From a virus, in the IMG/VR virus record IMGVR_UViG_3300009161_000109, positions 1 through 38,455 of that record: a stretch of DNA of 38,455 bases, one strand, 5' to 3'. Below the pieces are notes generated by a model. It did not search any database. It was not told where the DNA came from and saw only the letters and a list, made by a program, of their open reading frames with translations. A program made the position numbers and the translations under genes. Within the stretch, counting starts at the first letter, position 1. Each line of letters starts with the position of its first letter. Positions 1 through 38,455 of this stretch are shown one piece after another.

Positions 1-2
1 AC

Positions 3-875
3 GTGGACGGGTACGTCGTCTACGTACGGAGCCAGATCGGTGAGGGGGACCGCCCCCTGTTCGAGCAGCGCGTGGACTACTCCGACTGGGCCCCCGACGG
101 GTTCGGCACGGCCGACGTCGTGATCCTCTCCGAGCGCAAGGTGCGGGTCATCGACCTGAAGTTTGGGAAGGGCGTCCCTGTAGACGCGCGTGACAACCCG
201 CAGCTGAGGCTGTACGCCCTCGGCGCCTACGCCAAGTACCGGGAGGAGTTCCCTAACATCACGGAGGTGGAGTACACAATATGCCAGCCCCGTCTGGACT
301 CCATCACGACCGACCACACGACCGTGGAGCGGCTCCTCGACTGGGCAGACTACTTCGTCAAGCAGAAGGCCAAGAAGGCGTGGACGGGGGTGGGGGAGTT
401 TGTTGCGGGGGATCACTGCCAGTTCTGCCGCGCGAAGAGCCAGTGCCGGGCGCGGTCGGACTTCAACAACGACATCGCCAAGCTCGAGTTCCGCGCCCCG
501 GCCCTGCTAGATTCTGGTGAGATGGAGTTGATTCTTGGCAAGTCCTCGAAGGTCAAGGCGTGGCTCACGGACGTGGAGGTCTGGGCGCTCGACCGCGCGG
601 TGAACGACGGGACACTTCCGCCCGGGTACCACCTCGGGCGTGGGACGACCCACCGCAAGATAACGGACGAGGTGGCGGCGGCGGAGCGGCTGATAGCGGC
701 CGGGATCGAGGAGGCGAAGATATGGGAGAACCGCGCCCTGAAGTCCATCGCCAAGCTGGAGAAGGTCGGGAAGAAGGAGCACATACAGCAGGTACTGGGT
801 GAGCTCATCACCCGCCCCGAGGGAGCCCTGAAGCTCATACGCGTCGACGAGGACGCCAAGAAGGACTTCGCGTGA
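3..875 (+). CDS. DUF2800 Cas4-like PD-(D/E)XK nuclease, 5' partial
   Basis: This is probably a DNA exonuclease of the Cas4/AddB-like Fe-S group, acting in phage replication or recombination. The visible nuclease core has GTAD (D38), the VIDLKFGKG strand (D51, K53) and NPQLRLY (Q67). Cysteines C139, C142 and C148 form a Cx2Cx5C cluster, and C94 could be the fourth ligand of an iron-sulfur cluster. The frame is open to the window edge and the family usually has about 80 more N-terminal residues, so the first codon here (GTG) is internal. It overlaps the next gene by 4 bp (GTGA). DUF2800 next to DUF2815 and a PolA-type polymerase is a recurrent phage replication set. The family call is firm; the exact activity is inferred. 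Confidence 0.85.
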   Translation: MDGYVVYVRSQIGEGDRPLFEQRVDYSDWAPDGFGTADVVILSERKVRVIDLKFGKGVPVDARDNPQLRLYALGAYAKYREEFPNITEVEYTICQPRLDSITTDHTTVERLLDWADYFVKQKAKKAWTGVGEFVAGDHCQFCRAKSQCRARSDFNNDIAKLEFRAPALLDSGEMELILGKSSKVKAWLTDVEVWALDRAVNDGTLPPGYHLGRGTTHRKITDEVAAAERLIAAGIEEAKIWENRALKSIAKLEKVGKKEHIQQVLGELITRPEGALKLIRVDEDAKKDFA

Positions 876-1015
876 GCCCGTGGCTTATCATTGTCACGGG
901 GCTGATCTACCTCACCATCTCCGTCGAGCAGCTCGCGAAGGGGCAGCCGGGGCTGGGGGTGATGTACCTCGGGTACGCTCTTGGCAACGTGGGGCTCTAC
1001 ATGGTGACGACATGA
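872..1015 (+). CDS. Small 47-residue two-helix membrane protein
   Basis: A short GTG-started frame encodes 47 residues, beginning SPWLIIVTGLIYLTIS and ending YMVTT. It has two hydrophobic stretches, residues 4-17 and about 29-45, split by the polar EQLAKGQPG loop, so it probably forms a membrane hairpin. It overlaps the nuclease gene by 4 bp (GTGA) and the following gene by 4 bp (ATGA). Such paired overlaps are typical of translationally coupled phage genes and support it strongly despite its size. A longer reading in another frame starting at 880 would mask it, but that frame lacks hydrophobic patterning before its own ATG at 1012. The function is unknown; a membrane-associated takeover or superinfection role is only a guess. 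Confidence 0.75.
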   Translation: MSPWLIIVTGLIYLTISVEQLAKGQPGLGVMYLGYALGNVGLYMVTT

Positions 1016-1269
1016 TCGTGCACATGTTCGACCGCAAGTACCGAGTCTCGGAGGAGGAAATCGAGTTCTTCTTCGACAAGTTCTCCGAGCCCGTGCGGGA
1101 GCGCAACCGGGTGGTGCTCTCCGGCCTGAAGGAGCTCATCGCGGCGTCGATGATGATACCGCAGGAGGTGCCCCACATGCGGGAGGACCCCGCGGCGGTG
1201 CAGAACCTGATCGCGGGGATGGCCATGAAGTTGGCGCTGATCCAGCACGGCGCTTTTTACGACGCATGA
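1012..1269 (+). CDS. Hypothetical protein, 85 aa
   Basis: I do not recognise this family. It encodes 85 residues beginning MIVHMFDRKYRV. It looks mostly helical, with an acidic stretch (SEEEIEFFFDKF) followed by amphipathic segments and a C-terminal helix (LIAGMAMKLALIQH). The ATG at 1012 was chosen over an in-frame GTG at 880 because it forms an ATGA overlap with the stop of the small membrane gene, and because the upstream extension is Gly/Ala/Arg-rich out-of-frame coding. It closes the first early transcription unit; a perfect hairpin follows its stop directly. Confidence 0.7.
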   Translation: MIVHMFDRKYRVSEEEIEFFFDKFSEPVRERNRVVLSGLKELIAASMMIPQEVPHMREDPAAVQNLIAGMAMKLALIQHGAFYDA

Positions 1270-1299
1270 TGTCAGAAAAACTACCCTGTTTTTCTGACA
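1270..1299. other. Perfect 12-bp inverted repeat downstream of early genes
   Basis: TGTCAGAAAAAC and GTTTTTCTGACA are separated by the six bases TACCCT, giving a perfect 12-bp stem. On the + strand the stem is followed by A7 rather than T, so it is not a textbook intrinsic terminator in the direction of transcription. It lies between a gene end and the putative promoter at 1307-1350. It could be an operator, an mRNA-stabilising hairpin or an atypical terminator. Confidence 0.55.
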
Positions 1300-1306
1300 A
1301 AAAAAG

Positions 1307-1350
1307 ATTTGCTATTTGGCTCGGAGTTTGTATAAGTGTAGGTAAGCAAG
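1307..1350 (+). promoter_or_regulatory. Putative early/middle promoter (TATAAGT motif)
   Basis: TATAAG at 1331-1336 is preceded by TTTG and, 16 bp upstream, by TTGCTA at 1309-1314, a 4/6 match to a sigma-70 -35 box. The downstream half (TATAAGTGTAGGTAAGCAAG) resembles the -10 half of the late sites at 17.7, 24.3, 34.4 and 38.4 kb. The GGGCG box found 18 bp upstream at those sites is absent. It points toward the ssDNA-binding protein gene and leaves a 5' leader of about 70 bases. Confidence 0.55.
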
Positions 1351-1412
1351 GGGCAGACGCGCCGTCCCCCACTGAAGTGCGGCGCTTACGTAGTTACTAG
1401 GAGATTTAAATT

Positions 1413-1928
1413 ATGGCACAATCCACAAAAGTAAAAGTCGTGACCGGCAAGGTGCGTTTTAGCTACGCCAACGTGTTCACCCCTGTCGCCTCGGAGGAGG
1501 GCAAGACCCCCAAGTTCTCGGTCTCGCTCATCATCCCCAAGTCCGACAAGGAGACCATCAAGAAGATCGAGGCAGCCTACGAGGAGGTCAAGGCTGGCGC
1601 CGCGGCGTTCTTCGGCGGCACGGTGCCCAAGGGTCTGAAGGGCGGCCTGCGCGACGGTGACGAGGAGAAGGACGACGCGGCCTACGCCAACGCGTACTTC
1701 ATCAACGCCAACTCGATACAGCGCCCGGGACTCGTCGACAGCGAGATGAACGCCATCATCAGCCCGGAGGACTTCTACTCTGGCTGCTACGGCCGCGCCT
1801 CCCTGACGTTCTACCCCTACAACCAGCAGGGCAGCAAGGGCATCGCGGTGGGACTCAACAACCTCCAGAAGACGGCGGACGGCGACAAGCTCGGCGGCGG
1901 CTCCTCGGCGGCTCAGGACTTCGCTTAA
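1413..1928 (+). CDS. DUF2815 / Enc34-type ssDNA-binding protein
   Basis: This is a single-stranded DNA-binding protein of the DUF2815 family, whose phage Enc34 member has an OB fold and binds ssDNA. It would protect the template strand during replication by the polymerase encoded downstream. The 171 residues are typical for the family. The pattern is characteristic: a KVVTGKVRFSYANVFTP start, KFSVSLIIPKSD, the central AYFINANSIQRPGLVDSE block, the SGCYGRASLTFYPY strand and a short acidic/aromatic-ended tail (AAQDFA). An AGGAG Shine-Dalgarno precedes the ATG. It follows the promoter-like site at 1307-1350 and is 23 bp from the next gene. Confidence 0.88.
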   Translation: MAQSTKVKVVTGKVRFSYANVFTPVASEEGKTPKFSVSLIIPKSDKETIKKIEAAYEEVKAGAAAFFGGTVPKGLKGGLRDGDEEKDDAAYANAYFINANSIQRPGLVDSEMNAIISPEDFYSGCYGRASLTFYPYNQQGSKGIAVGLNNLQKTADGDKLGGGSSAAQDFA

Positions 1929-1951
1929 CTAACCCAGAAAGGAAAGACATC

Positions 1952-2308
1952 ATGGCAAAAGCAAAAGTAAAGTCGGAAAAGATTGACCACGTGAAGTTTA
2001 ACCACGACACGCTGGGCTTTATCAGTGTGCAGGGCAGCGCGGCGGGTTCGGACGACTACGACATCTCGGTGTCAATGTCGGACGGGGAGGACCGCGTCAA
2101 CCTGTACCTCAACGCCAACTGGCAAAGCAAGAACCCGGTGGAGCTCCTGAAGATGTATCAGGAGGGGATCGGCAAGGCCCTCGAGTTTGTCACTAAGGCC
2201 AGCAAGATGGGCACCCGGGGCAGCATCTGGGAGACCAACAGCATCAACAAGCAGACGGGGGACAAAATTCGCGCAAAGAAACCCTTGGCGAAGGCTAAGT
2301 TCCTGTAG
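1952..2308 (+). CDS. Hypothetical protein, 118 aa, Lys-rich ends
   Basis: I do not recognise the family. The 118-residue protein has basic ends (KAKVKSEK at the start, RAKKPLAKAKFL at the end) around an acidic middle with likely beta strands (LGFISVQGSAAGSDDYDISV, VNLYLNANW) and a helix (VELLKMYQEGIGKALEFVTKA). The basic tails and the place directly behind the ssDNA-binding protein suggest a nucleic-acid-associated replication accessory, but this is inference. An AAAGGAAAG ribosome-binding site lies 7 bp before the ATG. It is followed by a strong palindromic hairpin. Confidence 0.75.
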   Translation: MAKAKVKSEKIDHVKFNHDTLGFISVQGSAAGSDDYDISVSMSDGEDRVNLYLNANWQSKNPVELLKMYQEGIGKALEFVTKASKMGTRGSIWETNSINKQTGDKIRAKKPLAKAKFL

Positions 2309-2316
2309 GCGGCAAA

Positions 2317-2341
2317 CCCCCACCCTAGGGTGGGGGGCTTT
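2317..2341 (+). terminator. GC-rich hairpin, weak terminator overlapping the next gene's SD
   Basis: Positions 2317-2336 are a perfect 20-base palindrome (CCCCCACCCTAGGGTGGGGG) followed by GCTTT. It can fold with an 8-bp stem and a CTAG loop. The T-run is short, so termination is likely partial. The 3' G-tract is also the only Shine-Dalgarno-like element for the gene at 2343, so the hairpin could hide that site. Confidence 0.55.
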
Positions 2342-2342
2342 A

Positions 2343-2528
2343 ATGACAACCAACACTCGGCAGAGCTGGCACGCGACACCACCCCCGAACCCGGGGAGCT
2401 ACAGGTGGCGCCGCACGTGGCAGTGGGAGGACATCGGGCGCACCATTAACGCAGACCGGATGATCTACTCGGAGCGGTACTGCCAGATGGTGCCGGTTGA
2501 GAAATTGCAGGGGGAGTGGCTCTACTGA
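2343..2528 (+). CDS. Small hypothetical protein, 61 aa
   Basis: This encodes 61 residues rich in Trp, Arg and Tyr (SYRWRRTWQWEDIGRTINAD, then MIYSERYCQMVPVEKL). I do not recognise it. The ATG at 2343 was chosen because the G-tract of the preceding hairpin sits 5 bp upstream at SD distance; a longer in-frame reading would start inside the previous gene. It lies between a replication accessory gene and the Tad2 gene, in a region where phages often carry small host-takeover or anti-defence genes. Confidence 0.55.
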   Translation: MTTNTRQSWHATPPPNPGSYRWRRTWQWEDIGRTINADRMIYSERYCQMVPVEKLQGEWLY

Positions 2529-2547
2529 CTTTTTACTTGGGGGCAGT

Positions 2548-2808
2548 ATGAATTTTGGCAACGCAATTGAGTATTTGAAGATGGGCGACAAGCTGGCACG
2601 TAAGGGCTGGAACGGTGCGGGGATGTATATCTACCTCGTGGACGGCGGCTCGTTTGTTGTAAATCGCGAGCCCCTGATGTCGATTCTTGGCAGGGGCACC
2701 TTGGCAACCTACAGGTCTCACGTTGACATGAAGACGGCGGACGGGAGTCTGGTGCCGTGGGTTTGTTCGCAGACGGACATGCTCGCGGAGGACTGGGAGT
2801 CTGTGTAA
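2548..2808 (+). CDS. tad2: Tad2-family (DUF2829) anti-Thoeris protein
   Basis: The 86-residue protein matches the DUF2829 family, whose members include Tad2, which blocks Thoeris defence by sequestering the glyco-cyclic ADP-ribose signal made by ThsB. The family pattern is complete: MNFGNAIEYLKMGDKLARKG, WNGAGMYIYLVDGGSFVVNR, then R-H-DMKTADGSLVPW and the ending SQTDMLAEDWESV. The start was set at the ATG preceded by GGGGGC; an upstream in-frame start would overlap the previous gene. It lies just before the ribonucleotide reductase, in the early block where an anti-defence protein would be made soon after entry. Family membership is firm; anti-Thoeris activity of this copy is inferred. Confidence 0.88.
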   Translation: MNFGNAIEYLKMGDKLARKGWNGAGMYIYLVDGGSFVVNREPLMSILGRGTLATYRSHVDMKTADGSLVPWVCSQTDMLAEDWESV

Positions 2809-2824
2809 CTGAATAAACTGGCCC

Positions 2825-2850
2825 GGGGGCAGCCAGTACCCAATGCCCCC
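2825..2850 (+). terminator. Hairpin without T-run upstream of nrdJ
   Basis: GGGGGCA (2825-2831) and TGCCCCC (2844-2850) form a 7-bp stem with a 12-base loop, just after the tad2 stop. No T-run follows; instead there is an A/C-rich unstructured leader up to the reductase ATG. It may be a weak terminator or an mRNA-end stabiliser. Confidence 0.4.
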
Positions 2851-2882
2851 CAACACCACACAACCACACAAATATAAAACCT

Positions 2883-4757
2883 ATGGATCAATATCAAGAG
2901 TACATTGCAGCGAGCCGCTACGCGCGGTACATCGACGACAAGGGCCGCCGCGAGAACTGGGCGGAGACCGTCGAGCGTTTTGTCGACTACATCTTCACCC
3001 GCACACCCGCGATCACCAACGACACCGCGCTCCGCAAGGAAGTGCGTGACGCCGTGCTCAACCTCGAGGTCATGCCCTCCATGCGCGCCGTCATGACGGC
3101 CGGCAAGAGCGCGGACAGGGACAACACCTGCGTCTACAACTGCAGCTACCTGCCCGTGGATGACCCCAAGTCCTTCGACGAGGCCATGTTCATCCTGCTC
3201 TGCGGCACCGGGGTGGGGTTCTCGGTGGAGTCGAAGTACATCACCCAGCTCCCCGAGATTCCCGAGACGCTCTTCCCCAGCGAGCACACCATCATGGTGC
3301 ACGACAGCAAGGAGGGCTGGGCGAAGTCCTTCCGGCTGCTGCTGGCGCACCTGTACGCGGGTGAGATACCCCAGTGGGACGTCTCCCGCATCCGCGCCGC
3401 CGGCGCCCGGCTGAAGACCTTCGGCGGCCGCGCCTCTGGCCCCGGGCCGCTCGTGGACCTCTTCGAGTTCGCGGTGGCCATGTTCAAGAACGCCAAGGGC
3501 CGCAGGCTGCACTCCCTCGAGTGCCACGACCTGATGTGCAAGGTGGGCGAGGTGGTGGTCGTGGGCGGCGTGCGCCGCTCGGCGATGATTAGCCTCTCCG
3601 ACTTGGACGACGAGCGCATCCGCCACGCCAAGGCGGGGCCGTGGTGGGAGCTCTCCCCGCACCGGGCTCTGGCCAACAACTCGGCGGTCTACAACGAGAC
3701 CCCGAGCGTCGGGAAGTTCATGGAGGAGTGGAGCTCGCTCTACAACTCACACTCCGGGGAGCGCGGCATATTCAATCGCGAGGCGGCCAAGAAGGCCGTG
3801 GCCAAGTACGAGAACCGGGACCCGGATCACGAGTTTGGCACCAACCCCTGCTCGGAGATCATCCTGCGGCCGTACCAGTTCTGCAACCTGACCGAGGTGG
3901 TGGTGCGCGCGGAGGACTCATTCGAGGACATCAAGCGCAAGGTGCGCATAGCCACCCTGCTGGGGACGGTGCAGTCAACCTTCACCAAGTTCCCGTACCT
4001 GCGCAAGCTCTGGCAGAAGAACACCGAGGAGGAGCGTCTCTTGGGTGTCTCCATGACGGGCATCTTCGACCACACGTCTCTGTGCACGGCAGGCCCTGAG
4101 CTCGACGCCGCGCTGGCCGACCTGCGCGCCTACGCCCGCACCGTCAACGTGGAGCTGGCCGCCACGCTGGGGATACCCGCCAGCACGGCCATCACCTGCG
4201 TGAAGCCATCGGGGACGGTCAGCCAGCTGGTCAACTCGGCCTCGGGGATACACCCCCGCCACGCCAAGCACTACATCCGCCGCGTGCGGGGGGACAAGAA
4301 GGACCCCCTCTCGCAGTTCCTTATCTCACAGGGCGTGCCGGCGGAGGACTGCGTCTACAAGCCCACGCAGACCACCGTGTTCAGCTTCCCCCAGCGCGCC
4401 CCGGCGGGGCTCACACGGGACGGGGTGACACCCATCCAACACCTCGAGCTGTGGCTGGCGTATCAGCGGCACTGGTGCGAGCACAAGCCCTCCGTGACCA
4501 TCTCCGTGGAGGAGAGGGACTGGCCATCGGTCGGGGCGTGGGTCTGGGAGCACTTCGACGAAATCAGCGGGGTCTCCTTCCTGCCCTACGACGGTGGGAC
4601 GTACCGTCAGGCTCCCTACGAGACCTGCACCGAGGCCGAGTACGAGGCGATGAAGGCCGCGATGCCCACGATCAAGTGGGAGGAGTTCCGGGAGCTCACC
4701 GACAACGTGGAGGGTGCCCAGATGCTGGCCTGCACGGCGGGGGTCTGCGAGATTTAA
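2883..4757 (+). CDS. nrdJ: Class II (adenosylcobalamin-dependent) ribonucleotide reductase
   Basis: It reduces ribonucleotides to deoxyribonucleotides for phage DNA synthesis using an adenosylcobalamin-generated thiyl radical, so it needs host or environmental B12 but neither oxygen nor a second subunit. The protein resembles the monomeric triphosphate reductase type (Lactobacillus leichmannii). NPCSEI places N321, radical Cys C323 and E325; C334 lies 11 residues on, as C419 does from C408 in that enzyme; C87 in YNCSYLP is the likely partner. The C-terminal ACTAGVCEI holds the shuttle pair C617/C622. At 624 residues it is shorter than the roughly 740-residue model enzyme. No Shine-Dalgarno is visible; the leader is CACACAAATATAAAACCT. 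A strong terminator follows. Confidence 0.92.
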   Translation: MDQYQEYIAASRYARYIDDKGRRENWAETVERFVDYIFTRTPAITNDTALRKEVRDAVLNLEVMPSMRAVMTAGKSADRDNTCVYNCSYLPVDDPKSFDEAMFILLCGTGVGFSVESKYITQLPEIPETLFPSEHTIMVHDSKEGWAKSFRLLLAHLYAGEIPQWDVSRIRAAGARLKTFGGRASGPGPLVDLFEFAVAMFKNAKGRRLHSLECHDLMCKVGEVVVVGGVRRSAMISLSDLDDERIRHAKAGPWWELSPHRALANNSAVYNETPSVGKFMEEWSSLYNSHSGERGIFNREAAKKAVAKYENRDPDHEFGTNPCSEIILRPYQFCNLTEVVVRAEDSFEDIKRKVRIATLLGTVQSTFTKFPYLRKLWQKNTEEERLLGVSMTGIFDHTSLCTAGPELDAALADLRAYARTVNVELAATLGIPASTAITCVKPSGTVSQLVNSASGIHPRHAKHYIRRVRGDKKDPLSQFLISQGVPAEDCVYKPTQTTVFSFPQRAPAGLTRDGVTPIQHLELWLAYQRHWCEHKPSVTISVEERDWPSVGAWVWEHFDEISGVSFLPYDGGTYRQAPYETCTEAEYEAMKAAMPTIKWEEFRELTDNVEGAQMLACTAGVCEI

Positions 4758-4780
4758 ATGTGTGTGGTGCGGTAGCCTTG

Positions 4781-4810
4781 GGGGAGGCCTTGCGGTCTCC
4801 CCGTTTTTTT
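4781..4810 (+). terminator. Rho-independent terminator after nrdJ
   Basis: GGGGAGGCC and GGTCTCCCC form a 9-bp stem (one G-U pair) with a four-base loop, followed by G and T7. This is the clearest intrinsic terminator on the + strand and separates the reductase from the polymerase gene. Confidence 0.85.
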
Positions 4811-4834
4811 GCTAGTATCTAAATCCGCGGATTT
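4803..4834 (+). promoter_or_regulatory. Possible polymerase promoter with 14-bp palindromic operator
   Basis: The terminator T-run continues into TTTGCTAGTATCTAAATCC. The join CCCCG-T7-GC closely resembles CCCCG-T6-GC at the late site near 24.3 kb, where a terminator and a YATAAGT promoter are fused. TAGTAT (4813-4818) could be a -10 element. Immediately downstream, AAATCCGCGGATTT (4821-4834) is a perfect 14-bp palindrome, placed where an operator or a leader hairpin would act. No GGGCG box is present. Confidence 0.4.
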
Positions 4835-4858
4835 GTCCGCCAGCCCTAGGAGCTAACT

Positions 4859-6763
4859 ATGATAGTCAATCTGGACTTTGAGACACGCAGCCACGTCGAC
4901 CTGAAGGTGCACGGCCTTGACCGCTACGCCAAGGACGTCACCACCGAGGTGATCTGCATGGCCTACTGCACCAACGGTGCCAACATAAAGCTCTGGTACC
5001 CCGAGTCCAAGGCGGCGCTGCCCGCCCTCGTGTACGACCCCGGCACCATATTCGTCGCATGGAACGCGGCGTTTGAGTACAATATTCTCCGCGAGGTGCT
5101 GGGCATCCCCGTCCGCTGGGAGCAGTTCGTCGACAGCATGGCACTCGCCGGAGCCAACAACATCCCCCAGAGCCTCGAGGAGGCCGCCATCTTCAGCAAG
5201 GTGGCGGAACAAAAAGACCCCACCGGGAAGCGTCTCATCAACAAGCTCTCCAAGCCACTCCCCGACGGCACCTTTAACAAATCCCCAGTCCTGCTGCAGC
5301 AGATGTACGAGTACTGCCGGCAGGACGTGCGCACCGAGATGGCCATAGCCGCCACCCTGACCCCCCTTACGGCCTCAGAGCAGGGGCTGTGGGTCCTGAC
5401 CCAGCGGATCAACGACAGGGGCGTCCCGGTCGACCCTGCGGAGCTACAGCGCGCCATGGAGGCCGTGGGGCACGCCAAGGCCGACGTGCACCGGGAAATA
5501 AATGTACTCACCGGGGGGCTCTCAGCCACGCAGCCCGCGAAGTTGGTGGCGTGGCTCACCGCGCGCGGTGTGGTGGCAAAGGACCTCACCGCGGAGACGG
5601 TGGAGGCGCTCCTGAGGGACGAGAAGGTGACGGGGGACGCCCGCCGTGTTCTGGAGCTGCGTGCTCTGGGTTCGAGCACCAGCGTGGCCAAGTTCGCGAA
5701 GATGATGGAGATACAGTCCGGGGGGCGCATCCGCAACCTGTTCGTCTACCACGGAGCCTCCACGGGACGGTTCGCCTCACGCGGGGGGCTCAACCTGCAG
5801 AACCTCCCGCGCCCACAGATACCGGACGAGGCCGTCCCTGAGGTCATAGGGCGCGTGCTGGAGGGGGGCGGGTCTGGGTCGGTGCCAGAGCTCGCGAGTG
5901 TGGTGCGCGCCACCATCAAGGCACCCGAGGGTCTGACGTTCGTCGACGCGGACTTCTCCTCGGTGGAGAACCGGGTCGGGGTCTGGATACCCAACCAGAA
6001 AGACAAGCTGCAGATGTTCCGGGATGGACTGGACGAGTACAGGGTCTTCGCCTCGAGGGCGCTCTACAACGTCCCCTACGGGGAGGTCACCAAGGAGATG
6101 CGCCAGCGCACCAAGCCCGCCGTGCTGGGGTGCCTGTTCGGTCAGGGCAAGAACGGGCTCGTCAAGTACGCCGCCGGGATGGGGGTCGCGATGACGGAGG
6201 TGTTTGCCGAGCGCGCGGTGACGCTGTACCGTGAGAGCTACCACGGCGTGAGGAGCTGCTGGTACGACTTGGAGCGCCTCGCCGTGCAGGCCGTGCAGAA
6301 CCCCTACACGGACTTCACCCTTGCCTCGAAGCGTGGCACCCTGCGCTACGACAGGGGGGTGCTCTGGCTGACGCTACCCAGTGGGCGCCGCATAGCGTGG
6401 CAGGGCGCCGAGATCGGGGGGCACACCACCCCGTGGGGCTCAGTGAAGATTGGGGTCAGTGTCCTGAACCAGAACACGTTCACCCGTAAGTGGGGGAGGA
6501 ACGTCCTTATTGGGTCGTCCATCTTTCAGTCCCTCGTTCAGGGTACCGCTCGGGACCTTCTTACCGCTGCGCTGACCGCGCTTGACGCGGACGGTCTTGA
6601 TGTGATCGGACACTTTCACGATGAGGTGCTCCTTCTCGCGCCCCTCGACAAATCAGAGGGGGTTCTGTCCCGCGTAATTAGTGTGATGACGACCCCGCCG
6701 CCGTGGGCGCTCGACCTGCCGCTGGCGGCGGAGGGCTGGGTGGGGAGTAGATTCAGGAAGTAG
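4859..6763 (+). CDS. polA: Family A DNA polymerase with 3'-5' exonuclease
   Basis: This is the phage replicative DNA polymerase. The N-terminal DEDDy exonuclease has LDFET (D6, E8), an NAAFEYNIL motif in which E73 takes the usual Asp place, and YCRQD (Y152, D156). The polymerase domain has motif A DADFSSVENR (D365, E370), motif B RQRTKPAVLGCLFGQG (K419) and motif C HFHDEV (H587, D588, E589). Residue L423 aligns with E. coli Pol I F762, making this a Leu762-type enzyme. There is no 5' nuclease domain, and the length (634) is usual for phage versions. AGGAG precedes the ATG. The gene ends 3 bp from the end of the converging late operon. Confidence 0.93.
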   Translation: MIVNLDFETRSHVDLKVHGLDRYAKDVTTEVICMAYCTNGANIKLWYPESKAALPALVYDPGTIFVAWNAAFEYNILREVLGIPVRWEQFVDSMALAGANNIPQSLEEAAIFSKVAEQKDPTGKRLINKLSKPLPDGTFNKSPVLLQQMYEYCRQDVRTEMAIAATLTPLTASEQGLWVLTQRINDRGVPVDPAELQRAMEAVGHAKADVHREINVLTGGLSATQPAKLVAWLTARGVVAKDLTAETVEALLRDEKVTGDARRVLELRALGSSTSVAKFAKMMEIQSGGRIRNLFVYHGASTGRFASRGGLNLQNLPRPQIPDEAVPEVIGRVLEGGGSGSVPELASVVRATIKAPEGLTFVDADFSSVENRVGVWIPNQKDKLQMFRDGLDEYRVFASRALYNVPYGEVTKEMRQRTKPAVLGCLFGQGKNGLVKYAAGMGVAMTEVFAERAVTLYRESYHGVRSCWYDLERLAVQAVQNPYTDFTLASKRGTLRYDRGVLWLTLPSGRRIAWQGAEIGGHTTPWGSVKIGVSVLNQNTFTRKWGRNVLIGSSIFQSLVQGTARDLLTAALTALDADGLDVIGHFHDEVLLLAPLDKSEGVLSRVISVMTTPPPWALDLPLAAEGWVGSRFRK

Positions 6764-6766
6764 CTA

Positions 6767-9316
6767 CTACTTGCCGCCCTGCAGCCGCAGCCAGTCTAGC
6801 TCCGTGGCGCCCACGGCGTCGGGGTTGTTGCCCGTGGCGCGCATGTAGTGCTCCTTCCACGCCGTCGGGTGTCCCGCTGACTTGAGCATCTCCCCCGTCG
6901 GGGTGGAGGAGGCCCAGTGGTAGCGATCCTTGTCGTAGGGGTCGCGCTCCGGCCTGACGCCGGCCTCCCACGCCTTGCGGTAGTCGTAGTTCGCATTTTT
7001 ATTTATGTCCGGGGCCTCGCCGTACTGCTTTGAGAACTCCGAGAACCACGGCGTGGCGGATATGCCTCGACGGAAACGGTTCTCCCTGCCCTGCGCGGCC
7101 ATGTTCGGGTTCATGGTCGCGAAGTTCTGCAACCCCCCGGCGAGGTGCTGCACCTCCCCGCCGTCGGCGTACTTCTCTTCGGCCTTCTTGCCGTACACCG
7201 GCTTCTTCGCCAACACCAAGGGGCCAATCTGGATGACCTCCTCGGCGCTGTGGATTGGCTCCATCGAGGCGCGATCGTAAAAGTATCCGTGCCGCTCGGG
7301 GTCGTACCCGACCTGCTTCCACTCGGGGTGGTTGAGGTATGCCTGCGATTTGGCGACGGCCTCCTCCTCACTCATCGGGTTCCAATTGCCACGTATCACA
7401 GCGAACGGTGCCTTAGGACCCCCCTGCGCCACCTTGAGGGCTTTTTCTGGCTCCCCCATCATGGTTGCATCGGTAACCGATGACGTCGAGCCGTACGTTG
7501 TTGGTGAGCCCTCGCGGTGAATTGAGTTCACCCATACCCCGTGGTCTTTGTACGCGGGGATGTCTAGCCGCAGAGAGGTTCTCTCGCCGGCGGGTATCTC
7601 GTGCGACTTGCCAAACATTGGCTGTTTGTTTGTAGTCAACGCCCGCATCGCGTCCTCGGCCGTCGCCGGCGCGGGGACAAACGAGTAGGGCTCGACGGGC
7701 TTTAGCTTAGACACCAACGCATTGTACTGAGCGGCGCTGACCTTACCCTCGGCCAACATCTTCGCGGCCTCGGTCAACTCAGGCACCCGCTTAGTCACGT
7801 CCTTGAAATTCATGTTGAGGCGGTTGACGGCCGCCATCCCCCTACCTATGAGTTCCTCCCCAACCTTCTTCACGATGCTGCCCCTGTCGAAATGCTGGAT
7901 GCTGCCGCCCTCCGCCTTGACGCGGGTGACAGGCTTCGGGTAGAACACCGCCGCGGCCTCCGCGGAGGGGTTGAGGTAGCCCTCGTACCCGTACTCCTTG
8001 ACGAGGCGCTCCATGTCGTTCTGCGCCGAGGAGGCGTCAAGGACACCTTTGTTTGCCTCCGCGGTGTAGGGGCGGGTGTTAGACACCCGGGAGAGAAGGT
8101 TCAGCTTCTCGGGGTCCCTCTGCAGGTCGTAGAGGTTGTCTGACTCCGCGCGGTACCCGTACGGCCCCAGCTTGGCCTCAGGGACGCGCTCACCCAGCTC
8201 ACCGGGGTAGAAGTAGGTCCTGTCCTTCGGCCCCGAGCCAAGCCGCACACGCTCCGCCTCGGCGCCGGCTATGCCGCGGCCATACATCCGGGGGTCGGTT
8301 GTCGTGAGGTTCGAGAGGGGGCTGTAGTGCGTCAGTGCCGAGGAGGTCGCGGTGCCCGACCGGGGGGTAATCAGGCCCTGCATGTAGTCCGGGATGCCCC
8401 CGAGGTAGCCCGGCTCGTTGAACTCAGGGGGCAGGATGAGTGACTTCTGGGGGGCGTACTGGAACGTGTCCATTATCTCCCTGCGCCGCTCCAGCAACTT
8501 GCTAAGGCTCTCATCGCGGCCGTACCTGCGCGCCTCGTGTATGGCCTCATCGACCTTGAGCAGCTCCGCCTTCATTGTGGCGTTGAGTGGGGAGTAGTTG
8601 ACGAGGCTGTTCTGGCCGCGTGTCTCGGCGGTCATGGCGGGGCGTGCCAGATCGGTGTACATCGGCTGGTGCGCGCCCCACGCCACCTCCTCACCCTTCG
8701 GCCCGAAGGGGTTCTTCTTGATGCCGTGCCCGTAGAAGTCGTGCACCGCGCGGAACATCTCGTTGGAGTTGAGCCCCGTGCGCGGGTCAACGGCGTTAAG
8801 GAAGTCGTGCGGGTCCCCGCCCTGAAAGACGTTCAGGTGCCCCCGCTGGGTGACGTCATCAATCATCGCCGCGCTGTTGGGGTAGTTGCCCTCCCCGGCG
8901 CGGTGGAAGGACATACGCACCGGGAGGGACTCGAACTGCTGCTGTGTCTCCTTGGCCATCTGCCCGTAGGACTTGCGGAGGAGGTCGTCGTAGTTCTTTA
9001 TGCCGTGCTGCCGCACCATCTGGGGGTTCTTCTTCGCGTAGGCGTCAAAGACCGCGGTGCGGTACTGCGGGGAGTCCTCCACACCAAGGGAGTGCACCCG
9101 GGCTATGCCCGACTGCTTCGCGAGTGAGGACTCGGGCACCTCGGCGGGGGCGTACTGCCGACCCAGCGCCTTCTCGACGTACCTCTGCGCCGACCTCAGT
9201 GGGTTCGTCGGGCCGGGTGTGAGACCCTCCTTGGCGACGCGGTAGAAGGGGCCCTCCTGCTTGGTGGCGTAGGCAAGCCCCGCCTTAATCTGCGCGAGTG
9301 TCGGCGCCTTCGCCAT
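6767..9316 (-). CDS. Large polyvalent virion protein with putative ART-like domain
   Basis: This 849-residue multidomain protein is of the kind found in phage polyvalent proteins, probably packaged and ejected with DNA. Around residues 175-230 lies an FRAVHDFYGHG block followed by VAWGAHQPMYTDLARPAM and TAETRGQN, a conserved His/Asp-rich domain. Residues about 325-465 (LTHYSPLSNL, TYFYPG, NLYDLQRDP, GYEGYLNPS) resemble phage domains with an ADP-ribosyltransferase-like layout; that reading is inference. A GGSIQHF linker follows, then another polyvalent-type domain (RLDIPAYKDHGVWV ... EVIQIGPLVLAKK) and a second linker, YADGGEVQHLAGG. The ATG at 9316 fits TAATG coupling and matches the N-terminus of the neighbouring protein; an in-frame start 11 codons upstream was rejected. 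Confidence 0.75.
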   Translation of the reverse strand: MAKAPTLAQIKAGLAYATKQEGPFYRVAKEGLTPGPTNPLRSAQRYVEKALGRQYAPAEVPESSLAKQSGIARVHSLGVEDSPQYRTAVFDAYAKKNPQMVRQHGIKNYDDLLRKSYGQMAKETQQQFESLPVRMSFHRAGEGNYPNSAAMIDDVTQRGHLNVFQGGDPHDFLNAVDPRTGLNSNEMFRAVHDFYGHGIKKNPFGPKGEEVAWGAHQPMYTDLARPAMTAETRGQNSLVNYSPLNATMKAELLKVDEAIHEARRYGRDESLSKLLERRREIMDTFQYAPQKSLILPPEFNEPGYLGGIPDYMQGLITPRSGTATSSALTHYSPLSNLTTTDPRMYGRGIAGAEAERVRLGSGPKDRTYFYPGELGERVPEAKLGPYGYRAESDNLYDLQRDPEKLNLLSRVSNTRPYTAEANKGVLDASSAQNDMERLVKEYGYEGYLNPSAEAAAVFYPKPVTRVKAEGGSIQHFDRGSIVKKVGEELIGRGMAAVNRLNMNFKDVTKRVPELTEAAKMLAEGKVSAAQYNALVSKLKPVEPYSFVPAPATAEDAMRALTTNKQPMFGKSHEIPAGERTSLRLDIPAYKDHGVWVNSIHREGSPTTYGSTSSVTDATMMGEPEKALKVAQGGPKAPFAVIRGNWNPMSEEEAVAKSQAYLNHPEWKQVGYDPERHGYFYDRASMEPIHSAEEVIQIGPLVLAKKPVYGKKAEEKYADGGEVQHLAGGLQNFATMNPNMAAQGRENRFRRGISATPWFSEFSKQYGEAPDINKNANYDYRKAWEAGVRPERDPYDKDRYHWASSTPTGEMLKSAGHPTAWKEHYMRATGNNPDAVGATELDWLRLQGGK

Positions 9317-10290
9317 TACGCGTACGCCCTGTCGAGTGCGTCGAGCCACCCAAAATTCTGGATGCTGCCGCCCTCCTTGTGCTCCATCATCGCGCGGATG
9401 AGGTCGGCGTGGGTGGTCTCCGCGTTACCTGCTTTGTCCCACACGGCGTGGTGGGTGAGGTGTTGGTAGTAAGGCTCCAGCGAGGGGTCGATGTCCAGCC
9501 CCAACGCGTTCTGGCGCGCAGCGAGCCGGTCAACAGCCTCCTCGCCGCCGCCAATGCGCCGCGCGTACTTACGGCTGACGTCGCCCGGGGTGTGCAGCTG
9601 CAGTTGGCGGGCGTCCAGCGTCGGTAGGTCGCCGCGCCCCAGCAGGGAGCCGACGAAGCCGGTCTTGGCGGCGTCTATGCCGCGCAGGTCTTCCTTGGCG
9701 AACCCGCGCCAGTCGGAGAGGGGGCCGGCCACCAGCTGCGACACGTCCGGGCTCTTTTGAGGTAGGCGGGTCGCGGCTATACTTAATTCTTTCACGAGAT
9801 CGTTTTGCTTTCCAAATGGGGCGAACTTGGTGCGCAGGTCCTCCATAGCGGCTGGGCTGGCCTCGCCGCGCTCCGCGGCGTTGAGGTACCGCTGGCCGTG
9901 TGGCGTGCCAAGCCAGTCGGCGAAGGCTCCCTCGGGGCGCACCAGCTCGTCCGTGCGCTGCAGGGGCATGCCCTGCTTGGTGGCGGTGTTGTACGGCAGC
10001 CCCTGACGACCCACGGAAGACAGTGTGATGCCGTGCGCCTTGATAAGGTCGCGCATCCTAAGGTCACCCTCGTTGGCGCGCTTTGCCTGACCTGACATGA
10101 AGTTGCCGTAGCCGCGCTGCACGTAGTCCGGCACGGCCACCATGTTCAGGTCGCGCCCGACGTCGGCCATGGGGCGCCAACTCGTCCAGTCACTTATCTT
10201 TTTCACGACAGGGTCCGCGTAGTCCCTCAGCCTCGACTCTTGCGAGGCGAGGGCGGCCTTGATCTGCGCAAATGTCAGAGTCTTCGCCAC
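9316..10290 (-). CDS. Internal virion / polyvalent-type protein, 324 aa
   Basis: The GTG start overlaps the upstream stop by one base (TAGTG). The 324-residue protein begins MAKTLTFAQIKAALA, like the next protein downstream (MAKAPTLAQIKAGLA). It is largely helical, with a conserved-looking C-terminal part (SRKYARRIGGGEEAVDRLAA, then EPYYQHLTHHAVWDKAG) that also occurs in other phage polyvalent proteins, and it ends with the linker EGGSIQNF and LDALDRAYA. The same last nine residues end the upstream protein. No enzyme motif is recognised. I infer a virion protein ejected with DNA, from its position at the end of the late operon. Confidence 0.65.
   Translation of the reverse strand: MAKTLTFAQIKAALASQESRLRDYADPVVKKISDWTSWRPMADVGRDLNMVAVPDYVQRGYGNFMSGQAKRANEGDLRMRDLIKAHGITLSSVGRQGLPYNTATKQGMPLQRTDELVRPEGAFADWLGTPHGQRYLNAAERGEASPAAMEDLRTKFAPFGKQNDLVKELSIAATRLPQKSPDVSQLVAGPLSDWRGFAKEDLRGIDAAKTGFVGSLLGRGDLPTLDARQLQLHTPGDVSRKYARRIGGGEEAVDRLAARQNALGLDIDPSLEPYYQHLTHHAVWDKAGNAETTHADLIRAMMEHKEGGSIQNFGWLDALDRAYA
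9317..9347. repeat. 31-bp direct repeat at a gene junction, copy 1
   Basis: This segment is identical to 10291-10321. It encodes, on the - strand, the DALDRAYA end and stop region of the 324-residue protein, directly before the start of the 849-residue protein. The following start regions are also similar (MAK..T.AQIKA.LA), so the duplicated unit is a whole gene boundary. Confidence 0.9.
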
Positions 10291-12236
10291 TACGCGTACG
10301 CCCTGTCGAGTGCGTCGAGCCCACCGACCTCACCGCCCTCGTTGTAGCCCAAGTCCTCTAAACGATGGAAAAATCCGGGGTCCATCTTTTGTACCAGCTT
10401 GTTTCTAGATAAATCCATGGAGCCTACATTGGGGTCTTTCCTTGTCCCTGCGGCTATCTTAGCAGCAATCGCGGCCTCCATCTCGGTTAATTTATCTGGG
10501 AACAGCGCCGTGTGGGGGGTCATCATCATCTCAACGCCGAGGTCTTCCCCGCCATGAACGTACGGGTACGAGGCGTTAAGTTCTGGACGGTAGCTGTAAT
10601 TTCCGGTGAGCTTAAAAAGTCTAGGACCCACACTATTTACAGGAACGTCCAGCAGACCGGGCTCCGTGGTGTTTCGAATGATTGAGTCGTAGTCAAATAT
10701 CTGCCCCTTGTCGGGGCGTCCACGTGACACACCCTCGCCACCTAAGGTCTCCGTTGCAGCGGCGCGTTGTTCAAAAGTTTTTAACCTATTGGCAAAGTCA
10801 GGGGCCCCCACATCTATGTCGGGCTCAAAGAACGGCTTGCCGTCCTGTGATACATACTTTTTATGCCCCGCCAACTTGGCGTTCATTGCCGCACGTAAAT
10901 CGTCCGGGAGCAGCCCTTGATCCACAGCTTTTTGAAAACCGCGTAGTACCCTATCCGACACCCCCGTACTTGAGCGGTGCATCTCGGCGGTCCCAACGCG
11001 AGGGGCTATGATGATGCCCGGGTAGTCCCGTTGCATGTTTGCAAGCCCGCTGGCAGCGTTAGCATTTCCAGAACCCCACACCGAGCCCGCGTAGGCCGGG
11101 TCTACCGTGCTAAGGGTAGAGAACCGCGCCCCGCCCTTCTCCTTGCTCCTACCGAGCCGTGTAATCAGTCTGTCCGATATGGTGCTACCAAAGTATTCGT
11201 TTCGGTACGGGTCGAGCACCTTTGAGGCGGGTTGAGGCTGAACCTTAGGAAAATACAACCCTGAATTTTTTAGCGCAGGCATGAGAGTATCCACGCCCTT
11301 GCCTATGAGCTCTTGCCCAACCTTCTTAACTACGCCGGCGGTGGCGAAGTGTTGCACGCTGCCGCCGGCGGCCTTACGCTCCGCCGCCGCGTCGTTGAAG
11401 TACTTCAGGAGTGGCGAGATCGCCTCGGGGTGCTTCATCGCCTCCGCACCGGCGAGCATGCCTCCACCGATAACTTTTGGGAGGAGCCCCTGCTTAGTGG
11501 ACAGCGCGGCACCCAAGGCGCCCAGCCCGCTCTTCGCGGCGCCGGCGAAGTCACCCTCACGCGCCCTGTTGTAGGCGTCCACAAGCTCGTACCCCGCACC
11601 AGCGCCACCGAGCGTCCTGCTGACCGGCGAAGCTGCGGGCATAGACATCCCGCCACGAATAAACGCTCCCGCGGCGTTGGCTCGCCTAGCCATGGCGCTC
11701 TCCTCTACCGGAACTAAAAGTCCGCTTTTGGAAAGGCGAAATTTTGCGTTGGGCGCAAGGTCCGCCCCCGCGTTCAGCGCGGGGGTAATCTGCGTGTCAA
11801 GGACATGCTGCCCGTGTGCTGCAGTGCCGATAGTGTCTTGGTGCCTTGGGGTCATAAGCCCCTCGTCAACCTGAGTGCGCATGTATTTTTTTACCCCGTG
11901 TAGTTGGTTCACGTTGGCAAGACCACGGTCAACAAAGTCACGCGCCTCACCACCCACGAGCCCCAACCCGGCGCCCGCGCCGGCACCCACCCACGGGTTG
12001 ACACGGGAGGCCTGCAGGTGAGCCCACTCGGCGGCGGCGCGTTTGCGGTCCTCCGCGTCCTCCGCGTCTTCCTTAGCTTTACGCTCCGCGGCCTGCTCCG
12101 CCGCGAAGCGGGCGCGGTCTTCGGCGTCCTCGAGACTGCTCTGGCTGGTTTCACTCATTTTGTTTGCACCGTAGTTCCAGTCTTTAGGGAGGTTCGCCAT
12201 CTCTTCCGCCACCAGCTGCTCTCTCGGGGTGGTCAT
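10290..12236 (-). CDS. Internal virion / polyvalent-type protein, 648 aa
   Basis: The 648-residue protein starts with a charged helical region (residues 30-75, rich in Ala, Glu, Arg and Lys; probable coiled coil). A Gly/Ala-rich stretch follows (VGAGAGAGLGLVGGEA) that may touch membrane. The linker GGSVQHFATAGVVKKVGQEL comes near residue 290. The C-terminal domain (about 380-610: VWGSGNANAASGLANMQRDY, DRVLRGFQKAVDQGL, KGQIFDYDSIIRNTTEP, SYPYVHGGEDLGVE) is of a type seen in many uncultured phage virion proteins. The end is NEGGEVGGLDALDRAYA. Its start overlaps the upstream stop (ATGA). No catalytic motif was identified; ejection with the genome is inferred from place and composition. Confidence 0.65.
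   Translation of the reverse strand: MTTPREQLVAEEMANLPKDWNYGANKMSETSQSSLEDAEDRARFAAEQAAERKAKEDAEDAEDRKRAAAEWAHLQASRVNPWVGAGAGAGLGLVGGEARDFVDRGLANVNQLHGVKKYMRTQVDEGLMTPRHQDTIGTAAHGQHVLDTQITPALNAGADLAPNAKFRLSKSGLLVPVEESAMARRANAAGAFIRGGMSMPAASPVSRTLGGAGAGYELVDAYNRAREGDFAGAAKSGLGALGAALSTKQGLLPKVIGGGMLAGAEAMKHPEAISPLLKYFNDAAAERKAAGGSVQHFATAGVVKKVGQELIGKGVDTLMPALKNSGLYFPKVQPQPASKVLDPYRNEYFGSTISDRLITRLGRSKEKGGARFSTLSTVDPAYAGSVWGSGNANAASGLANMQRDYPGIIIAPRVGTAEMHRSSTGVSDRVLRGFQKAVDQGLLPDDLRAAMNAKLAGHKKYVSQDGKPFFEPDIDVGAPDFANRLKTFEQRAAATETLGGEGVSRGRPDKGQIFDYDSIIRNTTEPGLLDVPVNSVGPRLFKLTGNYSYRPELNASYPYVHGGEDLGVEMMMTPHTALFPDKLTEMEAAIAAKIAAGTRKDPNVGSMDLSRNKLVQKMDPGFFHRLEDLGYNEGGEVGGLDALDRAYA
10291..10321. 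repeat. 31-bp direct repeat at a gene junction, copy 2
   Basis: This segment is identical to 9317-9347. It encodes the DALDRAYA end of the 648-residue protein and abuts the GTG start of the 324-residue protein. The two copies are 974 bp apart, almost exactly one gene length. Confidence 0.9.
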
Positions 12237-14251
12237 TTTTTAGCGCCCCTTCTTTGCTCTTCTAGGAGCTTATCTCTCTTTTCTTCGTACCTTTTTTCCC
12301 TCGCCGGGTCTTCATATTTCGCGGGGGGTGCCGCAGGGGCCGCGGGGACTCTGCTGGCGTAGCTCGGCAAATCTATTTTACTTTCCTTTATGCTCACCAC
12401 ACGTTTGTGGTACGCGTCAAGCAACGCAATTCTCTCTGGGTTTTGCACAAACTCTTTGAAGTTTCCAAGCCCTCCCCTTGGGTAAAGTTTATTAAACAGT
12501 ACCCGCTCTTGTTCCTTGGCCTTGCTCAACTCCGCCAGTGCCATCTCGCGCTTGATTACAAGTTCCGCGGGGTCTTTTATGCTGCCCGTCGCGAGCTCCC
12601 CCAAACTGCGCTCGAGGTTAGATACCGAACCCTGCCCCTTAAACGCGTTCTTTTGGTATTCAAGCGCGCGCTGTGCGTAGAGGTTGGCAAGCTCTCGGTA
12701 GTTTGTAATTATCTTGTTTTGCTGATCCTCGGTAAGAAGTTGTCCGTTAGCGCCCAGAGTGGGGATTTTCAACGAAAACTCTGCTACGCCCGGGATGCTA
12801 ATATTGTTCCCTTGACCTGCAATCGTGGCACTTACACCACTTTCGAGGAGCCCCCCTATAGCAGCAAAGAATCCGGAACGCGCGAACTGGCCGAGTGCCT
12901 CCGGTGTCTCCTTGCTCAGGGATATAATTCTACTGGACAGCGCCATTGACTTGCGAGTATTTTCGGGGTCTACAGATGTATTCCACTGCTCATACGCGGG
13001 GGCAAAGATTTTTTCTACCTCAAACTTATCTGTTGACTCCTGCGCCCTCAGCTCGTCCGCGGTGAGCCTGCGTGGCGCCGCAGGTGCCGCCGCAGGTGCC
13101 GCCGCAGCGGGCGCAGCGGGCGCAGCGGGCGCCACCGCTACGGGCGCCGCAGGTGTTGCGGCCGCTGAAGGAACGTAGGGCATCTTAACCTTGCCCAACA
13201 CGCCCTGCTTGCTGTTTTTATCTAGGTAGTCAACAAGCCGCTGATCGTGTTCCGGGAGCGACTTGTAGGGAGTTGTTTTATCTCCGGGCGCGGGCGGCGG
13301 TGCCGGCGTCCAGTTGTCACTAGGGCCCGCGAGGGTGGCCGTCGGGCTAAGGACATCTGGCTCCCGCAGCGCAGCGGGCGCCGGTGCCGCAACAGGCGCA
13401 GGCGCAGGCGCAGGCGCAGCAACGGGCGCGGGTGCCGGGGACCCCCGAACCATATTTCGCACATCCGCTGGCATGCCCGGCGTATTCCCGTCGGGGCTGT
13501 ATTGAAAGGGTCGACCCTCTGCAGTAACCGCTGTTCTTGGGTCGAATGCTTTTTGCAACGTGCTAAACACAACCGCATCCGCGCCCGTGGTGTCTCCGCC
13601 CTGCCGTAATGCGTCGGCAGTATCCAAATCTTTTCCTATAACGCCTTTATTTTTCTCGTACTCCGTAACAAGTTTTGTGAGGTCCTCAAATCTATTCTGA
13701 TTTGCTAAGTTTTGTCCGACAGCTTTAAAATGATTTGGGAGTCTACCTATAAGCGCCTGCGCGGGGGATACCCTGCCCGCTGCGGGTGCGCCGGGTGCGC
13801 CGGGTGCGCCGGGTGCGCCGGGTGCGCCGGGTTCTGCACCGGGAACGGCGTTGAAGTACTGGTTCTGCTGCTTGGCCACCTCAGCGGCTGCGCGCTGCTG
13901 CGCCAGCTGCATGCGCATGTTGTAGATGTCGGTGGTCTGCTCCTCACGCGCCTTGCCGCGCAGGGCGAGACCCTCCGTGGGTCCCTGTATGCCCCCCGTC
14001 GTCCACGCCGCGGCGTCCTTGAGCCGCTCGAGGAAGCTCGACTTCTGTGCCTCCTTCTCGTCGATCAGGCGCTGCATGTTCTCGAGGATGGACTTACCGG
14101 CCTCGGTGTCAAGGTACTGAGTCCCCGCGATATTAACGCGCTGAAACTTACTTGTCCCCGGGGCGGCCTTGACGGCGATCGTCGCCGACGAGGGTTTCTC
14201 CTCGGCGGCTATGGAGTCTAAGGCGCCAGCTGGCGTTGCTGTGACTGTCAT
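12233..14251 (-). CDS. Internal virion protein with collagen-like and Ala/Pro-rich linkers, 672 aa
   Basis: The order along the protein is: an N-terminal region with a coiled coil (residues 55-135, Gln/Glu/Ala-rich); a five-unit Gly-Ala-Pro collagen-like run near residue 145; a helical segment; two long Ala/Pro linkers (about 275-300 and 370-395); a larger folded C-terminal region (LSSRIISLSKETPEALGQFA, then NLYAQRALEYQKNAFKGQG); and a basic Glu/Arg/Lys tail ending RRGAKK. This long, flexible, helix-rich layout suits an internal or ejection protein that must unfold to leave through a short tail. No enzyme motif was seen. AAGGAAAA lies before the ATG, and the stop overlaps the next start (ATGA). 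Confidence 0.65.
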   Translation of the reverse strand: MTVTATPAGALDSIAAEEKPSSATIAVKAAPGTSKFQRVNIAGTQYLDTEAGKSILENMQRLIDEKEAQKSSFLERLKDAAAWTTGGIQGPTEGLALRGKAREEQTTDIYNMRMQLAQQRAAAEVAKQQNQYFNAVPGAEPGAPGAPGAPGAPGAPAAGRVSPAQALIGRLPNHFKAVGQNLANQNRFEDLTKLVTEYEKNKGVIGKDLDTADALRQGGDTTGADAVVFSTLQKAFDPRTAVTAEGRPFQYSPDGNTPGMPADVRNMVRGSPAPAPVAAPAPAPAPVAAPAPAALREPDVLSPTATLAGPSDNWTPAPPPAPGDKTTPYKSLPEHDQRLVDYLDKNSKQGVLGKVKMPYVPSAAATPAAPVAVAPAAPAAPAAAAPAAAPAAPRRLTADELRAQESTDKFEVEKIFAPAYEQWNTSVDPENTRKSMALSSRIISLSKETPEALGQFARSGFFAAIGGLLESGVSATIAGQGNNISIPGVAEFSLKIPTLGANGQLLTEDQQNKIITNYRELANLYAQRALEYQKNAFKGQGSVSNLERSLGELATGSIKDPAELVIKREMALAELSKAKEQERVLFNKLYPRGGLGNFKEFVQNPERIALLDAYHKRVVSIKESKIDLPSYASRVPAAPAAPPAKYEDPAREKRYEEKRDKLLEEQRRGAKK
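13784..13828. repeat. Five tandem 9-bp units coding Gly-Ala-Pro
   Basis: GGGTGCGCC is repeated five times without change and encodes Gly-Ala-Pro triplets on the - strand. Perfect short tandem repeats like this expand and contract by slippage, so the collagen-like run probably varies in length between related phages. Confidence 0.9.
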
Positions 14252-14295
14252 TATCTATTTTCCTTGGTGCGTGTCATTGCGTCGCGTGTCCGGTG

Positions 14296-15405
14296 TTAGT
14301 ACCACGAATCATCCGAGTCCGCCGCGGCGGTGTTCCAGTCGCTGCCGTACGGGGACTCGTCCTCGTAGACGTACCCGCCGCTAGTGGGGTTCTGGGTTAT
14401 TGGAGTACCACTAGCCCCCATCATGTCCGCCACGCTTGAGCCGTCGGCGTACACAGGGAACCCGTTTGCGTCTTTGTATATGGGCGCACCAGTGGCGTCC
14501 ATACCCGTAGAGTTTCCGTAGATGACGCTGGGGGCTCCACCCCCGGGCGTGCTGTACGTCGTTGTGGAGTTGCCACCACCCGAGCCAGTACCAAAACCGA
14601 GCTTGTCCAATAAGCCCTTCAGCGGCGCTATGCCCTGCGTGGCGGCCTTGAAGTTTGCGTCCCCCGGCTTCCCAATTTGAGGGGTGCCGTAGATGGAGTC
14701 CAGTATGTTGCCTCCCCCGCCGACCATCGAGAGGAGGGACCCCACTTGGCTGAGGGGGGCGAGCTCGGTCGACTTGGTCGTTATCGTGCCCGGCTTCGCG
14801 GCGTTGAGGACGTTGGCCACGTTCGAGAGCTGTGTGGTGGGGAAGTTCGCGGTGTCGAGCGCGGCCTTGACGCCCTGACCACCCAGCGTCCCTAGGCCGC
14901 TCGCGGCGACCGCGCCGGTCTGCTGCGCCTGAAGTGCCTCGGCCATCTGCTTCTGGAAGAGGTCGGCCAGCGCGGCGGACTTGGCCCTCTGCACGCCGTA
15001 CCGCTGCTGGGAGCCACCGAACCCGCCCGAGCTGACACCACTCGCCTCGGCGGGTGCCGTGATGTCGGGCATGATCCGGTTGAGCAAACCCTCCTGCGCG
15101 GAGAAGAGCCCGCCCAGCGGGGTGCTGACGTTCGGTGTGACGGTCTGCACCCCCGAGGCGTCGGTGGCGACGTTCCACGGGTTCGCGGCGCCGGTGGCGA
15201 TTTGATTCAGTGTGCTCGCGCCGGAGGTGAATGGGTTTGTCGCGCCCGGCGCAAAAGTGTTCGCGGCAAAACTCTGCGCCGCGCTGGGTGCCTGCGCCTG
15301 AGCCAGCGAGGCGTTGACGACGCCCTGCTGCGCCGCGTCGTACCACTTGGGCAGCGTCAGTGCGGAGGTCTCCGTGTTGGAGAGGATACTATTGAGTCCG
15401 GCCAT
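14296..15405 (-). CDS. Virion-associated protein, 369 aa, Ala/Gly/Ser-rich
   Basis: The 369-residue protein starts MAGLNSILSNTETSALTLP, continues with Gln/Ala-rich helices (KWYDAAQQGVVNASLAQAQA and SAALADLFQKQMAEALQAQQ), and ends in a Gly/Ser/Thr-rich region with an acidic, aromatic tail (DESPYGSDWNTAAADSDDSW). The layout is like internal or DNA-transfer proteins of short-tailed phages, but no named family is recognised. It is coupled to the upstream gene by a TAATG overlap. A 44-bp gap before the next gene carries only that gene's ribosome-binding site. Confidence 0.65.
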   Translation of the reverse strand: MAGLNSILSNTETSALTLPKWYDAAQQGVVNASLAQAQAPSAAQSFAANTFAPGATNPFTSGASTLNQIATGAANPWNVATDASGVQTVTPNVSTPLGGLFSAQEGLLNRIMPDITAPAEASGVSSGGFGGSQQRYGVQRAKSAALADLFQKQMAEALQAQQTGAVAASGLGTLGGQGVKAALDTANFPTTQLSNVANVLNAAKPGTITTKSTELAPLSQVGSLLSMVGGGGNILDSIYGTPQIGKPGDANFKAATQGIAPLKGLLDKLGFGTGSGGGNSTTTYSTPGGGAPSVIYGNSTGMDATGAPIYKDANGFPVYADGSSVADMMGASGTPITQNPTSGGYVYEDESPYGSDWNTAAADSDDSWY

Positions 15406-17327
15406 TATGCGCTTACCTTTTGTTGTGCCGAGGCCAGATAGGCCAGCGGTCCCTTGCTGTCGGGCGGTAGCTGCCTGCTGTCCGCCGCCCTCTTATGTTT
15501 GCGTATCACCGCCAAGAACTCGTCCAGCACCTTGGCCCCCGAGTCGTTGTCCCCGTCACCCAGACCCGAGACCACGTCCGCGGGGATAACGAACTCACCC
15601 GTGGCCAGCATCGCGGGGATGCTGTCGCTGGTGCCCGTCCCGCCGCCCTTGACGTAGTGGTGCATCATACCGCCCTCGGAGAAGAACTCCGGGTTGTGAC
15701 CCTCTAGGGAGTCGTGACCCTCCGGCGCGGCGCTCTGCTCCATTGGGTCTTGGTACTGCATATCATCCGGTGCCGTGACGTCCCCACCCTCGGCGTACTC
15801 AGGGGAGTAGAAGGAGAGGGGCGCCTGTGTCCCGAACATAGTGGAGGCCGTCTGCGTCGCCGCCGGGGTCGTGGTGGTGGGGAGTGGGTCGTCCCAAGGG
15901 TATTTCACTTTTATTTGCTCTCCGCCGAATGGAAGCTGCTCTAGGTCAAAGGCCGGCGCTGTCGCGGTGAGCGGCGCCGTGATGTCTGGTGAGGAAGTTG
16001 TCGGCACCTGTGAAGATGTGCCGACGTTTTGTTGTGCGGTCGGTAGCGCGCCGAGCCCCCGAGTTGCCCCGGCACCTGTTGCCCCGGGCCCGCTCGTGGC
16101 GCGGTTGAATAGACTCTTGGCGAACGAACCCAGTGAGGTGCCGGACATAACCGCCCCGGGAGTCACGCCGTACTGCTTGTAGACGGTGTCGAGCTCGGCC
16201 TGCGTCAGTCCCTCACCGGCGTCGGCCTTGGCCACGAGCGCCTGTATGCTGTCCTGCTTGGCCTGATCCGCAAGCTGGGTCAGGTACGAGTTCTGCGAGG
16301 CCGCGTCCGCCGTGGCGGGGTCCATGGTCTGCCACGACGCGGCGCTCTGGTCTACGACCTTCCCGGAGGGGTCGAGCGTGGTCGAGGAGCCGTTGACGTA
16401 CTTGATGACAGTGTTCCCCGCGCTGTCCACCGCGGCGTCCACGACTCCCATCCCGGTGTTGACCGCCGCCGAGGTGGCGTAGTTCTCCGCAAATTTTCCA
16501 AAGTCCGGCGTCTGCCCCTTCAAGAACGCGTTGGCACCAAAGCGCGCCGTGGCCGCCGCGGCGTCAGTCAGCGGTGCCGGGAGGTCTGTGCCCAGCCAAC
16601 CCTTTAGGTACCCGGAGCCCTTCCCTGTCACCATGTCAACCGCGAAGTCGCTGATGCTCGGGGCCTGACCCTTGATTACAGATTGCGTCGTGTAGTTCGC
16701 CAACGCCCCGGAGAGTTTAGCAATGTCTGCGGGTGCCACGGAGGATGCGAGGTCGCCCATCTCAGCGCCCGCGGCGCTGGTGAGGACGTTCTTTATCGAG
16801 TCCTCCAGCGACCGCCCCGAGAGACCCGACTTAATCAGTGAGCTGACGGAGTTGTTGACGAGTGGGTTTTTGAGCCACTGCACAAGCTCCGTGGGCGCGC
16901 CGACGGCGTTAGCAAATGAGGAGAGCGCCGTCTTCGTGGCGGCGTCCGTCGCGCCGGTTGCTACGAGCCCCGTGGCGGGGTTTATCAGACTCCCCCCAAT
17001 GTTTGAGCTCACCCCACCCAATTCGTACGCCCCCATGCCGGCGTCTGCGGCGGCCAGTCCCGCGCCGGCACCTGCGCCCATTCCTGCGCCGCCACCGAGT
17101 GCCGAGTTTATCGCGGTCTGCTCCGCCATGGTGGCACCGCCGTAGGCCGCGCCCTCCTCGGCGAACACGGCGGGGCCGAGGTAGTACGCCGCCACGACCA
17201 TGGCGATGGTCTCTACCGGGTTCTCCATGGCGCTGTTGATGACATCGCCGACAAAGCCGCCGACATCCTGAACCGCGTCGCCGACCGACTGGACCACGCT
17301 GCTAAAGAAATTGCCTATGCTGCCCAT
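15405..17327 (-). CDS. Internal virion / DNA-ejection protein with tape-measure-like C-terminus, 640 aa
   Basis: The N-terminus (GSIGNFFSSVVQSVGDAVQD) is amphipathic and is followed by hydrophobic and Gly/Ala zipper stretches (IAMVVAAYYLGPAVFA, GGGAGMGAGAGAGLAAADAG), features of proteins that insert into membranes during ejection. The C-terminal part carries two linkers (YAEGGDV and FSEGGMMHHYVKGG) and then GTGTSDSIPAMLATGEFVIP, a signature shared with many tape-measure and internal virion proteins. The tail end is basic and helical. I infer part of the inner core or trans-envelope channel. The start is coupled by TAATG to the upstream gene. Confidence 0.7.
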   Translation of the reverse strand: MGSIGNFFSSVVQSVGDAVQDVGGFVGDVINSAMENPVETIAMVVAAYYLGPAVFAEEGAAYGGATMAEQTAINSALGGGAGMGAGAGAGLAAADAGMGAYELGGVSSNIGGSLINPATGLVATGATDAATKTALSSFANAVGAPTELVQWLKNPLVNNSVSSLIKSGLSGRSLEDSIKNVLTSAAGAEMGDLASSVAPADIAKLSGALANYTTQSVIKGQAPSISDFAVDMVTGKGSGYLKGWLGTDLPAPLTDAAAATARFGANAFLKGQTPDFGKFAENYATSAAVNTGMGVVDAAVDSAGNTVIKYVNGSSTTLDPSGKVVDQSAASWQTMDPATADAASQNSYLTQLADQAKQDSIQALVAKADAGEGLTQAELDTVYKQYGVTPGAVMSGTSLGSFAKSLFNRATSGPGATGAGATRGLGALPTAQQNVGTSSQVPTTSSPDITAPLTATAPAFDLEQLPFGGEQIKVKYPWDDPLPTTTTPAATQTASTMFGTQAPLSFYSPEYAEGGDVTAPDDMQYQDPMEQSAAPEGHDSLEGHNPEFFSEGGMMHHYVKGGGTGTSDSIPAMLATGEFVIPADVVSGLGDGDNDSGAKVLDEFLAVIRKHKRAADSRQLPPDSKGPLAYLASAQQKVSA

Positions 17328-17701
17328 TACCGCACCTCGACCTCTATTTTATACCGGCTGCCCTGCTTCTCAAATTGAACCGGGATGCCGGCCTGCTGGA
17401 GTATCCGAATCATGGCGGGTGTCTGGGTGTAGCTCTCGAGTTGCTCGATGCCGGCGCTCTTGAAGTGCTGGTAGAACTTGGCGAGGGCGTCCTTCATCTG
17501 CGGGGGGCTGTCAGCGGAGAGGACGTGCACCTCCAGAGTCTTTTCGTCTACACTCTTAAAAATGAGGACGGTGTCGTTCTCTTTTAGCAGGCCCAGAGAT
17601 TTTTCTTTAATGCCGTTCGCGAGCCCGACAAGAAATTTGTCGATTATCTCTCCCTGACCCTCCCTCTCCATGGACTGCCGAATTATGTCTGTGGCTTGCA
17701 T
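17327..17701 (-). CDS. Phage protein with possible acyltransferase-like (GNAT) fold, 124 aa
   Basis: This 124-residue mixed alpha/beta protein contains ENDTVLIFKSVDEKTLEVHV, LAKFYQHFKSAGIEQLESYT and MIRILQQAGIPVQFEKQG. This arrangement resembles small phage proteins annotated as acyl-CoA transferase-like, a fold also suggested for T7 gp13-type internal proteins. A clear acetyl-CoA-binding Q/RxxGxG/A loop is not visible, so activity is doubtful. AAAGG lies before the ATG. It is the first gene after the late promoter at 17724-17766 and leads the internal virion protein operon. Confidence 0.6.
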   Translation of the reverse strand: MQATDIIRQSMEREGQGEIIDKFLVGLANGIKEKSLGLLKENDTVLIFKSVDEKTLEVHVLSADSPPQMKDALAKFYQHFKSAGIEQLESYTQTPAMIRILQQAGIPVQFEKQGSRYKIEVEVR

Positions 17702-17723
17702 TTGGCCTTTGGGTTCCCGTGAG

Positions 17724-17766
17724 CTTCCTATATCTACTTATACAGAAAAACAGCGTTATCCGCCCT
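17724..17766 (-). promoter_or_regulatory. Late-class promoter for the internal virion protein operon
   Basis: On the - strand, AGGGCG (17766-17761), 18 bp, TATAAGT (17742-17736) and then AGATATAGGAAG. The same boxes at the same spacing recur at 24301-24343, 34364-34406 and 38401-38444. The first box overlaps the TAG stop of the gene ending at 17765. The hexamer lies about 35 bp upstream of the ATG at 17701. Confidence 0.75.
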
Positions 17767-18016
17767 ACTGCGTGTCACCATTTACGACGGTAATGAACTG
17801 CCTCGCCCACTCACGCCAGTCCTCGAACGGTGCGGGGTCTATGCCCCCGTACACCGAGAAGGTCGGGAGCAGAACCACCCCGCTCGCCAGCTGCCTCCAG
17901 TCAACCTCCTCCACGTACGGGAGGGGCTCCTCACCAAAGTAGTGCAGCATGTTCCCGTTCCATTCGCTCCAAGCCATACCGTCAGGGAGGAACGGTATGG
18001 CCTGCCGTATCGTCAC
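17765..18016 (-). CDS. Conserved small tail-region protein, 83 aa
   Basis: The 83-residue acidic, Trp-rich protein includes MAWSEWNGNMLHYFGEEPLP, DWRQLASGV and FEDWREWARQFITVVNG. Similar proteins often follow the gp10-like hub gene in environmental podoviruses, but no function is known to me; a tail-assembly accessory is a guess. The start is GTG and overlaps the hub gene's stop by 4 bp (GTGA). The TAG stop is shared with the first box of the following late promoter. Confidence 0.65.
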   Translation of the reverse strand: MTIRQAIPFLPDGMAWSEWNGNMLHYFGEEPLPYVEEVDWRQLASGVVLLPTFSVYGGIDPAPFEDWREWARQFITVVNGDTQ

Positions 18017-20106
18017 GGACGGGTGTCCCCAAACTCGGCGGTTATGAGGACGCGACCCATCTCAAAGTCGCCCCCGATGGTGTTGGACTCAAACTTCAGC
18101 CGCGTCTCGCGGTGCTCGATCCTGAGGTCGACCTTGCCATCATCCGGCCCGAAGGTGAAGGGGCCGTCCGACTCCAAGTCGCCCCGCGCGAACTTCTTGC
18201 CCAGCACGGTCAGGGTCATGTCCCCGGTCTGCACGAAGTCGGGCTCGACGCGGGTCAGGTGCAACCTGCGGTTGACGCCCGTGGGGGTGTCACTGGAGGG
18301 GGTGCCCCCCACCCAGCTGATGTCGCAGGTGGTGTAGTTGGAGAGTACCGCAAGCTCCCCCTGATCCGAGAGCTGGTCCGTGCCGAACTCCTGCTGCCAG
18401 ACGCTGTACCCGTTGAGGATGAAGAAGGCGCTGTCGCCGACCGACGGGGCTGGGGAGAAGTTGCTCGTCGCGGTGACAAGTGTCACCCCGCCCGTGGCCT
18501 GACTCAGGACATTGAAGGTGAACGCGCTGCTCTGCACGACGTAGGTGGTGGAGCCGCTGACGTTGCTGAAGGACATCCTGTCCCCGGGGGCAAACTCTAC
18601 GCTCTGATTCCCCTCAAGGTAGATTTGAGCCGCCGTCGGTGCCGCGTAGGTCAGGAGGCCCGCGATGGCCGTCCCCGGGGCGACGGTCTGGGAGGCGCTG
18701 ACGATGTACGTCCCCGCGCCGCCCGTGCCGCTGCCAAGGGTGGTGACCGTGGTGCCCGCCGTGACGCCGGTGCCGGTCAGCACCATGCCAATCTTTACGC
18801 CACTCCCCGATGCGACGGTGAGTGTCGTCCCGGCGATGCCCCCGATAACGCTCGTCGTGGTGTAGGAGCCCGCGGGCGTCGCGGCCACGACGTGGGGCGC
18901 GCCGAAGACCCACTCGTAGTCCCACCCGCACCAGATGGGGCTGGGGAAAATCTCTGTGGTGTAGCCACACGAGCGGCGGGAGCCGATCGCGCTCCCGGCG
19001 TCGTACCAGATTTTGTCCTTGACGTTGTAGATGATCGCGTCGGAGCACTCGGTCTCCGTGCCGCGGGGATAAAAAAACCAAATCTCGTTAAAGCGTGGGA
19101 CCTTGGTCGCCCAGACCTTCTGGCGCTGCTCAAAGTTAAGGTTGTCGAAGAGCCAGTTTACGTTCTTATCGTTTGGCACAACCTGCACCGACCCATTGTA
19201 GGAGTAGAATCGGTCCACGCCCATCCAGTAGTACACGCCGTCCATCTCCACGACGGAGTTTGAGGACATGATAGAGATTTGGCTGGAAATAATATCGTAG
19301 CGCCAGTAGATCGGCGCCGCGTTGACGAAGGAGACACGTATGAGGCTGTCCGTGGCCCAGAAGAGCCCCGAGGGGGACTGCGTGCCGCCCCGCACGGGGA
19401 CACCCTTCACGATCTTGCTGGAGGCCATGTTGACCTTATTCGCGAGGGCGCCGTTCCAGTCCGTCAGCACCTGATTCGCGTAGGTGCTGTCGACGTTGTT
19501 GTTGGCGATGTACCCGTTGGAGCCGTACACGAAGATGAAGGGGTACAGCACGCACACCCCGCCGTCGACGGAGATGGGGTCCCCCGTGGGGGCGCTCCCG
19601 CCCGTGTCAAAGAGACCCGCGAACGTCCAGACCTGACCCGCACCGGGGAGGGTGTCCCCGACGAGTACCTGCGTCGCGACGCCGTTGTCGATGTTGGCAA
19701 GGTTCTGCCCGGGGTGCGCCAGAACATTAAGCGCCCCGCCGTTCGGCTCGTACTGCAGGTCGAACTGCCAGAGGTTGTTGGCGTTGGCCGCGAAGTTGCT
19801 CAGTGCGGCGACGTAGGGCCCCGCCCCGATGCCCACGTTGGTGCTGGTCGTGAAGACGTCGAGGCCGTCGCTGTTGCCAATAAAAATGTAGTTCACCCCA
19901 TTGTAGGGGTTCGTGACCATGCCGCGCGGGATGCCGTTGGGCGTCCTGAACATCTGACGGTAGCCACCCATCTTCTTGGGGACGCCACGCTGGAACCTTG
20001 TCCACGTGCCGTCGCTAAACTCGCGCGCCTCGAAGACCGTCCCGTCCCGCTTTATGCCCGGCTGTACGCCGAGGGTGTAGATCAGCGGCTGCTGAGTCTC
20101 CGCCAC
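18013..20106 (-). CDS. P22 gp10-like tail hub / packaged-DNA stabilisation protein
   Basis: This 697-residue protein resembles P22 gp10-type tail hubs, which close the portal and connect it to the needle or spikes. Diagnostic parts are the start (QPGIKRDGTVFEAREFSDGT, then FQRGVPKKMGGYRQMF), the central propeller-like repeats (YWMGVDRFYSYNG, VWATKVPRFNEIWFFYPRGT) and the end (LRIEHRETRLKFESNTIGGD, FEMGRVLITAEFGDTRP). Residues about 410-565 contain an extra module (GTTLTVASGSGVKIGMVLTG, GTGGAGTYIVSASQTV) of the type found in phage tail fibres, probably exposed on the virion surface. The start is GTG with a 1-bp overlap (TAGTG). Confidence 0.8.
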   Translation of the reverse strand: MAETQQPLIYTLGVQPGIKRDGTVFEAREFSDGTWTRFQRGVPKKMGGYRQMFRTPNGIPRGMVTNPYNGVNYIFIGNSDGLDVFTTSTNVGIGAGPYVAALSNFAANANNLWQFDLQYEPNGGALNVLAHPGQNLANIDNGVATQVLVGDTLPGAGQVWTFAGLFDTGGSAPTGDPISVDGGVCVLYPFIFVYGSNGYIANNNVDSTYANQVLTDWNGALANKVNMASSKIVKGVPVRGGTQSPSGLFWATDSLIRVSFVNAAPIYWRYDIISSQISIMSSNSVVEMDGVYYWMGVDRFYSYNGSVQVVPNDKNVNWLFDNLNFEQRQKVWATKVPRFNEIWFFYPRGTETECSDAIIYNVKDKIWYDAGSAIGSRRSCGYTTEIFPSPIWCGWDYEWVFGAPHVVAATPAGSYTTTSVIGGIAGTTLTVASGSGVKIGMVLTGTGVTAGTTVTTLGSGTGGAGTYIVSASQTVAPGTAIAGLLTYAAPTAAQIYLEGNQSVEFAPGDRMSFSNVSGSTTYVVQSSAFTFNVLSQATGGVTLVTATSNFSPAPSVGDSAFFILNGYSVWQQEFGTDQLSDQGELAVLSNYTTCDISWVGGTPSSDTPTGVNRRLHLTRVEPDFVQTGDMTLTVLGKKFARGDLESDGPFTFGPDDGKVDLRIEHRETRLKFESNTIGGDFEMGRVLITAEFGDTRP

Positions 20107-21374
20107 TAAAACGTACCGCCGCCGATAAGCGCCGCGTTAAACGTGGCCACCGTGCTTATCTGCGGGGAGAGTGGGTTGCTGTTGTCGATGGTCATCATGT
20201 TGACACCCCCCGCCGTCAGCCCAAGCTGCGCACTCGAGGCGAGGTACATCCCCGTCGTGGTGTCGTTGATGAAGGAGAAGGAGGGCGCGCCGGCGGAGCC
20301 GTCCGCTACAAAGTAGGTCGCTGTCCCCGACTGCGTCAGGATGTACAGGAAGTTGCCGTCGCTCAGGACCACCGCCGTCGTGTTGGACAGCAGCGATATG
20401 GGTGCCTGCGAGCTGCCAGAGACTTGGAACGTGACGTCGTACCCGTTCTGGTTTGTGGCGTTCGAGAGGATGTAAATCTGCGTGATGGCGGGCAGCGTCA
20501 CGTCGAGGTCCACCGCGCGCGTCCCGGCCAAGGCCACGTAGGTCTGGATGATGGGCGCGAAGCTGACGAGGCTTAGTGTGGTGCCGGGGATGCTGTCGAC
20601 GTCGTAGGTGGCCGCCGTGAAGGTTGCGCTGGTGGGGTTCGCGAGGCCGACGGTGTAGAAGTCCCCGTTGACGTAGTCGAACACGACCATGCCCGAGTCG
20701 CCCGGGTTGAAGGTCACCGTAACGGAGCCGTTCAGTGTCGAGGTGCCCTGAGGCACCATGGAGATCGCGCCCGTGCCGCTGTTGCGGAAGAGGATGTACC
20801 ACCCCGGGGTGATGCTCGCCGCCGTGGGGAGGGTGACGGTGTCCGCCCCGCCCGTCCAGATGTAACTGAGCGCCCGGCTGGCGTTGTTTATCGTCGGCGC
20901 CACGGAGGTGGTCACGATGCCGTAGGAGGTCGCCAGCAGGCCGCTCGATGTGGTGAGCCCGCTGCCGGCCAAGGAGGCCGCGTCCGCCGCGGAGGTGCCC
21001 GTGCCGTAGGTGAAGTTGTGCCAGACACCCGCGCTGGTGCTGTTGTCGACGAGGTAGAAGTACCGCGCGTCACCGGCGGCAAGTACCACCGAGTTGGCGT
21101 TGTCCTTGTCCTGAATGATGAGGGTGTAGGCGCTGACGTTGCGGAAGAGTATGTCCGTCCCGACGGAGCCCTGATCGCCGTAGGGCAGCGTTATAATTAG
21201 CTCGTCGACGCTCTGGTCGCAGTCGATGATGCGCGCCGCTGCCGTGTCCACCCCGCCCGGTGCGACGTACGCGGGCCACGTCAGGGAGACGTCCGCGCTA
21301 AATGACAGGCTGAGGTAGCTTACGTCTGTCGGCTGGACGACGTCCCCCGTGAAGGGGGATGTGAATGTGGTCAT
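20106..21374 (-). CDS. Fibre-like tail structural protein, 422 aa
   Basis: This beta-rich, Thr/Ser/Gly-rich protein of 422 residues has repeated units around a WxxL/ILFRN pattern (GTDILFRNVSAYTLIIQDKD and GWYILFRNSGTGAISMVPQG). Its C-terminus (APSFSFINDTTTGMYLAS, then MTIDNSNPL) is typical of phage fibre ends. It finishes in ALIGGGTF, similar to GIFGGTF at the end of the large fibre at 31025-33052. It sits between the adaptor and hub genes, so it may be a tail-bound fibre or collar protein. Three bases separate it from the upstream gene. Confidence 0.65.
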   Translation of the reverse strand: MTTFTSPFTGDVVQPTDVSYLSLSFSADVSLTWPAYVAPGGVDTAAARIIDCDQSVDELIITLPYGDQGSVGTDILFRNVSAYTLIIQDKDNANSVVLAAGDARYFYLVDNSTSAGVWHNFTYGTGTSAADAASLAGSGLTTSSGLLATSYGIVTTSVAPTINNASRALSYIWTGGADTVTLPTAASITPGWYILFRNSGTGAISMVPQGTSTLNGSVTVTFNPGDSGMVVFDYVNGDFYTVGLANPTSATFTAATYDVDSIPGTTLSLVSFAPIIQTYVALAGTRAVDLDVTLPAITQIYILSNATNQNGYDVTFQVSGSSQAPISLLSNTTAVVLSDGNFLYILTQSGTATYFVADGSAGAPSFSFINDTTTGMYLASSAQLGLTAGGVNMMTIDNSNPLSPQISTVATFNAALIGGGTF

Positions 21375-21376
21375 CT

Positions 21377-22000
21377 TTACGGCTCCTGAATGCTGGTGTT
21401 GCGGTCTATGCCGCGGCTTGCGTTCTCGCCCTTGAGCGCGGCCATGGAGGTGTCGTAGTACTGCTTCCAGACGCCAATCTTGTCCAGCGACTTCAGGAAG
21501 CCCTGAGCCTGCAGGAGGGTGCCAAAGAGCAGCGCCTGCGGCGCCTCCCGCGTGATGAGGTTCTCTTGGTTCTCCGCGTCGAGGGGCTGTATGCGGCTGT
21601 AGTAGGTCGCCTGCACCGTGTACGCTAGGTCGGGTATGGGGGCGAATGACCAGTGGTTGTAGTCGTAGTCCGCGTAGTAGATCGGCTGACCCTCGGGTGT
21701 CTCGCCCTGATACATCGCGACGTAGTCCTGCGAGCGGTGCATCACGGGTGCCCCGTTGATGCTCATGGAGACGGTCTTCCTCCAGCGCGCGGGCTTCACC
21801 AGCGTGGCGCCCTGCGTCCCGGCTATGAGGGTCGTGTTGACGGGGGAGAGCTCCCAGAGGGTCTTGACCTGAGAGGCTATCTCCTGCTCCGCCAGCATGA
21901 TGAGTCGCGGTATCTGGTCGAGGAAGGAGTCGTCGTTCCGCTCCGAGTAAGTTATAACGTCCGTGACCAGACTGTCATACGTCATTGCCTGTGCGGCCAT
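21377..22000 (-). CDS. Head-tail adaptor (SU10 adaptor-like)
   Basis: This 207-residue, mainly helical protein is of the adaptor type that binds below the portal in short-tailed phages such as SU10. Key segments are YDSLVTDVITYSERNDDSFL, QIPRLIMLAEQEIASQVKTL, LVKPARWRKTVSMSINGAPV and YADYDYNHWSFAPIPD, plus the C-terminal helix after LITREAPQALLFGTLLQAQ. The family call rests on pattern memory of the helical start and the Trp-containing strand. GAGGTAG gives a good ribosome-binding site. It lies directly between the tail tube-like gene and the fibre-like gene. Confidence 0.7.
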   Translation of the reverse strand: MAAQAMTYDSLVTDVITYSERNDDSFLDQIPRLIMLAEQEIASQVKTLWELSPVNTTLIAGTQGATLVKPARWRKTVSMSINGAPVMHRSQDYVAMYQGETPEGQPIYYADYDYNHWSFAPIPDLAYTVQATYYSRIQPLDAENQENLITREAPQALLFGTLLQAQGFLKSLDKIGVWKQYYDTSMAALKGENASRGIDRNTSIQEP

Positions 22001-22002
22001 GG

Positions 22003-23061
22003 CTACCTCGTGTAGTACGAAATGTTAGGTGTCAGGTAGATCGGGGACTTGTCGCGCTCCTCGTCCTCGGCCTGACGCAGCCACTCCTTGGCCTGACCCT
22101 CGAGGTACGTGATGCGGGCAAGGTCTACCCCGGGCACCTGCAAAGACACCTTGTGGGAGAGCTGGGCTTGTATGGCGGCGAGCCACCTGTTGGGCATGTA
22201 GAGGCTGTCCGTGAGCGTCCCGACGTCCTGCAGCTGGGTCTCTATGACAAGCTGGAATACTTGGAAGTCGTTGTCGGGGATTGGCCAGAGGTACATCTGT
22301 GGCACGACCTGACGGTCCATCCAGTACTGCAGGGAGCGTTGGCTCGTGAACTGCTTGTTGGGCAGGTTCCAGTAGTCGTCCCGGTTCAGCCGCGCCAGCG
22401 GGATGTCCTGCTGCGTGTAGGAGAACGAAATCTGGCGCAGTGAGAACGTGGTGGCCACCGTCTCACGGAGGCGGTAGTAGATGTGCTCGGGGGTGGGGTC
22501 GACCTGAAAGTAGTACCACTCCCTGTCCGCAAGGGTGACCGCGGGGAGTGTCTGTCGCACAACCCACGTCACGCCGTCCTCGCTGGTCTCGAAGACGAAG
22601 TTGTACGTCGCCGCCCCGTATGAGTTAAAGCCCGCCTGAATGATCCTCTGCCCCGCGCTGTACGATGCGCCGAACCAGTTGTTCGGGGCCGCGGCGGAGG
22701 TGGCGTAGTTGTCGAGGGTCTGACTAAAAAGATTTATTGCGTTGACGTTGGTTGTGGGCAGCGCGGAGCTGATCTGGGGCGTGATGATGTAGCGCCAGTT
22801 CGCCTCACGGACGTCTATCGTGCCCTCGGGGAGTGTCAGGACGGACTGGTTGGTCTGCGTCCCCAAGAGGATGCTCTTCAGCATCCAGAGGTTCACGCCA
22901 CGGTTGGAGGCGTTCTGGAGTATGTAGAAGAGTGCCTGACGCGCCCCGTTGACGTACTGGGGCGTCTGCTCCTCCGCGGCCTTCCCAGACTCACGGAACG
23001 CGAACTCGATAAGCTGCGCGACCGTTATCTTGGTCTGGTTAATTGTCCCCGAGTACGACAT
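22003..23061 (-). CDS. Tail tube/adaptor-like protein with inserted lectin-like domain
   Basis: The outer parts of this 352-residue protein (KITVAQLIEFAFRESGKA, RQALFYILQNASNRGVNLWM; C-terminal LYMPNRWLAAIQAQLSHKVS, EGQAKEWLRQAEDEE) look like one helical adaptor or tube protein of short-tailed phages. Residues about 120-215 are a beta-rich insert (NNWFGASYSAGQRIIQAG, FVFETSEDGVTWVVRQTLPA, YYRLRETVATTFSLRQISFS) with the order expected of a discoidin-type galactose-binding fold. It could be a surface sugar-binding domain grafted on the tail. The structural role is likely; the insert's fold is inferred. Confidence 0.65.
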   Translation of the reverse strand: MSYSGTINQTKITVAQLIEFAFRESGKAAEEQTPQYVNGARQALFYILQNASNRGVNLWMLKSILLGTQTNQSVLTLPEGTIDVREANWRYIITPQISSALPTTNVNAINLFSQTLDNYATSAAAPNNWFGASYSAGQRIIQAGFNSYGAATYNFVFETSEDGVTWVVRQTLPAVTLADREWYYFQVDPTPEHIYYRLRETVATTFSLRQISFSYTQQDIPLARLNRDDYWNLPNKQFTSQRSLQYWMDRQVVPQMYLWPIPDNDFQVFQLVIETQLQDVGTLTDSLYMPNRWLAAIQAQLSHKVSLQVPGVDLARITYLEGQAKEWLRQAEDEERDKSPIYLTPNISYYTR

Positions 23062-24258
23062 TTAAAACCCGGTGCGGTAGGGGCTGATAAGACCCTGCTG
23101 CTGGGGCTGCATCGCGCCCGGCTGGGGTATGACGCCGTTAGCCGCCGCGCCCATGCCGCCGGAGGGCTGCGCGGGTCCCATGCCGCCCATGGGGATCGCG
23201 CCGCCGTCGGCGTACCCCGGGTAGGACGGGGGCATCGGCATCGGGGGGCGCTGCGGGGTCATGGGGGAGGGCGCGGCGGGTGCGCCCGAGCCGAGCCGTT
23301 TCCTTGCCATCAACTTGGCGAGGATCGCGCGCTCCGCGGGGGAGATGCCACCCATGCCGTTGTTGGCGTCCTGCGAGTCGGGGTAGGTCATCGCGTTGCC
23401 GTAGGCGCTGCCAGAGGCGCGCTGCTGATATGCGTCCTGCACCTGCTGCATCATCTCGGGGGTCATGCTGCCGCCCTCGGCTAAACCGTCGTATTTGCTC
23501 ATGTCTGCTTGGGACGTTTTCTCCCCCTCGCCGACGTTCATGGGCTGCGGCTTCGAGTAGGCCTCGCCGACGTTCATGGGCTGCGGCTTCGAGTAGGCCT
23601 CGCCGCGCTTTGCGGCCGCGGCGGCCTGAATCGCCTCGTGCTGCGCTGGCGTTTCGTCGGCGCGTCGTTTGCCACTAAGTGAATTTAAATAGTCCCGCAG
23701 GTTGCTGTAGCCGGAGGCTCGCCGACTCTCTAGCGACATTGCGCCCGGGCGCCCGCCGGCGGCGAACGAGGGCGTCTCCTTGCCCTTGACCGCGGCCTTG
23801 GAGGGGGCGTCGGCCTTCTTGTCGCCCGTGGGCTTGACCTTGGTCATCCCGCCGGCCTTGAGCTTCACCGCCGCGGAGGGGGCGCAGGCCTTCTTGTCGC
23901 CCGTGGGCTTGACCTTGACCATCCCGCCGTCCTTGAACTTCATCGCCGCCGAGGGGGCGCGGGCCTTCTTGTCGCCCGTGGGCTTGACCTTGGTCATCCC
24001 GCCGTCCTTGAACATGCTGACGGTGCCCTTCTCCTTCTTGGCGCGGCCACCCCGGCGGAGCTTGGAGAGGTCTGTCTTCGAGCCCTCGTGCTCCTGCTTG
24101 TCGTGCATCGAGAAGGCCTTCTTGACGATCTTCTTGTCCTGAGCCACGTCCTGCGGGCCCTCGGAGGTCTCGCTGTGGCGGCTCTTGTAGACAGCCCCAC
24201 CCTCCTTGTAGCACTTAATGTCGGACTTCATCTTCGGGAGAGCGTTAAATTCTTTCAT
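23062..24258 (-). CDS. Lys-rich repeat virion protein with [ED]GG modules, 398 aa
   Basis: The N-terminal half is strongly basic and has three 25-residue tandem units (GGMTKVKPTGDKKARAPSAA-type), each beginning at a GG motif. Two exact 12-residue repeats (GEAYSKPQPMNV) follow. The second half is Met/Pro/Gly/Gln-rich with more modules (LAEGGSM, YADGGAI) and ends LISPYRTGF. The composition looks disordered and DNA- or RNA-binding, somewhat like histone H1 tails, but no family is recognised. GAGGTTACC precedes the ATG. It is the first gene after the late promoter at 24301-24343, so it is probably made in quantity with the tail proteins. Confidence 0.65.
   Translation of the reverse strand: MKEFNALPKMKSDIKCYKEGGAVYKSRHSETSEGPQDVAQDKKIVKKAFSMHDKQEHEGSKTDLSKLRRGGRAKKEKGTVSMFKDGGMTKVKPTGDKKARAPSAAMKFKDGGMVKVKPTGDKKACAPSAAVKLKAGGMTKVKPTGDKKADAPSKAAVKGKETPSFAAGGRPGAMSLESRRASGYSNLRDYLNSLSGKRRADETPAQHEAIQAAAAAKRGEAYSKPQPMNVGEAYSKPQPMNVGEGEKTSQADMSKYDGLAEGGSMTPEMMQQVQDAYQQRASGSAYGNAMTYPDSQDANNGMGGISPAERAILAKLMARKRLGSGAPAAPSPMTPQRPPMPMPPSYPGYADGGAIPMGGMGPAQPSGGMGAAANGVIPQPGAMQPQQQGLISPYRTGF
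23529..23600. repeat. Two exact 36-bp tandem repeats
   Basis: Two adjacent identical 36-bp copies encode GEAYSKPQPMNV twice in the Lys-rich virion protein. Complete identity suggests recent duplication. Confidence 0.9.
23800..24030. repeat. Three 75-bp tandem repeats (25 aa each)
   Basis: A 30-bp core starting at 23812, 23887 and 23962 is repeated at exactly 75-bp spacing. The units encode KVKPTGDKKAxAPS separated by K[FL]K[DA]GGM. Differences fall at a few codons, so the array is older than the 36-bp pair but still homogeneous. Confidence 0.88.
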
Positions 24259-24300
24259 GGTAACCTCGAGGTTAGTGTTTGTCGGATCGCGGAGTGGCCT

Positions 24301-24343
24301 ACTCCTATAACCACTTATGCAAAAAACGGGGTGTTTTCGCCCC
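24301..24343 (-). promoter_or_regulatory. Late-class promoter for tail gene operon, fused to a terminator
   Basis: On the - strand, GGGGCG (24343-24338), 18 bp, CATAAGT (24319-24313) and then GGTTATAGGAGT. The first box abuts the TAG stop of the lysozyme gene. The 18-bp spacer contains a short hairpin arm and T6, so the same bases can act as a terminator for the lysozyme transcript. Confidence 0.75.
24321..24343 (-). terminator. Short terminator after the lysozyme gene
   Basis: Read on the - strand, GGGGCG-AAAA-CACCCC can pair with one C-A mismatch and is followed by G and T6. It starts inside the TAG stop codon and lies within the promoter spacer. Confidence 0.55.
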
Positions 24344-24864
24344 TACTTAGCAAGAAAGAGCGCCACCTCCCGGTGCCGGCGCTTAGTCAGCGCCTTGGGC
24401 TTGACCCACCCAAGGAACGCCCTCCCGGCGCCCGCCTCGTCCCCCAGATTCATCCTGCGGACGACCTCGGAGCCCTTGAACCTGTCCTCCCCGATGTTGA
24501 AGCACAGGGAGGCCATGGCGTCAAACTGGTTCTGGGTGTACGGCACCCAGAGGGCGTCCGATATGGCCAGCTCGCACTTGGCCAAGTCGTACAGGAACAT
24601 CTCGAGCACCTCGGGGTCGCTCAGGACGGCCCTCAGGAGCCTCCGCTCCCCCTTCCTGATGTGGTGCCCCACCCCAATCGTCCAGTTGCCCTGTATGTCC
24701 CTGTAGGCGCTGTTTCGGAAGCCCTCGAGGCGGGTTATGAACTCTACGGTTGTGGGCTGTATACCGGCCCTAGTTGGTGGCTCCTCCACGGGTTCCGTGG
24801 AGCCGATGAACATCGAGGCTAGTACAAATCCAATGACGAGTACCGTCAGGCCGGGCTTGAGCAC
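24343..24864 (-). CDS. Endolysin, T4-type lysozyme (GH24) with SAR-like N-terminus
   Basis: This muramidase cleaves the glycan strands of peptidoglycan at lysis. The GH24 catalytic triad is visible as EGFRNSAYRDIQGNWTIGVG, with Glu, Asp and Thr at T4 lysozyme spacing (E47, D56, T62 in this numbering). The C-terminal GWVKPKALTKRRHREVALFL block is also typical. The N-terminus (LTVLVIGFVLASMFIG) is a weakly hydrophobic segment fitting a signal-arrest-release anchor, so export may not need the holin. The GTG at 24864 was chosen because GGGAGG lies 5 bp upstream; an in-frame GTG two codons earlier overlaps that SD. It is the last gene of the lysis cassette. Confidence 0.88.
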   Translation of the reverse strand: MLKPGLTVLVIGFVLASMFIGSTEPVEEPPTRAGIQPTTVEFITRLEGFRNSAYRDIQGNWTIGVGHHIRKGERRLLRAVLSDPEVLEMFLYDLAKCELAISDALWVPYTQNQFDAMASLCFNIGEDRFKGSEVVRRMNLGDEAGAGRAFLGWVKPKALTKRRHREVALFLAK

Positions 24865-24922
24865 GGGCACCTCCCATGTAACCTACACCCAACACTAATA
24901 CAAAATTAGCGCCGGGAGTCAA

Positions 24923-25474
24923 TCACCTTTGAGGGATGTTGCCCCCGACGGGGTTCTTGGCGCCGACTGGCGCCGCGGTGCCCACCAGCGCCCCCGGGGG
25001 GATGGTGGTGGCCGTCCACGGGCTCTCGTTCATGGGGCCGAGGCAATCCGCGAGCGTCACCCCGTTGACTTTCTTGTCGCGCTTGCGGCACAGCATGGAC
25101 CACTGGTTGGCCATCCCACCCCCCGGCGCTATTGTGGTGGTGAAGGTGCGGATCACGGCCGGCTTGACGGCCCACGTGGGGGCCTGCGGGTAACTCGTCT
25201 CGGTGGAGAAGAGGCTCCAGACGAACCCGGCGGGTGCCTTGCAGGAGTTAAACATCAGGCTCATGTCCGCGAAGGCACTCCCGTTCAGCACGGGGCACAC
25301 GGAGATGCCCTCCCGGAAGGCGGTGCCTTTCACGGTGATGGAATTCCCTGTCGGGGCGGTGGGGCTGGCGGCGCACAGGGCGTACTCGCCCTTGCATATC
25401 TTGAGGCTGAGTGGGTCCGCGATGGAGAGCTGTGAGGCCAGCGTCAGGAGGGCAAACAGAATAATCTTAGGCAT
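24923..25474 (-). CDS. Secreted protein of unknown function in the lysis cassette, 183 aa
   Basis: A clear signal peptide (MPKIILFALLTLASQLSIA, cleavage likely before DPL) is followed by about 164 residues with six cysteines, so disulfides and a periplasmic or outer location are likely. Parts include SLKICKGEYALCAAS, NSITVKGTAFREG and MNESPWTATTIPPGAL. I do not recognise the family. The ATG at 25474 has GAGGAA five bases upstream; an in-frame start eight codons earlier was rejected. It overlaps the M15 peptidase gene by 8 bp. Its position between two lysins suggests a role in envelope disruption, but it lacks spanin hallmarks such as a lipobox. Confidence 0.7.
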   Translation of the reverse strand: MPKIILFALLTLASQLSIADPLSLKICKGEYALCAASPTAPTGNSITVKGTAFREGISVCPVLNGSAFADMSLMFNSCKAPAGFVWSLFSTETSYPQAPTWAVKPAVIRTFTTTIAPGGGMANQWSMLCRKRDKKVNGVTLADCLGPMNESPWTATTIPPGALVGTAAPVGAKNPVGGNIPQR

Positions 25475-25895
25475 ATTTCCTCGTTCCGGTTTTGTCAATA
25501 ATTAAGGCGCCGCGCCTCGGTGCGTCACTCAGGGTGTTTGGCACCGAGATATGGGTCCAGCTGTCAAACTCGCGTATGACCTGATCGAAGGGGAGGTCGG
25601 AGTCAACCACACACCGCACCACCTCGTCCGGGGTCATGCCGGGCACGCGGAGGTCCGCGGCGCAGCCCAGCCTGTGCTGGCTGGTGTCCTTGGAGCCCAC
25701 CGCGTCGTTGACGGCCTTGGAGCGGTAGGCGGAGTTTATTACGACTGCCCCGCCCCCTAGGAGGTTCCTGAGTGACTCCAGCAGTACGGCGAGGCGCCTG
25801 AGGTTGGTCAGCGCCCGGTCGTCGGGGGTGTTGTCGAGGGCGCGGTGGTCGGTGCGGGTCAGCTCGGCGTAGCTGAAATGCTCACTTAGCTGCAT
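25467..25895 (-). CDS. Peptidase M15-type endolysin (D,D-/L,D-peptidase)
   Basis: This zinc peptidase cuts peptidoglycan cross-links. The M15 family pattern is visible: INSAYRSKAVNDAVGSKDTS, then the zinc ligands H74 in SQH and D81 in AADLRVPG, FDQVIREF (possible catalytic E109), and the last zinc ligand H115 in WTHISV. At 142 residues it is a single catalytic domain without a cell-wall-binding module or signal peptide, so it needs the holin encoded immediately upstream. The start is coupled to the holin stop (TAATG). It offers a second chemistry beside the lysozyme. Confidence 0.9.
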   Translation of the reverse strand: MQLSEHFSYAELTRTDHRALDNTPDDRALTNLRRLAVLLESLRNLLGGGAVVINSAYRSKAVNDAVGSKDTSQHRLGCAADLRVPGMTPDEVVRCVVDSDLPFDQVIREFDSWTHISVPNTLSDAPRRGALIIDKTGTRKYA

Positions 25896-26326
25896 TACCG
25901 ATTACCTTCCGCGCCTTTAACTTTCTCCACCGTCCTGTACGCGCCAAGACCAAGCATTCCGAACAGCACCGTCATCAGCGTGTCCATCTCCAACGAGGGC
26001 GGTAACGTCCAGCCAAACAGGTTTTGCATTATCCAGCCCAATATTGGCCTAGCAATCACTTGGTAAAACAGACCACCCGCACAAGTCCAGCCAACCGCAG
26101 GTCGCCATCCAGAAATAAACCAGTTAGGGTTTTTAGCTTCTTCGATGTTCGTTTGAATCTGTAACTTAGCTAAGTCAGTAGCCGAGGCAAGTTTTGCAAG
26201 TTCCCCGTTTTGCTCCATACGAGCAAGTTCTAGAGTGGCGGCAGCTTTAGCTACAGGATCAGGAAAAAACCGATCAATCAGCCCCTTACCTAAATCAAAC
26301 AATCCAGATAAGAGCAGCGGGTTCAT
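25895..26326 (-). CDS. Holin, GTA-type 3-TM family
   Basis: The 143-residue protein matches the three-transmembrane holin family first described in gene transfer agents. The marker is NWFISGWRPAVGWTCAGGLF, followed by YQVIARPILGWIMQNLFGW and a third helix, LMTVLFGMLGLGAYRTVE. The N-terminal part (LDRFFPDP-like, then KAAATLELARMEQNGELAKL) is amphipathic and cytosolic. It would form membrane lesions that release the M15 peptidase. It is coupled by TAATG overlaps to both neighbours. Base composition from here rightward to about 32.4 kb is visibly less GC-rich than the flanks. Confidence 0.85.
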   Translation of the reverse strand: MNPLLLSGLFDLGKGLIDRFFPDPVAKAAATLELARMEQNGELAKLASATDLAKLQIQTNIEEAKNPNWFISGWRPAVGWTCAGGLFYQVIARPILGWIMQNLFGWTLPPSLEMDTLMTVLFGMLGLGAYRTVEKVKGAEGNR

Positions 26327-26559
26327 TACCTGTCGGCTTTCTGTTCCAGCTTCTCGAATATCTTAGCCAGCATCGCCTTGATGTCCCGGATGTCCTCCCG
26401 GTAATCGTCACGCGCAACATATTCTTTTGGGAGGTCTTCACGCAGCTTGGCTAAGTCGGCTTTGAGTTCCTTAACCGCAGACCAGAGTTCACGCGCAAAC
26501 CAGCCGAGGACGGTGAGACCTCCACCGAGAAGAGCATTTATCAGGTGCTGGTTATCCAT
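26326..26559 (-). CDS. Small membrane-anchored coiled-coil protein, 77 aa
   Basis: An N-terminal hydrophobic helix (HLINALLGGGLTVLGWFA) is followed by a charged coiled coil (VKELKADLAKLREDLPKEYV, then IRDIKAMLAKIFEKLEQ). The type Nin-TM-coiled coil resembles an i-spanin or holin partner, but no outer-membrane partner with a lipobox is present, so this is a hypothesis. The ATG at 26559 overlaps the upstream stop (TAATG) and was preferred to an in-frame start five codons earlier. Confidence 0.7.
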   Translation of the reverse strand: MDNQHLINALLGGGLTVLGWFARELWSAVKELKADLAKLREDLPKEYVARDDYREDIRDIKAMLAKIFEKLEQKADR

Positions 26560-26915
26560 TACTGTGCAACCCAAGCCAGCGTAGCTTCATCCCAAGTGTA
26601 CCGTTTGTCATCCACGGGCATCGGAGTCGGCGCAGTCCACCAGCAGGTTGCCTCATCCATAGTCCAGCTAGGGAAGGGTTGTGGAGGAATGAAGGCATCG
26701 CGGGTTGAGTCGTAGGCGAAACCAACACCAGCGTAATTCTTACGCATGGCTACACCGCTGTCAGGTTGACCGTCTTGCCCGTAGTGGACACCACCGCGTG
26801 TGTTGTAGGAGGTCTGCACCCAGCCTGACCCAAACATTCCTGAGTCGATTACGCCCTGATCTGCAACGATGACTTGGGTAACTACGCCGTTTTCTACTTT
26901 CGCAAAGTGACTCAT
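26559..26915 (-). CDS. Conserved phage structural protein (cyanophage-like), 118 aa
   Basis: The sequence MSHFAKVENGVVTQVIVADQ, YNTRGGVHYGQDGQPD, FAYDSTRDAFIPPQPFPSW and KRYTWDEATLAWV follows a pattern common in cyanophages and other aquatic phages, found near tail fibre genes. The function is not known; a tail-fibre tip or chaperone-like role is possible. The ATG at 26915 gives an ATGA overlap with the upstream adhesin gene, so the in-frame start nine codons earlier was not used. Confidence 0.75.
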   Translation of the reverse strand: MSHFAKVENGVVTQVIVADQGVIDSGMFGSGWVQTSYNTRGGVHYGQDGQPDSGVAMRKNYAGVGFAYDSTRDAFIPPQPFPSWTMDEATCWWTAPTPMPVDDKRYTWDEATLAWVAQ

Positions 26916-28933
26916 ATTGTGATGCTCCCTGATCCTGTCCATTGATAAACCCTGTACCCACCGGCTACCGTGATTGTTGGTGAACCAGTCGTAGATGTTG
27001 CCGCGCTGTAAGAATCTACGTAGCGAATTATGACTATGCCTGAACCGCCAGCTCCGCCGTTGTTTGGCCCATCTCCACCGCCACCGCCTCCTCCTCCCCC
27101 CGTACTAGCAGTACCGGAAGTGCCTGTAGCATTCTGTTGCCCTGCTCCACCTCCTCCCGCTCCACCTGCACCGGGAGAAACACCACCGGCTGTGTAACAC
27201 CCTGCGCCACCACCGCCAGCGTAAGTAACTGAGGAACCGCTGATGCTGCTAGAACTACCAGCACCGCCCGCCCCCGCCTGACTGCCACTCCCTGCTGCAC
27301 CAACAGCACTAGCCCCACCACCGCCGCCGGGGGCTTCTGGGGATGCTTGTGCAACACCACCGTTATTGCCCTGACTTGGGCTTGTGGACGGAGTATTGCC
27401 AGTTCCAAAAGGCCCAACGGAATTTGGATGCCCACCGCCACCTGATCCACCATTACCGGGAGTTGTTGCTGTATTTGTTGCACCGCCACCACCACCTGTT
27501 GAGGTGATTGAGGAGAACACGGAATCAGAACCATTAACGCCTCTAACGCCCGAAGTCCCCGCAGCACCGCCAGCGCCAACAGTTACTGTAATTGGAGTTC
27601 CCGACGAAACCGCAAACCCTGTTGCGGTTCTGTAGCCTCCCGCACCGCCACCGCCGCCCCTTGAATACCCGCCTCCCGCGCCACCCGCTACGACAAGGTA
27701 CTCGACGTTAGGTGTTGGGTTAGCTACCGCAGCCGTAGCGTTAGAGTTAGCGGATGCAGCGCCGTTAGTGTTTGTTGCCGTGACCACACAGCGGATAGTC
27801 GAACCAATATCGCCAGAAACTAAGACGTAGGTGCTGGACGTAGCCCCGCCAATGTTAGTAGTAACGCGCTGCCACTGGTAGGCGTAGGAGATCGTAGCCG
27901 TACCACTCCAAGTCCCTGTCGTGCAGGAGAGCGTCTGACCAACCGTTGCCGTACCCGTGACCGCAGGGGCTACTGTGTTCTGTGGGGCTGCTGCAACGAC
28001 ATACTTAATAATTACGATACCTGAACCGCCAGTTCCGCCGTTGTTTGTTGTGCCAGTGCCACCGCCACCGCCAGCACCGCCGCCAGTGTTTGCTGTTGCG
28101 TTAGATGCGTTTCCTGTGGACGCATCGTTTGCGCCGTCTGATGCGCCGCCCTTTTGCGCCGTGGTTGCAGTACCACCTCCAAGACCCGCAACACCAGCAC
28201 CTGCCGCATAGCCAACACCGCCGCCACCACCGCCAGCATAGTAAGTGGATGTTCCGCTAATTGAACTAGCAGTTGCTGTACCACCGTTACCTGCATTATA
28301 CCCCGCCGCGTTTGCGCCAACACCGCTATTGCCGCCGCCGCCGCCACCGCCGTAAGGAGTGCCGCCACGACCGTTTCCGCCAGCATTTCCTTGACCTGAT
28401 GTACCTGTTCCGCCAGTACCACCTGCGGAATCTGCACCAGCGCCACCGCCGCCAGAACCTCCACTAGCCCCGTTGTGACCTGTTGGATATTCATATCCGC
28501 CGCCGCCGCCACCACCTGTGGAAGTAATTGAGCTAAATACTGAATTGTTGCCCTGACCTCCGGTTGCGCCGGGATTTCCACCAGCACCACCAGAACCACC
28601 CGCACCGACAGTTACTGTGTACGTATTTCCCGGCGTGACAGATAACCCGGTTGCTGTTCTATACCCACCAGCACCGCCGCCTCCACCAAAAGTACCACCC
28701 CCACCACCACCACCCGCAACGACAAGATACTCAACCTGCGTCACACCCGTAGGGGCTACCCAAGTAGTCGATGAGGTAAAAGACTCAATCACGGTAGTGC
28801 TAACGACAGGCCAAGTACTCGCAGCTTTAGCCGCAGCCACCTGCTGCATAGTCCAGATACCGTTGGCTACGCCAGTCAACCCGCCAGTTGGCGCAGTAGG
28901 GCTTTTGGTGATTATTCTTCCTAGGTAGTCCAT
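26912..28933 (-). CDS. Glycine-rich tail adhesin A, two Gly-rich domains, 673 aa
   Basis: This is a probable receptor-binding protein. The N-terminal adapter region (about 1-65, with NGIWTMQQVAAAKAASTWPV) is followed by a Gly-rich domain opening with VEYLVVAGGGGGG and GGYRTATG. Next is an Ig-like domain (NTVAPAVTGTATVGQTLSC, YAYQWQRVTTNIGGATSS, IRCVVTATNTNG), then a second Gly-rich domain with the same opening, each closing in GGSGIVII[KR]YV. The C-terminus is SPTITVAGGYRVYQWTGSGS plus ITI. Polyglycine sandwiches of this kind form receptor-binding tips in other phage adhesins. It shares modules and its exact C-terminus with the next gene, a paralogue. Confidence 0.75.
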   Translation of the reverse strand: MDYLGRIITKSPTAPTGGLTGVANGIWTMQQVAAAKAASTWPVVSTTVIESFTSSTTWVAPTGVTQVEYLVVAGGGGGGGTFGGGGGAGGYRTATGLSVTPGNTYTVTVGAGGSGGAGGNPGATGGQGNNSVFSSITSTGGGGGGGYEYPTGHNGASGGSGGGGAGADSAGGTGGTGTSGQGNAGGNGRGGTPYGGGGGGGNSGVGANAAGYNAGNGGTATASSISGTSTYYAGGGGGGVGYAAGAGVAGLGGGTATTAQKGGASDGANDASTGNASNATANTGGGAGGGGGTGTTNNGGTGGSGIVIIKYVVAAAPQNTVAPAVTGTATVGQTLSCTTGTWSGTATISYAYQWQRVTTNIGGATSSTYVLVSGDIGSTIRCVVTATNTNGAASANSNATAAVANPTPNVEYLVVAGGAGGGYSRGGGGGAGGYRTATGFAVSSGTPITVTVGAGGAAGTSGVRGVNGSDSVFSSITSTGGGGGATNTATTPGNGGSGGGGHPNSVGPFGTGNTPSTSPSQGNNGGVAQASPEAPGGGGGASAVGAAGSGSQAGAGGAGSSSSISGSSVTYAGGGGAGCYTAGGVSPGAGGAGGGGAGQQNATGTSGTASTGGGGGGGGGDGPNNGGAGGSGIVIIRYVDSYSAATSTTGSPTITVAGGYRVYQWTGSGSITI

Positions 28934-28944
28934 TTAAACGGCCT

Positions 28945-30135
28945 TCATATCGTGATGCTCCCTGAGCCAGTCCATTTGTAGACCCTGTAGCCACCAGCAA
29001 CGGTTATTGTTGGGGAACCTGTTGTGGAGGTTGCTGCTGCGTAAGAATCGGCGTAACGGATGATGACGATGCCTGAACCACCAGTACCACCGTTACCATC
29101 ACCACCACCACTGCCGCCCCCTCCTCCCCCACCACCTGTATTTGCGGTTCCTGATGCGCCATTTGCACTGTTCCCGCCACCAGCCCCGCCACCACTTGAG
29201 GCGGTTCCCGGCCCACCGGGTTCTACTCCATATCTACCACCCCCACCCCCACCTGCATACCCTACCGATGAACCTGAAATACTTGATGAAGTTCCAGTGC
29301 CACCAGAACCTACTATTGATCCATAATAGTCCGACACAACACCAGCACTTCCAGCACCGCCGCCACCAGAACTTGATGAGCCGCTAGAAGTTGCTGCGCC
29401 GTTATTACCTTGACCAACAATACCTGTTCCTGCGGTAGCCGTATAAGTACCACCACCAGAACCACCATTACTGCCATTTATTCCACCAGCACCGCCACCG
29501 CCACCACCTGTTGAAGTGATGGTACTAAACACAGAATTATCGCCATTTGAACCTGCTGCTGTAGATGTTGCACCAGCACCGCCAGCACCCACTGTTACTG
29601 TGAGAGGTGTTCCAGAAGCCACTGCAAAACTTGCAGCGGTTCTATACCCACCCGCACCCGCACCGCCACCGGCGCTGCCAGAACCTCTGCCACCGCCACC
29701 GCCTCCCGCAACAACAAGGTATTCAACGGTAGAAGGTAAATTGGTAACCGCGCTAGTTGAGTTGGAGTTAGCCGATATTGCAGATGCGGCAGTTGTAGCT
29801 GTCACTACGCAACGGACAGTTGAACCCGCATCGCCAGAAACTAGAACATAGGTGCTAGATGTAGCCCCACCAATATTAGTGGTAACACGTTGCCATTGGT
29901 AGCTGTAAGTAATACCCGCACCAGTCCACGTTCCCGTTGTGCAAGATAGCGTAGAGCCTACGTTGGCAGTACCCGTAACCGCTGGGGCTACCGTATTATT
30001 AGGCACAACAGGCCAAGTACCAGCCGCCTGATAGACAAGCTGTTTAGCCTTTGTCCAAATACCCTTTGCACCAGACGTAGTGACTGTCGGCGCGGCTGCG
30101 GTTACGAACCCGCCCGGATAGCCGTGGATTGCCAT
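28945..30135 (-). CDS. Glycine-rich tail adhesin B, paralogue of A, 396 aa
   Basis: The same modules occur in a different order: a short N-terminal adapter (AIHGYPGGFVTAAAPTVT, GIWTKAKQLVYQAAGTWPVV), directly the Ig-like domain (NTVAPAVTGTANVGSTLSC, YSYQWQRVTTNIGGATSS), then one Gly-rich domain (VEYLVVAGGGGGG ... GGSGIVIIRY) and the identical closing region ending WTGSGSITI. The shared parts keep the protein sequence while differing at many third codon positions, so the duplication is not recent. Both copies being intact suggests dual host recognition or use as recombination partners. Confidence 0.75.
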   Translation of the reverse strand: MAIHGYPGGFVTAAAPTVTTSGAKGIWTKAKQLVYQAAGTWPVVPNNTVAPAVTGTANVGSTLSCTTGTWTGAGITYSYQWQRVTTNIGGATSSTYVLVSGDAGSTVRCVVTATTAASAISANSNSTSAVTNLPSTVEYLVVAGGGGGGRGSGSAGGGAGAGGYRTAASFAVASGTPLTVTVGAGGAGATSTAAGSNGDNSVFSTITSTGGGGGGAGGINGSNGGSGGGTYTATAGTGIVGQGNNGAATSSGSSSSGGGGAGSAGVVSDYYGSIVGSGGTGTSSSISGSSVGYAGGGGGGRYGVEPGGPGTASSGGGAGGGNSANGASGTANTGGGGGGGGSGGGDGNGGTGGSGIVIIRYADSYAAATSTTGSPTITVAGGYRVYKWTGSGSITI

Positions 30136-30537
30136 TTAGGTGATTACTTCAAAGGAGGCTACATAAGTCAACGCACTCGCAGTTCCCGATATAACCCCGA
30201 CAGACTGGTTCTCCGTTACGTAGAACGCGGTGGTCTTGTCGGTGACAATCAGCGAGGCGTAGGCTGGGACACTAATCGTCGAGGCGATGTAGTAAGCCGT
30301 TCCACTACCGTAGGTCGCGTTGTTTGCTATAGCAACAGAGCAGTTAGCCGCAGTTGCAGTTGTGTTCGACACGACAATGCTGTCGATCTTATTCACGCTA
30401 CCAGAAGCTGGAGTCAGACCAGTTAACGAGGTCGTACCGTTGTAAGTCCAAGCCACGCTGACTGCGGTAGAGGCTGGCAGCACATACGCTGTGTTGCCGT
30501 TGATGGTTGTTACGTTGACAATATTAGGGTTTGCCAT
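30136..30537 (-). CDS. Cyanophage-like structural protein, 133 aa
   Basis: The beta-rich 133-residue protein begins MANPNIVNVTTINGNTAYVL and has KIDSIVVSNTTATAANCSVA, ISVPAYASLIVTDKTTAFYV and a final YVASFEVIT. This pattern recurs as a small virion protein in T4-like and other aquatic phages, near fibre genes. A decoration or fibre-associated role is likely but unproven. AAGGAGCAGTC forms one of the best ribosome-binding sites in the window, suggesting high expression. Confidence 0.75.
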   Translation of the reverse strand: MANPNIVNVTTINGNTAYVLPASTAVSVAWTYNGTTSLTGLTPASGSVNKIDSIVVSNTTATAANCSVAIANNATYGSGTAYYIASTISVPAYASLIVTDKTTAFYVTENQSVGVISGTASALTYVASFEVIT

Positions 30538-30546
30538 GACTGCTCC

Positions 30547-31023
30547 TTAGAATCCGAAGATCATCGCCATAGCGATAGATTTGCCTGTTGAGATGCCCGT
30601 GTTTGCCACCCAAGTGGGGGCAGTCGATGCGCCGTTTGTCTGAAGAATATAACCAGACGTTGATGCCGCCAGCTTAGTAAATGCTGTCGAACTTGATGCG
30701 TAAATAATATCGCCCACGGTGTACGAGGCGTACCCAGTGCCACCGTTCGCAGCAATTAGCGTCCCGGCTACTGCCACCGCCCCGCTCGTTGCGGTGGATG
30801 GCGTCAAGCCTGTCGAGCCAAAGGTAATCGTGGTGACCGGGGTGGCTGCGGCGGCTGCGCTGGACGCAAGCAGCTTCACGGTTCCCGCAGCGTTCTTGAA
30901 GTAAAGTTTCTCGTCAGTAGTATTGAGCGCCAACTCACCCGCGACAAGGTTCCCCGAAGTGGGGACCGCCGCAGCGGTTGGGCTGTAGTACAGCGAGATA
31001 GGCGTGTAGTTTGTTTGTGCCAT
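30547..31023 (-). CDS. Short tail fibre-like protein, 158 aa
   Basis: The N-terminus (SLYYSPTAAAVPTSGNLVAG, ELALNTTDEKLYFKN) is the common phage fibre attachment pattern. The middle ([32 protein letters not shown]) is a repeat unit also found in the neighbouring 675-residue fibre ([20 protein letters not shown]). It ends in a short helical MAMIFGF. It may be a minor fibre or an accessory truncated from the larger one. The GGAGG serving its start is encoded within the last codons of the upstream fibre gene. Confidence 0.7.
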   Translation of the reverse strand: MAQTNYTPISLYYSPTAAAVPTSGNLVAGELALNTTDEKLYFKNAAGTVKLLASSAAAAATPVTTITFGSTGLTPSTATSGAVAVAGTLIAANGGTGYASYTVGDIIYASSSTAFTKLAASTSGYILQTNGASTAPTWVANTGISTGKSIAMAMIFGF

Positions 31024-31024
31024 T

Positions 31025-33052
31025 TTAGAATGTACCTCCGAAAATACCAGTTGTAGCCGTCACAGTTGTAGCCGCCACAGTTGTGAAGGCTCCCGTTGTT
31101 GCCGTTGTTGCGCCCACAGTGCCGTTGATGTTTATTGAAGCGGTTCCAGTCAGGTTAGTGACCGTACCGCTTAATGGTGTACCCAAAGCCCCTCCGTTGA
31201 CTACGAACGCCCCTGCGGAGCCTGTGTTGACGCCTAGAGCCGTTACAACGCCTGTACCCGTAGTCGTAGTGCTAGGAGCTACGCCAGCACCCCCGCCGAT
31301 CACAATCGAACTGGCAGCAAGTGCGGCAGAGGTTGCCCACGTCGATGCACTAGAGAAGTAAGGGACGCCGCCGGAGGTTCCCGCTACGGTCAGGGCGGGT
31401 GTCGTCGTGGCCGTGGCCACCGAGACAATGCCCCCGGTGAAACCGACGCTGGTGACGGAGCCACTTCCCTTGTTATTGAACGTGTTCCAGTTGGTCGAGG
31501 TCAGGTACCCGTCGACGCTGGTCGTGGCGGCGGGCATGCTGATTGCGGGGGTGTTGCCCCCCGAGCTTACAACCGGCGCGGTGCCCGTCACGCTGGTTAC
31601 CGTTCCTGACGTTGCCGGTGCCGCCCATGTTGGCGCACCGCTTGTCGTAGCCGTTAATACCTGACCCGTGGTTCCGGCCGCCGTAGCGACCGGGACAGCG
31701 CCCGCGCCACCGCCGTACACGACACCGTACTGCGTAAGGAGCGCCGAGGACGTTAAAGTCCCTGTCGCCGTGTAAGCAGGGATTCCACCGCTGGTTCCAG
31801 CGGTAAGCCCTGTACCACCGTTAGCTACAGCCAATGTCCCCGCGACAGTTACCGCGCCAGTCGTGGCGGTCGAAGGGGTAAGCCCAGTCGTACCGAACGT
31901 GATTGAACTGACGCCAGACCCAGCCCCTGAGAACTGCGCCCATGTGATTGCAGTCGTCCCTAACGTCCCGCCAGCGTTTGAGGTACACACCCAGCCCGTA
32001 TCAGCCTGCGTAGTCCCCGTCTCAACAAATACATAGGCCCCGGGAACCTGCGCCCAAGTGTTCATGTCCGTCGAGCGAGTCCAAGCCCCCGCCGCTACGT
32101 CATAGATGCCGTTGTTCTGCGACAGGGTTTGATTCTTGACCAGACACCTGTCAGCCGCAATCAGCGCAATTCCGTCTACCGTCTGCGTGCCAGAGAGCGT
32201 AATGTCTACCGTAGTCGCCGCAACTACCGAGGCCTTGGTATCCAGTCCCTGCGCTATCGTATCGACATAGGACTTGTTCGCTATGTCGGTTGAGTTAGAT
32301 GGGGTTGTTGAAATCGTCCCGGTAGTCAGCGTGACGGCGTTAATTGTCGTGTTAGTCGCGCTGGTGATCTGGCCCTGCGCATTAACCGCAATGACCGGCA
32401 CGGCCGACGACGAACCATAAGTGGCCGCCGAAACGGCCGTGTTTGCAATGCTAATAGTGCCCGCGGAGGTTATTGGGCCCCCGGTCAGGCCGGTGCCTGT
32501 GTTTATCGTTGTCACGGTGCCCGAGCCGGCGGGCGCCGACCACGTGCCGTCACCGCGCCAGAAGGTTATAGCGCTCGCCCCCGTGCCGCTGTTGAGGTTG
32601 GTCACGGGGAGGCTCCCTATGACGCCGGTGTTGAGGGGGAGCCCCGTTAAGTAGGTCGCTATCCCGCCGCTGGGGGTCCCAAGGAATGGGGAGATAAGGG
32701 TGGGGGAGTTCGCGAGGACCACGTCCCCGGTGCCCGTCGTCCCGCTGGTTATCTGTGACCCCGCGATGGCGATGGGTGTCGTGGAGGCCGTGGAGACCCG
32801 CCCCTTGGCGTCGAGCGTGACCAGCGTGGAGGTCGAGGCCGTGCCGTAGGTGCCCGCCACGGCGCCGTTGAGCGCCAGTGAGGGGTTGGGGTAGGTGCCG
32901 CTAAGGTCGCCCCCGGCCGCCCCGTTCGGGGGTCCTGAGGGGAAGTCTGTGAGGAGTATCTGCTTTGTCGTGCCGCCTTGGACGACAACCGTCACCTCCC
33001 CGCCTATCAGGGAGACTGCAACGGGTAGCTGGGTAATCGGACGGTCGGCCAT
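31025..33052 (-). CDS. Large repetitive tail fibre, 675 aa
   Basis: The N-terminus ([20 protein letters not shown], then [15 protein letters not shown]) is typical of phage tail fibres that carry collagen-free beta-repeat shafts. Many short repeats follow ([65 protein letters not shown]). The end is [14 protein letters not shown], similar to the end of the fibre-like protein at 20106-21374. The N-terminal and part of the C-terminal coding sequence is GC-rich like the rest of the phage, while the middle is less so, which suggests mosaic exchange inside the gene. Confidence 0.75.
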
Positions 33053-33064
33053 GGACTCTCTCTA

Positions 33065-33385
33065 TTATTGTTCTAAGTCGCCGGGCGCGCCGGGTTCGCC
33101 GTAGGGTGTGCCCTCGATGAACATCGCGTTGCCGTCCTCCGTCCAGAGCTGACTGTCTGGCAGCGCAACGGAGACGTCGGGGCGCGGGAAGCGCAGTGCT
33201 ATGTTCTCTGTCTGCCGTGCGGGTAGGCGCCACGGGTCGAACTTATCTAGATCGACCGAGCAGACGCGCATGCCCGGGAAGTTAGGGTCGGGCATGAGGT
33301 CTGTGTAGGCAAACTTCCTGCTGCACCGGTCGCAGATCGCAACCGAGAGCACGGAGTTGCCGCGGGTGTCTAGGTAGACGGACAC
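33065..33385 (-). CDS. Zinc-ribbon-like structural region protein, 106 aa
   Basis: The protein has one clear CxxC (SVAICDRCSRKFAYTDL) and, after PDPNFPGMRVC, a second site with a single Cys where related phage proteins have CxxC. It may therefore be a degenerate zinc ribbon with three cysteines, or use another ligand. FDPWRLPARQTENIALRFPR follows and is common in this group. It sits among virion genes, but its function is unknown. The GTG start overlaps no gene; three bases separate it from the upstream stop. Confidence 0.65.
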   Translation of the reverse strand: MSVYLDTRGNSVLSVAICDRCSRKFAYTDLMPDPNFPGMRVCSVDLDKFDPWRLPARQTENIALRFPRPDVSVALPDSQLWTEDGNAMFIEGTPYGEPGAPGDLEQ

Positions 33386-33388
33386 CCG

Positions 33389-33667
33389 TCACCCGTAGAA
33401 CACTGTGATAGCTGTCGAGGCGGGCAAGGTGACGTGAACGTCCGTGAAGAACCGGATGCCGTTCCCGGGTATCAGTGTGGAGATGATCGCTGTGTTGGCG
33501 GTCGTGTCCAACTCAAGCCGCACGGTGCCGCTGGCCCCGCCGTCACGGAAGACGATGGCCCCGGCGGCCCCGGGAGCCACTTGGTACCCCTTGACGCGCG
33601 TCTCGGCCGCGTAGGCGGTCCCCGTCGCGTTTAGGTGTGCCCCATATACATCTGTTGAGAATGTCAT
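33389..33667 (-). CDS. Small beta-rich structural protein, 92 aa
   Basis: The 92 residues include GAHLNATGTAYAAETRVKGY, APGAAGAIVFRDGGASGTVR and IPGNGIRFFTDVHVTLPAST. The pattern resembles short phage structural proteins with a single beta-sandwich, often annotated as virion or decoration proteins in aquatic phages. AAAGGAAATTAGTT is its ribosome-binding region. A perfect GC-rich hairpin separates it from the upstream gene. Confidence 0.65.
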   Translation of the reverse strand: MTFSTDVYGAHLNATGTAYAAETRVKGYQVAPGAAGAIVFRDGGASGTVRLELDTTANTAIISTLIPGNGIRFFTDVHVTLPASTAITVFYG

Positions 33668-33693
33668 AACTAATTTCCTTTAGGTTAAACGAA

Positions 33694-33711
33694 CCGCCCC
33701 CGAGGGGGCGG
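33694..33711 (-). terminator. Perfect GC hairpin between structural genes
   Basis: CCGCCCCC and GGGGGCGG form a perfect 8-bp inverted repeat around two bases. On the - strand it is followed by TTCGTTTAACC, a weak T-rich tract. Partial termination or mRNA-end protection is plausible. Confidence 0.55.
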
Positions 33712-33723
33712 AAAGGCCGTTAA

Positions 33724-34281
33724 TTATGAGTTCGTGAGGCCGGCACCGTAGGCGATGATGGAGCCGTCGGCGTTCCGGGGGGTGTAGTTCACCTGAAAGG
33801 TCCCGCCCAGCGAGCCGCTGGTGAGTGTCGTGACCGCGGCCGCCGTGAAGGTCAGGGTGACGTCGGAGGTGCCCACGTTGTTGACCAGCGCCGCGACTGC
33901 GGCCGTGGCCGAGAACACACCAGCGATTACGCCGCCGGCCGCCGTCGGGGTGATCGTCCCGATGGTGGTCGTGACAGCCGCGCTGTCCACGAGGGCGACG
34001 GTGATGACGCCCCCGACAAGGCCGCCGGCCGCGACGGTCTGGAACAGCCGGAACGCGTGGATGCTGGAGCCCGCCGGTATGACGTACGAGACCGCCGTGG
34101 TCGTGCCCACGTCCGCCGTGGTCAGGACGGTTGTCCCCACGGTCGTGGCCGCGATCGCGTTGGTGATGTACGCCTCCTGCGTGGCGACGAGGGCCCCCGT
34201 GTTGTCCGGGGCAATCGTGCCGTCGTTGGTGGGGTTGTTACGCTTGAATACGCGCAGGGGTACGGTGAAGGTGCTGGACAT
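33724..34281 (-). CDS. Structural protein, probable decoration or fibre-like, 185 aa
   Basis: This Ala/Thr/Val-rich beta protein of 185 residues starts MSSTFTVPLRVFKRNN and has YVIPAGSSIHAFRLFQTVAA and FQVNYTPRNADGSIIAYG. It is the first gene behind the late promoter at 34364-34406 and close to the capsid gene, so a capsid decoration or head-fibre role is plausible. The ATG at 34281 has AAGGAAACC in front; an in-frame start ten codons earlier lacks a good site. Confidence 0.65.
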   Translation of the reverse strand: MSSTFTVPLRVFKRNNPTNDGTIAPDNTGALVATQEAYITNAIAATTVGTTVLTTADVGTTTAVSYVIPAGSSIHAFRLFQTVAAGGLVGGVITVALVDSAAVTTTIGTITPTAAGGVIAGVFSATAAVAALVNNVGTSDVTLTFTAAAVTTLTSGSLGGTFQVNYTPRNADGSIIAYGAGLTNS

Positions 34282-34363
34282 GATGGTTTCCTTACTTAGA
34301 GGGTGCCCCAAGCAGTCACTAAGCTGTCGACCCGGAAGTGTTGGCCGTCTGAGTGGGGTGAAT

Positions 34364-34406
34364 CTTCCTATAACTACTTATACAAAAATTGGACTAAATT
34401 CGCCCT
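34364..34406 (-). promoter_or_regulatory. Late-class promoter downstream of the capsid terminators
   Basis: On the - strand, AGGGCG (34406-34401), 18 bp, TATAAGT (34382-34376) and then AGTTATAGGAAG. It matches the site at 17724-17766 nearly base for base outside the spacer. Its hexamer is about 95 bp upstream of the ATG at 34281, and it restarts transcription after the terminator at 34421-34453. Confidence 0.78.
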
Positions 34407-34420
34407 AAAACCCACAAAAG

Positions 34421-34453
34421 AAAAGGGGCTCCGACAAATCGGAACCCCTTTTT
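34421..34453. terminator. Bidirectional intrinsic terminator after the capsid gene
   Basis: GGGGCTCCGA and TCGGAACCCC pair over ten positions with one mismatch around CAAA, flanked by A4 on one side and T5 on the other. It has a U-tract in both directions; here it ends the capsid transcript on the - strand. Confidence 0.85.
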
Positions 34454-34532
34454 CTAAAGCGCCGGCTGTGTGGCAACGGGTTTATCGTTCCCACCCACAC
34501 TCCACTTGCTACCGGATTGCCAGTTCTTTAGA

Positions 34533-34562
34533 GAGGGGGCCCCGATAACTCAGTGCCCCCTC
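34533..34562 (-). terminator. First hairpin behind the capsid stop
   Basis: GAGGGGGC (34533-34540) and GCCCCCTC (34555-34562) form a perfect 8-bp stem with a 14-base loop, 17 bp past the capsid stop. No T-run follows on the - strand. Together with the terminator at 34421-34453 it makes a double barrier that may also protect the 3' end of capsid mRNA. Confidence 0.55.
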
Positions 34563-34578
34563 CTTATACCATCGGACT

Positions 34579-35496
34579 TTACAGGCCGGCGGTACCGAAC
34601 AGGTTACGCGCGTCGTGCCAGCCGGTAGCGTAACGCTCCGTGGCCTTGTAGCGCATGCTGTCGGTCTCGAAGTCCCCCTCCATGGATTTCTCCATGGGGC
34701 GACGCATCACCAGCATGAGGCCGTTCTCGGCGTCGGTTTGGATAAACCATGCCTTCGAGGAGCTCAGACGGGTAACTACGTGGGTGCCCTTCGGGAGCAT
34801 GCCGGTCGACTTGATCGGGTTAAGATCGTTGTCGGCGGTGCCAGAACGAAGGACGGACTTGAGGATGACCTCGGCCTGAAACTCCAGAGCCGGGGGAACC
34901 ACCAGCTGCTCACCCTTCAGGCGGATACGCTTACCGTTGTTGTCGACGGCGGAGCGAATCTGGATGAGGAGTTGCTCAACCGAGGTCTGCGAGAGCGAGG
35001 CCGCGGTGGAGAGCGAGTTGCTGTAGGTCTGACCGCTGGAGATCGGGTGTGCCGTGTTAATCAACGTCACGCCGTCGCCGCCGTTGTAGCCGGAGGTGAA
35101 CGCGAAGTTGAGGATGTTGGCGCACAGGGTCTCTTTGGTCTCAATCATCGACTGAGCGAGGTGCTTGGCGAAGGTGCTGCCGATACGGATATGATCCCCG
35201 TCCTCCATCAGAACCTTCGTCAACGCGTAAGCGAGGCCGTAGATTTTGTAGACGAAGCGGGTGATGTACAGCGTACCACCCTGATCGTAGCTTACCGGGG
35301 TGCCGTCGGGCATCTCGGGGGCCGCGTTCATACCGAACAGCATGACCTCTTCGTGGTAGTTGCGCGGAATGCCGGTGATTTGTTCTACAAATCCCTTCCA
35401 CTCATCATCACGTTGGGCGTACACGCCATCAAAGACTTCGTTGATAATCGGCTCGACTACCGCACGAAAGTCTGTACTACGCATTGGAGTTGCCAT
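34579..35496 (-). CDS. Major capsid protein (HK97 fold)
   Basis: This 305-residue protein is the most probable coat protein. Typical parts are QITGIPRNYHEEVMLFG, NTAHPISSGQTYSNSLS, LKGEQLVVPPALEFQAEVIL, DNDLNPIKSTGML, SSSKAWFIQTDAENGLML and the end YKATERYATGWHDARNLFG. This order is that of HK97-fold major capsid proteins of the Mu gpT-like type. No N-terminal protease or delta domain is present, so a separate scaffold would be needed; a candidate lies 1.3 kb upstream. GAAAGGATTAAGC gives a strong ribosome-binding site, and the gene is followed by two hairpins, as befits the most abundant late mRNA. Confidence 0.88.
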   Translation of the reverse strand: MATPMRSTDFRAVVEPIINEVFDGVYAQRDDEWKGFVEQITGIPRNYHEEVMLFGMNAAPEMPDGTPVSYDQGGTLYITRFVYKIYGLAYALTKVLMEDGDHIRIGSTFAKHLAQSMIETKETLCANILNFAFTSGYNGGDGVTLINTAHPISSGQTYSNSLSTAASLSQTSVEQLLIQIRSAVDNNGKRIRLKGEQLVVPPALEFQAEVILKSVLRSGTADNDLNPIKSTGMLPKGTHVVTRLSSSKAWFIQTDAENGLMLVMRRPMEKSMEGDFETDSMRYKATERYATGWHDARNLFGTAGL

Positions 35497-35515
35497 TGCT
35501 TAATCCTTTCGTTAG

Positions 35516-36178
35516 TTAGGGAGCCGTTTTATTGGCGGTGAAGCTGTTGTTGGCGATCTGGACTTGGACGATCGTGTAGGCATCATTCCAAGCATTAACG
35601 GCAGAACCGGCCGGCACGGCGACATCGCGACCCAGACCATACACACGCAGCTGGCCTTGAGCACTGGCCGCAACAGCGGTCGGGTTCAGGGCAGTGGTGG
35701 AGAAGCCCGCGCCACCGACGCCAATGGCGGTGCCAGAGGTCGTGAGGTAGCCAGAGGTCGGAGAGAAGTTATACTGCAGGCCGATGCTGTTCGCGTCGAT
35801 GGGGCCGGTCGCCTGAATCTCGTAGACCAGTGAGGGGTCTTGGAAAATCCAGAACGTGATTTCCGTCACAGCAGCGGCAGTCGCGGCGGTGCTGTACTTG
35901 GCTACCGAACGCCGGCCATCGGTGTTGGTGTATTCCACACCGTCGAAGCTACCGAACACCTGCGACGCAGTGGCGCCACCAGTTCCAGCGGTTGCCGCAA
36001 CAGTCAGAAGACCTGCAGTCCCGATACCCAACGGGGTGTACTGGTAAAATGCACCAGACGCCAACGTGTAGGTTTTCGTAGTACCATCAGCTTGCTGCCC
36101 GGCGAAAGGGATCGCACGGTCAAGGCCACTGGGGTGATACGCGGGCTTCAGGCCAAAGGGCTTGAGTACTGTACTCAT
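35516..36178 (-). CDS. Head-associated structural protein, 220 aa
   Basis: The protein begins MSTVLKPFGLKPAYHPSGLD and has QQADGTTKTYTLASGAFYQY, SFDGVEYTNTDGRRSVAKY, FWIFQDPSLVYEIQATGPI and a C-terminal VNAWNDAYTIVQVQIANNSF. This type often lies directly before the capsid gene in environmental podovirus-like phages. I infer a minor capsid or decoration protein. AAAGGAATTAAC precedes the ATG, and only 19 bp separate it from the capsid gene. Confidence 0.72.
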   Translation of the reverse strand: MSTVLKPFGLKPAYHPSGLDRAIPFAGQQADGTTKTYTLASGAFYQYTPLGIGTAGLLTVAATAGTGGATASQVFGSFDGVEYTNTDGRRSVAKYSTAATAAAVTEITFWIFQDPSLVYEIQATGPIDANSIGLQYNFSPTSGYLTTSGTAIGVGGAGFSTTALNPTAVAASAQGQLRVYGLGRDVAVPAGSAVNAWNDAYTIVQVQIANNSFTANKTAP

Positions 36179-36201
36179 TGTTAATTCCTTTGTCTAAATG
36201 G

Positions 36202-36759
36202 TTATTGAAAACGGATGTTTTTGTTTGCTCGATTGGCCTCTTTCTCCATCTCCAGAAGACCCCCCTCCAAGATTGACTTGCCGCCCTTACCCGGCTCGGC
36301 GGCGCCGCGCAACTGCGAGGTGACATTCCGCTGATGTTCCAGCGGGTCCTCGAGGTGCAGCATGTGCATCACTTCTTGGTAGACATCTTCCGGCAACTTA
36401 AAAAGAACCATCTCGTTACAAGATACACAGCCTTCAAACTTGCCCGAACTCATCTTGCCCAGCATTTCAAAGCCTTTTCCCAACTCGGAGGCTTTCACCG
36501 GCTCATAGCCCAACGCGATACGTTTGTCGATACTGTCGTACTGGTTTGTGGTGCTCAACCAGCACAGGTGCATCCCGGGGATTGACTCCCTAGGAATTTC
36601 CGGCAGCGCACTGTTCTGCCATTTATCCCGGAACGCGTCGAGGCGTTCCCTGCGTGCATTTTCACTCGAGCCACCACTCTCAGCGGTACTCTTCATAACC
36701 TCTTGCGCCCGGTCGGCCATTCGCTCGTCTAGGTCGCGCTTAATTCTTGTATTCGCCAT
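36202..36759 (-). CDS. Head-region conserved protein with two-Cys motif, 185 aa
   Basis: This is a helical, charged 185-residue protein. It contains IPGMHLCWLSTTNQYDSIDK, RIALGYEPVKASELGKGFEM, KFEGCVSCNEMVLFKLPEDV (one CxxC) and a C-terminal LLEMEKEANRANKNIRFQ. Similar proteins sit between scaffold and capsid genes in aquatic phages, but no function is known to me; a head-assembly factor is plausible. Start choice is supported by AAGGAT before the ATG. Confidence 0.68.
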   Translation of the reverse strand: MANTRIKRDLDERMADRAQEVMKSTAESGGSSENARRERLDAFRDKWQNSALPEIPRESIPGMHLCWLSTTNQYDSIDKRIALGYEPVKASELGKGFEMLGKMSSGKFEGCVSCNEMVLFKLPEDVYQEVMHMLHLEDPLEHQRNVTSQLRGAAEPGKGGKSILEGGLLEMEKEANRANKNIRFQ

Positions 36760-36771
36760 GGTATATTATCC

Positions 36772-37767
36772 TTAGGTACGGTTCTGACGGTCGTAGCTGG
36801 CGTAGGCCTTAATCATCTTGCTACGCTTGGCGGGGTCGTCCCACGAACCGGCGTCCTTGATGGCCTGAACCCGCTCACGGCTTAGAGTGATTGACGTTGC
36901 GGACTTGACCCCCGGGTTCGCCGTTTTGTTAGACGACGTGGGGCCAGCTCTGCGCATTGTCCTACCCTCTCGTGAAACGTACCTATGTGGAAGTCTGTCC
37001 GACAGCCTGTTGTCCAATTCGTCCCAGTACTCTGAGTCGGATGGGTCCCAGCCGTCGGCCGTGAGCTCCTGATCTACTACCTTGGCAATCTTTGAGTCTG
37101 TATCCCTTGCCTGCGGGTCGTACCACTTGTTGTTCTTCAGCCACCCCGTCGCGTTGCGCTGAACCTCTATCGAGATAGTGTTCGGGACATTCTGCGGGGG
37201 CCGCTTGACCTGCTCCAGCTGGTGCTTCTTGTAGGCCTGCGCCTGATTCAACCGGTTCTTGGAGTCCTGCAGCTGGTCGAGGTACTCGACCTGCTCCTCC
37301 GCGTTACCGGCCTGCGCGGCCTGCATCATCTTCATCTTGGCGTACTCGACGCGTGTCGCCTCGTCCTCTATCGCCTTGTCTATCTGGGCGAATTGGTAGG
37401 ACGCCGCCGTGGACTCCACAGCCGCTAACCGCCGAGCCAGCTCCTCGTTACGCTTCTCGAGGCTGCTGATCTTGTTTTTCGACGAGGCCTCGCGTTGCTT
37501 GGAGAGCTCCTTCTTTAACCGCCTCTCCTCACGCCGTGCCTCACGTATTGCCTCACGGTCCTCGTCGCTCTCGTCCGGGCCATCCCCAGACCCATCGTCG
37601 CTGTCTTCCGAGCCACGGTCGAGGCTGACCTCGTTCTCGTCGTGCTCGGGCGACTTACCCTCCTGATCCTCAGGGAAGGCGTTCTCGTCAGGGCCCACCG
37701 AGGCGATGACGCTGCCGTCGGCCTGCTCCTTGATCTTTATATCTTTTTCTTTACTTTCTTCGGACAT
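36772..37767 (-). CDS. Probable capsid scaffolding protein, 331 aa
   Basis: The first 85 residues are extremely acidic (SEDSDDGSGDGPDESDEDRE), followed by a long coiled coil (about 85-205: EARREERRLKKELSKQ, SSLEKRNEELARRLAAVES, EYLDQLQDSKNRLNQAQAY) and a basic C-terminal domain (KWYDPQARDTDSKIAKVVD, SREGRTMRRAGPTS, AYASYDRQNRT). Acidic and helical with a basic C-terminus is the usual architecture of phage scaffolds, which bind coat protein through that end. The location just upstream of the capsid gene agrees. The role is inferred, not matched to a named family. Confidence 0.72.
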   Translation of the reverse strand: MSEESKEKDIKIKEQADGSVIASVGPDENAFPEDQEGKSPEHDENEVSLDRGSEDSDDGSGDGPDESDEDREAIREARREERRLKKELSKQREASSKNKISSLEKRNEELARRLAAVESTAASYQFAQIDKAIEDEATRVEYAKMKMMQAAQAGNAEEQVEYLDQLQDSKNRLNQAQAYKKHQLEQVKRPPQNVPNTISIEVQRNATGWLKNNKWYDPQARDTDSKIAKVVDQELTADGWDPSDSEYWDELDNRLSDRLPHRYVSREGRTMRRAGPTSSNKTANPGVKSATSITLSRERVQAIKDAGSWDDPAKRSKMIKAYASYDRQNRT

Positions 37768-37787
37768 GATCTACTTTCTTCAAAGTA

Positions 37788-38216
37788 TTAGTCTACAAAG
37801 GATTTCATCTTGCGCGCGTCCTCGAAGCTGCGAATCCTCGCGATCACTTCTCTGGCGCCTACAATGATGAAAACTACGGGGTCGTTGTCGTCGTCTAGGT
37901 CGACTGTCCACCTGTCGCCGCCCCACTTGATGGTGCGGACGAGGTCCCCAACGCTGCACCACGCGCCCTCGGGCCACGTTTCTAGCGTGTCTGGCGATTT
38001 GTACGCCAGCGGACCAATTGAAACTACCTTCGCAACGACCTCGTTGTATTTCACGGTGTCCTTGGTCTCTTGAACCAGAACGATGCCACCGCGCGATTTG
38101 GACTTAGTCCTGCGCAGTTGCACCAGAACCCGGTCACCTACAATGTCTACGCCGGGGTCAACCTGTGGAAATACCTCTGCCTCTGTCCTCAAATCGGGCT
38201 CGATTTTTTCTTTCAT
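37788..38216 (-). CDS. groES: GroES-like co-chaperonin (Cpn10)
   Basis: This encodes a 142-residue Cpn10-type protein. VGDRVLVQLRRTKSKSRGGI opens the beta barrel and is followed by the mobile-loop tripeptide IVL at residues 45-47, used by GroES to bind GroEL. Later strands are NEVVAKVVSIGP, WCSVGDLVRTIKWGG and VVFIIVGAREVIARI. About 20 extra N-terminal residues and a longer roof insertion (residues 71-84 and 100-113) distinguish it from bacterial GroES (about 95 residues). It probably replaces host GroES for folding the coat protein, as T4 gp31 does. GAGAAGGAAAC precedes the ATG, and it overlaps the upstream gene by 4 bp. Confidence 0.82.
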   Translation of the reverse strand: MKEKIEPDLRTEAEVFPQVDPGVDIVGDRVLVQLRRTKSKSRGGIVLVQETKDTVKYNEVVAKVVSIGPLAYKSPDTLETWPEGAWCSVGDLVRTIKWGGDRWTVDLDDDNDPVVFIIVGAREVIARIRSFEDARKMKSFVD

Positions 38217-38407
38217 GTTTCCTTCTCGTCATCCTCCGTAAGGATGTCATTGATAATGTCGAGGGTCTCTGACAGGCCCTCCCTTTTACCCACGAGGCGC
38301 TGGTATGCCTCAAAGCTGTGGATGTTTGTGCCGGAGGCTACGGAACTCTCCAGCAAAATCTTTGCGGCGCCTACGCGCCTCAGTATCTCGCGAATTATGT
38401 CTTGCAT
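38213..38407 (-). CDS. Small leader protein, possibly translated from a leaderless mRNA, 64 aa
   Basis: The 64-residue helical protein (MQDIIREILRRVGAAKILLE, HSFEAYQRLVGKREGLSETL, ending DDEKET) is not recognised. Its stop overlaps the co-chaperonin start (ATGA), supporting translation. The only in-frame ATG lies inside the late-promoter motif, eight bases after the CATAAG hexamer, so no ribosome-binding site can be transcribed from that promoter. Either the mRNA is leaderless or the gene is read from an upstream transcript. Confidence 0.6.
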   Translation of the reverse strand: MQDIIREILRRVGAAKILLESSVASGTNIHSFEAYQRLVGKREGLSETLDIINDILTEDDEKET

Positions 38408-38444
38408 ATATTAACTTATGCAAAACAAATGCAACATCCGCCCT
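38401..38444 (-). promoter_or_regulatory. Late-class promoter for the head operon
   Basis: On the - strand, AGGGCG (38444-38439), 18 bp, CATAAGT (38420-38414), then TAATATATGCAAG, which contains the ATG of the 64-residue gene. The first box again follows TAG, probably the stop of a gene beyond the window edge. The downstream part departs from TATAGGAAG seen at the other three late sites. Confidence 0.68.
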
Positions 38445-38455
38445 ACTATTTTGTA

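Follow-up and report, generated by a model that had tools for sequence, protein, structure and literature searches.

The question raised by positions 2548 to 2808 of this viral DNA is whether the short gene found there encodes a protein that disarms a signalling defense of the host and, if so, which signal it takes up. The window, meaning the entire stretch of DNA analyzed, corresponds to the whole 38,455-base IMG/VR virus record. It is probably an incomplete genome, since a near relative (L002) spans a 61.7-kb contig. The gene, here called tad2, lies on the plus strand and consists of an ATG start, 86 codons (2548-2805), and a stop codon (2806-2808). An in-frame TTG at 2497 provides an alternative start that would yield a protein of 103 amino acids; the ATG is preferred because it is where the homologues start.

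The tad2 product is a well-supported, ordinary new member of a known anti-defense family. Its residues 1-86 match the Pfam family PF11195 (Tad2-like, formerly DUF2829) across the full profile (1-73 of 73) with an E-value of 4.5e-26, and at 91.6 bits, where 25 is the cut-off, the score is far above chance. Two PHROG families also match (4e-28 and 5e-27), as do the sequences of ModTad2 (4e-18), HgmTad2 (2e-14), SPO1 Tad2 (7e-13), and SptTad2 (2e-12) in the PDB. The first-pass annotation had described a complete DUF2829/Tad2-like protein in the early block of the genome. Both points are borne out, the second by the position of the gene on the plus strand between genes for a single-stranded DNA-binding protein (SSB) and a class II ribonucleotide reductase (RNR), with the structural genes on the minus strand. 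Tad2 matches are already present in 355 records of the phage collection. The PF11195 label is not in itself proof of activity in each member.

The predicted structure agrees with the family assignment. An AF2 model of the single chain, built with an alignment of 75 relatives, reached a mean pLDDT of 97.1. All 24 Foldseek matches in the PDB at E ≤ 0.001 are Tad2-family chains, and a structural aligner gave Z-scores of 11.0-12.1 to ten Tad2 entries, the next, unrelated row scoring 6.0. Tad2 structures are the only strong PDB matches of the model.

Eight residues are invariant in the 75 aligned relatives (R18, W21, N22, W71, D77, L79, D82, W83), and the window protein keeps all of them. According to a review (PMC12043709), two protomers build the gcADPR pocket, one contributing loops b1-b2 and b3-b4 along with strand b4, the other loops b1-b2 and b4-a3 along with helix a3. 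On the basis of the alignment columns, the strand limits of the model, and this description, the GWNGAGM loop between strands 1 and 2 (codons 20-26, positions 2605-2625, plus strand) is assigned as a pocket loop. The W-x-x-S-Q-x-D-x-L-A-x-D-W motif (codons 71-83, positions 2758-2796, plus strand), placed from the alignment columns and the same description, leads from a loop into the last helix, on the side of the partner protomer that faces the pocket; its invariant positions are Trp71, Asp77, Leu79, Asp82, and Trp83. In the model, W21 and N22 would map to the first pocket loop, and W71 and D77 to the last loop and helix. The first-pass annotation had pointed to the pocket residues conserved in Tad2 as a check on the assignment. 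The invariant residues pass this check, but position 24 of the GWNGKGM loop does not: the window has Ala, as do the L002 and L003 alleles, where 68 of the 75 relatives have Lys and the rest Arg, Ala, or Val. Lys24, which lies in a pocket loop and may have a part in binding, is near-invariant but does not count among the features by which the Tad2 family is defined. The substitution therefore makes the ligand less certain, but not the Tad2 membership.

Ligands differ within the family. SPO1 Tad2 binds gcADPR and ModTad2, linked to type II Thoeris, binds His-ADPR (PMC13299392; also PDB titles); HgmTad2 binds cyclic dinucleotides and cADPR, and SptTad2 likewise binds cyclic dinucleotides. ModTad2, from a Myroides odoratus prophage (PDB 8v3e, 9eib), is by sequence the closest protein with a solved structure and also gives the top Foldseek match (E 1.6e-9). 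It shares the length class of the window protein, neither having a long insertion, but differs in its identity of 41%, its tree group, and its Lys at position 24. SPO1 Tad2 (Gp34.65; PDB 8sme-8smg, 8wje), the founding anti-Thoeris member, has the same fold (Z 11.5-11.8) and the same motif set, likewise with no long insertion, whereas its identity is about 36-41%, its central segment is different, and it belongs to another tree group. HgmTad2/AcrIIA7 and SptTad2 (PDB 8kbi-8kbm, 8wjd, 9kzr) share family and fold, but carry a long insertion in the central segment that has been connected with the binding of cyclic dinucleotides (PMC12043709). Over the aligned range this amounts to approximately 16 extra residues in HgmTad2 and 10 in SptTad2, which ModTad2, SPO1 Tad2, and the window protein lack. 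Compared with HgmTad2 and SptTad2, no long insertion is present between strands 2 and 5 of the window protein, where the central segment counts 25 residues, as it most often does in the relatives.

The closest sequences outside the near-clonal group described below are Tad2-like genes of environmental phages, namely L004-L007 and the Manatee Spring phages MW202665 and MW202475. These hypothetical proteins are 59-67% identical to the window protein and share its central ‘VNRxPL’-like pattern, but all have Lys24 in place of Ala24. In a tree of only 88 columns, in which many forks are unresolved, the window protein and L004-L007 form a clade with support of 99/96. The same 88 columns place it apart from ModTad2, SPO1 Tad2, and the HgmTad2/SptTad2 group, and the tree contains no tested Tad2 within its clade. 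The ligand of the nearest solved structure, ModTad2, was therefore not transferred, given that the window protein falls outside the supported tree group of ModTad2. An ADPR-type ligand is our best guess over a cyclic dinucleotide, because the window protein has no long insertion and SPO1 Tad2, which also has none, does not bind 3'3'-cGAMP (PMC11722364). The choice between His-ADPR and gcADPR is not readable from the phylogeny.

By analogy with the characterized members, tad2 is very probably an accessory phage gene for a Tad2-family sponge that takes up an ADP-ribose-derived alarm molecule of the host and so blocks activation of ThsA. As in solved Tad2 structures, the protein would assemble as a homotetramer with two ligand pockets between protomers. 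It would bind an alarm molecule derived from ADP-ribose by a host TIR enzyme and would hold this molecule without cutting it. In a Thoeris-bearing host, the ThsA effector would then stay off and the infected cell would not abort. The first-pass annotation had proposed a sponge for signals of the cyclic ADP-ribose type. Its core survives in the family, the fold, the invariant residues, and the missing cyclic-dinucleotide insertion; its narrower wording needs qualifying, gcADPR-type molecules being one of several ligand options.

Other roles have been considered for a protein of this fold. The family and fold shared with the cyclic-dinucleotide binders, with model Z-scores of 12.0 to SptTad2 and 11.9 to HgmTad2, would also suit a sponge acting mainly on cyclic dinucleotides against CBASS, like the second site of those two proteins. 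This is very unlikely: the window protein lacks the insertion tied to such binding, insertion-free SPO1 Tad2 leaves 3'3'-cGAMP unbound, and the tree unites HgmTad2, AcrIIA7, and SptTad2 in a supported group that leaves the window protein outside. The tree likewise separates it from AcrIIA7, which makes an AcrIIA7-type anti-CRISPR that blocks Cas9 the least plausible role, with hardly any chance of being correct. AcrIIA7 does belong to the same family (sequence match 2.5e-12) and the label ‘anti-CRISPR protein’ is attached to some related phage genes, but AcrIIA7 is nearly identical to HgmTad2, whose solved complexes hold cyclic nucleotides.

The remaining alternative is a Tad2 fold whose ligand has been lost or changed, either through decay or through recruitment to another phage role. 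The replacement of near-invariant Lys24 by Ala and the unusual variability of the central segment among close relatives are what such a history might leave behind. Against this stand the eight invariant residues, all kept, and the comparison with the near-clonal phage L003, in which codons 1-31 show no protein change and codons 55-86 show seven synonymous differences and a single non-synonymous one. With so few protein changes in these two parts, most of the tad2 frame looks conserved by selection, and we regard loss or change of the ligand as improbable. An ADPR-type sponge thus remains the preferred reading.

The genomic setting is that of an accessory gene. The left border is an Enc34/gp2.5-type ssDNA-binding protein (1413-1928, plus strand; PF10991, E 1.8e-62; phrog_112), the right border is the class II RNR (2883-4757, plus strand; phrog_367, E 1.7e-178), and a family A DNA polymerase follows. 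None of the 70 other phage loci with both genes in sight has tad2 between them, although one phage may be represented by several of these loci, and the gene could occupy another site in those genomes. In 45 of the 70, the junction is empty, with a gap of 68-166 bp and no ORF of at least 35 amino acids. Other junctions hold a recombination endonuclease VII-like protein (L088), a rubrerythrin (L119), or a P-loop kinase (L108, L133, L138, L140). Hence tad2 is an accessory gene in an SSB-RNR cargo slot (window 1413-4757, loci L087-L179). A search near tad2 revealed neither a tRNA nor a sigma-70-like promoter scoring above chance. Elsewhere in the window, the minus strand encodes four large proteins of 324-860 amino acids at 6767-14251, three without a Pfam or PHROG match and one with a partial PHROG match. 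Two lysis-type enzymes, a phage lysozyme (1.2e-27) and an M15 peptidase (6.7e-16), are encoded close to each other (24343-24870, 25467-25895), and a Cpn10/GroES-like co-chaperonin (PF00166, E 7e-6) lies near the head genes at 37788-38216.

The two small genes between SSB and tad2 had also been suggested as anti-defense genes, a proposal that found no support: neither product has a match in Pfam, PHROGs, PADLOC, or NCBIfam. The 118-amino-acid protein at 1952-2308 (plus strand) belongs to a recurring SSB-adjacent family that also occupies the SSB-RNR slot; in six other phage loci a relative lies immediately downstream of SSB. Its AF2 model, of lower confidence (pLDDT 77), has four strands and a long helix, together with a basic tail that is disordered. 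The top structural matches are PUR-alpha repeats with Z-scores of 6.5 and 5.4, values below 8 being weak if taken alone. PUR-alpha repeats bind nucleic acid, which fits both the position beside SSB and the basic tail. The protein is likely a nucleic-acid-binding replication companion of SSB, rather than an anti-defense factor. A terminator-like hairpin predicted by folding (2317-2336, plus strand) ends this unit directly before the insert and tad2; the fold energy is -19.0 kcal/mol for 2311-2346 and -20.9 for the L002 counterpart. The second gene, a 61-amino-acid ORF at 2343-2528, is carried by a 194-bp accessory insert (2337-2530, plus strand). The insert is missing in L002 and in another near-clonal phage, L039 (blastn breakpoints 2336/2531 and 2336/2534, respectively), but is present in L003, where the ORF has two synonymous differences and one non-synonymous difference, too few to judge. 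It is classified as an orphan accessory insert.

The host is probably an alphaproteobacterium, because the major capsid protein is 67% identical to those of the Caulobacter phages GB2A, RW, RLK, and KcrB and the RNR is nearest to those of phages of Roseobacter-group and Rhizobium hosts. The capsid match is the best clue, but in GB2A only part of the structural genes of the window match, mostly at 30-50%. Naming a host from the RNR, SSB, or polymerase was rejected, as their matches are spread over phages of many hosts. Thoeris was then surveyed in 289 genomes from the class of an Oricola genome, taken as the center for Alphaproteobacteria. ThsB_TIR, a Pfam model that can also match non-Thoeris TIR proteins, was found in 44 of them, and a Caulobacter vibrioides control was also positive. 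Among 23 of these 44 genomes checked for ThsA, two have ThsA_Macro and one (G265) has a SIR2-STALD ThsA near TIR genes. In G227, ThsA_Macro lies directly beside ThsB, the type II Thoeris arrangement. In five genomes with tad2 loci, examined for co-occurrence, no ThsA_Macro was detected, but this says little because the controls gave no signal either. Thoeris is therefore within reach of the probable hosts, though not common among them. The natural hosts may carry Thoeris, as the first-pass annotation implied, but in the sampled class the genes occur in a minority of genomes, most having no ThsB_TIR match.

Within the near-clonal group of four contigs (window, L002, L003, L039), the last three being 94-98% identical in DNA to the window over the region, the tad2 alleles differ. 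L002 has the window allele (98%). Between L003 and the window, codons 32-54 (2641-2709, plus strand) differ at 23 of their 69 bases, and the 93 bases upstream, through codon 31, differ at one. Synonymous divergence in codons 32-54 is 0.44, compared with 0.03-0.12 in neighboring genes. Across codons 55-86 the protein is nearly identical while synonymous divergence is 0.33, and the imported tract therefore seems to extend into the C-terminal part. L039 shows a 41-base gap and 14 differences at 2641-2709, and its 72-amino-acid allele is 56% identical overall, whereas its exonuclease, SSB, 1952 protein, and RNR are 96-100% identical. A scan of 69-bp segments over the aligned 4.9-6.8 kb placed the most diverged segment within tad2 in two of the three pairwise comparisons: L003 (23 differences; next best 12) and L039 (30 differences and gaps; next best outside tad2 10). 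In the L002 comparison, the most diverged segment was not in tad2. The runner-up against L003 (12 differences; pN 0.067, pS 0.10) lies in an 85-amino-acid ORF at 1012-1269, which has no Pfam family match above cut-off.

We read these patterns as recombination that replaced either the central segment or the greater part of tad2. Such exchange fits an arms race, though two cases do not prove selection. A bolder proposal is that the ‘VNRxPL’ proteins are a Tad2 subfamily with its own ligand choice, the central segment serving as a swappable specificity cassette that recombines between near-clonal phages to follow host signals; this is speculative and unlikely to hold as a whole. The window adds an environmental phage, probably of alphaproteobacteria, to the known carriers of Tad2. 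Together with L002, L003, and L039 it provides a natural allele series in one background, differing in the central segment or body of tad2. This series, the most useful part of the finding, makes it testable whether the central segment sets ligand choice.
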